From Pseudomonas sp. B21-015 (GTDB lineage Bacteria; Pseudomonadota; Gammaproteobacteria; Pseudomonadales; Pseudomonadaceae): a DNA stretch of 64,000 nt. The notes beneath the pieces are model-generated. The model was not told the DNA's origin, did not search any database, and saw only the letters and a list, made by a program, of their open reading frames with translations. Positions 1 to 64,000 of the stretch are shown here, in pieces (within the stretch, counting starts at the first letter, position 1; each line of letters starts with the position of its first letter). Location of the stretch: positions 3,224,001-3,288,000 of the forward strand of contig NZ_CP087196.1 of assembly GCF_024749285.1 (NCBI RefSeq), given 5' to 3'. The position numbers were made by a program, and so were the translations under genes.

Positions 1-274
1 CCTGTGTCGCGTTGAAATTCATGGCCTTACCCTGCATTCCTCTCAGCTAGCCTAGACTAACCGTCCACTGACCAGTGTCGCGTACCATTCAACGTCTACA
101 CTCACTGCTAACAAATCCAATATTACGATGCTGGTATCCACATGGCGTCACCGTTTGTCCCTTTCCCAATTTTCTGCCCTTACGCTGAATAGCGTCCATC
201 AAGCCTCAGTCAATTTCCAAAAAATGCCGATGTGATCGCTAAGCTGGAGGCTGTCACAGCTTCCAGCCGTCCAT

Positions 275-1183
275 TTGTCAGCGCTTGACTGCCAACGATA
301 TCTGGCATGGTTGGCGCATAGCTGGAATCCTGAGCAAGCTTCTGAGGCTTACTATTTCGAAACCACACACTTCGAGCGCCTTCTAAACTGGAGCTTCTCT
401 CAAGGCATTTCATTATTGGATTTAGAATCCAATGGTCTCCTTCAGTACGCGTCCTTTTTCTGCAATCCGCCGCCTGACTGGTGCACTACGAAAGCATGTT
501 CAAAATTCCTCGCGGATCCATTGGAGCGTTACCAGAACTGGATGATCAACCCTGACTGGCGGCCGTTCCTTTCGTTACCTCGTGACGCATCACGCCAACT
601 TGGTCTCGCGCAGGCCGTTCTGAATAAATTCTATGACTTTTATTATCATGAAATTTCCTCAAGCCGATCCATACCAATCCTCAAAGGTAAGTCCCTGCAC
701 TCGAAGAATTCGCCAAAATTGACAGATTATGAAATGGATTGGTATCTGAGTAATCTTCAAGACTTACGTTACAGTGAGTCCTACAAAATAATCACGCTTG
801 TATATTTTGCACTCGCTAGGAGTTCAAGGCTTAAGCGACGGCGATTGATAGGCACGCGGAGTAGCCCTGGATTACGCAACCAATTTTCTAAAAACTTTGA
901 TGGCAAATGGGGAGAAACGCTACCAGGAGGTGAATTCAAAGCCTTGGGTAAACAATTCACCTTGATTTTTGAAAGATATCTGAGGCATTTGGGGCTGGAT
1001 CCTGAAATGCCGATACCTCCACACAGGCTGTTTGCGACATCACCTGACGGGAAATTTGCGAGGAAATGCAGAGAAGAACTGATCAGAATGGCCCTCAAGT
1101 CTGAGGATCTCCAGATCAAAGAGGCTGCAGAAAAATTCCAATACCTCACATTTTCTACCTTGCGAAGATCCTCAATCTTCTAA
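275..1183 (+). pseudogene. Degenerate tyrosine recombinase (integrase) remnant
   Basis: The open frame (302 codons, TTG as first possible start, stop codon at 233-235 just upstream) resembles tyrosine recombinases over most of its length. The N-terminal half has the core-binding pattern (YLAWLAHSW, then FERLLNWSFSQG) and a WRPF..LP..SRQ..LAQAVLNKFYDF stretch typical of this integrase class. The catalytic half is broken: the box I arginine region reads LARSSRLKRR, the HxxR position reads FSTLRR with no histidine, and the protein stops there, so the second histidine and the nucleophilic tyrosine are missing. I read it as an inactive remnant of a mobile element. Whether the frame is still translated cannot be seen. 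Confidence 0.6.
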
Positions 1184-1356
1184 CCAAACTCGTATTCCAT
1201 GCAGTGGATATCGTTGATGGAGAAGAAATACGTGCCCTCCTCCTCTTTCTTTCCTAGCATGAGCGTTAGGCGCGCCACCACGCCCCCATGAGCTGTAATT
1301 ACGAAGTTGGAGGCAACGTGCGTGGTGCGCTGGACACGATCAGAAAAATGAAGAGT
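1180..1356 (-). pseudogene. Short protein fragment, C-terminal part only
   Basis: A 58-codon open stretch ends with a natural-looking C-terminus (FFSINDIHCMEYEFG then TAG) and has balanced composition, but it has no good start and is blocked upstream by a TGA at 1357-1359. Its stop overlaps the end of the integrase remnant on the other strand. I do not recognise the family. It is best seen as the tail of a gene whose front was lost during rearrangement of this accessory region. Confidence 0.3.
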
Positions 1357-1515
1357 TCATCAACATGACGCTAGCTGTGTTGATGGTACCGAATTGACCT
1401 TGCTTCCGTAGGTGGTAGAAACAGTAGACAGTCACACCACTGGCGGTTTCTGGCCCAGAGTGTGTAAAAACACAATCGCAGCTCGCCCTTCACAGGCTAG
1501 GTGCCAGTCGCTCGG

Positions 1516-1950
1516 TCATACGTTCTCATTATCCGATCGGATAAACGAATACCGATCGATATCAGACCTAAGCTGCCAACCTTGACTGTGCCAATAGTTA
1601 GCAGCTGTTACATTGTTCTTGAAAACGTCAAGATGACATTTAAGTATTCCGTATTTCTCAAGACTCGAAAGACAGCGCTCTACCAACGCATTTGCTATGC
1701 CTTGCCGCCGATACCGAGGAAGGACAACCAAATGTTGCAAATATCCTCTGCGGCCGTCGTGCCCACACATGATGCAACCGCAAAGAACGGCTCCGACTTC
1801 AGCAACGAAGCTCATCCCGGGATTTCGCTCTAAGTATTTCGAGGTTGACTCACGAGAGTCGGCATCACGGAAGGAAACGCCTGGGGTACGCCTCATTAGA
1901 TCGATGACCGCATCGTAATCGTCTATGGTCATGACACGGATGTTGAACAT
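1516..1950 (-). CDS. GNAT family N-acetyltransferase
   Basis: A 144-residue protein with the GNAT fold order: an N-terminal MTIDDYDAVIDLM helix region, then LQHLVVLPRYRRQGIANALVERCL around residues 80-98. The latter holds the acetyl-CoA pyrophosphate-binding pattern (R-R-Q-G-I-A), followed by a C-terminal NNVTAANYWHSQGW segment of the AAxxFYxxxGF type. It would transfer an acetyl group from acetyl-CoA to an unknown amine substrate in the cytoplasm. It stands alone between remnants, so context gives no hint of substrate. It is one of three unrelated-looking GNAT genes in the first 13 kb, as often seen in accessory DNA. Confidence 0.8.
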   Translation of the reverse strand: MFNIRVMTIDDYDAVIDLMRRTPGVSFRDADSRESTSKYLERNPGMSFVAEVGAVLCGCIMCGHDGRRGYLQHLVVLPRYRRQGIANALVERCLSSLEKYGILKCHLDVFKNNVTAANYWHSQGWQLRSDIDRYSFIRSDNENV

Positions 1951-2226
1951 TGATTGAGCCTGGCTTTGTTAACTGTCTGGCCCAGCAGACTAGCAGAAGC
2001 AGCTTTGATGTTGCTGCGCTGATTCGCGGTATTGAGGCTTAGAATAGTCAGCATTTACACAGGGATCGTCCATGAAGCGCTTCATCCGTAAGCGTCTGGC
2101 AAAGCCATCTGGTCATCCCTGCGAAACCAGGACATAGGGTTTGACTCCGGTGGTAGGGCCAATGATGGTGCAGTAAGTGGCCCTCATGCGACACTCCCCG
2201 CCCTACAAATCAGGGAGAGTGTTGAC

Positions 2227-2754
2227 ATGGTGCGTTTGCTTGCAGTTTCAGGGAGTCTTCGCGAGGCCTCCTCCAACTCAGTGCTATTGCGTGCAGCTGA
2301 GGTTCTCTGTCCCAAAGGGCTGTCGATAGCGCATTATCACGAGGTTGGCCAGTTACCTCATTTCAACCCGGACTTCACGGAAACTCCTCCTGAATCCATC
2401 ATGGGCTTACGCTTCAGTATCGCCCACGCGGACGGCGTTCTGATCTCTTGCCCTGAGTACGCTCGCGGAATTCCCGGCTCATTCAAGAATATGCTGGACT
2501 GGCTCGTTAGCTCTGAGGAGTTCCCAGGCAAACCCGTTGCTCTTTTCAACGCTTCACCTCGGGCTTCGCACGCGCAGGCGGCACTGCGGCTGGTTCTGGA
2601 AACAATGTCGGCTTGTATCGTGGAGGAAGCATCAATATCCGTAAATTTGCTTTCCACGGAATTGAGTGCAGATACCATCGCAAATGATCCAACGATCCGC
2701 CCACTGATTGTTTCCGCACTTGAAGCATTCAAGCAGCAAATTGTAGTGGTCTAA
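2227..2754 (+). CDS. NAD(P)H-dependent FMN reductase, C-terminus altered by IS insertion
   Basis: A flavodoxin-fold reductase of the NADPH-dependent FMN reductase family (ChrR/YieF/ArsH-like). Residues 6-16 carry the flavin phosphate loop (AVSGSLREASS), residues 75-95 the CPEYARGIPGSFKNMLDW motif that contacts the isoalloxazine ring. A strong ribosome site (AGGGAGAG at 2212-2219) precedes the ATG. The last codons lie inside the IS3-family copy that starts at 2742: the protein now ends QQI-VVV. Removing the IS and one copy of its AAT target duplication restores a frame ending QQI-DGKKSGLSSQRFR, so 13 native residues were replaced by three. These are at the extreme C-terminus, so activity may survive. 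The substrate (quinone, azo dye, chromate) cannot be told. Confidence 0.85.
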   Translation: MVRLLAVSGSLREASSNSVLLRAAEVLCPKGLSIAHYHEVGQLPHFNPDFTETPPESIMGLRFSIAHADGVLISCPEYARGIPGSFKNMLDWLVSSEEFPGKPVALFNASPRASHAQAALRLVLETMSACIVEEASISVNLLSTELSADTIANDPTIRPLIVSALEAFKQQIVVV

Positions 2755-2805
2755 TGAAACCGGACACCCATTTAGGCGAGAATGCTCGCCAGATAGAGGT
2801 GTCTG

Positions 2806-3968
<1,163 letters not shown>

Positions 3969-4082
3969 CCACTACAAATCGATGGCAAAAAAAGCGGGCT
4001 ATCTTCACAGAGATTCCGCTAGTTAAGTCGATAGTAAGCGTTTGGGCGGCGGTGGGTGGGTGACGGTGCCTAGTTATGTGGC

Positions 4083-4166
4083 AACAATTCAGCGATTTCA
4101 CTAGCCCGCTGCGTCGGCAGTGAGATTACCGAGCTGCTGCCGCAAAAATGGGGACTTTTAAGTTGA
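4083..4166 (+). pseudogene. Remnant of IS66-family transposase C-terminus
   Basis: About 27 codons, ending in TGA at 4164-4166, read NSAISLARCVGSEITELLPQ then KWGLLS. This has the spacing of the extreme C-terminus of IS66 TnpC proteins (S-E-I-x-x-L-L-P-x-x-W). No upstream part remains. A similar fragment lies on the opposite strand at 8495-8701. The match is short, so it is tentative. Confidence 0.35.
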
Positions 4167-4177
4167 AACGGCCTGAT

Positions 4178-4948
4178 TCAATCCAGACGGCGACATAAAT
4201 AAGCGTGGGTCTGATAAGGGAACTCAATGGTCTCACGCCCGCGCAGAGCCGGATGGGTCTGAATCAAAGTCATCAGTTGATCGGCCACCACCTCTTTCTC
4301 TTCGGATGGTAGAGCCGCGATGAAGCTCACTGACAGGAAGCGATCCAAGATGACAGACTTGGCGCTGCCTGAATGGATGTAATTAAAGCAGGTCAATTCG
4401 GGCTCCGAGAAGTAGCCTCTCTTGAACGGTAGTCGCCAGTCTCCAGTATGAAAGCGTGGGGTATCGCCTTCGTAGGGAGTGATGATTTTAGTGATGGCAG
4501 CCACCCAGTCCACTGACTCATCACGCACATTCCAGATTAGTCCGAGCCGGCCGTCCGGTTTGAGCACTCGGTGAATCTCACTGAGCGCTGTTTCATTCGC
4601 GAACCAGTGGAAGGCCTGGGCGCATATGAGCGCCTGCGCCGCTCCAGCCTCGAGGGGAATAGATTCGGCCGTTCCCTCCAGAATCTTAGCGTCCGGTAGA
4701 TGCTTGGCAAACTCGATTCGCATAGCCTTGACCGGCTCGACGGCAATGACATCAATTTCCATTGAATCCAGCAGTCGAGTGAGCTTGCCGGTACCGGCTC
4801 CTAAATCAATAACCGTCGATCCAGGGCTGATGTCCAACGCATCTCTAAACCATATACGTATTTCGCTTGGATAGTCCGGGCGCCCCTGCGTATAGGTACT
4901 GGCTTCTGTTGAGAAACCTACCTGAGCAGCCTTATGAACAATTGTCAT
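4178..4948 (-). CDS. Class I SAM-dependent methyltransferase
   Basis: A 256-residue methyltransferase of the Methyltransf_11 type. It has a clear SAM-binding glycine motif (VIDLGAGTGKLTRLL), the acidic end of strand two (VIAVEPVKAMR), a motif around AQAFHWF and a post-motif RVLKPDGRLGLIWN. These fit the family that includes Tam, UbiE-like and many uncharacterised small-molecule methyltransferases; the HWF variant is common in those near COQ5/Tam. The start used is the ATG at 4948 preceded by AGAGGG; a longer frame to 5035 has no support. The gene stands between an IS66 remnant and a LysR gene, both possible transfer marks. Substrate unknown. Confidence 0.85.
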   Translation of the reverse strand: MTIVHKAAQVGFSTEASTYTQGRPDYPSEIRIWFRDALDISPGSTVIDLGAGTGKLTRLLDSMEIDVIAVEPVKAMRIEFAKHLPDAKILEGTAESIPLEAGAAQALICAQAFHWFANETALSEIHRVLKPDGRLGLIWNVRDESVDWVAAITKIITPYEGDTPRFHTGDWRLPFKRGYFSEPELTCFNYIHSGSAKSVILDRFLSVSFIAALPSEEKEVVADQLMTLIQTHPALRGRETIEFPYQTHAYLCRRLD

Positions 4949-5094
4949 TTCCAGCGACCCTCTATGTGAATGAGCGATACACACATTATGCGGCGTGTTT
5001 AGATCATCACCCACATACGTCGTCACTGTCAGCAATCACACTGCATATCTTTGTCAGGCAACACGTGATTGGCGGACGCTTACAAAGCACCGTA

Positions 5095-6036
5095 TCAGGA
5101 CGCCGTAAAGGTATTTTCCATCGGCCAGCGCATTTCCAAATGTTCAGTCAAATAATTCATAAAAGCTTTGACCTTGGGTGTGATGGCGGCGCGCTCCTGG
5201 ACGCATACATAAATATCGAGCGGTTCAGCGTAGGCATAAGTTGAAGCGTGGCGATGTTCAAACAGAGGAACGAGTTGGCCACTTTCGATATAGGGCGCCG
5301 CCACGAACTCCGCCAAACGGGTTATTCCCGCGCCGCGGATGGCCATTTGGGCTAGAGCGTCAATATCGTCGCTGATTGCGGTCGCATTGAGAGTAGCGTC
5401 GTAACGTTGCCCATCCCGGATAAAACCCCAACGTAGAAAGCGTCCGTCTAGCGGGTAGCGAAACGCTAGACAGGCATGGTGTTGGAGTTCTTCAGGATCG
5501 CGTGGCCAGCCGACTCGTTCCAAATAGATGGGTGACGCGCAGATGATAAAAGGGACTGAAACAATCTTGCGAGCGACGATCCCCTCTTCTAGTTGTGGTT
5601 TTATCCGCAGGCTCAGATCAATGCCTTCTTGAATATGATTAATTTTGCGATCTGTGGTTGAGAGTTCAAGTGTCAGGCGTGGGTAACGTGCAGCGAAGCC
5701 GGCGATTAGTGATGCCAACACATGCCGCCCGAAAGCGGAGGTAGAAGCGATGCACAGTCGCCCTTGGAATTGAGTCTGCGCGCTGGTGATCGCGCTTTGC
5801 GCCGATTCGAGATCACGCGCTATGCGTTTCACTTTTTCGTAGTACACCACGCCGTTTTCGGTTAACGCCATGCTACGCGTGGTGCGCTGGAGAAGGCGCG
5901 TACCTAGGTGGGTTTCCAAGCGATTTATGGTCTGGCTAATGGCTGCCGCACTGACGCCCAGGGTTTTGGCCGCGCCCACGATGGAGCCCGCTTCAACCAC
6001 CTTGATAAAGCTAGCAATCGCCCCTAACAGGTTCAT
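5095..6036 (-). CDS. LysR family transcriptional regulator
   Basis: A full-length LysR protein (about 313 residues from the ATG at 6036; an alternative ATG eight codons earlier exists). The N-terminal winged helix-turn-helix is intact (LLGAIASFIKVVEAGSIVGAAKTLGVSAAAISQTINRLETHLGTRLLQRTTRSMALTENG), followed by the long linker helix and a periplasmic-binding-like effector domain (GRLCIASTSAFGRHVLASLIAGF onwards). It belongs to the CrgA/PA2206-like group judged by the TRSMALTE pattern. It is divergent from a small DUF2798 membrane protein gene; the 131-bp gap holds two inverted repeats, so it most likely controls that gene and itself. Effector unknown. Confidence 0.9.
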   Translation of the reverse strand: MNLLGAIASFIKVVEAGSIVGAAKTLGVSAAAISQTINRLETHLGTRLLQRTTRSMALTENGVVYYEKVKRIARDLESAQSAITSAQTQFQGRLCIASTSAFGRHVLASLIAGFAARYPRLTLELSTTDRKINHIQEGIDLSLRIKPQLEEGIVARKIVSVPFIICASPIYLERVGWPRDPEELQHHACLAFRYPLDGRFLRWGFIRDGQRYDATLNATAISDDIDALAQMAIRGAGITRLAEFVAAPYIESGQLVPLFEHRHASTYAYAEPLDIYVCVQERAAITPKVKAFMNYLTEHLEMRWPMENTFTAS

Positions 6037-6080
6037 CTTTGTCCCAGCGAGAAGAGTCATTCATAAGATTTTGTTTATAA

Positions 6081-6159
6081 AGCAACCACTGCTAGCCGTC
6101 TAGTTGCTAATTTTTGATCTTGCTATGGTGTTCATCACCTATCAATCGAAGATCAAAAA
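6081..6159. promoter_or_regulatory. Divergent promoter region with two inverted repeats
   Basis: Between the LysR gene and the DUF2798 gene lie two dyads. The first is AGCAAC (6081-6086) with GTTGCT (6103-6108). The second is a perfect 11-base pair, TTTTTGATCTT (6111-6121) and AAGATCAAAAA (6149-6159). LysR proteins normally bind such dyads between themselves and their target, so these are candidate operator sites. The function is inference. Confidence 0.5.
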
Positions 6160-6167
6160 GGTCTGAT

Positions 6168-6443
6168 ATGAATCCAAAAACATCCTCTAAAGCTCTATTT
6201 TTCAACCAGCGTAAGCTCTCGGTTCGCGCTACGCCTTATGTTTTCGCACTGTATATGGCCACAATCATGGCACTCTTGATGTCATTCGTGATCACTGCGG
6301 CAAATTCCGGTATTGAGATCGATTACCTAAGTAATGCGCTGCACGCCTATAAATTGGCCATGCCAGTGGCATTCCTGTGCATACTCGTCGTTCGCCCCAT
6401 TGTGCTCAAACTGGTGTCTTTGACTGTACACCCACATCGTTAA
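6168..6443 (+). CDS. DUF2798 family small membrane protein
   Basis: A 91-residue protein with two hydrophobic segments: TPYVFALYMATIMALLMSFVITAANSGI (about residues 25-52) and AYKLAMPVAFLCILVVRPIVLKLVSL (about 61-86). This two-helix layout with a VRPIVLKLV ending is that of DUF2798 proteins, which have no known function and are commonly found beside LysR regulators. The start is the ATG at 6168, within 10 bases of the downstream arm of an inverted repeat. Likely inner membrane. Confidence 0.75.
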   Translation: MNPKTSSKALFFNQRKLSVRATPYVFALYMATIMALLMSFVITAANSGIEIDYLSNALHAYKLAMPVAFLCILVVRPIVLKLVSLTVHPHR

Positions 6444-6659
6444 GGGCGGCCGCTTGCGGCCCAATTGATGGGGCGTTGTGGACAACCCTATTGGGTCGAC
6501 TGTTGCCGGCCGTCACAGGTCGGAATCGACCCAAAGCTGCCCTTCATGGAGGGCAGCAGTCGGCCAAAAGCGGACGGTTCCCGAAAAACATCATTGAAAG
6601 CATTTTGCTACTATGGGGCGCTCTTGCCCATTAGCGCGACGTAAACCTTAGGTTCTTCC

Positions 6660-7127
6660 ATGTTCGACAGAAGCGACTTTGATCAACTCTCCAGTGAGCA
6701 ACTGACTTTTTGGACAGCGCACAATCGTTGCCCCGGTCTCTATTACGTCGTTTATCCAGGAATCGCTTTTCGAAGCGAGGAATCTCAGCAGTGCATCAGG
6801 GTAACTCGTGCCCGCAAGCGGCAAGGGGAGAACGGATTAAATTTCTGGCTTTTCGCGGAATGGATGGATTGGCGGCCTGGAGGAGAAAGTTATTTCCCAG
6901 GATACGTTTCCGACGCTCAGTTTGAGGAAATCTCTGAAGCTGTTTTCAATCAGATGGTTGCGGATCAGGCGATCGGATTGATCGCTCCGCTCCAACAACC
7001 GCTGCATGAGTCGACCGGTTTTGTAGGAGCGCTATTGATGTACTCAATGAAAACGGAATTCATCGTTTCGCTGTTCGCAGAGTATGAAGATGAGTACATC
7101 CATTTCTATTGGGACACGACTTCATGA
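6660..7127 (+). CDS. Hypothetical protein, 155 aa
   Basis: I do not recognise this protein. It is acidic and rich in aromatic residues (FWTAHNRCPGLYYVVYPG, FWLFAEWMDW, EYEDEYIHFYWDTTS), has no signal peptide and no obvious membrane span, and looks like a globular cytoplasmic protein. Size and composition recall small immunity-type proteins of toxin systems, but no toxin gene is adjacent and that is only a guess. It is flanked by degenerate intergenic repeats on both sides. Confidence 0.5.
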   Translation: MFDRSDFDQLSSEQLTFWTAHNRCPGLYYVVYPGIAFRSEESQQCIRVTRARKRQGENGLNFWLFAEWMDWRPGGESYFPGYVSDAQFEEISEAVFNQMVADQAIGLIAPLQQPLHESTGFVGALLMYSMKTEFIVSLFAEYEDEYIHFYWDTTS

Positions 7128-7209
7128 GCGGCAGCTAAGGGTCGATGACTGCCTGTCACCACCGGCAGCAATGGGCAGCTCTCTGCCGATCATGTTGACT
7201 AAGCGTGCT

Positions 7210-7323
7210 GGTAAAATCCGATGGAATCGGTGGTCAGATCCAATGCAAACGCCTGGTCAAGTGCAATGCAAACGAGTGGTCAGTACCGATGCAATCAGGT
7301 GGCCAAGTGGAGTGCAATTTCGC
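7210..7323. repeat. Five tandem 22-23 bp degenerate repeats, resembling an IS21-family end
   Basis: Five units begin at 7210, 7232, 7255, 7278 and 7301. Each starts GGTCA, GGTAA or GGCCA and ends in a variable -CGCCT, -CGAGT or -CAGGT, with AATGCAAACG in the middle of two of them. IS21-family elements carry several short repeats of this kind with GGTCAG starts near their ends. No istA or istB gene is present, so this would be a stranded end. The rest of 7128-7476 shows no gene; 7134-7190 looks like a degenerate Pseudomonas intergenic repeat. Confidence 0.45.
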
Positions 7324-7476
7324 AAACAGATTCCTAGCAAATGTAAGCGTTCTGTCTAGCAGCAGCTTTGGCTGTAAGCGATGGAGGGCTCAGCGCTGCC
7401 GGGATTGAAATAAAGCTGTTCATCACGCGACCCAAAGTGTGGCTTAGGCGGACTAGCTTTAAGTAGTGGACGCGGG

Positions 7477-7692
7477 TCATGCGAGCTTGATGGCTCCGCC
7501 TTGGATATCGTCGCGCGCCATTCGCAAGTCATTGGCGTCTTGGTTGAGCCGGTGAATCATATTGAGCAACCGCTGACGTAGCACTTCGTCTTGGAGCTGC
7601 TCAGCAGCACGCATCACATCAAGCGCCGCTGCCTCATTGTGGGTGGCAACGGCGTCGAGCAGTTTGCGCATGCTTCTTGATGGTCGATTCAT
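7477..7692 (-). CDS. Small hypothetical helical protein, 71 aa
   Basis: The ATG at 7692 has a good ribosome site (GGGAGTTGGAG). The product is almost entirely helical and charged (RSMRKLLDAVATHNEAAALDVMRAAEQLQ, then LRQRLLNMIHRLNQDANDLRMARDDI), without membrane or export signals. I do not recognise a family. It could be a small regulator or a dimerising helper protein left from a mobile element. Confidence 0.5.
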   Translation of the reverse strand: MNRPSRSMRKLLDAVATHNEAAALDVMRAAEQLQDEVLRQRLLNMIHRLNQDANDLRMARDDIQGGAIKLA

Positions 7693-7917
7693 CTCCAACT
7701 CCCTGGATTTCAGTGACGCGAATCATATGGCCAGAATGCTTCGTCAGTATTTCAGCTGCACGAACTGGCTTGAATCACCGGCTCCGGCATCATTTGATGC
7801 TAGCTGGAGGGACAACCTGAGGGGGCGATTACGCTTGTAGCAACGTAAGCGGGTGGCGAATACATCTTTCGACCTTCAGACAAAGACGTTTGTGTCAGCG
7901 TAGGTAGATACATGCCA

Positions 7918-8370
7918 TCAGGAAGGCGTATCCGTAAGGATCTTCATATGAGTGGCGTGATCATCATTTAATAGCTGGAAGCCGCAACTTACATAAAATG
8001 CGGCTCCGCTTGAGGTATCAGTGGAAAGACGTACAACACGAAATCGTCCAGCGGCGTATTCCAAAAGTTGGTTTACCAAGGATCTTCCAATGTTCTGCCC
8101 CCTAGATGACCCTGAGACATAAACCCTCCGTAACCTGCCGATGTCCTCCTGAGCATACGGGTCAATTGAAAGGCCTCCAACTCCCACCAAAGAACCGTCC
8201 AGATAGGCGGCCATGAGGCATTCGCCAGGTGCATCGAAGCGATTCTCTCCTGTATTCCATTCGGTGATCAGGCGTGTGAGGAATCTGAATCCCTCCAGGC
8301 TCGCCTCTTTTTCCAGCGCCAGAATCTGCTGGGGAAGCGCCATGACTTGCTTGATTTCTACCTGTTGCAC
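7918..8370 (-). CDS. GNAT family N-acetyltransferase
   Basis: A 150-residue acetyltransferase. The acetyl-CoA-binding motif is LRRVYVSGSSRGQNIGRSLVNQLLEYA (about residues 84-110), with the R-G-Q-N-I-G version of Q/RxxGxG/A. The C-terminal part has VVRLSTDTSSGAAFYVSCGFQLL, the usual AxxFYxxxGF strand-helix. Substrate unknown. It is flanked downstream by the small helical protein gene and upstream by an IS66 remnant. Confidence 0.82.
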   Translation of the reverse strand: MQQVEIKQVMALPQQILALEKEASLEGFRFLTRLITEWNTGENRFDAPGECLMAAYLDGSLVGVGGLSIDPYAQEDIGRLRRVYVSGSSRGQNIGRSLVNQLLEYAAGRFRVVRLSTDTSSGAAFYVSCGFQLLNDDHATHMKILTDTPS

Positions 8371-8494
8371 TCGATGTCCTTGAATTGAAAGTATGTGGAC
8401 TGCTAACGCACCTTATACTTACGAACGAAAGCGTTACCCCAAAATTAGTGCCTAATAATGTCCAAGGCTAGCGTGCAGCGGTAGGCTCAAATAT

Positions 8495-8701
8495 TCAAAC
8501 AGTTGGGTGCCATTGGTGCGGTAGCAGTTGATCGACCTCACTGGCTCGGTGTGTCGGTAGCCGCGTCAGCACATCTTTGAGATAGGCATACGGATCATGC
8601 CCATTCAGCCGCGCAGACTGGATCAAGCTCATGATCGCCGCCGCCCGCTTACCGCTGCGTAGCGACCCGGCGAACAACCAGTTCGAGCGTCCAGGTGCCC
8701 A
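8495..8701 (-). pseudogene. IS66-family transposase (TnpC) C-terminal remnant
   Basis: The frame encodes NWLFAGSLRSGKRAAAIMSLI..., then LNGHDPYAYLKDVLTRLPTH and SEVDQLLPHQW, the unmistakable C-terminal domain of IS66 transposases. Only about 68 codons remain. The upstream end is cut at 8701, where the second IS3-family copy starts; the sequence beyond that copy (9937 on) does not continue the transposase convincingly, so the fragment was already truncated before the IS3 insertion. Confidence 0.8.
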
Positions 8702-8765
8702 TGTAGTGGTCTAATGAAACCGGACACCCATTTAGGCGAGAATGCTCGCCAGATAGAGGTGTCTG

Positions 8766-9928
<1,163 letters not shown>

Positions 9929-10143
9929 CCACTACACCACGGCTCTGCTGCAGCCCAAATGAGCGAATTTACCCCTTATCTCGGCATAACCCCCAAGAGA
10001 TCCAGCGGCTTGCCAAACGAAAAGTCAGGCACTAAGGTAGCGCCCTCTAACGACTGGCCCCGGACTTTGGGTGAGCGGTAGCGGCTACAGACAAAAAATC
10101 AGATGGCAGCGCACCCTCCTTTGGCGAGTACTTCATCGCACAA

Positions 10144-10157
10144 AGATAGCGCTGTCT
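10144..10157. promoter_or_regulatory. Near-palindromic operator-like site upstream of MFS gene
   Basis: AGATAGCGCTGTCT is a 14-base palindrome with one mismatch per half and a central AGCGCT. This is the shape of LacI-family operators. It lies 73 bp before the transporter start. No LacI gene is in the window, so the assignment is tentative. The rest of 9937-10229 holds no gene. Confidence 0.3.
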
Positions 10158-10229
10158 CACTGTCAAGGTGCCTGAGACTCGATAGAGTTTTCCTTGAAAG
10201 TAACAATCACAAGAAAGAGGAAGCCCGTG

Positions 10230-11507
10230 ATGACGAACGCTAGTGCTAGCGCGACTGTCACCAACAGTTTGGCAACACCCCACACCCAACGGATGAGCAC
10301 CTACGTGTTCGCGCTGTTTTTCATCCTCGGCAGCATCACCAGCCTTAACGATGTCCTGGTGCCAAAACTCAAGCACCTCTTCAGCCTCAGCTATACCGAG
10401 GCCATGCTTGTGCAGTCGTCATTCTTTTTTGCCTATTTCATTTTCGCCATACCCGCAGGCCTGCTCATTTCGCGAATCGGCTACATGAGAGCGGCCGTCC
10501 TCGGGTTGCTGCTGATGGCTGGTGGATGCCTGCTCTTCATTCCTGCCACCCAGTCCGCATTGTTTCCAGCCTTCCTCGGCGCCCTCTTTGTGCTTGCGAT
10601 TGGCGTGACAACCGTTCAGGTCGTTGCGAACCCGCTGCTTTCACTGCTCGGAACCGCCGCAATGGCCCCTAGCCGCCTCACACTCGGCCATGCGTTCAAT
10701 TCGCTGGGAACCACGGTCGCACCCTACCTGGGTGCCATACTGATCCTGGGCTCCCTCAATGCGGTAGATACCTCCGCATTGTCGCCAGCAGAACTGACGT
10801 CCTTCCTGTCGCAGGAAGCCAGCGTGATCAGCAACACCTATGCAAGCATTACGCTCTTCATCTGCATCGTCGCCTTGATCGTCTGGCTGAAAAGAAATGA
10901 GCTGCAACCGTCAACAAGACCTGAACGTCTCAATCCACTCGCTGCGCTCGACCTTCTAAAGCAGCCGCGCTTTGCACTCGGCACCGTTTGCATATTTCTC
11001 TATGTCGGAGCCGAAGTCACGATTGGCAGTCTCATCACCGACTACCTCATGCTGCCGACAACCCTGGCCCTTCCCGCCGAAGCCGCAGGCAAGCATGTTG
11101 CCTTCTATTGGGGTGGCGCCCTGGTTGGCCGCTTTATCGGCTCGGCGCTGATGCGCACTTTCGCTCCCGGGAAACTGCTGGTCTTTGCCGCCACGGCAGT
11201 CATTGTGCTGTTGACGATCTCTGCCACCACACAAGGCGTTGTTGCCGGATGGTCGCTGCTGGCCGTCGGGCTGTTCAACTCCATCATGTTTCCGACGATC
11301 TTTACCCTTGCGACCGCAGGGCTCGGTCATCGCGCGGCAGAAGGTTCGGGCCTGTTCTGTTGCGCCATTGTTGGCGGGGCATTTATTCCGCCATTGACAG
11401 GGTATGCGGCCGACCTCTCGACGCTCGCGCTGGCGTTGAGCGTGCCAGCGACCTGTTATGCCGGCATCGCAATCTACGGTTGGTATGCCCGCGCTCCGAA
11501 GCACTAG
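10230..11507 (+). CDS. MFS sugar transporter, FucP/GluP-like
   Basis: A 425-residue integral inner-membrane protein with about twelve hydrophobic segments. Features of the fucose/glucose-galactose permease family are visible: FALFFILGSITSLNDVLVPKLKHLF in helix 1 (the family's charged-residue helix), QSSFFFAYFIFAIPAGLL in helix 2, VVANPLLSLLG and LTLGHAFNSLGTTVAPYLG. The second half starts with a repeat-like FLYVGAEVTIGSLI. Proton-coupled uptake of a hexose or deoxysugar is likely. The ATG at 10230 is preceded by AGAGGAAG; an upstream TTG has no support. No catabolic genes remain beside it. The 3' neighbour is a fragment, so its pathway was probably lost. Confidence 0.82.
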   Translation: MTNASASATVTNSLATPHTQRMSTYVFALFFILGSITSLNDVLVPKLKHLFSLSYTEAMLVQSSFFFAYFIFAIPAGLLISRIGYMRAAVLGLLLMAGGCLLFIPATQSALFPAFLGALFVLAIGVTTVQVVANPLLSLLGTAAMAPSRLTLGHAFNSLGTTVAPYLGAILILGSLNAVDTSALSPAELTSFLSQEASVISNTYASITLFICIVALIVWLKRNELQPSTRPERLNPLAALDLLKQPRFALGTVCIFLYVGAEVTIGSLITDYLMLPTTLALPAEAAGKHVAFYWGGALVGRFIGSALMRTFAPGKLLVFAATAVIVLLTISATTQGVVAGWSLLAVGLFNSIMFPTIFTLATAGLGHRAAEGSGLFCCAIVGGAFIPPLTGYAADLSTLALALSVPATCYAGIAIYGWYARAPKH

Positions 11508-11689
11508 CATTCCCTGGCGCGCGGCTAGCCCATTGGTCAGTCCCGGTAACGAGATAGGACGCTCAGACCGTGAGCAGGGCTCTCTTCATCCCAGGCCATT
11601 GGCTTCCAAGAAGGCGAAGTAGTCGTACAGACGACGTCCGTAGGCTTCCCAAGTCAGTTCTCAGACATCACCTCACGGCTGCGCCTGAA

Positions 11690-11851
11690 AAGTTGTGGGG
11701 TGGATTCAGCTCTTCGGTCGGTATGGCTTTCGACGCAGCGGGTAATCTCTATGTTGCGGAATGGAGCGCCGAACGTGTATCCAAGATCAGTCTGAGCGGC
11801 AAGCATTCGATCTTTCCAGAAGGTCTTCTCGAACCCTCTGGCATGGCGTGA
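11690..11851 (+). pseudogene. Fragment of an NHL/SMP-30-like beta-propeller protein
   Basis: The codons for SVGMAFDAAGNLYVAEWSAERVSKISLSG and the following FPEGLLEPSGMA have the blade pattern of NHL-repeat or SMP-30/gluconolactonase-like propellers. Only about one and a half blades exist; the frame in front (from 11570) is not related and the frame stops at 11851. No other gene is seen between 11508 and 11885. Confidence 0.5.
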
Positions 11852-11885
11852 TGCCCGTGTGTATACAAATAAACAGGTGAGAAAT

Positions 11886-12407
11886 ATGATTAATATTCGT
11901 GAAGCTACTAAAGCCGACCTAGATGTTCTACGTGAAATCGGCTGTGAGACCTACCAAGAGCATTTTTCGGACATCTGGTCTCTCTCCGGCATGCAGGACT
12001 TCCTTAATCAAGACTTTTCCCCTAACTCGCTCGGCAAATCACTCGAATCCTCCGCTTGCCATTTGTGGCTTATAGCCTCAGACGAAAGCGGTAGGGTCGT
12101 AGGCTTTTCCAAAGTTAACTGGTCAACGCCTGCGCCTTTAACTGGCGAATTGGGCGCGGAGCTTCAAAAAATTTACTTTCTCAAATCCGAAGCAGGACGA
12201 GGTTATGGGAAACAACTCTTGCACTTCATTTGCAGCCGAGCGATAGAGCGCGGAGAACGCTTGCTGTGGCTTGACGTACTCAAGACCAACTCAAATGCGC
12301 GGCGATTCTATGAGGGTTTCGGTTTCCAAGAAATCGGTGAAATCCCTTTCAAAACTGACCTGGTTGAAATTGGAATGGTAGCAATGGCATGTGAACTTTC
12401 CCGATAG
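11886..12407 (+). CDS. GNAT family N-acetyltransferase
   Basis: A 173-residue acetyltransferase from the ATG at 11886 (CAGGTGAGAA just upstream; a nine-codon longer frame lacks support). The motif LQKIYFLKSEAGRGYGKQLLHFI (near residues 92-114) is the acetyl-CoA-binding segment (R-G-Y-G-K), and LWLDVLKTNSNARRFYEGFGFQEIGE is the C-terminal signature. This looks most like the small-molecule or diamine/protein N-acetyltransferases of the RimI/YjgM type. Substrate unknown. Confidence 0.85.
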   Translation: MINIREATKADLDVLREIGCETYQEHFSDIWSLSGMQDFLNQDFSPNSLGKSLESSACHLWLIASDESGRVVGFSKVNWSTPAPLTGELGAELQKIYFLKSEAGRGYGKQLLHFICSRAIERGERLLWLDVLKTNSNARRFYEGFGFQEIGEIPFKTDLVEIGMVAMACELSR

Positions 12408-12614
12408 GCATATTCGATGACCTCCCTGTCGGTTGGTTGTCATAAGCGACAACGCGGAAAAAGCCAGATGACTTTACCGGACACTTACGACGATCGGGGG
12501 CTCAGGCAACGATATGCGCCGCTGTTGGTAGTTGGCTTCATGGCTGGCAAAAGCTATTTTCCTGGTAACTGTCCGGCCGATTCAGAAGAAAACTCACCGC
12601 GCAGCGCTCTCAGC

Positions 12615-13145
12615 CTAGGGGCAGGTAGCCAGAGGCCAACCGACGCGCGCTGCACGCAGGAGGCTGGCCTTAACAACCAAGCGGTGAAATGGGGCAATAA
12701 CGAAGATGTAGGCCCGACCTAGACGGTTGTGGCACTGGACCACGGTTGAAACAACGAGTTGGCGACTGCCTTCTGGCTCTGCCTCTCCAGAACATAGGAT
12801 CGATATCCGGAAGTCGAGGTGCTTGTCGTCCTCTCCCAACACGATTTCAGTCTGGTTCGTGCTGTAGACCTTGAAGATTCCAATCCGATTAGCAAGTGAT
12901 GCCAAGTGTTTGGCTGTCTTGAGACCGAAACAGGCAACGATAGTGTCTCGGACTTTCATGAGCCATCCGATCCAGGATGGCTGGTGGGAAAAGATGAATC
13001 GAGCCAGCAAATCTGGATTGCTAGATGTGCCCGCAGGGAGCCGAATCGCAAAAGCATCCGCTAGGTTCATCGACTTGTAAAAGTGGGAGATGCCGGACCT
13101 CGAGGGGACTGGCACGGAGGTAATGAGCTCGAACTCTCTGGGCAT
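12615..13145 (-). CDS. DUF2867 family protein
   Basis: A 176-residue protein with features of DUF2867: an N-terminal YKSMNLADAFAIRLP segment, WIGWLMKVRDTIVACFGLKTA in the middle, LDFRISILCSG, and the conserved C-terminal block STVVQCHNRLGRAYIFVIAPFHRLVVKASLLRAA. The family is of unknown function and is often found fused or next to NAD-dependent epimerase-like proteins; no such partner is here. The start ATG is at 13145, preceded by GGAGAGAT. Confidence 0.75.
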   Translation of the reverse strand: MPREFELITSVPVPSRSGISHFYKSMNLADAFAIRLPAGTSSNPDLLARFIFSHQPSWIGWLMKVRDTIVACFGLKTAKHLASLANRIGIFKVYSTNQTEIVLGEDDKHLDFRISILCSGEAEPEGSRQLVVSTVVQCHNRLGRAYIFVIAPFHRLVVKASLLRAARVGWPLATCP

Positions 13146-13383
13146 CGGGGATCTCTCCTGAGATCTAACTACTAATTAGGCGGCATGCCATGTCACGTTT
13201 CTTGTTGCAATGGCTTGTCGTATGACACGCCTCGTCGCCCTGTCAGTGCTCTTCTAGTTTAGAAGTGACGGTTACCGACTTTCAAGCCGGACAGGGACAA
13301 CCGCGCTCACTGCTCATTCCCAAGCACACGAGGTATCTGCATAGTGGAGGATGAGGTCCAGAGCCTCGCTGAGCGAGCATGGA

Positions 13384-14016
13384 TTAACTGGATGTTGTTG
13401 AGGCGCCAACTTCTCCTTGTCGGATACTGAGCCCGATCAAGGCATCATAGAGCTCTTGCTGCCCAGCTGGCAGAACAGGGAGCAACGTCGCACGGCGCTT
13501 GTCGACATCGAACCAGGATTCAACCAACCATCCCACCAGATAGAGCGCCGAAAGGCATCCGCCAGCGGTTGCAACGTTCCCCTGGCATACAAGAGGCTGG
13601 TCCATGGGCTCAAGTCCCAGAGCTTGCAAGCCCGATCGTGCATCCGGGTGTGTAGTTGCCTGGCCGCTGAGCAGCCCAAGCCGTTCGAGAATGAAAGCTC
13701 CGGCGCATATGGAGCCGATTCGCTGGCGTCTGGAGTCAAGTTCAAACGACGGCAGGAAATCTGGGGCGGCAAGTGCAGCGGGTACCCCTTCCTTGCCGCT
13801 GACGAACAATACCGCGTCGGCACTATTGGCCTCGGAAAGCGGACCGTGCACCGAAACAGGCAGGCCGTGCGCCGATCGCACGATAGAGCTAGAACCCAAT
13901 ATTCGGACGTGCCAGTCCTCAGTGTTGCGGCCTAAAATGTCCCACATCAGGAATAGGTCGATATCAGTGAATTGGTCGAAAGCAACCAGAACGATTTTCT
14001 TCAAGGCGAGCTCCAT
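13384..14016 (-). CDS. DJ-1/PfpI family protein (class I glutamine amidotransferase-like)
   Basis: The protein has the DJ-1/PfpI fold with the nucleophile elbow GSICAGAFILERLGLLSG, where the cysteine is the likely catalytic residue. The N-terminal strand is KKIVLVAFDQFTDIDLFLMWDILGR, the pattern of the isonitrile-hydratase-like/ThiJ subgroup. No AraC-type DNA-binding domain is attached. The start is uncertain: ATGs at 14016, 14046 and 14094 are in frame; the last would lie inside the operator palindrome, and 14016 sits directly before the conserved first strand. It is divergent from a TetR gene and is its most likely target. Confidence 0.75.
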   Translation of the reverse strand: MELALKKIVLVAFDQFTDIDLFLMWDILGRNTEDWHVRILGSSSIVRSAHGLPVSVHGPLSEANSADAVLFVSGKEGVPAALAAPDFLPSFELDSRRQRIGSICAGAFILERLGLLSGQATTHPDARSGLQALGLEPMDQPLVCQGNVATAGGCLSALYLVGWLVESWFDVDKRRATLLPVLPAGQQELYDALIGLSIRQGEVGASTTSS

Positions 14017-14086
14017 GAAAAGTGCTGGCGTGCAAAACGCAACGGCCATCTTTGCTGGTGTTCGCAGCGTATCAATCGGTTGCGCA

Positions 14087-14105
14087 CCATACACAGTCTG
14101 TATGG
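14087..14105. promoter_or_regulatory. TetR-type operator palindrome
   Basis: CCATACACAGTCTGTATGG has perfect 7-base arms around CAGTC. It sits between the divergent DJ-1 gene and the TetR gene, 25 bp before the regulator start, which is where TetR proteins bind to repress both directions. Confidence 0.65.
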
Positions 14106-14130
14106 CGCTAAATATGGAGCGAAATAGCTG

Positions 14131-14685
14131 GTGAGAAAACTAACTCGTAACCATTGGATCGCGGCTGGTTTTGAGGCCCTCGACCAAATAGGGCATATTG
14201 GCGTTTCGGCCGAGAGTCTATCGCGCCGATTGAATGTGACCCGCGGATCGTTCTATCACCATTTCCGCAATCGCGAAGACTTTGTCCGCACCTTGCTGGC
14301 CGCTTGGGAAGAAGACTACACGGAGCGCATGCTCGCTTATGCGGCGCAGGGTCGTAGCGCGGGCGAAACCTTGAAACGCTACTTGAGTATTGCCGCTGAG
14401 AAACAACCTGGGCGGGAAGTTTCCATCCGAGCCTGGTCGCTGCACGATCCGTTGGTAGGCGAGTTCCAGCAGCGTGTTGACGCAAGACGACTGGACTTCG
14501 CGATACGGACGTGCCGCCGCTTGGTCCATATGCCAGGTGAAGCAGAAGTGATTGGTCAGGTGGCCCATCTGTGCCTGATTGGTGGTCAACAGGCAGGGCT
14601 GCGGCGTGATGCCGCTCGCTTCAACAGTCTCCTGCATCGAGCCTTTTCACTTTTCGAAAGGGCTCTTCCACCGTGGCGGGCCTAA
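14131..14685 (+). CDS. TetR family transcriptional regulator
   Basis: A 184-residue regulator. The N-terminal helix-turn-helix is typical (WIAAGFEALDQIGHIGVSAESLSRRLNVTRGSFYHHFRNREDFVRTLLAAWEE): SFYHHF is the TetR recognition helix. The C-terminal part is the ligand-binding dimer domain. It starts with GTG at 14131, with GGAGCG upstream. A matching palindrome lies 25 bp upstream, so autoregulation and control of the divergent DJ-1/PfpI gene are likely. Confidence 0.88.
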   Translation: MRKLTRNHWIAAGFEALDQIGHIGVSAESLSRRLNVTRGSFYHHFRNREDFVRTLLAAWEEDYTERMLAYAAQGRSAGETLKRYLSIAAEKQPGREVSIRAWSLHDPLVGEFQQRVDARRLDFAIRTCRRLVHMPGEAEVIGQVAHLCLIGGQQAGLRRDAARFNSLLHRAFSLFERALPPWRA

Positions 14686-14933
14686 GTCATGTGGAGCACG
14701 ACCAATCATGGCCTTTTACACTTGTGGATCATGTGGAGCATTTCCTCCGGCTAGCACCGAAGATGAGACCTGAGATCGAGTTTTTTAAAGCACGCCAAAA
14801 ATCCAACCTCAACGGCAGCTAAAATCTCGACAGCACTCAATTCCTTCACCGAATGGCTGCTTGAACGCCATTCCCTTCAAGGCAAGCCGCCTAGCTAACG
14901 CGATCTACCAATCTCCAGCTCTAGTGCACGCCA

Positions 14934-15785
14934 TTGGTCTCCCACAGCACCATCCTCACCATCGACGGCAACCGTGACAGCACTACGGGCAAGATCGACG
15001 GTTGGTTCAACGGCTACATTCCCGGCGAAGCTGGCTACGACTCCAACGTTACCCTCGACAGCGTCGAGATCAAGGATTGCTCCGGGTACGGTTTCGACCC
15101 CCACGAGCAGACCGTCAACATGGTCATCAAGAACAGCGTGTCCCACGGCAACGGCCTGGACGGCTTCGTTGCTGACTTCCTCAGCAACAGCACCTTCGAA
15201 AACAACATCGCCTACGACAACGACCGCCACGGTTTCAACGTCGTCACCAGCACCCACGATTTCACCATGACCAATAACGTCGCCTACGGCAACGGCGGCA
15301 ATGGCATCGTGGTGCAACGCGGCAGTGAGGACATCCCCTCCCCCACAAACATCACCATCACCGGTGGCGAGGTGTACAGCAACGGCGCCGACACCATGAC
15401 CGGCGGCGATGGCAACGACACCTACTATGTCGACAACGCCGACGACGCCGTGATCGAGATCAACAGCAATGCGGTGTCTGGTGGGATCGACAGCGTGCAC
15501 AGCAACCTGGCGGCCTACACCCTCGGCAACAACGTCGAGCGTCTGTATATCGATAGCACTGGCGCCGCCAATGGTACGGGCAACGCGCTGGACAACACGC
15601 TGTTCGCCGCAGTCGACGCCTTCACCTTCATCGGCAGCAGCGCCTTCGACCCTGCCAACGCCACCGGCCAACTGCGCTTTGCCGATGGCATTCTCTACGG
15701 CAGTGTCGATGCCGACGCCACCCCCGAGTTCGAAATCCAATTGGTGGGCGTCCAGGAGCTGCACACCAGCGATTTCACAGCCTGA
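14934..15785 (+). pseudogene. Collapsed AlgE-type mannuronan C5-epimerase
   Basis: The frame is built from pieces of a secreted AlgE-family epimerase. Residues about 8-140 are the right-handed parallel beta-helix of an A-module, including the active-site stretch SGYGFDPHEQTVN with the catalytic Tyr, Asp and His. Then come FVADFLSNSTFENN and the HGFNVVTSTHDF block. At about residue 148 it jumps straight into a glycine-rich Ca-binding nonapeptide (GGDGNDTYYVDN) and a terminal R-module-like end (LRFADGILYGSVDADATPEFEIQLVG). The first 120 or so residues of the A-module, most of the repeats and any start codon are missing. I read it as a deletion remnant; the first ATG-like start falls inside the helix. 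It marks the right end of the eroded region. Confidence 0.75.
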
Positions 15786-15807
15786 GTCAAGCTCGCCCAC
15801 AGGGGAT

Positions 15808-16038
15808 TTGCAGTGCCCGAAAGATCAAAGACCAACACAGACAAAGTCGGGGTATAGATGTGTCAGGGCGGAACTTGGACCAAAACCACCGCCGCCCTTC
15901 CCATCATTTACCCCAAGGAATGAGCAAGAGCGTGATGAACTGCTACACAACTTTCTAGGTGGGACTATAGATCGTTTGCTGGAAACGGGGCGCAAACGTT
16001 ATCCAGCCTTACCCTGTAAAGTAGTGGTAGACGTCTGA
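15808..16038 (+). CDS. Possible small protein, 76 aa
   Basis: A TTG at 15808 follows AGGGGAT and opens a frame whose second half looks protein-like (FTPRNEQERDELLHNFLGG, then DRLLETGRKRYPALPCKVVVDV) while the first half is low in character. No family recognised. It may be the tail of a lost gene instead of a complete one. Nothing else is seen between 15786 and 16233. Confidence 0.3.
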   Translation: MQCPKDQRPTQTKSGYRCVRAELGPKPPPPFPSFTPRNEQERDELLHNFLGGTIDRLLETGRKRYPALPCKVVVDV

Positions 16039-16233
16039 CTGATTTTCTCCTCACACCATAGAGGTAACGCAGCATGAACCGACCGTCTGGCGCCGATACT
16101 GGACCAAGCGGTATGGCAAGTTCTGAGCACTGACTTACACTGCGATACACCAATGCGAACAGAATAACTGTTCAACGCATCGATAAATCCCACGGCAATC
16201 CGGGCATCACGTAATGATCTGGGTGAAGCCAAC

Positions 16234-16884
16234 ATGAAAACGGTCACGGCCCTTTTCACCTGTCTACTCGCTGCCAGCGTGTGCGCGGCGGCGAGCACCT
16301 GTGTCAAGGCTGCGCCAACCTTCAAGACCAGCTTCGATTGTGCCGAGACAAAGGCGTCCGTCGAAAAGCTGATCTGTCGCGATCCGCAACTGGCGCAGAT
16401 GGATATCGAACTGACGCGTCTTTATCGCCTCGCGCTCACGGATGAGCATTCAGTGCCGCGTCCAGACAAGGTCATGATCGACCAGCAGTTCTGGATCGAT
16501 GCCCGCAATCAATGTGCCTCCGAGCCTGCGCCCAAGGCGTGCACGATCCGCAGTTATGCCGAGCGCGCGCACCAGCTGCGCCAAGGCTCGGCCATTGTGA
16601 GAACCAAGGACCCAGACAGACTCACCGAAGGCCCATTGGCTTTTCGTTGTACAGGGCTTAACTCGCTGATTGCCGCTACCTTCTTTACCACGCAGCCTGG
16701 TGTCGTGTACCTGAAATGGGCAAATACCTCGATCGTCCTGAGCCAGGAACAGAGTGATTCGGGAACCCGATACACCGGCAAGGATTACCAGGGGAACTAC
16801 AGCTTCTGGCAAGACGGCAACGTGGTCCTTTTCCAGAAGCCAGGCTCAGGGCAAATGAGTTGTACGGCCGAGCCGGTCGGCTGA
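16234..16884 (+). CDS. Secreted lysozyme-inhibitor protein with LprI-like and MliC-like domains
   Basis: A 216-residue exported protein with an N-terminal signal peptide (MKTVTALFTCLLAASVCAAAS). Residues about 35-112 form an LprI-like (DUF1311) domain with four cysteines (36, 48, 94, 103) and the FDCAETKASVEKLICRDPQLAQMD signature. Residues about 137-211 form an MliC-type domain: FRCTGLNSL, then IVLSQEQSDSGTRY and YSFWQDGNVVLFQK, with cysteines 139 and 210 able to pair. The SxSGxxY motif is the part of MliC that enters the c-type lysozyme active site. The likely role is protection of peptidoglycan from host lysozyme in the periplasm. No lipobox is evident, so it is probably soluble. It is the first intact gene after the eroded region. 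Confidence 0.82.
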   Translation: MKTVTALFTCLLAASVCAAASTCVKAAPTFKTSFDCAETKASVEKLICRDPQLAQMDIELTRLYRLALTDEHSVPRPDKVMIDQQFWIDARNQCASEPAPKACTIRSYAERAHQLRQGSAIVRTKDPDRLTEGPLAFRCTGLNSLIAATFFTTQPGVVYLKWANTSIVLSQEQSDSGTRYTGKDYQGNYSFWQDGNVVLFQKPGSGQMSCTAEPVG

Positions 16885-17042
16885 GTTCTCTGGCTGGACG
16901 CTTCAGCACGCCGGCTTACTGCTTTGTCCGCCCCGGAATGGCGATACGACTGGTCGTTTTGACCTCACGCAACGCAAGACTTGATTGGATAGACGCTATA
17001 CCGAGCTGTCGCCTCAATACGCTCTCGACAAAGTCACTGTAA

Positions 17043-17321
17043 CTCACCTGGTCGACCATCCTGGCGTCCTACATCGCTTATCGCAAAGCAAGACCCGATC
17101 TTCATGCACAATCTCGGTACAAAATGCCTGGTGGCGTGCCGATGGCGTGGTTCTCCCTCGCATTCCTTGCATTTGTGCTGTGCCTGCTTGCCCTTCGGCC
17201 AGACACCCGCCTTGCACTGTGCGTGATGCCCGCATGGTTCATTTGGTTGGCAATCGCCTACCAATTCTCACATTTCAGGAGCAGGAACCAGGCCAGCCAC
17301 GCGGCCGGGCAACACAGCTGA
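17043..17321 (+). pseudogene. C-terminal fragment of an APC-family amino acid permease
   Basis: After a stop at 17040-17042 the frame reads ILASYIAYRKARPDLHAQSRYKMPGG and then two membrane segments (WFSLAFLAFVLCLLAL and LCVMPAWFIWLAIAYQF). This is the ending of GabP/CycA-type permeases, including the loop between the last helices. Everything in front of it (roughly 370 residues) is missing. It is a remnant left between the lysozyme inhibitor gene and the lipoprotein gene. Confidence 0.7.
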
Positions 17322-17386
17322 AGTCAATGCATGGCCATGGATTGGCCATAGCTCCATTGCCCACCAGAACCCGCACGCAAAAAAAA

Positions 17387-17419
17387 GCCCCGCGACCGAA
17401 TGAGGCACGGGGCAAAAAA
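17387..17419. terminator. Bidirectional rho-independent terminator
   Basis: GCCCCG (17387-17392) pairs with CGGGGC (17408-17413). A runs lie on both outer sides, giving a T tract in either direction. It would end transcription of the minus-strand lipoprotein gene and anything from the left. Confidence 0.8.
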
Positions 17420-17461
17420 TTGGTTGGTTGCGGCCAACCAAAGGAGCATTTTTAAAAGCGG

Positions 17462-17803
17462 TTACAGGCATTCCTGCGCGGCACGTTCGAAACTCGAAGG
17501 CATGAAGTTCGACGCCAGCAAGTGGCGCTCATACAAAAACACCTTGCCGCCGTTCGGGGCTTTGTAGGCTTCCAGAACGTTGTCCGCGGCGACTTTGCTC
17601 GGCACCACGATCCGGTAGCCGCGTTGGGTTTGCGAGACGGTCGGGCTCAGTGCGCTGCCTTGCAACTTCGGCACCACGCAATCAGCGTACTCGGCAGGCG
17701 TTTTTTTCGTCTGCAAGGTCAGCGTCGGGTTGTTCGGCGCGGAGGCGCAACCAGAGAGCAGCAAGGTGGCGAAAGCCATGGCAGGAACAAATAAAGGGCG
17801 CAT
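17462..17803 (-). CDS. Putative outer-membrane lipoprotein
   Basis: A 113-residue protein from the ATG at 17803. It has a short lipoprotein signal (MRPLFVPAMAFATLLLSGC) with a lipobox ending in cysteine at about residue 19, followed by a small domain (TLTLQTKKTPAEYADCVVPKLQG, then RGYRIVVPSKVAADNVLEAYKAPNGGKVFLYERHLLAS). I recognise this only as a Pseudomonas-type small lipoprotein of unknown role. It is followed by the terminator at 17387. Confidence 0.75.
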   Translation of the reverse strand: MRPLFVPAMAFATLLLSGCASAPNNPTLTLQTKKTPAEYADCVVPKLQGSALSPTVSQTQRGYRIVVPSKVAADNVLEAYKAPNGGKVFLYERHLLASNFMPSSFERAAQECL

Positions 17804-17888
17804 CGGTGAAGTCCTGAAATAAAAGTCTGTTTCGTTGAGCAACGGTTCGGCGTCACGGTCGCTGTCGTTGCGGTTATGGTTTTGGTGT

Positions 17889-18533
17889 CTAGCCAGCGGT
17901 CACCAGGGCCTTGAGTGAGTGATCGAACTGCTTCAAGGCGCTTAGTTGCAGGTCGCGTTGCTGGTCAATCTGAGCGGCAATCTCGGCTGCAGCTCTGCTG
18001 TGTACCCAGACCGAAGGCATTTGTTTCTCGACGGCGCCTTCGGCCTTGCCGATGTATCGCAGGTTGGCGTCGTAGAACCGCGCGGCGAAACGGGCCTCGA
18101 CCTGACTGTTGCGTTGGGTCAGCAGGCGGTTATGCGTATCGAGCATCACCACCACGTCCGGATGGGCCCGCACCAGTGCATCGAGGTTGTCGTAGACCGT
18201 GACGGACAGGAACTGCTGCTGCAACGAGTTCATCAGCCAGTCAATTGCCAGCTCCGGGTCGGAGCTGTTGATGAACGCGTCACGAATCCGCGCATCCAGC
18301 GCATCGCGCGCGCCGTTCACCGCCACATCGTGGTAACGCTCAAGGTATTGCAGGTTGTCCTGGGTGTTTTCGCTGTACAGCACACCCACGGTTTGCGAAT
18401 GCTGCAACCCGGTGCTGGCGCCGGCGATGGGCAGAAAATGGCACGATTGGGCGTCGTCTGCGCAGGCAGTTGCAGCAGTAGCAACCCCGCCCATCAACAG
18501 GGCGACAATTGCCAGTCGGGTCAATGTCTTCAT
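17889..18533 (-). CDS. Exported protein of unknown function
   Basis: A 214-residue protein with a cleavable signal peptide (MKTLTRLAIVALLMGGVATAATACA). The mature part includes VGVLYSENTQDNLQYLERYHDVAVNGARDALDARIRDAFI and LVRAHPDVVVMLDTHNRLLTQRNSQVEARFAARFYD, an alternating strand-helix arrangement. The latter part could recall ATP-binding or substrate-binding folds but shows no known motif. It lies downstream of the diguanylate cyclase gene on the same strand with a 197-bp gap, so a functional link is possible but unproven. Confidence 0.65.
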   Translation of the reverse strand: MKTLTRLAIVALLMGGVATAATACADDAQSCHFLPIAGASTGLQHSQTVGVLYSENTQDNLQYLERYHDVAVNGARDALDARIRDAFINSSDPELAIDWLMNSLQQQFLSVTVYDNLDALVRAHPDVVVMLDTHNRLLTQRNSQVEARFAARFYDANLRYIGKAEGAVEKQMPSVWVHSRAAAEIAAQIDQQRDLQLSALKQFDHSLKALVTAG

Positions 18534-18730
18534 CGCGCAAATTCCTTGAGCAGCGTCTTCGATGGAGGCGATTTTCCGCCTTTACCTGACCAAGCAGAAC
18601 TTGCGTTTCTTGATTGTCACTATTACTTGAACCGATAGTTGCGCCGCGTGCAGATTGCTCACACTCAATCACAACGACAAAACACGGCTTCAGTTCTTGC
18701 GTTCGCTCTTTCCTCCAGGTGCCTCCTCGA

Positions 18731-20233
18731 TCACGCGACGCTCAGCTGATTTCTACCCTGCGACTTTGCCGAGTAAAGCGCGCGGTCTGCACGACCGATC
18801 AGTGACTTGTCATCAGGGTCGTTGCCGTCGGCGACATAAGTCGCCACCCCCAGGCTCACGGTCACGATCCCGAACGGACTCGCCAGGTGCGCCAATCCCT
18901 CGGCCGCGATACCCGACAGGATCGCCTCAGCCACCGTGCGAGCTCCAGCCCCGTCCGTATTGGGCATCACAATGGCTATTTCTTCTCCGCCGTAGCGAGC
19001 AGTCATGTCACCTGGACGACGGACACAGTGCTTGATCGCCTGACAAATCACGCGCAGACATTCGTCCCCCGCGAGATGCCCGTAGTGATCGTTGTAGCGT
19101 TTGAAAAAATCCACATCGATCAAGATCAGTGACAGAGGGCTTGCGAGTCGCTTGGAGCGTTTGAGTTCGATAGCCAGAAACTGATCGAAATGGCGGCGGT
19201 TGGCGAGACCGGTGAGCGTGTCCTCACTGGCGAGAATCTCCAGTGTCTGATTAAGCTCGATCAGCGTGGTCTGGGTGGCGAGTAATTTATTCTCTGCCCG
19301 GATACGCCGACTGATGTGGGAAATCAACCTGCGCCCCAACGCAACCAAGAGTCCCAGTAGCAGCAACACCACCGCGACAGATTGTTTTGTCTGGCTCAAC
19401 CATGCTTGCATCGCCTCGGCCTGGCCCACCGCTACCGTCGTCACGATGGGGTATTGGTCGCTTCTCTTGAACGCATAGAGGCGATGGACACCATCGACTG
19501 TCGAAACAAAGTCCGCGGTGCCTGATGAGGCGTTGCGCAAGTACTCGGAAAATATGGGCGCACGAGACAAATCACGACCGATGTCTTCCACCTGAAAGGG
19601 ATACCTCACCAGCAGGCGCCCTTCGCCTGAGGTCAGACTGATCGCGCCGAATTGCCCCACGTGAATGCTTCGATAAAGTTTGAGGAAGTGCTCGAGACTG
19701 ATAGTTGCGGCGATCACCCCGGCAAAACTTCCATCGGGATGATCGATGCGTCGACTGACCGAAATCACCCAGGCACATGTGGCCCGGCTGAGAATCGCCG
19801 GGCCGATAAATATGCCGCGATCCGGAGTGTCGCGGTGATGCTGGAAGAACGCACGATCCGCGTTGTTGCTATTGGGTAAAAACGGCTTGCTGGTCGAGAA
19901 TACCCAGTCCCCTTGGGCGTCATACAGCACCACGCTATTCAATTGCGGGAGTGCATCCATCTCTTGCTCAATCAACAGGCTCAGCCGTTCGAGCTGCTGC
20001 GGGCCACTGCCGTCTTTCTCGATCCTTTCAGTCAGGCCCAGCAGTAGCACTTCACTTTGCTTGAAGGTGCCCTCGGTGTAAGTGTTGAGTGCATGGGTCA
20101 GATTCAATGTGTCGGTTCTGATATCACTCAAGGTGTTCTGTCGGGCTGTCCATATTTGCCAGGCCGTCAGCAGCACCACCGATACACACACCAGGAAGAT
20201 CAGGAAAGTGGCAAGTCGAAGATCACGTTTCAA
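18731..20233 (-). CDS. Membrane diguanylate cyclase with extracellular Cache sensor
   Basis: A 500-residue GGDEF protein. A first membrane helix (residues 9-29) and a second (287-300) enclose a periplasmic sensor of about 255 residues with the dCache/PDC look (DAQGDWVFSTSKPF, DRGIFIGPAILSRATCAWVISVSRRID). After a short coiled coil the GGDEF domain starts at about 335 (SEDTLTGLANRRHFDQFL). It has the active-site loop GGEEI at 415-419 and an RxxD inhibitory site RPGD at 406-409, five residues before it, so it should make c-di-GMP and be product-inhibited. No EAL domain. Ligand unknown; such sensors often bind amino acids or carboxylates. Confidence 0.9.
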   Translation of the reverse strand: MKRDLRLATFLIFLVCVSVVLLTAWQIWTARQNTLSDIRTDTLNLTHALNTYTEGTFKQSEVLLLGLTERIEKDGSGPQQLERLSLLIEQEMDALPQLNSVVLYDAQGDWVFSTSKPFLPNSNNADRAFFQHHRDTPDRGIFIGPAILSRATCAWVISVSRRIDHPDGSFAGVIAATISLEHFLKLYRSIHVGQFGAISLTSGEGRLLVRYPFQVEDIGRDLSRAPIFSEYLRNASSGTADFVSTVDGVHRLYAFKRSDQYPIVTTVAVGQAEAMQAWLSQTKQSVAVVLLLLGLLVALGRRLISHISRRIRAENKLLATQTTLIELNQTLEILASEDTLTGLANRRHFDQFLAIELKRSKRLASPLSLILIDVDFFKRYNDHYGHLAGDECLRVICQAIKHCVRRPGDMTARYGGEEIAIVMPNTDGAGARTVAEAILSGIAAEGLAHLASPFGIVTVSLGVATYVADGNDPDDKSLIGRADRALYSAKSQGRNQLSVA

Positions 20234-20326
20234 GGGAGTACCGGGCGGTTGAATACACTTGTGTCAAAGGCTTGCGCATTATAGAGGGCTTTCGCACAGC
20301 ACTGCTGATGCATGGAAAGGTCAGAC

Positions 20327-20445
20327 CTACTCAATGTTGCCTTGCGCCGGGAATGCCTCCACCCTCAGCTTCTCCATCACCAGCTCAATGAAAGCCGATA
20401 CCGCCAACGGCAGATGTGGCGCACGGCGGATATGCGTACGACTTT
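20327..20445 (-). pseudogene. C-terminal scrap of a LysR-family regulator
   Basis: The last 38 or so codons before the TAG at 20327-20329 read RRAPHLPLAVSAFIELVMEKL, the conserved end of LysR effector domains (RxxPLKVRAFIDFL pattern). The rest of the gene is gone; REP sequences replace the upstream part. Confidence 0.55.
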
Positions 20446-20469
20446 GACTCCTCGGGTGTACCCGGTCGG

Positions 20470-20592
20470 CGTAGGAGCTGCCGAAGGCTGCGATCTTGAG
20501 GCCCCATCGCGAGCAGGCTCGCTCCCACATATGACCGCGTTCTCGGGGTGGATACGGTTCAGTGTAGGAGCGGGCTTGCCCGCGAAGGCGTC
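20470..20592. repeat. Cluster of three REP-type sequences
   Basis: Three palindromic units occur in a row: GTAGGAGCTGCCGAAGGCTG (from 20471), CATCGCGAGCAGGCTCGCTC (from 20505) and GTAGGAGCGGGCTTGCCCGC (from 20564). They are of the GTGGGAGC-type REP family seen throughout the core part of this window. 20234-20605 holds no intact gene. Confidence 0.75.
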
Positions 20593-20605
20593 CGTCGTTA
20601 CACCG

Positions 20606-20908
20606 CTAAACAGCAGTCTTGAACCCCTCCTCCCGCTGCAACGCCCGAGCCTGGATCACATCCAGTATTGCGCAACCTTCACGCGTCAGCAGGTGCACCG
20701 CCCGGGTGACGCGGGTCAGGTCGCAGTCGGAAATGCCTGTGAGGTTGAGGCTGGACAAGGTGTCGGTCAGATCGCGAACAACAGTAAAGCGGTGCATGGC
20801 GCAGGCGGCCAAGTCGCTGAGTTCTTTGTGGGTGTTGATGAAGAGCACCGGGGTTTCGGCGTCATAGGTGTCGATGGGGAGGTAACGTGGCATGACTTGG
20901 TCGTACAT
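20606..20908 (-). CDS. Small Pseudomonas-type protein of unknown function, 100 aa
   Basis: The ATG at 20908 has a strong ribosome site (ACAGGAGTTACATCA before it). The product (MYDQVMPRYLPIDTYDAETPVLFINTHKE, then LAACAMHRFTVVRDLTDTLSSL and a helical C-terminus) has no signal or membrane segment. It resembles small pseudomonad-restricted proteins such as the DUF3077/DUF6124 type in layout, but I cannot assign it firmly. It is preceded by a long, highly structured leader that also reads through in the same frame. Confidence 0.65.
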   Translation of the reverse strand: MYDQVMPRYLPIDTYDAETPVLFINTHKELSDLAACAMHRFTVVRDLTDTLSSLNLTGISDCDLTRVTRAVHLLTREGCAILDVIQARALQREEGFKTAV

Positions 20909-21120
20909 TGATGTAACTCCTGTAATTAGAGCTACCACCATTCGCGGCCAAACGAAGAAGGTGGCGGCCGTACGCGGGTTGGCCGACCGGACAGGAACCG
21001 GCACACCCGAAGGTGTCCCACGCACAGCCGCCATAACACAAAGGTGTTGGCTAGCTGAACGTTCCTGTATCCGACCGGCCAAGGTCGTTCGCGGTGTTTT
21101 CCGCGAGCCCGAACTATAGG
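20909..21120 (-). promoter_or_regulatory. Structured 5' leader RNA of the 100-aa protein gene
   Basis: Reading on the minus strand the leader contains a CGCGG/CCGCG hairpin, a long-range pair ACAGGAAC with GTTCCTGT flanked by GGCCG and CGGCC, a small AACAC/GTGTT hairpin, a GGCGGC/GCCGCC pair and a hairpin ACACC-TTCG-GGTGT with a UUCG tetraloop. It ends at the AGGAG ribosome site. So many nested pairs in about 200 nt suggest a folded regulatory RNA. Class unknown. Confidence 0.55.
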
Positions 21121-21187
21121 GGTCGATACCGAAACGCGGCAACAGGGTACGTTGTAGGAAACGTCTTGGAAAGTTGTGCGCCACAAA

Positions 21188-21222
21188 GTTGATCGTTCCT
21201 ACGCTCGCGTGGGAACGATCAA
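21188..21222. terminator. Inverted repeat after tctA, likely terminator or REP-like hairpin
   Basis: GTTGATCGTTCC (21188-21199) pairs perfectly with GGAACGATCAAC (21211-21222) around a GC-rich loop. It lies just after the tctA stop. There is no T tract, and similar GATCGTTCC...GGAACGATC hairpins recur in pseudomonad genomes, so it may protect mRNA ends instead of terminating. Confidence 0.55.
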
Positions 21223-21225
21223 CAC

Positions 21226-22734
21226 TCAATCATCCTCATGCAATTTGATCCCGCGTTTATGCAGCAGGTACGGCACCAGCAGCACCAACAACGTCAACAC
21301 CAGAACCGACGCCGCAATCGGTTGTGTCACAAATATCATCCAGTCGCCCTGACTGATGGACAAGGCGTTGCGCAGTTGTTTTTCCGCCATCGGGCCCAGC
21401 AGCATGCCGACGATCACCGGGGCGACGGGGAAGTCGAAACGCCGCATCAACACCCCGGCCCAGCCGATGCCCAGCATCAGAAACAAGTCGAACGTTGAGT
21501 GGCGCATGCCGTACACGCCGATGGTGGCGAACACCAGAATCCCGGCGTTCAGGTACGGTCGTGGAATCTGCAGGAGTTTGACCCACAGGCCCACCAATGG
21601 CAGGTTCAGCACCAGCAGGATAGCGTTGCCGATGTACAGCGAAGCCACCAGCGTCCAGACCAGGTCGCCCGAGGTCTGGAACAGCAACGGCCCCGGTTGC
21701 AGGTTGTAGTTCTGGAACGCGGCCAGCAAAATCGCCGCCGTGGCGGAGGTCGGTATGCCCAGGGTCAGCAGCGGCACCAGCGAACCGGTGGCGCTCGCGT
21801 TGTTGGCCGCCTCGGGGCCGGCAACCCCCTCGATGGCGCCCTCGCCTTTGCTGGCCGCGAACTCTTTCGGGTACTTGCTGAGTTTGCGTTCGGTCGAGTA
21901 CGACAGAAACGTCGGAATCTCCGCGCCACCGGCCGGAATCGACCCGAAGGGAAAACCGATCAAGGTGCCCCGTAGCCACGCGGGAATCGAGCGTTTCCAG
22001 TCGGCGCGGGTCATCCACAACGAGGTCAGGCGATGTCGGCTGCCCGTTTCTTCCTTTTGGTAGAGCACGCTGTACAAGGCTTCACCGACGGCAAACAACC
22101 CGACCGCGACGAGTACCACTTCGATGCCATCGACCAGCTCGGGCACCTCCATGGTGTAGCGGGCAATGCCCGAGGTCGAGTCCAGGCCGATCATGCCGAT
22201 GGTCAGCCCGATCCCCAACGAGACAAAGCCGCGCAGCATCGATGCGCCGAGCACCGCCGACACCGTAGTGAATGCCAGTACCAGAATCGCGAAATACTCC
22301 GCCGGCCCGAACTTCAGCGCCAGTGTGGCAACGAGTGGAGCGAACAGCGTCAGCAAGATCGTCGCGATGGTGCCGGCGACAAATGAACCGATAGCGGCTG
22401 TCGCCAGGGCCGGGCCTGCGCGCCCGTTGCGGGCCATGAGGTTGCCTTCCAGGGCCGTAACCATGGAAGACGACTCTCCGGGGGTGTTGAGCAGAATCGA
22501 GGTGGTCGAGCCACCAAACTGAGCGCCGTAATAGATGCCGGCGAACATGATCAGCGCCCCGGTAGGATCGACCTTGGCGGTAATCGGCAACAGCAACGCG
22601 ACAGTCAGCGCCGGTCCGATTCCCGGCAAAACACCGATCGCGGTGCCCAGCAGACAGCCGATAAAACCCCACATCAGATTGATCGGCGCCAACGCGGCAC
22701 CGAAGCCGGTTGCCAGACTCGAGAGAATGTCCAC
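21226..22734 (-). CDS. tctA: Tripartite tricarboxylate transporter, large permease TctA
   Basis: A 502-residue inner-membrane protein with about twelve hydrophobic segments. TctA hallmarks are present: the N-terminal [76 protein letters not shown], and [28 protein letters not shown]. It forms the channel through which a periplasmic carboxylate handed over by TctC is carried using the proton or sodium gradient. It is the last gene of a tctC-tctB-tctA operon on the minus strand; the tctB-tctA gap is 24 bp. Confidence 0.93.
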
Positions 22735-22758
22735 CTTGTCGACCTCCTTCGGCCCGGA

Positions 22759-23250
22759 TCAGATCCAGGCGTTGATCAAGGGCGGAAGGGAAACCCCTAG
22801 CCCGGCGGTGAAAAGCCAGTAAATCGGCAGCGTCAGGGCGATACCGATGGCCAGGTCCCGCACCGGGCTGCGACTACCAAAACCGCGTGCCGAACAGGCA
22901 AACAGCAGTGCAGCGGCCAATACGAAGCCGATGTAGGAAATGAGCAAAGCGACGCCCACCAGCCCCGCTGTGACCCAGGTCGCCCCGGCCTTGCCGCCGG
23001 GTTGAGCCTGGGTAGTCTCGTGGTCGTCGGAAAGGTTGCGAAAACCACCGGTGAGCGCCTGATAGCACAGCAACAGACCGACGACGCCCAGAAACGCCGC
23101 GACGGCGTAGGGATAGACGTAGGCTGCCATAATGACGAAGCCCATCTCGGGAGGAAATCGCGAGGCGCCGAACGCCAATACCGCGCTGATGGCGACTACA
23201 GCGACGCCAATTGCCAGTTGGGCCGGCATGACTTTCCAGCGCCCGGCCAT
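22759..23250 (-). CDS. tctB: Tripartite tricarboxylate transporter, small permease TctB
   Basis: A 163-residue protein with four hydrophobic segments (LAIGVAVVAISAVLAFGA, FVIMAAYVYPYAVAAFLGVVGLLLCY, WVTAGLVGVALLISYIGFVLAAALLFACSARGF, LAIGIALTLPIYWLFTAGLGV), the TctB layout. The chosen ATG at 23250 touches the tctC stop; an ATG at 23229 is an alternative. Works as the small membrane partner of TctA. Confidence 0.88.
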   Translation of the reverse strand: MAGRWKVMPAQLAIGVAVVAISAVLAFGASRFPPEMGFVIMAAYVYPYAVAAFLGVVGLLLCYQALTGGFRNLSDDHETTQAQPGGKAGATWVTAGLVGVALLISYIGFVLAAALLFACSARGFGSRSPVRDLAIGIALTLPIYWLFTAGLGVSLPPLINAWI

Positions 23251-23251
23251 C

Positions 23252-24217
23252 TCAAAGCAGCCCGACTTTGACCAGCATCGCCCGCAGGCGCCCATGTTCT
23301 TCCTCGACGAACTTGCCGAAGTCATCGCCGGTCAGAATGCTCGGTGACCATGCATTGGTTTTTACGTTTTCTTGCCAAACAGTACTTTTGGTCGCGGTCA
23401 GGACGGCTTCGGTCAGTTCTTTGCGCTGTTCAGGCGTCAGGCCCGCTGCGCCGTAAACGCCACGCCAGTTGCCGATCGTCACGTCGTAGCCAGCCTCTTT
23501 GAGGGTCGGCGCATCAATGCCTTCAACGCGGTTGGGCGCGCCGATGGCGAGTAAACGGAATTGTTTGGACTGGACGTATTTGGCAAGCTCGGCGTAGCCG
23601 CCGGTGATCACCGTGATGTGGCCACCCAGCACCGCGGCGACGACTTCGCCGCCACCGGCGAAGGCGACGTAATTCACCTTGTTGACAGGGACGTCCATTT
23701 TGCTCGCCAGTTCGGCGATGCCAATGTGGTCGATCGACCCCTTGGAGCCACCGCCCCATTTGATGCTGGACGGGTTGGCTTTGAAGTCCTTGATCAAATC
23801 ATCCAGGGTTTTGTACGGGGAGTCGTCGCGTACGGCGATCACGTTGTATTCGGTAAACAGCCGTGCGATCGGTGTCACGTCCTTCAAGGTGATTTGCGGT
23901 TTGTTCTGCTCGATGGCCGCGACCATGATCGCGCCGACCACAATCAGGGCATTGGCGTCGCCCTTGGTGCCGTTGGCAAATTGCGCCAACCCCAAGGTGC
24001 CACCGGCGCCGCCCTTGTTCTCGAAGGTCGCGGACTTTGCCGTTTTCGCCTCGACCATGGCTTTGCCCAGGACGCGTGCGGTCTGGTCATAACCACCACC
24101 GACCGAGCCCGGGGCCATGAACTTGACGGTGTCCAGCGCAAAAACCGGTGATGCAAGCGCGGCGGCGGTAACTAAAACGGCGAGGTTGCTGCTGAATCGA
24201 CGGGCCAATGCAAACAT
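23252..24217 (-). CDS. tctC: Tripartite tricarboxylate transporter, periplasmic binding protein TctC
   Basis: A 321-residue exported binding protein (signal peptide MFALARRFSSNLAVLVTAAALASPVFA). Family features: VKFMAPGSVGGGYDQTARVLGKAMVEA near the front of the mature protein, ENKGGAGGTLGLAQFA, the ITGGYAELAKYVQSKQFRLLAI segment, and GYDVTIGNWRGVYGAAGLTPEQRKEL near the end. It would bind a carboxylate (citrate-like or other) in the periplasm. No tctDE two-component regulator lies next to the operon, unlike some pseudomonads. Confidence 0.92.
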   Translation of the reverse strand: MFALARRFSSNLAVLVTAAALASPVFALDTVKFMAPGSVGGGYDQTARVLGKAMVEAKTAKSATFENKGGAGGTLGLAQFANGTKGDANALIVVGAIMVAAIEQNKPQITLKDVTPIARLFTEYNVIAVRDDSPYKTLDDLIKDFKANPSSIKWGGGSKGSIDHIGIAELASKMDVPVNKVNYVAFAGGGEVVAAVLGGHITVITGGYAELAKYVQSKQFRLLAIGAPNRVEGIDAPTLKEAGYDVTIGNWRGVYGAAGLTPEQRKELTEAVLTATKSTVWQENVKTNAWSPSILTGDDFGKFVEEEHGRLRAMLVKVGLL

Positions 24218-24417
24218 GAGTCGTCTCCGGATAGCTGTTCTTGTTGTTTTCGATCAGGGAAGAGCCCCTGTTCGTTGAACATGCGTCTGGAATAAGCGTA
24301 GGTCATAGTTGTGTTTGTTGGTGTGCTTTCAATGGTCTGTCTGCCCCTAATGCATGACAACTGCAGGCCTGTGGCGAGGGGGCAACCCCAATGCCGGTAA
24401 GTTAAGGTGCGCAAACT

Positions 24418-24508
24418 TGTGGGAGCGAGCCTGCTCGCGATGGCGGACTCACATTCAACATTTCTATCAGCTGATACACCGCTATCGCGAGCAGGCTCGC
24501 TCCCACAG
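24418..24508. repeat. Pair of inverted REP sequences (REPIN)
   Basis: TGTGGGAGCGAGCCTGCTCG at 24418 is matched by its inverted copy ending CTCGCTCCCACA at 24508, with about 40 bp between. The 24218-24538 gap between tctC and the tRNA holds only this pair and a possible degenerate REP at 24369-24388. Confidence 0.85.
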
Positions 24509-24538
24509 GGATTGCGCCTGTCCCTGTGTTCTACCAAA

Positions 24539-24634
24539 TGGCGGAAGGCAGCCGGAGTCGAACCTGCCCGGGAACGGATGCCGTCCCCAACCGGGTTTGA
24601 AGCCCGGCCGCGCCACCGGGCGCGATTGCCTTCC
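24539..24634 (-). tRNA. selC: tRNA-Sec (anticodon UCA)
   Basis: Reading on the minus strand the RNA starts GGAAGGC and ends GCCTTCC-G-CCA, giving a 96-nt molecule with encoded CCA. The anticodon is UCA (complement of TGA at 24598-24600) in a CUUCAAA loop closed by a GGG..CCC-type stem, and the long variable arm GGGACGGCATCCGTTCCC is typical of tRNA-Sec. The 5' end lies six bases after the selB stop codon, so the tRNA is probably cut from the selA-selB transcript. Confidence 0.95.
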
Positions 24635-24640
24635 TTGATC

Positions 24641-26560
24641 TCAGTCTGTTGCTTGTTGAGCCAGTGCATTGTCGAGCCGAATGTGGCGCCGGTCGCCAAA
24701 GCGTCGGGTCAGGCCGAGCCGGTCGAAGTACTCAAGAATCTGAATGCTGCGCTTGCGCCCCAGGCCCACGGCATCGCGAAACGCGGCGACCTGAATCACC
24801 GGCTCATCGCTGGCCAGTTGCACCAGCATAGCCGCCAATCGGCGCACCAGCGTGTCGGTGTAAAACAGGTCACGGACCACTTGATGCAGCAGCCCCAACC
24901 GAGCCATCTTGCGCAGCAGCAGGCGCACGGCGGCCTCTTCATGGCCCGTCGCTTTAGCCAGATCACGCACCCATGGCGGATCGAAACCCGCTTGTTCGAA
25001 CAGCGGCTGCAACTGTAGCCACAGGGTTTCGTCGTCCTCGCTCAAACGCACTTGATGATCGGGTAAATGCAGCCATGGGCCGCTGGCGGCAATCGCACCG
25101 CTGGCCAGTAATTCGTCGAGCAGGCTGACAAAGGTCGGCCGGTCCAGCGCGGTGCCGGCGAAACGACGCAGGCGATCCCTGTCCGGTCCCATTTGATCCG
25201 GCTCGAGTTGATGAAAGCGTGCGAGGCGCTCCAGCAGCGGTGCTTTCAGGGCTTCCCAGCGCACAGCACTGAACAGTAACGGCCCCTGCCGCGTCTCGAT
25301 CAAACGCACGTCATCGGGCAACACCCAGGTTTCGCGTGGACGATTGAACTGGCGCTCCAGACGCTGCGGATCGAGGCCGGTGTCGCTGTTGGCCAGCAGC
25401 GCCGGCAGTGCGGCTTCCAGGCTGGTCGTGGTGGCCAGCGCTTGTAGCTGTGCCAATCGCTCGGGGCTGCGGCGGTGTCGGGCCGGGGCGAACGGGTCCA
25501 GTACCCGGCCACCGCCAAGGGTGCGTTGCGCACTTTGGTCGCGCAGGATCAAACGGTCGCCCTTCACCGCCAGCATCGGCGCGCTCACCAGCAGTTGCGC
25601 GAACATCTGCTCCCCCGGTGCCAGGCTGGCGCCCTCCAGCAACGCCACGCGCCCGGTCACATCCTGAGTACCGAGGTGCACGTGCACCGGCTGAAAGTGC
25701 TCGAAGCTTCGCGCCTCGCTGGCCAACAAGGTCATCTCGATATCCAGACGCTGGGTCGGCGCATGCAGCCATTCAGCCAACAGCCAGTGACCACGGTGAA
25801 CCTGCTCCAGGGCTAAACGGTCGGCACTCAGGTTCAGCGCAACGCGCTGCCCGGCCGTGGCGCTGTCGGCTGCCTGATTTTGCGCATGCAGGCCTCGCAC
25901 CCGTACGGGTTTGCCCAGCGGGCTCAACATCAGCGTATCGCCCACGGCCACCAGGCCGGACAACGCGGTGCCGGTCACCACGATACCGGCGCCGGCCACG
26001 CTGAAAGCCCGATCAATCGCCAGACGAAAGCCGCCACTGACGCTGCGTTGAAGCACCTCATGTTGCGCATCCAGCAAGGCCTGCCGCAGTGTCTCGATAC
26101 CCTCGCCGGTCACGCTCGACAGCGCGATTCGCGGCGCGTCGGCATAAGGTCCCGGTGCGAGCAAAGCTTCGATCTGTTCCCGGACGGCTTGCACACGAGC
26201 AGGATCGACGCGGTCGCATTTGGTAATCGCAATCAGTGCCCGAGGAATGCCCAGCAACTCGACAATCGCCAAGTGTTCGCGGGTCTGGGGCATGACACCG
26301 TCATCGGCCGCCACCACCAACATCACCAGATCAATGCCCTGAGCCCCGGCCAGCATGTTGTGGGTGAAGCGCTCATGACCGGGTACGTCGATAAAACCGG
26401 TCAGGGCGGCGCCCGGCTCCAGCGCCGCGTAGATATAGCCGAGGTCAATGGTCATGCCGCGTTCGCGTTCTTCCCGACGACGGTCACCGGCCTGCCCGGT
26501 CAGTGCCTGGAGCAAGGAGGTCTTGCCGTGATCGATGTGCCCCGCCGTGCCGACAATCAC
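24641..26560 (-). CDS. selB: Selenocysteine-specific elongation factor SelB
   Basis: The protein begins at the GTG at 26560, which overlaps the selA stop (GTGA) and follows AGGAGGAGGG; the frame continues 27 codons upstream, but only this start gives the family's N-terminus ([22 protein letters not shown]). The GTPase domain shows G1 GHIDHGKT, G3 DVPGHERF, G4 TKCD; then EF-Tu-like domains and the C-terminal winged-helix repeats (for example [34 protein letters not shown]) that bind the SECIS hairpin. 639 residues, normal size. It delivers Sec-tRNA(Sec) to the in-frame UGA of fdnG, encoded a few kilobases away on the same strand. Confidence 0.95.
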
Positions 26561-27987
26561 CCGTCCCGGCCCTCCTCCTGCAACTGATCGAGTTGCGCCA
26601 GCCACGCGGCTTCGTCGTCGAGTTGACGCAGGTCCAGCCACAATCCGTCGTCATCGATGCGACCGAGCACGGGAATCGGCAGCTGACGAAACGCCGCCTC
26701 CAGCCCCAGCAATCGTCGCCCGCGCAGACGTTTGGAAACGTTGGGCCGCAGGCATAACGCAGCACTGGGCAGTCGCGCCACCGGTTGGCTGCCGCTGCCG
26801 ATCATGCCCAGCGCCGGCACCGCGCTGACGCTCCAGCCATCGCCTAACACCTGCGCCAGTGACGGTTGCAGGCGTTCGGCCTGGGTGAGAATGTCGGCTT
26901 GAGGTCGGGTCAGCAGGCGCAGGCTCGGCAGGCGTTCGGCCAACCGATCGGGATCGCGGTACAGCGCCAATACGGCTTCGAGGGCGGCCAGGGTCAGTTT
27001 GTCGACCCGCAATGCACGCTTGAGCGGATTCTTCTTGATCCTGGCGATCAGGTCTTTGCGGCCGACAATCAACCCGGCCTGAGGCCCGCCGAGTAACTTG
27101 TCACCGCTGAAAGTGACGATGTCCGCACCATCGAGCAGCGCCTGACGCACCGTCGGTTCGGCAGGCAAACCCCAGCGAGTCAAATCCAGCAGGCTGCCGC
27201 TGCCCAGGTCTTCGAGCAGCGGCAGCCCGTGGCGGTGAGCCAGCGCCGCCAACTCAGCCGTCGGCACTCTCGCGGTGAAGCCTTCGATGCTGTAATTGCT
27301 CGCGTGTACCCGCATCAGCAGACCAGTGCGCGGGCCGATGGCGGCCTCGTAATCCCGGGCATGGGTGCGGTTGGTAGTGCCCACTTCGTGCAGCCGCACC
27401 CCGGCGCGGGCCATGATGTCGGGAATGCGGAAGGCGCCGCCTATTTCGATCAGTTCACCACGGGAAATGATGCCTTCCTTGCGCGCGCCCAGGCTGTTGA
27501 GGGCGAGCAACACGGCGGCAGCGTTATTGTTGACCACAGTCACCGCTTCGGCGCCGGTCAGCTCGCGAATCAGCCCTTCAATCAGGTCGTCCCGGTCACC
27601 GCGCTTACCGCTGTGCAGGTCGAATTCCAGATTGAGTGGATAGCGGGCGGCCAGTTGCATGGCTTCAATGGCTTCTTCCGGCAACAACGCGCGGCCGAGG
27701 TTGGTGTGCAACACGGTGCCGGTGAGGTTGAATACCCGACGGATCTGGCTGCGATGCTGGATCGCCAGACGCTCACCCGCCCTGCCCGCCAACACGTCGG
27801 GGGCGATTTCAACAGCATTGAGTTCACCTTTGAGCACCGGTTCGCGCAAGTCATCGAGCAGTTGCCGCAGGCCGGCCAGCAGCGCGTCATGCCCATAACG
27901 TTCGGCCAGCGGTTGGCAGGCGGGATGGCGCAGCAAGCTGTCGATGGAGGGCAGCCGCAAGGCTTGGCTGGCGGAGGGTGCAGACAT
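26557..27987 (-). CDS. selA: L-seryl-tRNA(Sec) selenium transferase SelA
   Basis: A 476-residue PLP enzyme. The N-terminal part carries [16 protein letters not shown], the tRNA-binding region of bacterial Sel[43 protein letters not shown] and [13 protein letters not shown] are family blocks. Lys297 in [14 protein letters not shown] is the likely PLP lysine. It converts Ser-tRNA(Sec) to Sec-tRNA(Sec) using selenophosphate; selD is not in this window. Translationally coupled to selB. Confidence 0.95.
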
Positions 27988-28080
27988 CAGAGGCTCCTGG
28001 AAGCGATTGACTGTCGCGTCTGAGTGTAGCCGCTGGGCTCATAGGGATAGGCTTAGGGGGATAAGCTCAAAGGGATGAGC

Positions 28081-29007
28081 TCAGTCACCTCCCGGTGCCA
28101 GCATCAGATTCGGCGATGGGCGCTGGTAGCCTTCCTGCTCCAGGCGCATGTCCAGCATCAGACTGGACAGGTCCGCCGAGAGTGCTTCGGCTTCGGCGTC
28201 GTTTTCCAGGTAGATCAGTTTCAGGTAGCTGTTGCAGCCGGGGCAGACTTCCGCTCGCAACGGTGCCTGATTGGCGGCATGAAGGTCATCCTCGAAGCTG
28301 ACGTATTGAAGCCCCTTGCTCTGTTCGCAATACACGCACTTGACCCGTACCGCATGCCATTCGCAGGCGCACAACGAGCACACCAGATAACGCAAGCCGT
28401 TGTACTTGCCGCGATGACGAATCACTCCGGCCATCGCCGGCGAACCGCAGGCCGGGCATTGGCTGAGGCTGTCGCCGCGCTTGAGTTCAAGGTTCGGTGA
28501 ACTCAGCAGCCAATGGCTCCAGGCCGCTTGCAGCGCTGCACCGAGGAACGGCACCAGCGCTGCCGGCAGCATTGAATACTGGCCGCTGACCAAGGCAATT
28601 GCCCACGCTTTGAGCAGGCCTGGGTTGGCACTGCGCAACGTCGCCACGGCGTTTTCTACCGCTGATTGTGGCGGTGGCTGATAGCGTTGCAACAAGGCTT
28701 CAAGAAAGGGTAGCCAAACATTTTCGCGCACCAGACTGTCGGCGGCGAACGGTGGCAAGCCATGTTCCACGCACACCCGAAGACGTTCGGGATCGGGCAT
28801 GGCGGCCACGGGCGGATCGTCCATCAGGTGCTGCTGGACGTGACACAGTCCGGCAACCAAACGCAGGTAATCCGCCAATGGATGCCCATCGGCCAGGCGT
28901 TCCAGACGCAGCGCGCGCAAGGTGAACAAGTTATTCGGTGGCCGGTACAGAAACGGCGGTGAACTCGCCGCCGCTTCTATCTGCCCAGGCTCGAGGATCG
29001 TGGCCAA
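28081..29007 (-). CDS. fdhE: Formate dehydrogenase accessory protein FdhE
   Basis: A 308-residue cytoplasmic protein with the FdhE C-terminal rubredoxin-like domain. Four CxxC pairs are visible: CPACGSP, CSLCACEWH, CVYCEQSKG and CPGCNSYLK, which bind iron. It is needed for maturation of membrane formate dehydrogenase, probably acting on the Tat-exported FdnGH subunits before transport. It starts four bases after fdnI, so it belongs to the fdn operon; about 93 bp then separate it from selA. Confidence 0.93.
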   Translation of the reverse strand: MATILEPGQIEAAASSPPFLYRPPNNLFTLRALRLERLADGHPLADYLRLVAGLCHVQQHLMDDPPVAAMPDPERLRVCVEHGLPPFAADSLVRENVWLPFLEALLQRYQPPPQSAVENAVATLRSANPGLLKAWAIALVSGQYSMLPAALVPFLGAALQAAWSHWLLSSPNLELKRGDSLSQCPACGSPAMAGVIRHRGKYNGLRYLVCSLCACEWHAVRVKCVYCEQSKGLQYVSFEDDLHAANQAPLRAEVCPGCNSYLKLIYLENDAEAEALSADLSSLMLDMRLEQEGYQRPSPNLMLAPGGD

Positions 29008-29011
29008 GGGG

Positions 29012-29665
29012 TCATCCTTTTTTGGTGATCGGTCGCTCAGGCGTTTCGTCTTGGGTCACTTCCCGGTACCAGAGCTCATGGTGTTTTTTCGCCCAGGCGC
29101 GGCTGACCCTGCCACGCACCATCGCGTGGACCGAACCGCGAATCCAGATACCCGCATAGATGTGGACGATAATGCTCAGCACCAGGATGAACCCCGCCAG
29201 CGCATGCAGCAGCATCGCCCAGCGAATACCGGTGATGCCGAAGTACGCGCTGAACCAGGCACGCCAGATCACCAACCCGCTGAACAACAGCACCAGCATG
29301 CAGATCAGCAACACCCAAAACAGTAGCTTCTGCCCCGGGTTGTATTTGCCGATCGGCGGCACGCCCTCCTCCTCGTTACGCATGACAGTCCCGACGCGCC
29401 TGAGCCACAACCGGTCGTTGGCGATGAAGTAATTCGCCCGCCAGAAACTGAACACCAGGCCGAGGAACAGCACAAACATCGCCACGCCCATGTACGGATG
29501 CAAGATGCGCGTCCACGAACCGCCGCCAAACAGGTTGCTGAGCCAGAACAACCCTGGATGAAACAAGGCCAGCCCCGACAGCGCGGCCATGAAAAACACA
29601 ATCGCCACCAGCCAGTGATTGGTGCGCTGGTTGGAGGTGTAGCGCAGGATCGGTTTGTCGTTCAC
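29012..29665 (-). CDS. fdnI: Formate dehydrogenase gamma subunit, cytochrome b556
   Basis: A 217-residue membrane protein with four hydrophobic helices and histidines placed as in FdnI/Fdo[71 protein letters not shown], and [25 protein letters not shown]. The latter holds the haem ligands. It anchors FdnGH on the periplasmic side and passes electrons to quinone. The start overlaps the fdnH stop (ATGA). Confidence 0.93.
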
Positions 29666-30606
29666 GGCCTGTCCTCCCCGCCGGGTTTCGTCGGATCAAA
29701 GGTGTGCACCGATGGATCGAATTCATGCACCGCTGGGTCGACGATGACTGGATTTTCGTCTTCCTCGACCAGTTGCGGCCCGACGCGCACATAGTGGAAG
29801 AACCCGGCCAGCACCGCCGCGCCCATGGCCAGTAACGCCAGGGGTTTGCTCAGGCCTTTCCACAGGTCCACCAGTGGACTGATCGCCGGGTGATCCGGCA
29901 GCCCGGCATACAGCCTGGGCGTGTCGGCATGGTGCAGCACATACATGACGTGGGTGCCGCCAACCCCTTCGGGATCATACAAGCCGGCGTTGTCGAAGCC
30001 GCGGTTCTTGAGGTCGACGATGCGTTCGGCGGCGTGTTCCTTCATGTCTTCCTTGGTGCCGAAAACGATGGCGCCGGTCGGGCAGGTTTTCACGCAGGCC
30101 GGCTCCAGCCCCACCGCCACCCGGTCCGAACACAGCGTGCATTTATAGGCCTTGTGGTCCTTTTGCGAGATGCGCGGAATGTTGAACGGGCAACCGGTGA
30201 TGCAATACCCGCAGCCGATGCAGTGGTCCTGATCGAAATCGACGATGCCGTTGGCGTGCTTGATGATCGCGCCGGGGCTCGGGCATGCCGCCAGGCAGCC
30301 GGGTTCGGCGCAGTGCATGCAACCGTCCTTGCGAATCAACCATTCCAGGTTGCCGGCGTCGGTTTCATGCTCGGTGAAGCGCATCAGGGTCCAGGTGTCT
30401 GCGCTGAGATCGTGAGGGTTGTCATAGGTGCCGAGGTTGTGACCAACGTCGTCGCGCAGCTCGTTCCATTCCGAGCAGGCGACCTGGCAGGCCTTGCAGC
30501 CGATGCACTTGGTGGTGTCGATCAGCTTGGCCACTTCCTCTTGCGTGCGCACCGAGGGCGGCACGGTGGTGGTGGCCGAGCGGGCGATGATGTCTTGGCT
30601 GGCCAT
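29662..30606 (-). CDS. fdnH: Formate dehydrogenase beta subunit, Fe-S protein
   Basis: A 314-residue ferredoxin-like subunit with four 4Fe-4S cysteine sets: [45 protein letters not shown], and [26 protein letters not shown] single membrane helix near residue 260 ([19 protein letters not shown]) fixes it to the membrane. It transfers electrons from FdnG to the cytochrome subunit. The ATG follows the fdnG stop directly (TAAATG). Confidence 0.95.
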
Positions 30607-33600
30607 TTAGATTTTCTCCACGTTGACCAGGAATGACTTGGATTCCGGGGTCTGTGTGTTGCCATCGCCGAGGAACGGCACCAGGGTGTTGGTCAGGTAA
30701 CCGTGGCGGGTGGCGCCGGTGAAGCCCCAGTGCAACGGGATACCGATCTGGTGCACCACCTGATTGTTGACCTGCAGCGGACGAATCCGCTTGGTCACCA
30801 CCGCCACCGCTTCGATATGCCCGCGCTTGGAACTGACCCGCACCCGGTCACCGGCAGCGATGCCCTTCTCCTTGGCCAGCACCTCGCCGATTTCGACAAA
30901 CTGCTCGGGTTGGGTCACCGCGTTGATCGGGCAATGCTTGGTCCAGAAGTGGAAGTGTTCGGTCAGCCGGTAGCTGGTCGCCGCATAAGGGAAGTCCTTG
31001 GCCTGCCCCAGGGTGTCCCAGACCGAATCGAAGATCCGCCCGGCCGGGTTGCTGGTCGCCTGCTTGTTGTTGGGGTGCATCGGGTTGATGCCGATGGGCG
31101 TCTCGAACGGTTCATAGTGTTCCGGGAACGGCCCTTCGTTCATCTTGTCGAGGGCGAAGAAACGTGCCACGCCTTCGGGGTTCATGATGAACGGGTTCAT
31201 CCCGGCTTCCGGCGGCACATCAGCCTTGTAGTCGGGCACGTCGGTACCGGTCCAGACCTTGCCGTTCCACCACACCAGCCGTTTGTTCGCGTCCCACGGT
31301 TTGCCTTGAGGGTCGCTGGAGGCGCGGTTGTAGAGAATCCGTCGGTTCATCGGCCAGGCCCAGGCCCAGCCCAGGTTCTGCTTCATGCCGAAAGGATCGC
31401 TGTTGTCACGCCGGGCCATGTTGTTGCCCTGCTCGGTCCAGCTGCCGCAGAAAATCCAGCAACCGGACGCCGTGCTGCCATCGTCCTTGAGTTGGCCGAA
31501 ACCGGACAACTGCTGACCGGCCTTGACCACCGCGCCCGAAGCGTCGGTGACATCGGCGATGGCGTAACCGTTGAATTCTCGGGCCAGCTCTTCCGGCGTC
31601 GGGTCATCCGGTACCTTGTAGGGCCAGTCGAGCTTGAGGATCGGCTCGGCCCAGGCACCGCCACTGGCCTGGTAACGCTTGCGCAGACGCAGGAACAGCT
31701 CGGCCATGATCTTTATGTCTGTGCGCGCCTGTCCCGGGCCATCGGCGCCCTTCCAGTGCCATTGCAGCCAGCGACCGCTGTTGACCAGTGAGCCGTTTTC
31801 TTCGGCAAAACAGGTGGTGGGCAGGCGGATGACTTCGGTCTGGATGTTAGCTGTTTCCACATCGTTGTAAGGCCCGACGTTGCGCCAGAACTCCGAAGTC
31901 TCGGTGGCCAGCGGGTCCATCACCACCAGCCACTTGAGTTTGGCCAACGCCTTCATCACCCGGTTCTTGTCCGGCAAGGCGGCGATCGGGTTGAAGCCCT
32001 GGCACATGTAGCCATTGACCTGGCCCTTGCCCATCATGTCGAACATTTTCAGGATGTCGTAACCGGGAATGTCCAGTTTCGGCAGCCAGTCGTAACCCCA
32101 GTGATTCTCGGCGGTGGCATTGGCGCCATACCAGGCTTTCATCAGGCTGACATGGAACTTGCCGTAGTTCTGCCAGTAGGACATCTGCCCGGGACGCAGC
32201 GGTTTGAGTGCGCGCTTGGCGATGTAAGCGTTGTAGTCCTGTTCGGCCTCGGCCGGCAGGGTCAGGTAACCAGGCAACAGGTTGGACAGCAAGCCCAGGT
32301 CGGTCAGGCCCTGAATGTTGGAGTGCCCACGCAAGGCGTTGACGCCCCCGCCCGGCATGCCGACGTTGCCCAGCAGCAGTTGCACCATGGCCGCGCTGCG
32401 GATCATCTGCGAACCGATCGAATGCTGGGTCCAACCCAGGGCGTAGAGAATCGTCATGGTCTTGCCCGGTTGCGAGCAGGTGGCGATCTCTTCCCAGATT
32501 TTCTGCATCGCGTCCGTGGGCATGCCGCAGACCTGACTGGCCAGCTCCAGGGTGTAACGGCTGTAATGCTGCTTCATTAATTGGTAGACGCAGCGTGGGT
32601 CTTGCAAGGTCGGGTCGACTTTGGCAAAACCGTCCTCGCCGATTTCGTAGCCCCAGCCGGACTTGTCAGTGTAAGTACGCTTGCTCGCGTCGTACCCGCT
32701 GAACAGCCCGTCCTCGAAACCGTAGTTGGCCTTGACGATGAACGACACGTCCGTATAGGCCCGCACGTATTCGTGCTGGATCTTGTCTTCGGTCAGCAAG
32801 TAGTTGATCAGCCCGCCCATGAAGGCAATGTCGGTGCCGGTGCGGATCGGCGCGTAATAGTCCGCCACCGAGGCCGTACGGGTGAAACGCGGGTCGACCA
32901 CAATCAGCCGCGCCTTGTTGTGGGCTTTGGCTTCGGTCACCCATTTGAAACCGCAAGGGTGCGCTTCTGCTGCGTTGCCACCCATCACCAGAACCAGATT
33001 CGCGTTGGCGATATCGGTCCAGTGGTTGGTCATGGCACCACGGCCATACGTCGGGGCAAGACTTGCCACCGTCGGGCCATGTCAGACACGTGCCTGGTTA
33101 TCGAACCCCAGCATGCCGAGACTGCGAATCACCTTGTGGGTGATGTAACCCGCTTCGTTGGACGAGGCCGACGCCGCGAGAAAACCGGTGGTCAGCCAGC
33201 GGTTCACCGTTTGCCCCTGGGCGTTCTTTTCGATGAAGTTGGCATCGCGGTCGGCCTTCATCAGGTCGGCGATGCGATCCAGTGCTTCATCCCAGGAGAT
33301 TCGTACCCACTCCTTGGTGCCGGGCTTGCGCATCTGCGGGTACTGAAGACGGCTGGGGCTGTGAATGAAATCGAGCAGGCCCGCGCCTTTGGGGCAGAGG
33401 GTGCCGCGATTGACCGGGTGGTCGGCATCGCCTTCGATGTGGATGATGCTCTGGGCGACATTCTTCGCATTGTCGCCCTGGCTGTACATGATCAAGCCGC
33501 AACCGACCGAGCAGTACGGGCAGGTGTTGCGGGTTTCATGGGTATGGGCGAGCTTGAAATGACGCACTTGTTCGGCGAAGGCTGGCATCGGGGCCATGCC

Positions 33601-33672
33601 CAGCGCGCCGAGGCTTGAGCCCGCAAGGCCGATACCTGCGACCTTGAAGAACTGACGACGGTTGAGGTCCAT
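30607..33672 (-). CDS. fdnG: Formate dehydrogenase alpha subunit, selenocysteine and molybdopterin protein
   Basis: A single 1,021-residue selenoprotein interrupted by an in-frame TGA at 33082-33084 that encodes Sec at position 197 (context NQARV-Sec-HGPTV). An automatic tool would split it into 196 and 820 residues. The N-terminus is a twin-arginine signal (MDLNRRQFFKVAG), so the folded enzyme is exported by Tat. CPYCSVGCGLIMYSQG is the 4Fe-4S site and LCPKGAG follows it. The large part holds the molybdopterin-bis-guanine dinucleotide domains (GSQMIRSAAMVQLLLGNVGMPGGGVNALRGHSNIQG). It oxidises formate in the periplasm. It leads the fdnG-fdnH-fdnI-fdhE operon, with selA-selB-tRNA-Sec right downstream to decode it. 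Confidence 0.95.
33053..33084 (-). promoter_or_regulatory. SECIS element after the UGA codon of fdnG
   Basis: On the minus strand the UGA (33084-33082) is followed after 11 bases by GGTGGCAAGTCTTGCCCC (33070-33053). GGCAA pairs with TTGCC and leaves a small GTC loop, and the outer GG/CC extends the stem. Position and shape agree with bacterial SECIS hairpins, including that of E. coli fdnG, which SelB binds. Confidence 0.85.
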
Positions 33673-33840
33673 CGTGCACTCCTGATCAGGTGGAAACCCG
33701 GTGCGTTGGCCGGATTTTTCTGGACGATCACGGTGACGGCAACGGAACTACCGCCACTTTAAACTGTAGACAATGCTGTTTTGTGCTGTGGAAAAACCGA
33801 CCGTCGGGTAATACCGCAAGCCAGCCGGACACACAATTAA

Positions 33841-33930
33841 TGTGGGAGCGAGCCTGCTCGCGATAGCGGTTGGCCAGGCAACATCAACGCTGGCTGTGAT
33901 GGCCTCATCGCGAGCAGGCTCGCTCCCACA
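33841..33930. repeat. Pair of inverted REP sequences (REPIN)
   Basis: TGTGGGAGCGAGCCTGCTCG at 33841 pairs with its inverted copy ending at 33930 (GAGCAGGCTCGCTCCCACA). It lies between the divergent fdnG and patB genes. The 33673-33986 gap holds this pair and presumably both promoters; I see no clear anaerobic Fnr box. Confidence 0.85.
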
Positions 33931-33986
33931 GAGGTTGGCGCTTATCATGGCCACCGGATTCACCCCCGCCTTTTATGAGACTGAGC

Positions 33987-35135
33987 ATGACTTTCGATTT
34001 TGATCAGGTGTTCGACCGCCATGGCACCGGCAGTACCAAATGGAGCCGTTACCCGGCCGACGTGTTGCCGATGTGGGTCGCCGACATGGATTTTGCCGCG
34101 CCGCCAGCGATCATCCAGGCCCTGCAACAACGCCTGGAACACCCGATGCTCGGTTACAGCGTGGCCCAGGACAACTTGCGTGACGCCATCGTCGCCGACT
34201 TGTGGAACAAGTACTCCTGGCGCGTACAGCCCCAGGAGCTGATCTTCCTGCCGGGTGTCGAGTCGGGTTTCAACATGGCCCTGCATGCGCTGGTTCAGCC
34301 GCAGCAGAACGTGGTCGTGCAGACGCCGAATTACCCGCCGCTGCGCCATGCGCCGGGCCACTGGCAGTTGAACAAAGTCGAACTGGACTTCGACGTGTTG
34401 GCCGATGGTACGTATGCCACGCCACTCGATGCCTTGCGCCAGGCGCTGCAAGGTGGCGGCGCGTTGCTGCTGAGCAACCCGCATAACCCGCTGGGCAAGG
34501 TCTTCCCCCGCGAAGAACTGCAAGCAGTCGCCGACATCTGCCTGGAGCAGGACGCCTGGATCATCTCCGACGAGATTCACGCCGAACTGTGCTTCGACGG
34601 GCGTGTGCACATTCCGATCGCCTCGCTCAGCCCGCAAATCGCCAAACGCACCATCACCCTGATGTCGGCGAGCAAGGCTTACAACATCGCCGGCCTGAAG
34701 ACTTCGTTCATGATCATTCAGGACGCGGCGCTGCGCCATCGGGTCAACAGCGCCCGCTGCGGCATGGTCGACAGCGTCAACCCGTTGGGCATGGAAGCCA
34801 CCCGCGTCGCCTACAGCGAAGGCGGCCCATGGCTGAACGGGCTCATGGCCTACCTGCAAAGCAATCGCGATTATCTGGTGGAGGCGGTTCGCACGCGGTT
34901 GCCGGGCGTGACCATGAACATACCCCAGGGCACTTATCTGGCGTGGCTCGACTGCACGGCGCTGGGGCTGGACAACCCGCAGCAGTTCTTCCTTGAACAA
35001 GCGAAGGTCGGGCTGAGCGCGGGGCTGGATTTCGGCGATAACGCCCGGCAATTCGTGCGCCTGAACTTCGGCTGCCCACGGGCGCTGCTGGAGGAAGGGA
35101 TCGCGCGGATGGAGCGTAGTTTGCGTAACCGCTGA
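33987..35135 (+). CDS. patB: PatB/MalY-type PLP-dependent C-S lyase or aminotransferase
   Basis: A 382-residue fold-type I PLP enzyme from the ATG at 33987 (a start four codons earlier is possible). Blocks typical of PatB/MalY are visible: WSRYPADVLPMWVADMDFAAPPAI near the front, LGYSVAQDNLRDAIVADL, GVESGFNMAL, LLSNPHNPLGKVF, ISDEIHAELCF (Asp that binds the pyridine nitrogen) and the PLP lysine in MSASKAYNIAGLK. These enzymes cleave cystathionine or other cysteine conjugates to pyruvate, ammonia and a thiol, and some act as aminotransferases. Monocistronic; convergent with the helicase gene. Confidence 0.85.
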   Translation: MTFDFDQVFDRHGTGSTKWSRYPADVLPMWVADMDFAAPPAIIQALQQRLEHPMLGYSVAQDNLRDAIVADLWNKYSWRVQPQELIFLPGVESGFNMALHALVQPQQNVVVQTPNYPPLRHAPGHWQLNKVELDFDVLADGTYATPLDALRQALQGGGALLLSNPHNPLGKVFPREELQAVADICLEQDAWIISDEIHAELCFDGRVHIPIASLSPQIAKRTITLMSASKAYNIAGLKTSFMIIQDAALRHRVNSARCGMVDSVNPLGMEATRVAYSEGGPWLNGLMAYLQSNRDYLVEAVRTRLPGVTMNIPQGTYLAWLDCTALGLDNPQQFFLEQAKVGLSAGLDFGDNARQFVRLNFGCPRALLEEGIARMERSLRNR

Positions 35136-35159
35136 CTCCTGCGGCAACAACGATCAAAT

Positions 35160-35185
35160 GCAGGAGCTGGCGTAGCAGCTCCTGC
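35160..35185. terminator. Hairpin between convergent patB and helicase genes
   Basis: GCAGGAGCTG (35160-35169) and CAGCTCCTGC (35176-35185) form perfect ten-base arms around a GCGTAG loop. There is no T tract. It can serve either direction; it also resembles the REP-type sequences. Confidence 0.55.
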
Positions 35186-35210
35186 GTCGTCGTCCACGCT
35201 TTCTGGCAAG

Positions 35211-37487
35211 TCACCGCGTTGCATCAACGGCAGTCTTGACCGTCCACCAGCGCGGCAGCAATTGCTTGACCTTGCTCTCACCAAACCGGTCATCGATCAG
35301 CATCACTACCCCTTGATCCTGCCGGGTGCGGATCACTCGCCCCGCCGCTTGCACCACTTTCTGCACACCCGGAAACAGGTAGGTGTAGTCATAACCGGCC
35401 CCGAAAATCGCCGCCATGCGCTGTTTCATCTGTTCGTTGACCGGATTGAGTTGCGCCAGCCCCAGGGTGGCAATGAATGCACCAATCAACCGCGCGCCGG
35501 GTAAATCGATGCCTTCGCCGAATGCTCCACCCAGCACCGCAAACCCTACGCCCTGACTATGGACGGTGAATTGATCGAGAAACGCCTGACGCGGCCCTTC
35601 CCCCATTCCCCGGGACTGCGACCACAGCGTGATGTGCGGATGCCGTTCGGCCAGCAACTGGGCCACTTGCTGCAAATAGTCGAAGCTGCTGAAAAACGCC
35701 AGATAGTTGCCTGGGCGCTGGGCGAATTGTTTGGCAATCAGCTCGACGATGGGCTCAAGGGACGCCTGACGGTGGACGAACCGCGTGGAGATCTGGCTGA
35801 CGATGTGCACATGCAGTTGATCGGCGTGAAATGGCGATTCGACGTCGATCCAGACCGTGTTCGTCGGTGTTCCCAGCAAATCGGTGTAATAGCGCTGGGG
35901 GCTCAGGGTGGCGGAAAACAACACCGTGCTGCGCGCAGCGGTCAGGCGCGGGCGAATGAAACCGGCGGGCACCACGTTGCGCAGGCACAGTTGCGACAGG
36001 TTGCGTTTGCGCTCGAGGTCGCGCTTGCTGATGTCGAACAGGAAATGCTCATCGAACAGTTCAGCCACGCGGCCGAATTGCAGCACGTCGAAGTAAAAAT
36101 TCTGCAATCCGCTGTCCAGGCCTTGGGGATGATCGTTCAGGTAGTCGCCGATGCTCGCGCAGCATAAGGACAGCGCCTGAAGCAGTTTTTCCGGGGCTTT
36201 GTCGTAGGCCTGATAGGGGCCGAGTTGCTGATCATGCAGAGCATTCCATTCACGATTGACCCGTTGCAAGGATCTCTTCAGTGGCTCAGGCGCGGTTTTT
36301 CGCACGCTGTTCAACGTTGCCTGGTCGAGGCTGGCGCTGTACATCTGCCGACCGCGCTCCACCAGATTGTGGGCTTCGTCCACCAGCACCGCGACGTTCC
36401 AGTTATTGGCCTGGGCCAGCCCGAACAGCAACGCGCTGAAGTCGAAATAGTAGTTGTAGTCGGCGACCACCACGTCCGCCCATCGGGCCATTTCCTGGCT
36501 CAGGTAATAAGGACAAACCTCGTGCTGCAGGGCAACTTCGCGCAAGGCACTCTGGTTCAGCAGGCTCAATTGGCGAGCGGCCTGACGCGCGGCCGGCAGA
36601 CGATCATAAAAACCCTGGGCCAACGGGCAGGATTCGCCATGGCAGGCCTTGTCCGGGTGCTCGCACGCCTTGTCCCGGGCAATCATCTCGAGGACTCGCA
36701 AGGGCGGAGCGGCGGCGCTGTCGAGGATGACCTGAGCCGCATCCAGCGCCAATTTGCGCCCCGGGGTTTTCGCCGTGAGGAAAAACACCTTGTCCAGTTG
36801 CTGCGGCGCCAGGGCCTTGAGCATCGGGAACAGCGTGCCGATGGTCTTGCCGATCCCGGTCGGCGCCTGGGCCATCAGGCAGCGACCGGTGCTGACCGCC
36901 TTGAACACCGATTCGGCCAGATGCCGTTGGCCGGGTCGAAAATCGGCATGGGGAAATGCCAACCGTTGCGCCGCCAGATTACGCCCCTCGCGATGGGCCA
37001 TTTCCTGCTCGGCCCAGTGCAGGAATAACCCGCAGTGGCGCTCGAAGAACCGCTGCAAGTCGGCGGCGCTGAAGGCCTCGACCAGACGGGTTTCCTTCTC
37101 GCTGACGATGTCGAAGTACACCAGCGCCAAGTCGATCTGCGCCAGATCCAGTTTCTGGCACATCAACCAGCCATAGACTTTCGCCTGCGCCCAGTGCAGC
37201 TGTCGGTGGTTGGCCGGTTGTTTACTCAGATCGCCACGGTAGGTTTTGATTTCTTCGAGGCAGTTTTGCGCCGGATCGTAGCCATCCGCCCGGCCTTTCA
37301 CGGTCAAGGTTCGATACTGGCCCTCGAGCGCGACCTCATTCTGGTAACCCTCGCTGCGTCGTGACGCGACGGTGCGATGCCCGACGATGCCTTCCAGCGC
37401 GGTCGGCGACGGGGTGAAACGCAGGTCGAGGTCGCCGACCTTGGCGGTGAATTCACACAACGCCCGCACCGCGATGCTGTAGCTCAA
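35211..37487 (-). CDS. Nuclease-helicase: PD-(D/E)XK domain plus XPD/DinG-type helicase
   Basis: From a TTG start at 37487 that overlaps the stop of the upstream FAN1 gene, the protein has 758 residues (the frame extends further but only as a shadow). Residues 1-150 look like a PD-(D/E)XK nuclease (GRADGYD at 65-71 and EEIKTY at 78-83). The DEAD_2 helicase follows: APTGIGKT at 208-215, four cysteines at 275, 282, 287 and 325 that fit the XPD iron-sulfur cluster, and DEAH at 370-373. C-terminal motifs include FFSSFDYLQQVAQLL, GGAFGEGIDLPGARLIGAFI and VVQAAGRVIRTRQDQGVVMLIDDRF. The coupling to FAN1 points to DNA crosslink or branched-DNA repair. Confidence 0.88.
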   Translation of the reverse strand: MSYSIAVRALCEFTAKVGDLDLRFTPSPTALEGIVGHRTVASRRSEGYQNEVALEGQYRTLTVKGRADGYDPAQNCLEEIKTYRGDLSKQPANHRQLHWAQAKVYGWLMCQKLDLAQIDLALVYFDIVSEKETRLVEAFSAADLQRFFERHCGLFLHWAEQEMAHREGRNLAAQRLAFPHADFRPGQRHLAESVFKAVSTGRCLMAQAPTGIGKTIGTLFPMLKALAPQQLDKVFFLTAKTPGRKLALDAAQVILDSAAAPPLRVLEMIARDKACEHPDKACHGESCPLAQGFYDRLPAARQAARQLSLLNQSALREVALQHEVCPYYLSQEMARWADVVVADYNYYFDFSALLFGLAQANNWNVAVLVDEAHNLVERGRQMYSASLDQATLNSVRKTAPEPLKRSLQRVNREWNALHDQQLGPYQAYDKAPEKLLQALSLCCASIGDYLNDHPQGLDSGLQNFYFDVLQFGRVAELFDEHFLFDISKRDLERKRNLSQLCLRNVVPAGFIRPRLTAARSTVLFSATLSPQRYYTDLLGTPTNTVWIDVESPFHADQLHVHIVSQISTRFVHRQASLEPIVELIAKQFAQRPGNYLAFFSSFDYLQQVAQLLAERHPHITLWSQSRGMGEGPRQAFLDQFTVHSQGVGFAVLGGAFGEGIDLPGARLIGAFIATLGLAQLNPVNEQMKQRMAAIFGAGYDYTYLFPGVQKVVQAAGRVIRTRQDQGVVMLIDDRFGESKVKQLLPRWWTVKTAVDATR

Positions 37488-39151
37488 GCGCCCTGCTCCG
37501 CCCATTGCACGTAGCAAACGGCAATAGGCATCTGGTGCTCGTGACAAAACTCCAGCCAGCGCAATTGATTGTCTTGCAGGCGATCGCCGGGGCCTTTGAC
37601 TTCGATCATTCGGTAGGTTTTGTGTTGCGGCCAGAACTGGATCAGGTCCGGCATGCCGGCGCGGTTGGCCTTGATGTCGAGCAGCAGTCGATTGAACCAG
37701 TGCTTGAGGTGTTCGGCGGGTAGACAGTCGAGCGCCTGCTCCAGCAGTTCCTCGCTCAGCACGCCCCAGAATACGAACGGTGACTGCACGCCCCACTTGG
37801 CGTTGTATCGCTCGCGGATGGTCTGGGCGTAACGCCCGTCATCAAGTTCATCGAGGCAGGCCTGGAACAGATCCGCGCGCCGCGCATGGAAATCTTCGTT
37901 GTGCAGGTCCACGGGCCCGCGCTGGAACGGGTGGAAAAACGCCCCCGGCAACGGGGCGAAGATCGCCGGCCAGCACAGCAGCCCGAACAGCGAGTTGATC
38001 AGGCTGTTCTCGACGTAATGCACCGGCGCCGACTCGTCCGCCAGGTGCGCTTGAACGTAATACTCCACCGACAACGCCGGATCGTGCCGGGGCAATTGTA
38101 AGTCCAGACGCTGCATGGCCCGCGGGGCTGGCCGCTTGATCGGCGGCCCGCCCAGTTTGCGCCGCAGTCTGGGCAGCACACGCAATAAATGCTGATGCTC
38201 GGTGGCGCTTTCCGGGGCTTGCTCGGCGTGTGCGGCCAAATCCATGGCCAGTTGAAATTCACCACAGCGCTCCAGCACGCGAATCAGCCGCAGACGCGCG
38301 CCGGGGTAGGCGCAATCGCGGTAGAGGCCCAGGGCGGTGGAAAAATCCGCGAGGCGTTCGCAGTGCTGAGCGATCTGGAACAGCAGCTTGCCCCGACGTC
38401 TTTGCAGCCAGGGATTGGCGAGTTCCAGTCCGTTGATCTGCTCGACGATCGCCGCCACGTCCTCACCGGCCTCGAAACGCTGCTGACAGCTGTGCAGGAA
38501 CAGGCACGCGTCGACGTCCTCGCGACTGCGCAAGCCTCGGGATTCGGCGCAAAACTCGACTTTCTCGTAGGTGTAGATGCCAAGGTCGGCCAGAACGAAC
38601 TCCGACCAGTCCTGGTAAAGGTTGCCGAAGAACATCAGGCGCAGGCGGTCGCACAGGCCCATGATGGTCAGGCTGAATAATCGGTCATCCAGTGCCGGGC
38701 ACCACTGGGCAAAACGTTGCGCTTGGCGAAACTGCTCGCTCAGGGCCGGCAGCCAATCGCTCTTCTTGCCTTTCGGTTGATCGATGGCTGCGCCAAAACA
38801 CTGGAGAATCTCGGCCTTGAGCAGCACTTCGAACACCTCCTCGATGGGCAATGGCAACTGATCATCGATCCAGCCCAATGCCAGCAGCGGCGCCGCGGCG
38901 CTGGCGATGTCGCCGATCTCGACGTAACTCAGTTTGCCGGCCCTGAAATGCACGCCCTTGCGCATCACCATTCTGACCAGCAAGGCCCGGGGCTCGCGGG
39001 GCAGCCGATTGAAGTCGCGGATGAAGTCCTGTTCTTCGATGCTGAGTACATCGGCATAACGATGCTCAAGCCAATCAAGCACTTGCATGAAGTTGTTCAA
39101 GTAATAGAACGGGTCGTCGAGAGGATTTACAATCACGGGCAAAAGGGCCAT
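37484..39151 (-). CDS. VRR-NUC domain nuclease, FAN1-like
   Basis: A 555-residue protein. The C-terminal VRR-NUC domain shows GMPDLIQFWPQ, MIEVKGPGDRLQDNQLRWLEFCHEH, the acid-x-lysine catalytic block of FAN1 (EVKGPGDxLxxxQ). The N-terminal part has the helical DNA-binding repeats (NNFMQVLDWLEHRYADVLSIEEQDFIRDFNRLPREPRALLVRMVMRKGVHFRAGKLSYVEIG) of the SAP/winged-helix type seen in bacterial FAN1. FAN1 is a 5' flap endonuclease and 5'-3' exonuclease that unhooks interstrand crosslinks. Stop and start of the helicase gene overlap by four bases, so both are translated together. Confidence 0.9.
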   Translation of the reverse strand: MALLPVIVNPLDDPFYYLNNFMQVLDWLEHRYADVLSIEEQDFIRDFNRLPREPRALLVRMVMRKGVHFRAGKLSYVEIGDIASAAAPLLALGWIDDQLPLPIEEVFEVLLKAEILQCFGAAIDQPKGKKSDWLPALSEQFRQAQRFAQWCPALDDRLFSLTIMGLCDRLRLMFFGNLYQDWSEFVLADLGIYTYEKVEFCAESRGLRSREDVDACLFLHSCQQRFEAGEDVAAIVEQINGLELANPWLQRRRGKLLFQIAQHCERLADFSTALGLYRDCAYPGARLRLIRVLERCGEFQLAMDLAAHAEQAPESATEHQHLLRVLPRLRRKLGGPPIKRPAPRAMQRLDLQLPRHDPALSVEYYVQAHLADESAPVHYVENSLINSLFGLLCWPAIFAPLPGAFFHPFQRGPVDLHNEDFHARRADLFQACLDELDDGRYAQTIRERYNAKWGVQSPFVFWGVLSEELLEQALDCLPAEHLKHWFNRLLLDIKANRAGMPDLIQFWPQHKTYRMIEVKGPGDRLQDNQLRWLEFCHEHQMPIAVCYVQWAEQGA

Positions 39152-39359
39152 GGCTAGCGAACACTGGTTATGCGTACAGATACCAGCTATGCCCCACCCG
39201 GTGCAAACGGAAAAGGATCAGTGGCGACGCTATTCGGCAATTTTCGGGTGACCATCGAACTTTCTGCCATTCCATCGCACCAACCGCGTTAGAAGCACAG
39301 TGACGATTGACCTCAAGCGAGGCGTTCGCGCTGTTTTTATTGAGTGATGTGAGGTGTGT

Positions 39360-39584
39360 ATGAATTTCAAGACTCTGGGTTTGCCCCTGGCGGCAGCGGC
39401 CTTTTTGGCCCTGGCCGGTTGCTCGACGCCAACGGTCGTGACCCTGCAGAACGGCACCCAGTATTTGACCAAGGACATGCCGAACACCAAGGGCAAGGAC
39501 GGTTTCTTCGAGTTTGAAGATATTTCCGGAGCGAAGGTGAAAGTCCGCGCCGATGACGTGGCCACGGTTCGCAAGGAGGACTGA
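39360..39584 (+). CDS. YgdI/YgdR-type small lipoprotein
   Basis: A 74-residue lipoprotein from the ATG at 39360 with a lipobox (LAAAAFLALAGC) and a DUF903-like body: TPTVVTLQNGTQYLTKDMPNTKG, DGFFEFEDISGAKVKVRADDVATVRK. This is the small SH3-like beta-barrel family of YgdI/YgdR, surface or outer-membrane attached, of unknown role. Upstream GAGGTGTGT is a weak ribosome site. Convergent with the lipase gene. Confidence 0.85.
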   Translation: MNFKTLGLPLAAAAFLALAGCSTPTVVTLQNGTQYLTKDMPNTKGKDGFFEFEDISGAKVKVRADDVATVRKED

Positions 39585-39632
39585 TCCTCTGAGCGGGCTA
39601 CCCATCATGCCGGTAAGTTAAAACGCAGAACC

Positions 39633-39767
39633 TGTGGGAGCGGGGCTTGCCCGCGAAGAACGATGACGCGTAATACCTGAAAAACCGCGGTGCTTTTTTC
39701 GCGGGCAAGCCTGTTGTGGTCCAGTTTTTTTGGACCGTCCTGTAGGAGCCAGGCTTGCTCGCGAAGA
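39633..39767. repeat. Three REP sequences and a small hairpin
   Basis: REP units start at 39633 (TGTGGGAGCGGGGCTTGCCC), at about 39698 in inverted orientation (TTCGCGGGCAAGCC) and at 39741 (TGTAGGAGCCAGGCTTGCTC). Between the last two is a hairpin GGTCC-(T-rich loop)-GGACC at 39718-39736. This fills the gap between the convergent lipoprotein and lipase genes and may also stop transcription. Confidence 0.75.
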
Positions 39768-39792
39768 GGCCCTTACCGGCGCCGCATCACCC

Positions 39793-41646
39793 TCAGGCGA
39801 TCACAACCCCACTTCCGGACAAACTGTCCAGCCCAACCCCCACCAGGGTCACCGAATCACTGCCAAACGTCAGCAACGTATCCTGCCCCACCGCCGTGGC
39901 ATGGGCCCGGTAGTCGTCGTTCGGCGCAACGCCCTGAACCCCGAGGAACACCAGTTTGTCGTTGGCTTGATAGCCCACCACCCGGTCCTGGCCAAACGCG
40001 CCGCTGAACAGGAACGTATCGACTCCGCCGCCCGACTCCATCAGGTCATTACCCGCGCCGCCGACAAACACGTCGTTGCCGGTGCTGCCGAGCAAATGGT
40101 CGTTGCCATCGAGGCCAAACAGCCAGTCGCCCGTTGCGTGGGCCTTGAGGGTGTCGGCTCCGGTGGTGCCCTTCACGCTTGAGGCGTACTGGGTCAGGTT
40201 GCTACCGACGGAGAGGCCATTGGCGGTGACGCTGTGGGTCACGTCATCCTTGAACACGCCCCAGAGAAACCCCGGCTCCTTGGTGACGATGCTGCCGATG
40301 TCACGGGTGATGCTGATGCCGCCATTGGCATCGCGCACGTACAGGTTGCCGGCACCGTCATTGGCAAAGACGAAGTTCTTCACCGACTGCTGCAGGTCCA
40401 GCACGTTGCTGCCCTTGCCGCCCAACAGGATGTTGTAGCCACCGCCATCCCTGAAGGTGTCGTTACCGTCGCGACCTTCCAGGTAGTCGTTGCCTTTGCC
40501 GCCCTGGATCAGATCACTGCCGTCGCTGCCGATGATGAACGTGCTGCCTTTGTGGGTTTCGGCGTTGCGGTTCAAGTCCTGGACCCAGGTGTTGCTGCGC
40601 GCCGGGTCCGAGAGGTTGGCGACGATGATCGTCGAATCCTTGCTGGTCAGGTCGTAGAACGTCGACTCCAGCACCCGGGTCATGCCGTCGCCGTAACCGG
40701 TGGGCAAGTGCGAGATCCAGGTGGGAATGTTGAGGATGGAATACGGCAGCACGTTCCACGCCGTCGAGGCGTAGTGGTCGTTGAAGCTGACGATGTTATC
40801 GGTCGTCGAATCCTTGGCGGCATCGTGCACGCCTACCGAGGACAGGTTGAACGACGAGCCATCGAGGGCACGGAACACCGGGTCGTTTTCATAACCGATG
40901 TTCAGCACTTTGTCGTTGCTGCTTTGGGTCGGCGAGGCGTAGGCGATGTAGTTGGAATCCTGGTAGAACCCTGACCATTTGTTGCTGCTCAAGTCCGCCA
41001 GGCTGTTGACCGCCAACCCGCCGAGGCTGTGGCCGCTGACCAGCACGTCCTTGCCCGACAGCCCATTGGCCTGGGCAAATGCCGCGACGTTGCCGAGCAA
41101 ATTGCCGAAGGCCTCGCCCACGTAGTTTTTCGCGTAATCCTTGGGCCCCAATGCCGCCAGCAAATCGTTGATCACATCACCGATGGAGTCGCCGATCTGG
41201 ATTTCTCGCGGGCCGCTGGTGCCGCGAAAGGCGATGCCGATTTCGGTGAGATGGCCCTGGGCGTCGTACTTGCCAAGGATCTCTACTTGAGCGCTGGTGT
41301 AACCGTCCTTCTCGCCGAAGAAGGTTCCGCGAGCGTCGGTCTTGCCGTCATAGCCCAGTTGCGCGGCGGTGATCGGCGTCCAGCCGGCTTTTTGCACGGC
41401 GTCGAGTGCGGCCTTTTCCGAATCGGGGTTCCAGGGAATGCCGGGGATGACCCCCTGGGAATCGGTGCCACCAATCAGCGCGGTGACCAGTGTTGCCGGC
41501 AAGCCCAGGCCGAAACCGTTTTGCTGGTAACCGGTGGCGAAACCGTTGTCGAGGTTGTGATAGGAATACAGCGTGATCGCCATGGCGTCGCTGAACAACG
41601 CCTTGGAGTCTGCTGTATCAAAGTTTTTGTAGTCATACACACCCAT
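39793..41646 (-). CDS. pueA: Family I.3 lipase / polyurethanase, RTX type, 617 aa
   Basis: From the ATG at 41646 the product has 617 residues, the size known for PueA of related pseudomonads. No signal peptide: it starts MGVYDYKNFD, as in family I.3 lipases, and is exported by the AprDEF channel through its C-terminal signal. Ser207 in the elbow VLVSGHSLGG is the nucleophile. Around residues 360-400 there are GGxGxDxLx-type Ca-binding repeats (GSDGSDLIQGGKGNDYLEGRDGNDTF), and again at about 515-560 (GLDGNDHLLGSTGNDVFVGGAGNDLM). It is a secreted, calcium-dependent lipase that also attacks polyester polyurethane. The longer frame to 41727 is not supported. Last gene of the exoenzyme cluster. 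Confidence 0.92.
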   Translation of the reverse strand: MGVYDYKNFDTADSKALFSDAMAITLYSYHNLDNGFATGYQQNGFGLGLPATLVTALIGGTDSQGVIPGIPWNPDSEKAALDAVQKAGWTPITAAQLGYDGKTDARGTFFGEKDGYTSAQVEILGKYDAQGHLTEIGIAFRGTSGPREIQIGDSIGDVINDLLAALGPKDYAKNYVGEAFGNLLGNVAAFAQANGLSGKDVLVSGHSLGGLAVNSLADLSSNKWSGFYQDSNYIAYASPTQSSNDKVLNIGYENDPVFRALDGSSFNLSSVGVHDAAKDSTTDNIVSFNDHYASTAWNVLPYSILNIPTWISHLPTGYGDGMTRVLESTFYDLTSKDSTIIVANLSDPARSNTWVQDLNRNAETHKGSTFIIGSDGSDLIQGGKGNDYLEGRDGNDTFRDGGGYNILLGGKGSNVLDLQQSVKNFVFANDGAGNLYVRDANGGISITRDIGSIVTKEPGFLWGVFKDDVTHSVTANGLSVGSNLTQYASSVKGTTGADTLKAHATGDWLFGLDGNDHLLGSTGNDVFVGGAGNDLMESGGGVDTFLFSGAFGQDRVVGYQANDKLVFLGVQGVAPNDDYRAHATAVGQDTLLTFGSDSVTLVGVGLDSLSGSGVVIA

Positions 41647-41743
41647 TGGTATTGCCTCTCTCTTTGTTGGAATTGTCAGAGATAGCTCACAACCAGGACG
41701 CCTCACTGACGAGACGCCCCGGAGCATTCAGTGCATGCAGCCT

Positions 41744-43444
41744 TTACGCAAACGTAATTCCCGAAGCCGAAAGATTATCCAGACCTACGCCCACCAGCGT
41801 TACGGCGTAATCGCCAATCTTGAGCACAGTGTCATTGCCGGCCTGGGTCGCATGCTGGGTGTAGTCATAACCCTGCCCCGCGCCCTGGACGCCCATGAAC
41901 ACCAGTTTGTCGCTGCCCTGGTAGCCATTGATCGCGTCGAAGCCGAAGGCGCCGCTGAACAGGAAGGTGTTGTTGTCGCCGCCCGAGGCATGCATCACGT
42001 CATTGCCCGCGCCACCGACGAAGGTCACATGGCTTTTGTCGCTGCGCAGCAGATCGTCGCCGGCGTTGCCGAACAGCCAGTCACCGTCGACGCTGGCCGC
42101 CAGCGTATTGCCATAGGCGTCGCCGTTGAGCGAATGGTTGTAGTGCGTCAGTTCGCTGCCATTGAGCAAGCCATTGGCGGTGACGTTGTAGGTGATGTCT
42201 TTGCTGCCCCACCACGAACCCGACTCCTTGCTCACCAGCGCGCCGATGTCGCGGGTGATGCTGATGCCGCCGTAGGCGTCACGCACATACAGCGTGCCAT
42301 CGCCGTCATTGGCAAAACTGAAGTTCTGCAGCGGTTTTTGCAGCTCGAAGGTGTTGCTGCCCTTGCCACCCAGCAGCAGGTTGTAGCCGCCGTCATCGCG
42401 GAAGCGGTCGTTACCATCACGACCTTCGATGAAGTCATTGCCCACGCCGCCCTTGAGCAAGTCATTGCTGTCGGTGCCGATGATGAACGTGCTGCCGGTG
42501 TGCGGCTCACCGCTGCGGCCCAGGTCTTCGACCCAAGTGGTGCCTCGGGACGATTCCGACAGATTGGAAACGATCAGCGTCGAGTCCTTGTCGGTGAGGT
42601 CATAGAAGCGCGAGTCGATCACCCGGTTCAAGCCGTCGGCATAGCCCAACGAACCGTGGGCCGACCAGTTCAGCGGATTGAGAATGCTGAACGGCACCAG
42701 GTTCTGCGCGGTGGAGGCGTATTGGTCATTGAAGTTGACGATGTTGTTGGTCGCCGAATCCTGGTGACCGTCGTGCTTGCCCAGCGAGCCACTGCTGAAG
42801 GTGGTGCCGTCGAGCACGCGAAACACCGGGTCGTTTTCGTAGCCGATGTTCAGCACGTTGTTGCCGGTGGCGCTTTGGGTCGGCGAGGCGAAGGCAATGT
42901 AGTTGGCGTCCTTGAAGAAGCCGCCCCAGTTATTGCCGCTCAACTCCGCCAGGCTGTTGACGCCCAACCCGCCGAGGCTGTGCCCGCTGACCAGCACGTC
43001 CTTGGCGCTCAGGCCGTGGGCGATGGCAAACGCGGCGACGTTTTTGAGCAAGGTATCGAAGGCGTTTTTCGCGTAGTTCGTCGCGTAATCCGCCGGGCCG
43101 ACTGCGGCCAGCAGGTTGTTTTTCATGTCGCCGAAGGTGTCGCTATACCCCAGGCCGCCGGTGCCACGAAAGGCGATACCGAGGCCGATCAGCTTCCCTG
43201 CCCCGTCGTATTTACCGAGGATTTCGGCTTCAGCGCTGGTGAAGCCGTCCTTCTCGCCATAGAAGGTGCCTTGAGGCCCGACCTTGCCCTGATAGCCCAA
43301 CGCTGCCGCGCCAATCGGTGCCCAAGCGGTTGCCGGCAATGGCTGGCCGGTGGGCGTGTACGCGTAGAGCGTCAGCGCGATCGCGTCGGAGTACAACGCC
43401 TTGCCGGCCTCACTGCCGGCATTTTTATAATCAAACAGTCCCAT
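41744..43444 (-). CDS. pueB: Family I.3 lipase / polyurethanase, RTX type, 566 aa
   Basis: A paralogue of the downstream lipase, 566 residues, close to the PueB size. It starts MGLFDYKNAG and lacks a block of about 50 residues (before the FYGEKDGFTSAEAEILG segment) present in PueA. The nucleophile is Ser156 in VLVSGHSLGG. Ca-binding repeats include GTDSNDLLKGGVGNDFIEGRDGNDRF and the later GNAGDDLLR and GGAGNDVM. The C-terminal end NLSASGITFA is a typical uncleaved type I secretion signal. Secreted with AprX through AprDEF, whose genes lie just upstream on the same strand. Confidence 0.92.
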   Translation of the reverse strand: MGLFDYKNAGSEAGKALYSDAIALTLYAYTPTGQPLPATAWAPIGAAALGYQGKVGPQGTFYGEKDGFTSAEAEILGKYDGAGKLIGLGIAFRGTGGLGYSDTFGDMKNNLLAAVGPADYATNYAKNAFDTLLKNVAAFAIAHGLSAKDVLVSGHSLGGLGVNSLAELSGNNWGGFFKDANYIAFASPTQSATGNNVLNIGYENDPVFRVLDGTTFSSGSLGKHDGHQDSATNNIVNFNDQYASTAQNLVPFSILNPLNWSAHGSLGYADGLNRVIDSRFYDLTDKDSTLIVSNLSESSRGTTWVEDLGRSGEPHTGSTFIIGTDSNDLLKGGVGNDFIEGRDGNDRFRDDGGYNLLLGGKGSNTFELQKPLQNFSFANDGDGTLYVRDAYGGISITRDIGALVSKESGSWWGSKDITYNVTANGLLNGSELTHYNHSLNGDAYGNTLAASVDGDWLFGNAGDDLLRSDKSHVTFVGGAGNDVMHASGGDNNTFLFSGAFGFDAINGYQGSDKLVFMGVQGAGQGYDYTQHATQAGNDTVLKIGDYAVTLVGVGLDNLSASGITFA

Positions 43445-43593
43445 GTGCTTGCTTCCTTTGCGTCAAATCAGAACTGCCAGTCCAGGGTCAGGCTCACACC
43501 GTGGTCCTTTTTCCGGGAGCCGAGCATTAGTTGCGTTGCCAAAATCCCTGTGGCTCGAGGCCTGCCCAATCCTGTCAGTCAAGGTGCGGGACC

Positions 43594-43612
43594 TGTGGGA
43601 GCGGGCTTGCGG
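43594..43612. repeat. Single REP unit at the end of aprF
   Basis: TGTGGGAGCGGGCTTGCGG lies directly next to the aprF stop, in the gap between aprF and pueB. Only half of a usual pair is present. Confidence 0.6.
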
Positions 43613-44977
43613 CTACTGAGTTTTCGGGCCTTGGCCGAACGCCTCATCCACCTTGGCAAGGTCCTGCTCGCTCAAGGTGCCGGCGTAGTAGTGCAATTTG
43701 GTCCAGGCCATCAAATAGTCGTAGCGCGCCTGGGCCAGGTCCCGGCGGGTGGTAAACAGTTGTTGTTCGGCGTTGAGCGCATCGAGGTTGACCCGTTCGC
43801 CGCCCAGAATGCTTTGCTTGGTCGAGACCACCAGCGCTTCGGCCGACGTCAGGGCCTTCTGATAAGCCCGCAACTTGTTGACCCCCGACAGGCAGGCGCT
43901 GAACTGGCGGCGCAACTGGATCAAGGTTTCCCGGGTCTTGCCGTCCAGTTCGTACTCAGCCTGTTCCATGGTGCGGCTGGCCTGCCGGGTCGAGGCCGAG
44001 ACGCCGCCACCGGCGTACAGCGGCATGTTGACTTCGATGCCGATGGTGTTGGTGTCGTAGCGCTGGTTATAGGTGTTACCGCTTTCCGATTCGTTCTGGC
44101 GCATCGAGGCGTAGGCGTTGACTTTCGGCAGGTGCCCGGCGCGGTTGCGCTCGACCTCGTAGCGCGCCACTTCCACCGCCTGACGCTGGGAGGCCAGGTT
44201 CGGGTTGTTGGCCACCGCCATCTCGTGCCAGGTGTCGTAATTGGCCGGTTGCAGGGTGAAGGTCTGGAAGTTCTGGTCCAGTGGCGTCAGGTCGCCAATG
44301 TCGATGGCGGCTACGCCAATCAGGGCGCCCAGTTCCCGCAGAGCTGCATCCTGTTCGTCACGCGCCTCGATTTCCTCGGCGGTCGCCAGTTCGTAACGGG
44401 ACTCGGCTTCGAGGATATCGGTGCGCGTGCCCTCCCCTTGGCGGAACATCTGCTCGTTCTGCTGAAACTGCTGCTCGAAGGCTTTTTTCTTCGCTCGCGC
44501 AATGTCGATCTGGTCCTGAGCGAACAACGCCTTGGTGTAGTTCTCCAGCACCCGAACCAGCAGCTCCTGGCTCTTGCCCCGGAAGTTTTCATCAGCAAAC
44601 AGCGATTGCGCCACGCCTTTGCGATACGCCGCGTAAGCCTCGTAATCGAGCAATGGCTGTTGCAAGGTCAAGGTCGAGCCGTAGCTGCTGTAGTTGCGAT
44701 CTTCACTCTGGCTGTTACCGCGGTCATTCAGTTGCGTGACCTTGGAGGAGTTACGGCCCTTGTTGTAGTTGTAACCCAGCCTCGGTAACAGCCCGGCGCG
44801 GCCGATGGCACGGTTTTCAAGGCCCGCATCGCGCTCCTTGATGGCACCGAGGAACACCGGATCATTGCGTAAGGCTTGCTCGTAAATGTCGAACGGTCCC
44901 ATGGCCATCGCGCTGTTGCACGTCAGCAACCCCAGGGTCGCTGCGAGCAGGGAAAGCTTTTTCATACAACCGAACAT
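43613..44977 (-). CDS. aprF: TolC-family outer-membrane component of the type I secretion system, AprF
   Basis: A 454-residue outer-membrane efflux protein with a signal peptide (MKKLSLLAATLGLLTCNSAMA; a start four codons before is used here because it lies two bases after the aprE stop). It begins MGPFDIYEQALRNDPVFLGAIKERDA, and has the two TolC-type repeats (ESRYELATAEEIEARDEQDAALRELGAL, AEQQLFTTRRDLAQARYDYLMAWTKLHYYAGTL). It forms the exit duct for the protease and lipases. Confidence 0.93.
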   Translation of the reverse strand: MFGCMKKLSLLAATLGLLTCNSAMAMGPFDIYEQALRNDPVFLGAIKERDAGLENRAIGRAGLLPRLGYNYNKGRNSSKVTQLNDRGNSQSEDRNYSSYGSTLTLQQPLLDYEAYAAYRKGVAQSLFADENFRGKSQELLVRVLENYTKALFAQDQIDIARAKKKAFEQQFQQNEQMFRQGEGTRTDILEAESRYELATAEEIEARDEQDAALRELGALIGVAAIDIGDLTPLDQNFQTFTLQPANYDTWHEMAVANNPNLASQRQAVEVARYEVERNRAGHLPKVNAYASMRQNESESGNTYNQRYDTNTIGIEVNMPLYAGGGVSASTRQASRTMEQAEYELDGKTRETLIQLRRQFSACLSGVNKLRAYQKALTSAEALVVSTKQSILGGERVNLDALNAEQQLFTTRRDLAQARYDYLMAWTKLHYYAGTLSEQDLAKVDEAFGQGPKTQ

Positions 44978-44979
44978 CC

Positions 44980-46329
44980 TTATTCCTCGGTCAACGCGGA
45001 GCCTGCCCGGTCGAGCAGCGGTTTGAACAAATAGTTGAGGAGTGAACGTTCACCGGTGCGCACGAACATCTCTGCCGGCATGCCGGGTTTGATCACCAGG
45101 CCGTTGAGTTTTTCCATGGCCTGATCGCTGACGCTGCTGCGCAGCACGTAATACGGCGCACCGGTTTTCTCATCGACCATCTGGTCGGCGGAGATCAGGC
45201 TGACTTCACCCGGCACTCGCGGGGTGCGGCTCTGGTTGAACGCGGTGAACAGGATGTCCACCGGCAAGTGCGTGCCGACTTTGTCGATCAGGTTGATCGG
45301 CAAATGCCCTTCCACCTCAAGACTCGTGCCTTGCGGGACGATCTCCAGCAGGGTGTCGCCCTGGCGCACCACCGCGCCTTCGGTGTGAACCCCAAGGTTG
45401 ACGGCGATGCCGTCGGCGGTGGCGATGATTTCGCTGTGTTGCAGGTCGAAGCCGGCGGAAGTCAGTTGCTCTTCCAGGGTCACGCTTTTGAGCTGCGCGT
45501 CGGCCAGTTGGCTGCGCACTTCCTTCTGGTATTCCTCGCTGTGCTGTTGCAGCTTCAGCCGGGATTCGAGGATGCCCTGCTCCACCCGACCGCTTTCGCC
45601 GGTGTTCTCGGCCAGCTGTTGCTGCACTTGCGACAGCTGACGCTGGTATTCCATCAAGCGGTTGCGCGGGATGTAGCCGTTGTCTGCCAAGGGCTGAAGA
45701 TTGCTCAACTGTTGTTGCAGGGAACTGGCCTGGGCCGTCAGGTCGGTGCGCGCGCGGCGCATGCCGGCCAGTTGCGCGCCGGCACCTTCGATGTTCGCGC
45801 GCAGGGCGGCTTGCTCACGGAAAAAGGCTTCGCGACGGCTGCTGAACAATTGCCGTTGGCCTTCAAGCACCAGGGCCAGGCGCGGATCAGGATCGTTGCT
45901 CAGTTCGGCGGGGAAATTCACCTGCTTGAGGTTGTCCCGTTCACTCTGCCAGCGCGCCAGGCTGGCCCACGCCATGCGGTATTGCGCTTGCAGCGATTGC
46001 ACGTCGGCGGCGACCTGGGTCTGGTCGAGGCGGAACAGCGGCTGGCCCTGCTTCACCACTTGCCCTTCGCGCACCAGAATCTGGCTGATCACGCCGCTGC
46101 TCATCGATTGCACGGCTTTGCGCTTACCCGAAACGACCACGGTGCCCTGCACCGGAATGCCTTGATCGAGCGGCGCCAGGCTCGCCCAGGTGAAAAAACT
46201 GCCGGCGCTGACAATCGCCAGAATCCAGCCCATGCGGGCGAAGAAACGGGCGTCGCGCTCAGGGCGTTCGGCAATGTAATCGTGTTCCATCGTCGCTTCG
46301 CTGTCGTTGTTCATGCGTGCGCTGCTCAT
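44980..46329 (-). CDS. aprE: HlyD-family membrane fusion protein AprE
   Basis: A 449-residue adaptor with one N-terminal membrane helix (FARMGWILAIVSAGSFFTWASLAPL), a lipoyl-like half (GTVVVSGKRKAVQSMSSGVISQILVREGQVVKQGQPLF), a long coiled coil (residues about 105-290) and the C-terminal beta-barrel (HLPINLIDKVGTHLPVDILFTAF, GLVIKPGMPAEMFVRTGERSLLNYLFKPL). The ATG overlaps the aprD stop (ATGA). It bridges AprD and AprF. Confidence 0.94.
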   Translation of the reverse strand: MSSARMNNDSEATMEHDYIAERPERDARFFARMGWILAIVSAGSFFTWASLAPLDQGIPVQGTVVVSGKRKAVQSMSSGVISQILVREGQVVKQGQPLFRLDQTQVAADVQSLQAQYRMAWASLARWQSERDNLKQVNFPAELSNDPDPRLALVLEGQRQLFSSRREAFFREQAALRANIEGAGAQLAGMRRARTDLTAQASSLQQQLSNLQPLADNGYIPRNRLMEYQRQLSQVQQQLAENTGESGRVEQGILESRLKLQQHSEEYQKEVRSQLADAQLKSVTLEEQLTSAGFDLQHSEIIATADGIAVNLGVHTEGAVVRQGDTLLEIVPQGTSLEVEGHLPINLIDKVGTHLPVDILFTAFNQSRTPRVPGEVSLISADQMVDEKTGAPYYVLRSSVSDQAMEKLNGLVIKPGMPAEMFVRTGERSLLNYLFKPLLDRAGSALTEE

Positions 46330-48113
46330 ACACCCGAATTCCTGGTCGTGGGCTGATACTGCCGGCTCATGCTGAGCCCGCCCGGTGCCTGCGCGGCTTT
46401 TTCACGTGGTGGTTCCTGATTGGCAGGCTGATTGCCCGACAGGGCCTTCAGCACTTCCTGGCTTGGGCCGAAGGCCTGCAAGCGACCTTCGTTGAGCACC
46501 AGCAACTTGTCGGCCTGGGCCAGGGCCGAAGAACGATGGGTGACCAGAATCACGCTGGTGCCTCGGGCCTTCATGTGCGCGATGGCGCCAGCCAGTGCTG
46601 CTTCGCCGACGGTGTCGAGGTTGGAGTTCGGTTCATCCAGCACCACCAGGCTCGGGTTGCCGTACAGCGCGCGAGCCAGGGCCACACGTTGCTTCTGGCC
46701 ACCGGACAAACCGCTGCCGTCCTCGCCAAGCACGGTGTCGTAGCCCTGGGGCATGCGCAGGATCAGTTCATGGACGCCGGCCTGTTGCGCGGCTTCGACG
46801 ACTTTTTGCGGATCCGCCTCACGGAACCGGGCGATGTTTTCGGCGATGCTGCCGCTGAACAGCTCGATGTCCTGGGGCAGATAGCCGATGTAAGGACCGA
46901 GGTCGTCGCGGTTCCAGCGATGAATGTCCGCGCCGTCGAGGCGCACCGTGCCGCCCAACGTCGGCCAGACGCCGACCAGCACCCGTGCCAGGGTCGATTT
47001 ACCAGACCCGGAAGCCCCGAGCACGCCCATCACCTCTCCGGCGCCCAGGTTGAAATTGACCATGTGCAAGGTCGCTGCCCGTTGCCCTGGCGGGCCGGCG
47101 CTGACTTGCTCGAACGTGATCTGGCCTTTCGGCGCCGGCAGCGCCATGGCCTCGTCACTCGGTGGAAAGGCTTGGAGCAAGGCGTCGAGCCGGCGGTAAG
47201 CGAGTTTGGCGCCGCTCCATTGTTTCCACACGGCGATCAACTGATCGATGGGGCTCAGCACCCGGCCCATCAGGATGGAACCGGCGATCATCATCCCGGC
47301 GGTCATGTCGCCCTTGATCACCAGCAAGGCGCCCAGCCCCAGCACCAGGGATTGCAGGCACAGGCGCAGGGTTTTGCTCAGGGAACTGATGACCGCGCCG
47401 GTGTCGCTGGCCTGATTCTGCAAGCCGAGAAAACGCGAGTGCACCTCAAACCAGCGCTTGCGCAACGCGCCGAGCATGCCCATCGCCTGAATGGTTTCGG
47501 CGTTATGCAGGTGACTGGTGGCCAGTTGGCTGGACTTCTGGGAAAAACCCGCGGCTTCGCCCAAAGGCTTTTTGGTCATGGCCTCGTTGAGGCAGGCCAA
47601 CCCGATCAGCAGCACCGCGCCTGCGGTGGCCAATACGCCGAGCCAGACATTGAACAGAAAGATCACGAACAGATAGACCGGAAACCACGGGGCATCGAAG
47701 AAGGCAAACAGCGCCGGGCCGGTGACGAATTGGCGAATGTGGGTCAGGTCGCCCAGCGATTGCCCAGCGTTGCCCTCGCCTTTGAACAGGTTGCGCTCGA
47801 AAGCGGCCTGATACACCCGCAGGTTGAAGCGGCGCTCCAATTGGCTGCCGATACGGATGACGATGAAGCTGCGCACGATCTCCAGCAGCCCGATAAAGGC
47901 AAAGAACCCCACCACCATCAACGACAACATCGCCAGTGTGGTTTCGTTTTGCGAAGACAGCACCCGATCATAGACCTGGAGCATATAAATCGACGGGACC
48001 AACATCAGCACATTAATCAACGCGGTAAAACACCCGACGCTGATCAGGATGCTTTTATAGTCGCCCAGTGCCTTGAATAACGGTGCAGTGGCCGGGCTCT
48101 TCGCCATCTTCAT
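46326..48113 (-). CDS. aprD: Type I secretion ABC transporter AprD
   Basis: A 595-residue fused permease-ATPase. The N-terminal half has the ABC membrane domain (TALINVLMLVPSIYMLQVYDRVLSSQNETTLAML and the following helices). The ATPase domain shows Walker A GASGSGKSTL, the signature LSGGQKQRVALARAL and Walker B LVVLDEPNSNLD. No N-terminal C39 peptidase domain, as expected for proteins with a C-terminal signal. It powers export of AprX, PueB and PueA. AGGAAA before the ATG is a good ribosome site. Confidence 0.94.
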   Translation of the reverse strand: MKMAKSPATAPLFKALGDYKSILISVGCFTALINVLMLVPSIYMLQVYDRVLSSQNETTLAMLSLMVVGFFAFIGLLEIVRSFIVIRIGSQLERRFNLRVYQAAFERNLFKGEGNAGQSLGDLTHIRQFVTGPALFAFFDAPWFPVYLFVIFLFNVWLGVLATAGAVLLIGLACLNEAMTKKPLGEAAGFSQKSSQLATSHLHNAETIQAMGMLGALRKRWFEVHSRFLGLQNQASDTGAVISSLSKTLRLCLQSLVLGLGALLVIKGDMTAGMMIAGSILMGRVLSPIDQLIAVWKQWSGAKLAYRRLDALLQAFPPSDEAMALPAPKGQITFEQVSAGPPGQRAATLHMVNFNLGAGEVMGVLGASGSGKSTLARVLVGVWPTLGGTVRLDGADIHRWNRDDLGPYIGYLPQDIELFSGSIAENIARFREADPQKVVEAAQQAGVHELILRMPQGYDTVLGEDGSGLSGGQKQRVALARALYGNPSLVVLDEPNSNLDTVGEAALAGAIAHMKARGTSVILVTHRSSALAQADKLLVLNEGRLQAFGPSQEVLKALSGNQPANQEPPREKAAQAPGGLSMSRQYQPTTRNSGV

Positions 48114-48136
48114 TGGTTTTTCCTGAGATGTTATTC

Positions 48137-48154
48137 CTCGCCTTACTTGGCGAG
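48137..48154 (-). promoter_or_regulatory. Hairpin in the aprD leader
   Basis: CTCGCC and GGCGAG pair around a six-base loop, 24-41 bases before the aprD start in a 211-bp gap between inh and aprD. The gap is long for an operon, so a secondary promoter or processing site is possible. No strong promoter boxes are seen. Confidence 0.4.
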
Positions 48155-48324
48155 TTTCCAGTTAACTGTCCGCACACGGGCCGAGACATTCTTTTGCCGG
48201 TTATCGCTGACACATCCATAACAACGCTTATATTCTTTAAAGAGTTCCAGTTATTGATCGGCTGCTTATAACTGCAACAATGGGCTTTATATTCAGCGCC
48301 TGATGCCGGTCCGGTTGTTTTCGC

Positions 48325-48747
48325 CTAATGCGCTTCGCGCTTGAGCGTAATAATCAGGCCCGACTTCAAGGTACTTTTATAAAGCCCCTCATGCTGTCGG
48401 CTGAAGAACACTATTCTTGAGCCTTCTTTGCCGGTCACGGCAATGCCATCCGGTTCCGGAAACCAGCCAATCGCCGACTCGTTCAGCCAGGCGCCGAGGC
48501 AGTCGGCCCCCTCACCCAGGGTCTGGTTCGATTTAAGCTCGACCGTGCATACATTCGACGGCTTGTCTTGTAGCGCCTGGGACTCCGCCGAGTCTTGTGC
48601 GGTGTTCAAGGTGGCCTGCCATTTCCCCGCGAGTTCCGATGGGTCGGCTAATTTCAGACTGCGTGCCATGGCTGCATCTCCAAGAAACATCATCAGCGTC
48701 GCCAACAGCCACGCGGTTGCTTTGTAGGTAAAAGCGTTATGGATCAT
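48325..48747 (-). CDS. inh: Periplasmic protease inhibitor Inh/AprI
   Basis: A 140-residue protein from the ATG at 48747 (the longer frame is a shadow). Signal peptide WLLATLMMFLGDAAMARS, then SELAGKWQATLNTAQDS, the N-terminal trunk of Inh that enters the protease active site, and the beta-barrel with a disulfide (SNVCTVELKSNQTLGEGADCLGAWL), ending in GSRIVFFSRQHEGLYKS. It protects the periplasm from stray AprX. It sits immediately after the protease gene, as in other pseudomonads. Confidence 0.93.
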   Translation of the reverse strand: MIHNAFTYKATAWLLATLMMFLGDAAMARSLKLADPSELAGKWQATLNTAQDSAESQALQDKPSNVCTVELKSNQTLGEGADCLGAWLNESAIGWFPEPDGIAVTGKEGSRIVFFSRQHEGLYKSTLKSGLIITLKREAH

Positions 48748-48801
48748 AGGGCGTTTTACTCTGGGTTGTAGCCTTGGCACCTGCCGTTCAAGGAACAGAG
48801 C

Positions 48802-48820
48802 GCGGCGCGTCAGGCGCCGC
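48802..48820. terminator. GC-rich hairpin between aprX and inh
   Basis: GCGGCGC (48802-48808) and GCGCCGC (48814-48820) pair around GTCAG. The T tract (CCTCTTTTTT) follows only in the plus direction; for the minus-strand aprX message there is none. It may therefore act as an RNA stabiliser or weak attenuator that keeps aprX message above the rest of the operon. Confidence 0.5.
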
Positions 48821-48838
48821 CCTCTTTTTTGCCTTGAA

Positions 48839-50296
48839 TCAGGCCACGATGTCCGAGTACGCCGCCTGGCCAACGGTGCTGACCAGGAAGTCAGCCACGC
48901 CGTGCCCGGAGAAGTCCACCGACAACAGGCTGTTGCCGCCCGAAGTGGTCAACACTGCATCGCCTGCCGCACCGGTGAACGAATTCACGAAGTGCAGGCC
49001 CGCACCGTTGGTGATGCCGGTCAGGTCAATCTTGTCCAGGCCACTGACGAAATCGAGGATCTGGTCGACGGCACCTGGCTTGGAATCGCTGCTGGCCGCG
49101 AACACGAAGGTGTCCGAACCCGAGCCGCCCCACAGCTTGTCGGCACCGCCCGCGCCGTAGAGGATGTCGTTGCCGGCACCGCCCTTCAGCTCGTTGGACA
49201 CGCTGTTACCGATCAACAGGTCGCTGCCCGAACCGCCAACCGCGTTCTCGACGGTGACGCCCTTGGCGATGGACACGTTGCCCACCAGGCCGCCAACGTC
49301 GGAGAACGAGGCTTCATTGAGGTTGATCTTCTGGTTCTGGGTGAAACCGGAGAAATCCAGGGTGTCCTTGCCGCCCGCATCCCACACCGAGAACACGACT
49401 TTATCCGACGACGAAGACGCGCTCAGGAAGTCGCGACCGGCATTGGAGTTGAAGCCGTAGGTGGTGTCACCCGTACGGGTGGTGGTGTTGGCACCGTAGA
49501 GTTTCTGGATGGCGGCGATATCGTCCATCAGCGGGCCGGAGGAATAGGCTTCCACGCCGCCCTTGCTGAAGTTCTGGTCGGTATTGCTTTCACTCCAGTA
49601 ACTCATGACGCTGTAGCCGCGGGTGTCTTGCCCGTAAGTCGCGTCATTGTAGGTCGGCGTGCCTTCACCGGCGTTGTAGTCGCCGGGGTGAGCCAGGCCC
49701 AGAGAGTGACCGATTTCGTGAGTCAGGGTCTGACGGCCGTAGTTGTTCAGGTCCGGCGTCTTGTTCGGCGTGTAGCTGCTGTTGGTCAAGTACCAGGAAG
49801 TACCGTCATAACCTGCCCCTGTGCCAGGCAGATAGGCGAATGCCGCCGCGCCGTCCTGACCGCCGCTGTAGTTGCCAAAAGTCATGTGACCGTCGCCGCC
49901 AGTGGTTTTTTCAGTGAAGGTGACGTTGGCCACGTCGGCCCAGGATTGCATGGCGAGCACGGCCTGGGCTTTCTGTTGTGCATTGAACTGGCTGAACCCG
50001 GTAATGCCATGCTTGTTCATGGTGCTCGACGAGGCCGAGGTCAGGAACGTATAGGTCAGTTCGATTTTGCCGCTGCCGTCCTTGTCCTGGTAGGCAGCCC
50101 CGTCGCGCAGCAGCTGGGTAGCGGCCTCGTCGACGGAGAAGGAGGGTTTGCCATTGACCGTGAGATTGCCGCCCCGATCATACTGATGGCTGAAACTATC
50201 GATCTGGTTGTAGGCGGAACTGGGTGCAGCCAGCGCTTGCAATGGCGCAAAGGCCTGTTCGGCAAGATCAATAGCGTTGTCTTTTACTTTCGACAT
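48839..50296 (-). CDS. aprX: Secreted alkaline metalloprotease AprX (serralysin)
   Basis: A 485-residue serralysin from the ATG at 50296. The zinc site [12 protein letters not shown] occupies residues 193-204, followed by the Met-turn SVMSY. The C-terminal half is a beta-roll of GGxGxDxLx Ca-binding repeats ([37 protein letters not shown]) and ends [11 protein letters not shown], which carries the type I secretion signal (DxxV ending). No classical signal peptide. It is the thermostable spoilage protease of dairy pseudomonads (also called AprA). It heads the aprX-inh-aprDEF-pueB-pueA cluster. Confidence 0.95.
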
Positions 50297-50901
50297 AAAC
50301 ACACTTCCTTGTTTAGCAATGGAACAGTTTTTGTCCGATACGACAATCTCTGGCGAGATCGTCCTATCACTCGCCCAATGAAGGCGTATAAAAACTGACA
50401 CAATTCAAAATCAAACGTCTACGTTTTTTTTGACGTCAAATTGAACTATTCCAGACAACCCCCGTAAACAGTGCGTGCGCTGTCGAAATATTGTTTGTAG
50501 TTCAGGGTTTCAACCTGATTGTCTGACAATCTTCTATTTAAATATTAAATAGAAATAAGTTGTTTTTTGTTGAGGCGTTCTCGCTTTTCGGACCAGTTAA
50601 TATAAGTGCCAGTGCATTGCCATCAACTAATTAAACGTTCAGTTAGTTGTAGTGGTGGCCAGGGACAGTGCTCCGTGACTACACGGGAAAATACCGGCAC
50701 CGCGCGTCACATTTCCCGCAGCCGAAACGGGCCTCAGACCATCCTCGCCATCCCGAGCTGCTAGAATCATTACGCCTTGGCCGCTGATCAGCGCTGCCCG
50801 ACCGTCCCCTTCCCTGGCTCCGTCGCAGCCTCCGAGCTGCCAAAGCCCCTGTCTCCTGATCTGGAGGTATCCCATGAGTGGCAACACCGAACTCACTACA
50901 T
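50297..50901. other. Upstream region of aprX, non-coding
   Basis: No gene is seen in these 605 bp. The half next to aprX is AT-rich with two adjacent perfect palindromes at 50517-50554. The far half (50640-50901) is GC-rich with no structure I can name. Promoters for aprX should lie here. Confidence 0.5.
50517..50554. promoter_or_regulatory. Two adjacent palindromes upstream of aprX
   Basis: GATTGTC-T-GACAATC (50517-50531, seven-base arms with one central base) is followed directly by TTCTATTTAA (50532-50541), ATA, and TTAAATAGAA (50545-50554). Both have perfect arms. They lie about 220-260 bp before the aprX start and are candidate operators. The regulator is not known; an AT-rich site of this kind could also attract H-NS-like MvaT proteins. 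Confidence 0.5.
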
Positions 50902-51114
50902 TCACCGGCTGGGCCGCAACGGCCCTTTCACATCCTCCTCCTGCCGAACCGCTCGATCGTGATAGCCCTTCTGCCACAAACGCCCGCTTCGCCCTAGCGC
51001 CTGATTAACGGCCAGACTACTTCGGGACTTGATTCGACACATCAGCTCGGGCAGCGTTTTATCCCGAAGTTCTACCAAACAGTGCATAGGGTCTGGCATC
51101 ACCACCCAAGTCAA
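50902..51114 (-). pseudogene. Remnant of a REP-associated tyrosine transposase (RAYT)
   Basis: Reading on the minus strand: LTWVVMPDPMHCLVELRDKTL, then CRIKSRSSLAVNQALGRSGRLWQKGYHDRAVRQEED. This is the core of RAYT proteins (IS200-like Y1 transposases), where the usual VMPDHxHWLxxL carries the HxH pair; here it reads DPMHC, so one histidine is lost. The front is stopped and the C-terminal IVANPLRAGLV block is missing. RAYTs mobilise REP sequences, which are abundant in the window. Confidence 0.7.
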
Positions 51115-51354
51115 AAAGTCGTCCGGGCGTCAATGACCAACGGGATGCCCGGCGATGCTGGTCTTTGGCCGAAATGCCGGTATCTCATGACCTGCGTCAA
51201 AAAAATTGAACCAATCGCTAAACGGACTGAAAAATTCCACATGATTTTCACATCCGGGTGCTACTTTTAAAGGCAGTCACCGGTTGAGCCATTGAAGGCT
51301 CTTCCCTCCTAACATGAGCTAAAGGAAGCGCTCGATGAAGAAGGTGGGCAACAC

Positions 51355-51630
51355 ATGAATCAAGGCTCATTCAGTAAGGTCACTTTTCCAAATGCCTGCC
51401 AGCTGATGCGCTGGCATTTTCATCCCATGGGTTTCGAGGCGACCATGGATGCGCCGGGCAGCATGGTTGCCCGCCTGTTCGATCGCGCCAGTGGCGAAAC
51501 CATGATCGCCATTGCCGGTATTCCTTGTGCAACGGTCATGAATGCTGCCGATGTAGAACGGATAATCGAAGCCGTGGAAGATGAACTGGAGACGTTCATT
51601 CCACCGGCGGCGCTCGGGAATTACGCCTGA
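51355..51630 (+). CDS. DUF1652 family protein
   Basis: A 91-residue cytoplasmic protein, typical of the small Pseudomonas family DUF1652: FPNACQLMRWHFHPMGFEATMDAPGSMVARLFDRASGETMIAIAGIPCATVMNAADVERIIEAVEDEL. Function unknown. AAGGTGGG before the ATG is the ribosome site. It is monocistronic and followed by a REP pair. Nothing else is seen between 51115 and 51354. Confidence 0.8.
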   Translation: MNQGSFSKVTFPNACQLMRWHFHPMGFEATMDAPGSMVARLFDRASGETMIAIAGIPCATVMNAADVERIIEAVEDELETFIPPAALGNYA

Positions 51631-51651
51631 CAGTCGCTGTTCCACAAAACC

Positions 51652-51741
51652 TGTGGGAGCGGGCTCGCTCGCGAAGAGGGAGTATCACTCGACATTGATG
51701 TTGCCTGGCACACCGCCTTCGCGAGCAAGCCCGCTCCCACA
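51652..51741. repeat. Pair of inverted REP sequences (REPIN)
   Basis: TGTGGGAGCGGGCTCGCTCG at 51652 pairs with the inverted unit GCAAGCCCGCTCCCACA ending at 51741. It fills the gap between the convergent DUF1652 and cystathionine enzyme genes. Confidence 0.85.
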
Positions 51742-51751
51742 TGGATTGCGC

Positions 51752-52933
51752 TTAACCCATCAGCAACAGGGCCTGAGCCAGATCGGCGCGCAGGTCTTCG
51801 ACATCCTCGACCCCCACTGACAAACGCACAAGCGCATCGCTGATACCGAGCTTCGCGCGGGTTTCTGCCGGGATGGTGGCGTGGGTCATGATCGCCGGGT
51901 GCTCGATCAGGCTTTCCACCCCGCCCAGGCTCTCGGCCAAGGCGAAGATCCGCACACTCTCCAGGAAACGTCTGGCACCAGCCAGGTCGCTGTTCAGCTC
52001 GAGGGAAATCATCCCGCCGAATCCGCGCATCTGCCTCCGCGCCAGTTCGTGCTGCGGGTGCGATGCCAGGCCCGGATAAAAAACGCGCGCCACCTGCGGT
52101 TGCCTCTCCAACCATTGCGCCAGCTCCAGCGCGTTGCTGCAATGGCGCTCCATGCGCAATGCCAACGTCTTCACGCCGCGCAGGGTGAGAAAAGCGTCGA
52201 ACGGTCCGGCAATCGCCCCCACCGCGTTCTGCAGAAACCCCAGGCGCTCGCTCAGTTCGGCATTCTGCCCGACCACCGCGATGCCGCCGATCACGTCGGA
52301 GTGGCCGTTCAGGTACTTGGTGGTCGAGTGCAACACGATGTCGAAGCCCAGTTCCAGCGGACGCTGGATCCACGGGCTGGCAAAGGTGTTGTCGGCCACA
52401 CAGATGATGCCTCGCTCGCGACAGATCCGCGCGACGGCGGTGAGATCGGTGAGGCTTAGCAAAGGATTGCTCGGCGTCTCGACCCAGACCATTCGCGTGT
52501 CGTCCTGCAGCGCCGCTTCGAAGGCCGCCAGGTCCGTCAGTTCGACGAAACTGAAGCGATGCCCGGCGCTGCGTCGGCGCACCCGTTCAAACAGTCGGAA
52601 AGTTCCGCCGTACAGATCATTGCCAGAAACGATGTGCGCGCCAGCGTCGAGCAGCTCGAGCACCGTCGCGATCGCCGCCAGCCCGGAGGCGAAGGCAAAC
52701 GCCTGGGTGCCACCCTCAAGGTCCGCCACACAACGCTCCAGGGCAAAGCGCGTCGGGTTGTGCGAGCGCCCGTAGTCGAAGCCCTTGTGCACACCGGGGC
52801 TCTGCTGCGCATAGGTGGAGTTGGCGTAAATCGGCGGCATCAGCGCCCCGGTGGTAGGGTCCGGCGTCTGCCCGGCATGGATCACACGGGTGGCGAAGCC
52901 GCGTGGCGCGACGGTTTCATCGTGCTGGCTCAT
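51752..52933 (-). CDS. Cystathionine gamma-lyase / gamma-synthase (PLP enzyme)
   Basis: A 393-residue Cys/Met metabolism PLP enzyme. Blocks: [55 protein letters not shown] at the N-terminus, [54 protein letters not shown] and the PLP lysine in [16 protein letters not shown]. The ending [18 protein letters not shown] is shared by MetB and gamma-lyases. Its ATG overlaps the stop of the cystathionine beta-synthase gene, so the pair most likely runs reverse transsulfuration (homocysteine to cysteine), making gamma-lyase (MccB-like) the better guess. Confidence 0.88.
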
Positions 52934-54306
52934 GCGAGGGATCTCCGCAAGTGATTGAGCATGTCGACACGAGTAATCAAGCCGTGAAAGCCCGAGGTGT
53001 CGGCGATGATCGCCACCAGCCCACGATCGAGCACCGCCTCCAGTTCAGCAAGACTGGCGCCGGGGAGCAGGGTTTCGAGCTTGTCGGTCATCGCGCTGGT
53101 CACGGTCATTCGGAAGTGCGTAGCGTCTTCGTGCACGCCAAGCAGAATGTCAGACTCGTCGATCACCCCGACCAGCCGCTGCCCATCCACCAGCACCGGC
53201 AGTTGCGATACATCCGCCAGGCGCATGCGCTGGAACGCTGTGAGCAAGGTGTCGTCCGGCCCCACGCTGACCACCCGGCCATCCTCGAAGCGCCGGGCGA
53301 TCAGGTCACGCAAATCGCCGTAGCGCTTGCGCGCAAGCAGACCCTGATCGTTCATCCACTGGTCGTTGTAGATCTTCGACAGGTAGCGGGTGCCGGTGTC
53401 ACAGACGAAACTGACCACCCGCTTCGGCTCGGTTTGCTCGCGGCAGTAACGCAATGCCGCCGCCAGCAAGGTACCGGTCGAAGAGCCGCCAAGAATGCCT
53501 TCGGCGCGCAGCAGTTGGCGGGCATGATCGAAACTTTCCTCGTCGCTGATCGAATAGGCGTGACGCACGCTGGACAGGTCGGCAATCGACGGAATGAAAT
53601 CCTCGCCGATGCCTTCCACCGCCCACGATCCGGGCGTGCCGAGGGTGCCGCTGCGGCTGTACTCGGCCATCACCGAGCCGACCGGATCGGCCAGTACCAT
53701 TTCCAGGTTCGGCTGTACGCGGCGGAAGAAACGGGTGAGCCCGGTCAGCGTGCCGGCCGAACCGACGCCGACGACGATGGCATCCACATCATGCTGGGTC
53801 TGCGCCCAGATCTCCGGCGCGGTGCTGCATTCGTGGGCCAGCGGGTTGGCCGGGTTGTTGAACTGATCGGCGAAGAAGGCGTCGGGAATGTCTTTGGCCA
53901 GCCGCGCAGCGACGTCCTGGTAATAATCGGGATGGCCCTTGCCGACGTCGGAGCGGGTGATGTGCACCTCGGCGCCCATCGCCTTGAGGTGCAGGACCTT
54001 CTCGGTGGACATCTTGTCCGGCACCACCAGCACCACCCGGTAACCCTTGGCGCGGCCGACCAGTGCCAGACCCAGACCGGTGTTGCCAGCGGTGGCCTCG
54101 ACGATGGTGCCGCCAGGGCGCAGGCGACCATCGCGCTCGGCGGCGTCGATCATCGCCAGGCCGATGCGGTCCTTGATCGAACCGCCGGGGTTCTGCGATT
54201 CGAGTTTGAGAAACAGTGTGCACGGACCGGTATCGAAGCAGCTGACACGCACCAGTGGCGTATTGCCAATCAGTTCGAGCACGGCAGGACGGGAGTCGTT
54301 AGGCAT
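52930..54306 (-). CDS. Cystathionine beta-synthase with C-terminal CBS domain pair
   Basis: From the ATG at 54306 the protein has 458 residues (the longer frame to 54540 runs through REP DNA). The PLP lysine is in NPGGSIKDRIGLAMIDAAE, followed by TIVEATAGNTGLGLALVGRAKGYRVVLVVP and the GVGSAGTLTGLTRFF loop. After residue 330 there is a pair of CBS domains (DDTLLTAFQRMRLADVSQLPVLVDGQRLVGVIDESDIL and the following repeat ending VAIIADTSGFHGLITRVDML). It joins homocysteine and serine. Coupled to the gamma-lyase gene by ATGA. Confidence 0.9.
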   Translation of the reverse strand: MPNDSRPAVLELIGNTPLVRVSCFDTGPCTLFLKLESQNPGGSIKDRIGLAMIDAAERDGRLRPGGTIVEATAGNTGLGLALVGRAKGYRVVLVVPDKMSTEKVLHLKAMGAEVHITRSDVGKGHPDYYQDVAARLAKDIPDAFFADQFNNPANPLAHECSTAPEIWAQTQHDVDAIVVGVGSAGTLTGLTRFFRRVQPNLEMVLADPVGSVMAEYSRSGTLGTPGSWAVEGIGEDFIPSIADLSSVRHAYSISDEESFDHARQLLRAEGILGGSSTGTLLAAALRYCREQTEPKRVVSFVCDTGTRYLSKIYNDQWMNDQGLLARKRYGDLRDLIARRFEDGRVVSVGPDDTLLTAFQRMRLADVSQLPVLVDGQRLVGVIDESDILLGVHEDATHFRMTVTSAMTDKLETLLPGASLAELEAVLDRGLVAIIADTSGFHGLITRVDMLNHLRRSLA

Positions 54307-54450
54307 GTCGTCACCTCGCTGCGGATATCCGCACTGGATGGACAGCGACCTGCGGCCAGCCAAGCGCGCCAGTCGCAAGCAAAGTCTCGCTTGGACCATA
54401 GGCCGGGATTGCGCCCCTCGCAACTTTTCGCAGCCAGTCGGTAGCGTCTC

Positions 54451-54564
54451 TGTGGCGAGCGAGCTTGCTCGCGCCGGGTCGCGTAGCGGCCCCAAAAATC
54501 CGAGAACCATTGCCGATTTTTGTGAGTGCTGCGCACTCAAGCGGAAGCAAGCTCCCTCGCCACG
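54451..54564. repeat. Pair of inverted REP sequences, GTGGCGAG type
   Basis: TGTGGCGAGCGAGCTTGCTC at 54451 faces GGAAGCAAGCTCCCTCGCCAC ending near 54564. About 75 bp between them are not similar to other pairs. The gap is upstream of the beta-synthase gene and downstream of the helicase gene. Confidence 0.75.
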
Positions 54565-54594
54565 GGTTCTTCTGACTCAAGACTCTCTTAAGGG

Positions 54595-57069
54595 TCAGGC
54601 CAGCACTTTTCCTTGACGGTGATCGGCAAAAAACACTTTGCCCTTGCCGATCCTATCGGAGGCCTTGGGCATATTCACCGCCTGGGTATCCTGGCCATCG
54701 ACATACCAGTAGCAATGGCTCACCGCGCGGGTGATGCCCACGTAGGCCAGCCGCAAAATCTCGTCTTTCTGCGCGCTGTCGTAGGGCTCGCTGTCGCCGG
54801 CCTTGCCGAGTCCGGCCATGCGATAGACCTGGTTCTTGTAAGGCGAGCTGGTCAGATGCTGGCAATCGCCCAGCAGGAATACCGCATCAGCTTGCAGGCC
54901 CTTGGCGCTGTGATAGGTCAGTTGCTTGAGCCTTCGCGCGTCGTGCGGCAAGCTAGAATCCACATTAACTACGGACTGAATATGCTCTTCTATCAATGAC
55001 TTATCGCTACTTTTTCGATAAAGCATCAAGATTGAATCGCCTTTTCTGTAGTGCTCGATCAACCGCTGGGCCATGCCCTGGTCATCCCGATCGAGAACGT
55101 TCACCGGCAACAGCGCCTTGGGCTCGCCGCTGGCCTTGGCCTTCTTGCCGGCGATTGCCGGTGCCGCGCGGACGATATGCTCCGCCGCGTCGATGATGTG
55201 CTGATGGCTACGGTAGTTGTCGCTGAGCATCACCTTGGTCGTGCTCGGCGACGGGAACGCCTTGTTGAACTCCATGAAGTAGGTCGGCGAGCTACCGCGC
55301 CAGCCGTAAATCGACTGCCAGTCGTCCCCCACACAAAGCAATGACGAACGTTGCGCGCCGCGCCCCACATGCATGGCCGGGCCACGACTGCGGATCTCGG
55401 CCAGGCTGGCGCGGATCCAGGAAACGATCTGCGGCGACACGTCCTGAAACTCGTCAATCATCAAGTGCGACATCGGCCTGAGCAGCTCATCGCTGAGCAG
55501 CTTGAGATTCTCCGGTGAGTGCTCGCTGAACAGGGCAAACATCCGGTTGTAGGTCATCACGGGTGGCGATTGATCCAGCAGATGATCTTCCAGCGCTCGC
55601 CAGAACAGGCTCAAGGCCTCGAAGAAAAACCGGTCCGGATCATCCTTGGCGAAACTCATCTGGCCCACGGCACTGGGCACATCCAGGCCGAGGTTTTCGA
55701 TAAACCCGGCAGCCGCGACAAAACAGTCCAGCAACGGCGCGGAACCGAGCTCGCCCTTGACCTTGTAATCAAAGCCCGGCCCGGCGCTGGCGTCGCCGGC
55801 AAGAGAGGCCAAAACACGCTTTGAAGACTCGTAACTATCAAACCATATCAATGGCTTACGACAGAAAGCTTGAAACAGGGTGCGTTTTACCGCCCATTCC
55901 GCGCGCACGGTAAGTTTGGCATTCGGACGGCTGACCTGCGGGTTTTCCCGAGGGTCGAAACCCAACACCACCCAGGCATCCAGCGCCGGAATGTAACCGT
56001 GGCAGTGAAAGGTCGAGCCGTTGATGTCGAAGGTCTGGCGATTCGGCTCGATGCCCTTGATTGGCCAGGCACCCGCGCGAAACCACAAGTCCTCGATGGT
56101 GTCGCACAGCTCTTCATCGCGCTTGGCGGCGAGCTCCGTCACTGCCATGCGCTTCTGCACGTCCGGGTGATCACGCTCCAGCTCCTTGAGCTGCAAGGCA
56201 TGACGAGACAAAGGCTTGATCAACTCGCGAAAGCGCTCATCGCGGGTGTACAGGCTGTGATAGCAGGCATTGAGTTGCTGACGCTGGGCGTCATTGATGC
56301 GCAGGTCGAAGGGATTGCTGTCGACCTCCTCATCGCCGCCCTGCACACGAAAGCTGAGGTTTTCGAAGGCTTGCAGCCGCTCGAAACCCGGCAGGCTGCG
56401 AACCATCGGCAGGATACGCGAATGGAAAGTGCGCACCAGATCGCGCGCCTCTTTAAAGCTGATTCCCCGGCCCCATACTGCAAACAGCTCGATCAGCTTG
56501 TTGATGAAGTCCTTGCGCGACTCCCGGGTGAAGGTCACCACGGTCATCGAACTCAGCTCAAACCCCAGGTAGTGGCTGAGCAGCAGGATTCGCAGCACCA
56601 GGGTGGTCGACTTGCCCGCGCCCGCCCCGGCGATCACCGAAGTCGACGGTGTGTCGCTGAAAATCATCTTCCATTGGGCAGCGCTCGGCTGGGCATGCGC
56701 GGGCAGCAGCCTAGCAACGTCGGCCTTCATGCGTTTTTTCAGCTCAGCGCTCAATGGCAGGCGCCAATCGTCGAACAGATTGTCATCGACATTGGGCGGT
56801 CGATGCTCGGTTGAGCGCGAGTCGCGGATCAGCAGAACCTGCCGACCTTCCTCCAACCCCTCGAGCTTGCCTTCCTTATAGCCGTACTCCACACCGGCGC
56901 TGTGGCCGCTGCGAAAACCGTCGGCTTGCCCGTGCAGCCAGGACGCACGGTGTTGCGCGCGCAGGCGGGTCAGGCCGTGGCCAAAAAACCGGGCGGCCAG
57001 GCGCTTGAGCAACGGCATCTCGGCCAATGGACGAAGTTCGGGAGGAAGATCGGGGGTGTGTTGCGGCAC
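54595..57069 (-). CDS. UvrD/Rep-type superfamily 1 DNA helicase
   Basis: An 824-residue SF1A helicase. Motif I is AGAGAGKSTTLVLR (about 144-157), motif Ia TVVTFTRESRKDF, motif II MIDEFQDVS, motif III VGDDWQSIYGWRGSSPTYF, motif IV SDNYRSHQHIIDAA, motif V LTYHSAKGLQADAVFLLG and motif VI RLAYVGITRAVSHCYWYV. A 100-residue N-terminal extension and a long insert between Ia and II (with a WFRAGAWPIKG...HCHGYIPALDAWVVLG segment) recall helicase IV (HelD). No nuclease catalytic pattern is clear. Role probably in DNA repair or recombination; monocistronic. Confidence 0.85.
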   Translation of the reverse strand: MPQHTPDLPPELRPLAEMPLLKRLAARFFGHGLTRLRAQHRASWLHGQADGFRSGHSAGVEYGYKEGKLEGLEEGRQVLLIRDSRSTEHRPPNVDDNLFDDWRLPLSAELKKRMKADVARLLPAHAQPSAAQWKMIFSDTPSTSVIAGAGAGKSTTLVLRILLLSHYLGFELSSMTVVTFTRESRKDFINKLIELFAVWGRGISFKEARDLVRTFHSRILPMVRSLPGFERLQAFENLSFRVQGGDEEVDSNPFDLRINDAQRQQLNACYHSLYTRDERFRELIKPLSRHALQLKELERDHPDVQKRMAVTELAAKRDEELCDTIEDLWFRAGAWPIKGIEPNRQTFDINGSTFHCHGYIPALDAWVVLGFDPRENPQVSRPNAKLTVRAEWAVKRTLFQAFCRKPLIWFDSYESSKRVLASLAGDASAGPGFDYKVKGELGSAPLLDCFVAAAGFIENLGLDVPSAVGQMSFAKDDPDRFFFEALSLFWRALEDHLLDQSPPVMTYNRMFALFSEHSPENLKLLSDELLRPMSHLMIDEFQDVSPQIVSWIRASLAEIRSRGPAMHVGRGAQRSSLLCVGDDWQSIYGWRGSSPTYFMEFNKAFPSPSTTKVMLSDNYRSHQHIIDAAEHIVRAAPAIAGKKAKASGEPKALLPVNVLDRDDQGMAQRLIEHYRKGDSILMLYRKSSDKSLIEEHIQSVVNVDSSLPHDARRLKQLTYHSAKGLQADAVFLLGDCQHLTSSPYKNQVYRMAGLGKAGDSEPYDSAQKDEILRLAYVGITRAVSHCYWYVDGQDTQAVNMPKASDRIGKGKVFFADHRQGKVLA

Positions 57070-57349
57070 GCTGACGGACTCCAGGGTGTGAGGCTGTTGA
57101 GGGCTATGGTGTCTGCATTTGCCGTTGAGTTCTAGTAAAATGCTTACAGGTCATTGGCTTATGCGATGAAGTGAACGTTGGATGAGAACGTTTCGAGGTT
57201 ATTAAATATCGACTTTCCCGATTGGATTCAGGCAATTTTTACGCTTTTTATCGATTATTACCTGATAGATGATGCTTGCCATCAACCACCGGTTCTCGTT
57301 TTGTGGCTCAGGCGTTCTGCCCCATGACGAACCTTTTCAGGAGACGATC

Positions 57350-58045
57350 ATGCTTGAACTCAGACCTTTCAACTCGCTGGGCGGCGCGCACCATGGCTGG
57401 TTGGATGCCCATCACCACTTTTCGTTCGCCGAGTACCACGACCCCAAACGCATGAACTGGGGCAACCTGCGGGTGTGGAACGATGACGTGATTGCCGCCG
57501 GTACCGGGTTCCCGCAACACCCGCACCGGGACATGGAAATCATCACCTACGTGCGTGAAGGCGCGATTACCCACCAGGACAACCTCGGCAACGAGGGCCG
57601 TACCGAAGCGGGCGACGTTCAGGTCATGAGCGCCGGCACCGGGATCGCTCACAGTGAGTACAACCTGGAAACGACCGAGACCCGGATCTTTCAGATCTGG
57701 ATCATCCCCAACGAAGCCGGTTCGGCACCGTCGTGGGGCGCCAAGCCATTCCCCAAAGGCCAGCGCGAAGGTTTCGTGACCTTGGCCAGCGGCAAGGCCG
57801 GGGACGATCAAAGCCTGCACATTCGTGCCGATGCGCGCCTGGTGGCGGCCAACCTGAAAGCCGGGGAAACGGCGGAATACCGCCTGGACAATGGACGTCG
57901 CGCTTACCTGGTGCCGGCAACAGGTGTCATTGAAGTCAATGGCTTGCGTGCACAAGCTCGAGACGGTGTCGCGGTTGCCGATGAGCAGGTGTTGCGCGTG
58001 ACGGCGATTGAGGACAGTGAGATCGTGTTGGTGGATGTGGCTTGA
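57350..58045 (+). CDS. Pirin family protein (YhhW-like quercetinase)
   Basis: A 231-residue bicupin from the ATG at 57350 with AGGAGA upstream. The N-terminal cupin carries the metal ligands: HHHFSFAEYHDPKRMNWGNLRVWNDDVIAAGTGFPQHPHRDMEIITYVREG, with further HxxE-like residues in MSAGTGIAHSEYNLE. The C-terminal cupin is degenerate. YhhW can oxidise quercetin in vitro; the native role is unclear. A strong terminator follows. Confidence 0.9.
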   Translation: MLELRPFNSLGGAHHGWLDAHHHFSFAEYHDPKRMNWGNLRVWNDDVIAAGTGFPQHPHRDMEIITYVREGAITHQDNLGNEGRTEAGDVQVMSAGTGIAHSEYNLETTETRIFQIWIIPNEAGSAPSWGAKPFPKGQREGFVTLASGKAGDDQSLHIRADARLVAANLKAGETAEYRLDNGRRAYLVPATGVIEVNGLRAQARDGVAVADEQVLRVTAIEDSEIVLVDVA

Positions 58046-58070
58046 TGCGGTAAATGCAGGACAAAAAAAG

Positions 58071-58098
58071 GGGCGACCGTGGATGGTCGCCCTTTTTT
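58071..58098 (+). terminator. Rho-independent terminator after the pirin gene
   Basis: GGGCGACC (58071-58078) pairs with GGTCGCCC (58085-58092) and is followed by TTTTTT. A run of A in front makes it usable from the other side too, toward the pgm gene end. Confidence 0.9.
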
Positions 58099-58111
58099 AT
58101 TCATTTTTCAT

Positions 58112-58243
58112 TGTGGCGAGGGAGCTTGCTCCCGTCCGGCTGCGAAGCAGTCGCAAACCCGGCGATGCAGTATGCCTGACAGATCGCGTCGCCTGATTTG
58201 AGGGCCGCTTCGCGCCCCAGCGGGAGCAAGCTCCCTCGCCACA
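58112..58243. repeat. Pair of inverted REP sequences, GTGGCGAG type
   Basis: TGTGGCGAGGGAGCTTGCTC at 58112 faces GAGCAAGCTCCCTCGCCACA ending at 58243. The spacer is about 90 bp. It lies between the convergent pirin and pgm genes. Confidence 0.8.
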
Positions 58244-58253
58244 GAGCCCTCAA

Positions 58254-59900
58254 TCACTTCGCAGAAATTGCGCCATCCACCAGTGTCTGAGCCTCGGCCA
58301 CCAGTTGCTTGAGGTGATCGTCACTGACAAAGCTTTCTGCGTAGATCTTGTAGATATCCTCAGTGCCCGACGGCCGTGCCGCGAACCAGCCGTTCTCGGT
58401 CATGACTTTCAGACCGCCGATGGCCTGGTCGTTGCCCGGTGCGTGGCTGAGGATGCTCTGGATCGCTTCGCCCGCCAGTTGAGTCGAGGTGACCTGGTCC
58501 GGCGACAATTTGCTCAGCAGCGCTTTCTGCTCAGGATTTGCCTTGGCATCGACCCGTACCGAGAAAGGTTCGCCCAGTTCATCGGTCAATGCACGATAAG
58601 CCTGGCTTGGATCCCGGCCCGTACGAGCAGTCATTTCGGCGGCCAGCAGCGCTGGAATCAACCCGTCCTTGTCGGTGCACCAGACCCCGCCGTCCTTGCG
58701 CAGGAACGACGCGCCGGCGCTTTCTTCGCCGCCAAAACCGAGGGAACCGTCGAACAGACCGTCGGCAAACCATTTGAAGCCGACCGGCACTTCGTACAGA
58801 CGGCGGCCCAGACGTTTGGCAACGCGATCGATCAAGCCACTGCTGACCACTGTTTTGCCCACGGCCGCATCGGCGCGCCACTGTGGACGATTCTGGAACA
58901 GGTAGTCGATCGACACCGCGAGGTAATTGTTCGGTGCCAGCAAACCACCGGACGGGGTCACGATGCCATGGCGGTCGTGGTCAGGGTCGCAGGCAAAGGC
59001 CACGTCGAAGCGCTCCTTCAGACCGATCAGGCCTTGCATGGCGTGGCTGGACGATGGGTCCATGCGGATCTGCCCGTCCCAGTCGACGGTCATGAAACGG
59101 AACGTCGCATCAACCTGTTTATTCACCACTTCCAGGTCCAGGCGGTAGTGCTCGGCAATCGCCGACCAGTAGCGCACCCCTGCTCCACCCAGCGGATCGA
59201 CACCCAGACGCAGCTTCGCATCGCGGATGGCGTCGAAGTCGATCACGTTGATCAGGTCGGCGACATAGGTGTTGAGGTAATCATGACGATGGGTGGTGCT
59301 GGCCTTCAGGGCCTGTTCGTAGCTGATGCGTTTGACGCCGGCGAGCCTGGCCGCCAGCAGCTCGTTGGCCTTGGCTTCGATCCACTTGGTGATGTGGGTA
59401 TCGGCCGGGCCGCCGTTGGTTGGGTTGTACTTGTAGCCACCGCTTTGCGGCGGGTTGTGGGACGGCGTGATGACGATGCCGTCCGCCAGGCCCGAGGTGC
59501 GCCCACGGTTGTAGCAAAGAATCGCATGGGAAATGGCTGGCGTCGGGGTGTACTCGTCGCCTTCGGCGATCATCACCGTCACGCCGTTCGCCGCCAGCAC
59601 TTCCAGGGCGCTGGCACCGGCCGGCGTGGACAACGCGTGGGTATCGATCCCGACGAACAGCGGACCGTCGATGCCCTGGGCTTCGCGGTACAGGCAGATC
59701 GCCTGGCTGATGGCCAGAACGTGCCATTCATTGAAACTCAGGTCGAACGAGCTACCTCGGTGTCCGGACGTGCCGAAGGCGACACGCTGGGTAGAAATGG
59801 CTGCATCGGGCTGGCCGGTGTAATAGGCCGTTACCAGTCGCGGGATGTCGACCAACAGTTCTGCCGGTGCCGGTTTGCCCGCAAAAGGACTGAGTGTCAT
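58254..59900 (-). CDS. pgm: Phosphoglucomutase (alpha-D-glucose phosphate-specific)
   Basis: A 548-residue alpha-D-phosphohexomutase. [15 protein letters not shown] near residue 45, the phosphoserine loop [26 protein letters not shown] (about 145-170), the metal loop [12 protein letters not shown] (about 304), the sugar loop [13 protein letters not shown], and the phosphate-binding [16 protein letters not shown] near the end are all present. It interconverts glucose 1- and 6-phosphate. The length matches E. coli Pgm. Monocistronic. Confidence 0.95.
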
Positions 59901-60011
59901 GCAAAACCTCTGAAAGAGAGTGGTTCGGGAATAGGGATGCAGTTTACTGACAGTTTGACCGTAGCGCGATGTTATCGAATGTCAGGTATCGAGGATGTTT
60001 GGCGTCCCGGT

Positions 60012-61259
60012 TCAATCGATCGATTCCAGGCGCAAGGCATCTCCCAGCAGCCCCAGTGCGGCGATGAGGTCGTGATCGTCGCCGAACGTATGACTCAGGC
60101 GCAAGTGCTGCCCGTGCAGGCCATGCAGGCTGAACAACTCCCCCGGCGCGATGACCACTTGCTGCTTGAGCAGTCGCTGGAACACTCGATGTACATTGAC
60201 CTGGCGCAACGAGCGGATCCAGATCGTCGCCCCGCCCCGGGGTTCGACGAAGTGCAGCGCGTCAGGCAGACGCTCTTCGAGCAACTGGGTCATCTGCACC
60301 ATGCGTTCCTTGAGCAGTCGACGCAACACCTGCAGGTGTTGATCGATACGTCCGTTGCTGTACAGCCGTGCGATGGCTTTCTGACGAATCAGCGACAAAC
60401 GGAAGGCACGCAGCAAGAAGTGCCGTTGCAGGTCGGCGCGCAGCCGTCGCGAAAGCACATAGCCATAGGGCGCCTCCGACCCGATGATTTTCTCGAACGT
60501 GGAAAACACGATCAGCCGGTCAGGGTCCAGCAGATCGCGAAACCGCAGGCCGTTCGGCTCGAATTCGAGTTCGCCGTAACAATCGTTTTCCAACACCCAA
60601 CTGCCATGTCGCTCCAGCAGCCGTGCGGTGGATTGCCTGTTGCTGTCAGGCGCCACACTGCCCCTGGGCATGTTCAGTCCCGATGAAAGCATCACCAGTC
60701 GCACCCGCTCGGTCTCAAGCAAATGGTTCAATTGCTCAAGATCCAGACCGCCATTGGCTTGCAACGGCAATTCGATCACCTTCACATCCGCGCCCTGGAG
60801 CAGGCGCAGAATCACCCAGTCGCACGGCGACTCGACCACCACTACCGTGTCTTTGAGGCCAAGGGCGGCGATCAATATTTCCAGGACGCCACGCAGGTCT
60901 GCGCCGATATAGACATCATCGGCATGCCAGCAGCGTGTCGGCGAAGTGGTGTAGCGCGCCGCGAGGGCTGTGCGCAGCTCCAGCTCGCCGCAGGGTTGTG
61001 AAGGCGGTTGTGGCTGGCGCGGATACTGGCGCAGCAATTCTCGCTCCAGCAACAACAACGGGCTATCCAGGGGCTGTAACAACGCCGGCTCATCGGCGCT
61101 CAGCACCAGCATGCCAGGACGTCTGGCGTTGACATAGACCGTTTCGAGCAGGTCCTTGCCGCTGCCGGGCATGCCGACGGAGGACACCGGTAGTGCGTAA
61201 TAGCCCGACTTGGCGACTGAATAGACGCGCCCTTCCTTCTCCAACAGCGAATAATCCAT
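60012..61259 (-). CDS. PLP-dependent MocR/aminotransferase-type protein, DNA-binding domain missing
   Basis: A 415-residue fold-type I aminotransferase domain. It has the MocR-like order: LLEKEGRVYSVAKSGYYALP at the front, which is the wing of a GntR-type winged helix, then LQPLDSPLLLLERELLRQYPRQPQPPSQPCGELELRTALAARY, VVVESPCDWVILRLLQ, VLENDCYGELEFE and a PLP lysine in VFSTFEKIIGSEAPYGYVLSRR. The codons just before the ATG still read RSTVCS, homologous to the recognition helix of this family, but a TGA at 61281-61283 ends the frame. About 60-70 residues of DNA-binding domain are thus missing, exactly where the recombinase element starts. It is probably a 5'-truncated regulator gene, alive or not. 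Confidence 0.75.
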   Translation of the reverse strand: MDYSLLEKEGRVYSVAKSGYYALPVSSVGMPGSGKDLLETVYVNARRPGMLVLSADEPALLQPLDSPLLLLERELLRQYPRQPQPPSQPCGELELRTALAARYTTSPTRCWHADDVYIGADLRGVLEILIAALGLKDTVVVVESPCDWVILRLLQGADVKVIELPLQANGGLDLEQLNHLLETERVRLVMLSSGLNMPRGSVAPDSNRQSTARLLERHGSWVLENDCYGELEFEPNGLRFRDLLDPDRLIVFSTFEKIIGSEAPYGYVLSRRLRADLQRHFLLRAFRLSLIRQKAIARLYSNGRIDQHLQVLRRLLKERMVQMTQLLEERLPDALHFVEPRGGATIWIRSLRQVNVHRVFQRLLKQQVVIAPGELFSLHGLHGQHLRLSHTFGDDHDLIAALGLLGDALRLESID

Positions 61260-61351
61260 ACTGCATACAGTAGAACGTAATCAAAAAGACCATGAAACTC
61301 AATTAGATCAAGGTCTAGAAGCGATAAACGTACTCAATCTGTACGCTTTTT

Positions 61352-61403
61352 GTGTAAAGACAAAAAGCCCCTAACACGAACTCCGACTAGAAGTGTAAAG
61401 ACA
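61352..61403. repeat. Direct repeat at the left border of the recombinase element
   Basis: GTGTAAAGACA occurs at 61352-61362 and again at 61393-61403, the second copy running into the recombinase ATG. CTAGAAG also occurs twice (61315-61321 and 61387-61393). Repeated sites just in front of a tyrosine recombinase gene fit attachment or autoregulatory binding sites. Confidence 0.45.
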
Positions 61404-62704
61404 TGGCATTGAGGATCAAAGACTACAAAGCTAGGGACGGGAGCCGGTTCTCATTGCTCATGGATACGGAGGGGGATGGGTTTCCACTGTACTTCCCAAC
61501 TGCTTACATCAGCATGCGTTTGGCCAGCCTTACGGCAAATACGCAGCGGGTGAACCTGTACTGCCTGAAGAAGCTGTACGACTGGGCGAACGAAAAAAAG
61601 ATCGACCTGGATCACCGGTTTGCGACGAAGAAGCTGCTCACGGTGCCGGAGGTGGAATCGCTTGTGCAGTCGCTGTCGACCAACACGAAAGAGCTGGATG
61701 GCACCAGAATCAAGGGCGCGCGCGTTAGCTACTACCTGGACATCCTGATCGACTATCTCGGATGGTTATTCGGACACTGGATTAAAGACTCGAATTCAGA
61801 AGAGAACAGGTTCCTTATCGAACGCCTACAAGCAAATTTAGCTGAGCGCAAACCTAAGAGCGGCTCGAAGTCACAAGCTAAAAGGCGGCGCATCGCCAAG
61901 AAGCTAACTGATGAGGCAGATACAGCACTGCTGGAGCTATTCGAATCGTTCGACGATAAAAACCCAGAAAATCCAAAAAAGGAAAACCTGGAATACGGCA
62001 CCTCAAAGATAGAGCCAGTATCGAATTTCAAGCATGGGCTCGCGTTTCGAAACGCATTGGCCCTCAGGATCCTTTACGACATCGGCATCCGTCTTGGTGA
62101 ATTGCTGAGTTTAAGATATTCAGACTTCATCCCGGCGTCGGCCGGAGAACACGCTTACATCAGAATTGAGCGCAATCACGACGACGAATTCGACCGACGG
62201 ATCAACCAACCCGTGGCCAAAACACTCGGCCGCACCCTCCCGATCTCCGAACAACTTGAGCAGATGATGTTCACCTATTTGGGAACGTATCGTGCAGAGA
62301 TACCAAACGTCGGCTTTGATGATGGTTCATTCATCTTCGTCAACCACAAGGGCGGACGGAATCAGGGCCGTGAAATTGAGATTGCAACGTTTCGGTCTGC
62401 GCTGGCGGTGATCATCAGTCGCGACAAGAGACTCAAAGGGTTACACCCTCACCTCCTTCGACACCACTGGAACTACCGTTTCTCGCAAGACTGCATCAAG
62501 CGGGGATTAAGTGACCAGAAAGCCCGGGAGGAACGAGAACACTGGATGGGGTGGGTCGCTGGCTCTCAGTCTGCTCTCGACTATGACTTGCGAAGTATTC
62601 AACAGTCCGCCAACGAGCACGGGCGTGCGATCGCGTCGGACACTGCAAGAAACAAATCGGATCGCAAACGGCCCACTAACAACAGAAATGGGATCGGTGA
62701 TTGA
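61403..62704 (+). CDS. Tyrosine recombinase, first gene of a mobile module
   Basis: A 433-residue tyrosine recombinase with the full catalytic set: Arg230 in GIRLGELLSLRYSDF, Lys273 in VAKTLGRTLPIS, HLLR at 350-353, His380 in REHWMGWV and the nucleophile Tyr394 in SALDYDLRSI. The N-terminal half is a SAM-like core-binding domain (LTANTQRVNLYCLKKLYDWANEKKIDLDHRF), with a charged linker (residues 145-170, KRRRIAKK). The relaxed family and a second recombinase-like gene downstream fit multi-recombinase modules such as RIT elements, Tn554-type TnpA/TnpB or the Gamma-Mobile-Trio GmtY; I cannot tell which. Its start touches an 11-base direct repeat. Confidence 0.9.
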   Translation: MALRIKDYKARDGSRFSLLMDTEGDGFPLYFPTAYISMRLASLTANTQRVNLYCLKKLYDWANEKKIDLDHRFATKKLLTVPEVESLVQSLSTNTKELDGTRIKGARVSYYLDILIDYLGWLFGHWIKDSNSEENRFLIERLQANLAERKPKSGSKSQAKRRRIAKKLTDEADTALLELFESFDDKNPENPKKENLEYGTSKIEPVSNFKHGLAFRNALALRILYDIGIRLGELLSLRYSDFIPASAGEHAYIRIERNHDDEFDRRINQPVAKTLGRTLPISEQLEQMMFTYLGTYRAEIPNVGFDDGSFIFVNHKGGRNQGREIEIATFRSALAVIISRDKRLKGLHPHLLRHHWNYRFSQDCIKRGLSDQKAREEREHWMGWVAGSQSALDYDLRSIQQSANEHGRAIASDTARNKSDRKRPTNNRNGIGD

Positions 62705-62810
62705 GAAAGCATCTATTGGAATAGATATCACTTTTGCGAGAGCTCGTTACTTGCAGCCATAGCCGCATTCAGTCTGGTGCCGAACTCCCCTCGCCCGACA
62801 ACTAAACATA

Positions 62811-62852
62811 AAAACATAAAACATAAAACATAAAACATAAAACATAAAACAT
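62811..62852. repeat. Tandem heptanucleotide repeat (AAAACAT, six copies)
   Basis: Six perfect copies of AAAACAT run from 62811 to 62852, flanked by near-copies on both sides. They lie in the 176-bp gap between the two recombinase genes, 28 bp before the ATG of the second. Such repeats change copy number by slippage and could alter promoter spacing. Confidence 0.95.
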
Positions 62853-62880
62853 AAAAAACAAATTACCGGACGCCTGCATA

Positions 62881-64000
62881 ATGAACGCAAAAACAGAAAT
62901 AGCTGACGAACTGACGCAGCCTCTAGACTTCGAAGACCCGAGACAAGATGACCTCGAACTTCTAGAGGAGTTCGACCGTAACCAAGCAAAGCACGCAGGT
63001 GCATATTCCGTCGAATTTATTCACAAAAAGGTGATAATTGCGGGAGCCTATCATAAGAACATCACATGCATTATGAAATTGGACAGCCAGACTCTAATTG
63101 GCTTCAAATCCACAGTCCAAGCAATCGCTCAAAGTGGTTCACGTGGGCCGCTTACACTGAGAAGCAACATCGGGACGCTCGAAAAAGCCTTGCGAGATGT
63201 TCCAACTAAAAAATTTACGCCAACGAGCTTTCAAAACCTGATCAAAAATAAAAGTAACTCGGCCGCTAATATACTTCGATTGTTTTTGAATATCTGGTAT
63301 CGGCTGGGCTATCCAGGGCTGACCTCAGAAACAATCGATGCGGTAAACTTTTTGAAACGCCCCGCCTCCCGCTCACGTGCAAGGATAACTTCTGACGACC
63401 CTACCGAAGGCTGGTATACATCTCAAGAATACGACGATCTAATTGACACTTATTGGACGGATTACGAGAGCGACAAGGTTGGTTTGCGTGATACTACGGC
63501 ATTGTTGCTCAACGGCCAATATGGCAGGCGCGGCATTCAATTAGCAACTCTTAAGGTCTGTGATTTTCAATGTGAAGATGAAACTGACGGTATCTCGGGA
63601 AAGCGGGTCAGCTTTCCTGGCGCTAAAGACAGGCACGCAGAAGAATGGTTTCGCGGATCGAAATTTGAGACCCACCCGATGGGCGATGACCTTTGGGATT
63701 TGTGCCAACTGCAAATAAAAGGCACTATATCCGACCACGAAAGATTATTTCAGTGCGAACTTACTCCATTTGAACGCAATCAGTTACCATTTTTTCAGAA
63801 AAATCCGAAAAAGTTAGTATCCCTCAAAAACAACCGATCTCAGTTATTCTCGGATAGTAGTTGTTCAACATCTCCTTTACATCTCAGGCCCGGCGGGATG
63901 GCAATTATTCTCAGCAATAATAAAGGCACTCCGGTCATTTCCCAGCGCACGGGACAGCCAGTGCGTCAGTTTGCTTACCGGATGAGGTATACGCGTGCTA
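62881..64000 (+). CDS. Second tyrosine recombinase-like protein, runs off the window
   Basis: The frame is open from the ATG at 62881 to the window end (373 codons, no stop). It begins MNAKTEIADELTQPLDFEDP and has no counterpart to known integrase N-termini. From about residue 200 a catalytic-type fold appears: LRDTTALLLNGQYGRRGIQLATLKVCDF carries the box I arginine in RRGIQLATLK. Near the end, QPVRQFAYRMRYTRA is where the HxxR box would fall, though histidine is replaced by tyrosine or is still to come. The second histidine and tyrosine lie beyond the window. No ribosome site is obvious. It is probably co-acting with the first recombinase. Confidence 0.75.
   Translation, partial: MNAKTEIADELTQPLDFEDPRQDDLELLEEFDRNQAKHAGAYSVEFIHKKVIIAGAYHKNITCIMKLDSQTLIGFKSTVQAIAQSGSRGPLTLRSNIGTLEKALRDVPTKKFTPTSFQNLIKNKSNSAANILRLFLNIWYRLGYPGLTSETIDAVNFLKRPASRSRARITSDDPTEGWYTSQEYDDLIDTYWTDYESDKVGLRDTTALLLNGQYGRRGIQLATLKVCDFQCEDETDGISGKRVSFPGAKDRHAEEWFRGSKFETHPMGDDLWDLCQLQIKGTISDHERLFQCELTPFERNQLPFFQKNPKKLVSLKNNRSQLFSDSSCSTSPLHLRPGGMAIILSNNKGTPVISQRTGQPVRQFAYRMRYTRA

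Follow-up and report, generated by a model that had tools for sequence, protein, structure and literature searches.

Genomic Islands with three Integrases (GInts) are defined by the four-gene set ginABCD (Bardaji et al., 2017; PMC5385486) and have been classed as a Tn6571-family transposon (PMC10121019). In the text of the defining paper, GInts are described as excising in the form of a circle, with all four gin genes required, and ssb is a reported insertion site (PMC5385486). A sister type, the strand-biased circularizing element (SE), carries the core genes intA-tfp-intB-srap, and the text describing SEs reports for them and for Tn554 a 6-nt footprint, in which a foreign 6-mer lies at attR and the host core lies at attL (PMC10214605). 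For GInts, the footprint picture given in the text of PMC5385486 is mixed. GInts are common, little-studied carriers of defence and weapon genes.

Here, we describe an island that begins near the right edge of a window, by which we mean the whole stretch of 64,000 nucleotides that was analysed (G000:C1:3224001-3288000), within a 6.59-Mb, single-contig chromosome of the genus Pseudomonas. Unless a contig is named, positions are those of the window. We hold with high confidence that the island is a GInt moved by ginABCD and inserted in a MocR/PdxR-like gene, a class that we assign from gene set, gene order and sites.

Results

A four-gene gin operon begins at the right edge of the window

An earlier note made from the window alone had described two tyrosine recombinase ORFs behind a truncated core gene and had read them as part of a mobile module with several recombinases that comes into the window at its right edge. 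Both ORFs were confirmed, one at 61403-62704 (433 aa) and the other from 62881 onward and open at the window end, and the features of the junction region are as follows.

60012..61259, minus strand: 3' part of a split MocR/PdxR-like regulator gene (aminotransferase domain; PF00155; PdxR profile positions 46-445 of 448)
61248..61253, no strand: attL 6-nt core CGAATA, host sequence, with the same 6-mer at 12 of 19 uninterrupted sites
61254..61402, no strand: left end of the island, which begins ATCCATACTGCATAC; about 38.5% G+C
61403..62704, plus strand: ginA-like tyrosine recombinase, 433 aa (PF00589; R230, K273, H350, R353, W384, Y394)
62881..64000, plus strand: ginB-like tyrosine recombinase, 547 aa, running past the window end to window-equivalent 64524 (NF041502, under cut-off)

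The ginA product matches Phage_integrase PF00589 (E 1.4e-08, 35.2 bits, cut-off 27.1). The whole ginB product matches the NCBIfam model NF041502 'integrase_1' with E 1.3e-84 and 284.7 bits, which is below the 350-bit cut-off, and a Pfam search with it returned no family at 0.01. The divergence claimed for this second recombinase also held, as its N-terminus is acidic and its second box reads Y-R-M-R instead of the usual H-x-x-R. When the sequence was extended past 64000, as the note had advised, it revealed a further recombinase gene, a small partner gene, the cargo and the opposite end of the island, which supports the proposed multi-recombinase element. The third recombinase-like gene (ginC) encodes up to 731 aa, with Met42 the likelier start because the homologous part begins at about residue 41-57 in most relatives, and it is followed by a 137-aa gene (ginD). 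The operon thus comprises three tyrosine recombinases and a 137-aa partner in the order ginA-ginB-ginC-ginD, and all four genes are open at this locus. Between 61100 and 61500, a scan for sigma-70 promoters was negative on both strands.

The element types that the note had named, GMT, RIT and Tn554, were not borne out, as the operon is the ginABCD of GInts; its reading of a mobile element with a third recombinase, cargo and an empty site was upheld. Tn554 has two recombinases and TnpC according to the text of PMC10214605, in contrast to the three recombinases found here.

The gin gene set is conserved across two sets of loci. A search with GinC gave a match at E 1e-10 in 42 of 298 genomes, the source genome included. 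From the 41 other matching genomes, 20 were fetched, leaving out G194, G134 and G004, which match with like strength, and 18 with weaker or partial matches; all four genes were matched in the same order at each of the 20 homologous loci. A second set of 82 loci, several of whose genomes are shared with the first, consisted of the best 80 of 98 GTDB contigs and two viral contigs. The complete, ordered quartet was found in 75 of these 82 loci, and a fourth gene was recognised in 80. Of the seven loci that miss a recognisable gin gene, four are situated at contig ends, unlike the other three, L134, L150 and L155. Homologues also occur in Burkholderiaceae, Ralstonia, Desulfobacterium and Holophagaceae. 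A viral origin was considered and rejected, as no GinC match was found in 50,697 phage records and the two matches in viral contigs are distant (26% identity).

The island splits a MocR/PdxR-like gene that is intact in relatives

The core gene described as truncated is indeed incomplete: 60012-61259 aligns with the PdxR profile from position 46 of 448 only, with 120.8 bits, under the cut-off of 320, and it encodes 415 aa versus 468 aa for the intact relative gene in L006. The N-terminal part of the target gene lies at G000:C1:3372980 onward, 87.7 kb away. Homology of the left flank to relatives ends at about 61254 (one relative, L013, reaches 61266 by chance), and from this stop and the position of the N-terminal part we derive a span of about 87.7 kb for an island that starts at 61254 and splits the MocR/PdxR-like gene. 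Presumably, the split leaves the aminotransferase-like part without most of the DNA-binding domain. At the left junction, a start codon (ATG) from the island precedes the 3' part of the gene in frame (MDYSLLEK...), and the N-terminal frame (...SISTIQYA) runs into a stop directly at the right junction.

The note had also suggested a comparison with related strains for an empty site, and the target gene is intact, with an uninterrupted site, in all 19 relatives examined (L006-L024, the best-matching of 58 other genomes). The two outcomes that would have spoken against a mobile element, plain core genes continuing past the window and relatives that have no empty site, did not arise. Outside this group of 19, the same gene is occupied in P. 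mandelii OWC5 and in Pseudomonas sp. RIT-PI-q. A tRNA target was rejected after a scan of L002-L004, which contain no tRNA.

Both ends of the island are recognisable. The left end contains two TGTAAAGAC repeats, at 61353 and 61394, and its counterparts in P. mandelii OWC5 and Pseudomonas sp. RIT-PI-q resemble it at 92.6% and 73.5%, respectively. The opposite end is AT-rich over its final 159 bp, with 38% G+C versus 52% island-wide, and the right end matches that of P. mandelii OWC5 at the same site with 72.7% identity over 161 bp. Imperfect direct repeats, AATAATCCATACTGCAT and ATCTAGGCGTACTGGAT, flank the island and are alike at 10 of 17 positions when read by eye.

RIT elements have terminal inverted repeats and three recombinases (RitA-C), with no fourth gene. 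An inverted repeat of at least 9 nt between the island ends was sought and none was found, the sole hits having one arm in the host flank. This result speaks against a RIT element, as does the presence of a fourth gene, which was recognised in 80 of 82 loci.

GInts of one clade are found at dnaQ and at the MocR-like gene

Among the 82 loci of the second set, 73 have enough flank for a count of targets, and the gene beside ginA is ssb in 50, dnaQ in 12 and the MocR-like gene in 2, with none of these in the remaining 9. One of the nine, L099, was missed as dnaQ-type because its ginA frame runs on upstream; it is apparently the same locus as L064, which has dnaQ sequence at the junction. In the first 20 loci, ssb lies beside 10, dnaQ beside 6, the MocR-like gene beside 1 and other genes beside 3. 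Three of the six dnaQ neighbours were seen as an ORF and three by junction sequence, one of the six lying about 600 bp away. Three of the ten ssb rows were assigned by ORF and the rest were read from a shared uvrA-MFS neighbourhood, and all of the latter but L077 are apparently ssb in the 73-locus count as well.

In a GinC tree of 83 proteins, built by a quick method, a supported clade of 20 rows unites the dnaQ and mocR islands and includes one row with another neighbour. The three mocR islands, namely this one and those of Pseudomonas sp. RIT-PI-q and P. mandelii OWC5, form one branch, and the nearest rows are dnaQ islands. The dnaQ gene of the source genome is uninterrupted. At L059, the left terminus re-supplies the start and first codons to dnaQ, as read by eye. 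Taken together, these comparisons of sequence place a clade of GInts at the 5' end of dnaQ and the present island on a branch of that clade which is now found at a mocR-like gene. The word dnaQ is absent from the main texts of the GInt and SE papers (PMC5385486, PMC10214605), although it may occur in Table S3 of the former, and among the literature matches listed in a search of full texts, none suggested a link between GInts and dnaQ.

The left termini were also compared with the two targets. The terminus is CCATACTG in this island and CCATCCTG in the dnaQ islands L064 and L065. With few termini, three offsets allowed and figures that are uncorrected, the left terminus of this island agrees with the mocR right arm at 8 of 15 positions (about 0.005 in shuffles) versus 6 of 15 with dnaQ (about 0.3). 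The termini of dnaQ islands gave shuffle figures of 0.014-0.10 against dnaQ, and those of L064 and L065 also agree with mocR at 7 of 15 positions (about 0.08).

A foreign 6-mer lies at the right junction

At the left junction, the 6-mer is that of the host: CGAATA is present at the uninterrupted site in 12 of the 19 relatives, and the remaining 7 differ from it at one or two bases, as read by eye. At the right junction of this island, TATCTA stands between the terminus GTTGACAATCGGGAG and host DNA. Right junctions were read by eye in five islands, which are this one, that of P. mandelii OWC5 and the dnaQ islands in G084, G005 and G010. In four of the five, 8 nt separate GTTGACA from a 6-mer that precedes host DNA, whereas G005 has 11 nt in place of 8; in P. 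mandelii, a single additional base follows the 6-mer. At attR, the 6-mer is unlike the left-junction core in four of the five (TATCTA, TATCTA, GATCAA and CATAGC), TATCTA being common to this island and P. mandelii OWC5, and the junctions of G010 carry an identical 6-mer, CAGTAC, on both sides. This pattern is that of the footprint reported for SEs and Tn554 (PMC10214605). The G084 island is about 108 kb long by an end-to-end estimate in which nested insertions are not discounted.

All three recombinases may be catalytic

Conserved residues were read from alignment rows of loci with long ORFs, in which broken copies are not represented. In GinA, R230, K273, H350, R353, W384 and Y394 are kept in 20 of 20 rows, and in GinB, R185, K217, R337 and Y369 are kept in 29 of 29 rows of relatives. 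His360 of GinB is present in 28 of those 29 rows, with Gln in the P. mandelii row, and the protein of this island also has Gln. For GinC, R231, R460, W480 and Y492 occur in 31 of 31 rows and His457 in 30 of 31. By these columns, GinC has a complete catalytic residue set, against the published statements that it lacks the first arginine (PMC5385486) or the RHRY motif (PMC10214605). The first arginine of GinC falls in register with that of XerA and GinA through weak alignments, namely a piece of -2.9 bits within the single match of the GinC profile to solved structures (XerA 4a8e, E 0.0048) and a GinC-GinA profile comparison with a probability of 3.9%; the probability for GinB versus GinA is 49%. 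In a search of solved structures with GinB, RecA chains came top through a tail segment, followed by Tn1549 Int (E 0.0049). Models of the P. mandelii GinB (pLDDT 81) and GinC (pLDDT 78) have Cre, XerA, integron and Tn1549 recombinases as their best folds.

Four cysteines follow the tyrosine in every row of both GinB and GinC. The putative zinc site of GinC is a residue pattern only, as the Cys4 region has pLDDT below 50 in the model; the word zinc is absent from the main text of the GInt paper (PMC5385486).

These residues and the right-junction 6-mer bear on whether the island could be an SE, which likewise has four core genes, three of them with a recombinase fold, and has a foreign 6-mer at attR with the host core at attL. 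The second SE protein, Tfp, is without the RHRY motif, whereas all three recombinases here keep R...R...Y and none of the three is without a catalytic set. In addition, homologues are found at ssb, a reported GInt site, and outside Gammaproteobacteria, whereas the text of PMC10214605 reports SEs in Gammaproteobacteria only. We therefore consider an SE very unlikely and retain the assignment to GInts. As an aside, three 50-kb stretches of the 204-kb plasmid pAQU1 contain no annotated SE quartet.

The island carries defence and weapon genes

By mechanical call, the island contains 78 ORFs of at least 90 aa, gin genes included, and about 81.7 kb of cargo lies between ginD and the conserved right end. 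Scans were run on 44 island sequences (about 42 genes, including gin), and the set of libraries used varied from one sequence to another. The claim that defence and effector cargo would lie to the right of the window proved correct, as Gabija, Shango and an Hcp-VgrG-Rhs cluster were found there. Gabija is complete (GajA 1130 bits, GajB 944 bits). Shango is represented by SngA (406 bits), SngB (613 bits) and SngC in two pieces (291 and 668 bits), between which lie two ORFs that read by eye like an IS3-type transposase pair, and the third Shango gene is apparently split by an insertion sequence. An E2-E1-JAB fusion adjoins a protein with weak matches to LmuA and an MBL-type DRT protein, and also a WYL protein, and a PDC-S06 candidate defence protein scores 717 bits. 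Besides Hcp and VgrG, there is an Rhs protein with an AHH nuclease domain at the end of the C-terminal part that was scanned, and downstream of it lie two related genes, one of which matches Imm43 while the other is 63% identical to it. Other cargo genes encode patatin-like proteins and a radical SAM protein, the latter with genes for GNAT and methyltransferase proteins close by. From these matches, we infer that the cargo probably comprises anti-phage systems (Gabija, Shango and E2-E1-JAB) and a type VI secretion (T6SS) Hcp-VgrG-Rhs nuclease with immunity genes.

With its recombinase genes grouped at one end and its cargo both offensive and defensive, the island also recalls the Gamma-Mobile-Trio (GMT), for which a citing paper describes such cargo. 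A profile search for Gmt proteins, which the note had proposed, spoke against this type. At E 1, the model NF040693 (recomb_GmtY, cut-off 340 bits) matches nothing at the locus, its three weak matches in the genome lying elsewhere, and no NCBIfam Gmt model matches any of the four gin proteins at E 0.01. The same GmtY model does find GMT in 7 of 119 Pseudomonas genomes, with 466-536 bits. At two GMT loci, the GinC and GinD profiles have no match, and those of GinA and GinB match GmtY weakly (E 3e-5 to 9e-4). G005 contains both a GMT and a GInt with all four genes, each at its own place, and in G004 a GinC match and a GMT lie on different contigs. The probability that the island is a GMT is negligible, and we continue to treat it as a GInt.

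A sister island occupies the same site in P. mandelii

At the right end of the P. mandelii OWC5 island, 12.3 kb of adjoining DNA is without match to the corresponding region here, and the left part, on another contig, includes a 1.05-kb stretch 95% identical to the cargo of this island. We infer that the two contigs carry the ends of one island. Identity between the two genomes is 89% for gin DNA, 93% for the left end, 81% for the site flanks and 90% for the nearby host gene pgm. Our first reading, that the islands arrived separately, came from gin DNA (89%) being more alike than the flanks (81%) and was weakened by pgm and the identical attR 6-mer. Because pgm is 90% alike and both attR carry the same 6-mer, separate arrival and shared descent are both possible.

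The shared attR 6-mer is also what an old, shared insertion would give, and one cargo gene is split, both of which would suit an immobile remnant that begins with integrase genes by chance. Against such a remnant, all of the gin reading frames are open, each end of the island can be recognised, and the ends match another copy that sits at the same site with mostly other cargo. We regard a remnant as very unlikely and a GInt that carries its own recombination genes as the preferred explanation.

Discussion

We propose that three tyrosine recombinases and a small helical partner would recombine the site of a circular island with attB inside the MocR/PdxR-like gene; movement is predicted from published experiments on other GInts, and the anatomy is what is seen here. 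The exchange may be staggered by 6 nt, with the incoming spacer ending at attR, as reported for SEs and Tn554.

A broader, tentative reading, which we regard with more doubt than confidence, joins these observations. Many GInts would belong to a lineage that targets replication genes (ssb, or the 5' end of dnaQ with its start codon re-supplied), and the branch of this island would have switched to a gene for a transcription regulator, its left terminus now resembling the new target, with three fully catalytic recombinases and a 6-nt footprint like that of Tn554 and SEs. If this were true, GInts, SEs and Tn554 would form one mechanistic group with evolvable targeting. An island with both ends, a comparison of occupied and empty sites, a sister copy and relatives at dnaQ is a natural case for the study of target choice and change, and it is also a good one for asking whether GinC is catalytic. 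The branch from dnaQ to mocR, the attR 6-mer and the complete GinC are points that go beyond the texts of the papers.

Compared with described systems, the island resembles Tn554 in its small TnpC-like partner, as GinD is described in the text of PMC5385486, and in the 6-nt footprint. With GMT (Mahata et al., 2024), as portrayed in a citing paper, it shares the mix of defensive and offensive cargo, but it differs in having no GmtY match. With SEs, it shares four core proteins, three of which have a recombinase fold, and the right-junction footprint, and it is set apart by the gene order and host range given in the published descriptions (PMC10214605). The likeness to GInts, as these are portrayed in the text of PMC5385486, extends to ginABCD at one end, a large cargo, a short AT-rich far end, fitness cargo, imperfect direct repeats at the junctions (10-11 or 10-17 nt in that paper) and an empty site in relatives. 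The island differs from the GInts in the published text in its MocR/PdxR-like target, in the retained first arginine of GinC and in an attR 6-mer unlike the host core. At about 87.7 kb, versus 'at least 76 kb' in the discussion of PMC5385486, it is a well-delimited further case of a known element type, the GInt, and is larger than the sizes given in that text.

Conserved cysteines and island cargo

Four invariant cysteines were found C-terminal of the catalytic tyrosine in both GinB and GinC, the second and third tyrosine recombinases of the ginABCD operon, in alignments of rows from relatives' loci (A4, L088; A5, L090), a sequence pattern that could form a zinc site.

The island cargo, which lies beyond the window in L002, L003, L004 and L027, encodes three ParA-like ATPases, each with a KGGVGKSP motif:
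L002:11630-12673, first ParA-like ATPase
L003:5288-6415, second ParA-like ATPase
L004:11419-12492, third ParA-like ATPase

The first and second proteins are 73% identical, and their genes are contained within a DNA repeat of 78% identity. PADLOC returned no match for the second or third ATPase.

Two patatin-like genes (40% identical) occupy opposite parts of the island, each with a small gene behind it:
L002:19898 to L003:2131, first pair
L027:6102-8365, second pair, which adjoins the island's right end

Also in the cargo, a radical SAM protein (724 aa) is encoded near GNAT, methyltransferase and uncharacterised genes (L003:14469-18804), a group that is possibly a peptide-modification cluster.

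Two window features lie outside the island:
24539-24634, a tRNA gene for selenocysteine; no other tRNA gene was detected in the 64-kb window
54595-57069, UvrD-like helicase (824 aa), with a 44% identical relative in the cargo about 42 kb downstream

One of the homologous loci is a dnaQ-targeting GInt:
L059, G084:C1 about 2540948-2649080, about 108 kb

This span, which includes any nested insertions, makes the G084 GInt the largest of the four that were sized (our island and those in genomes G084, G005 and G010).
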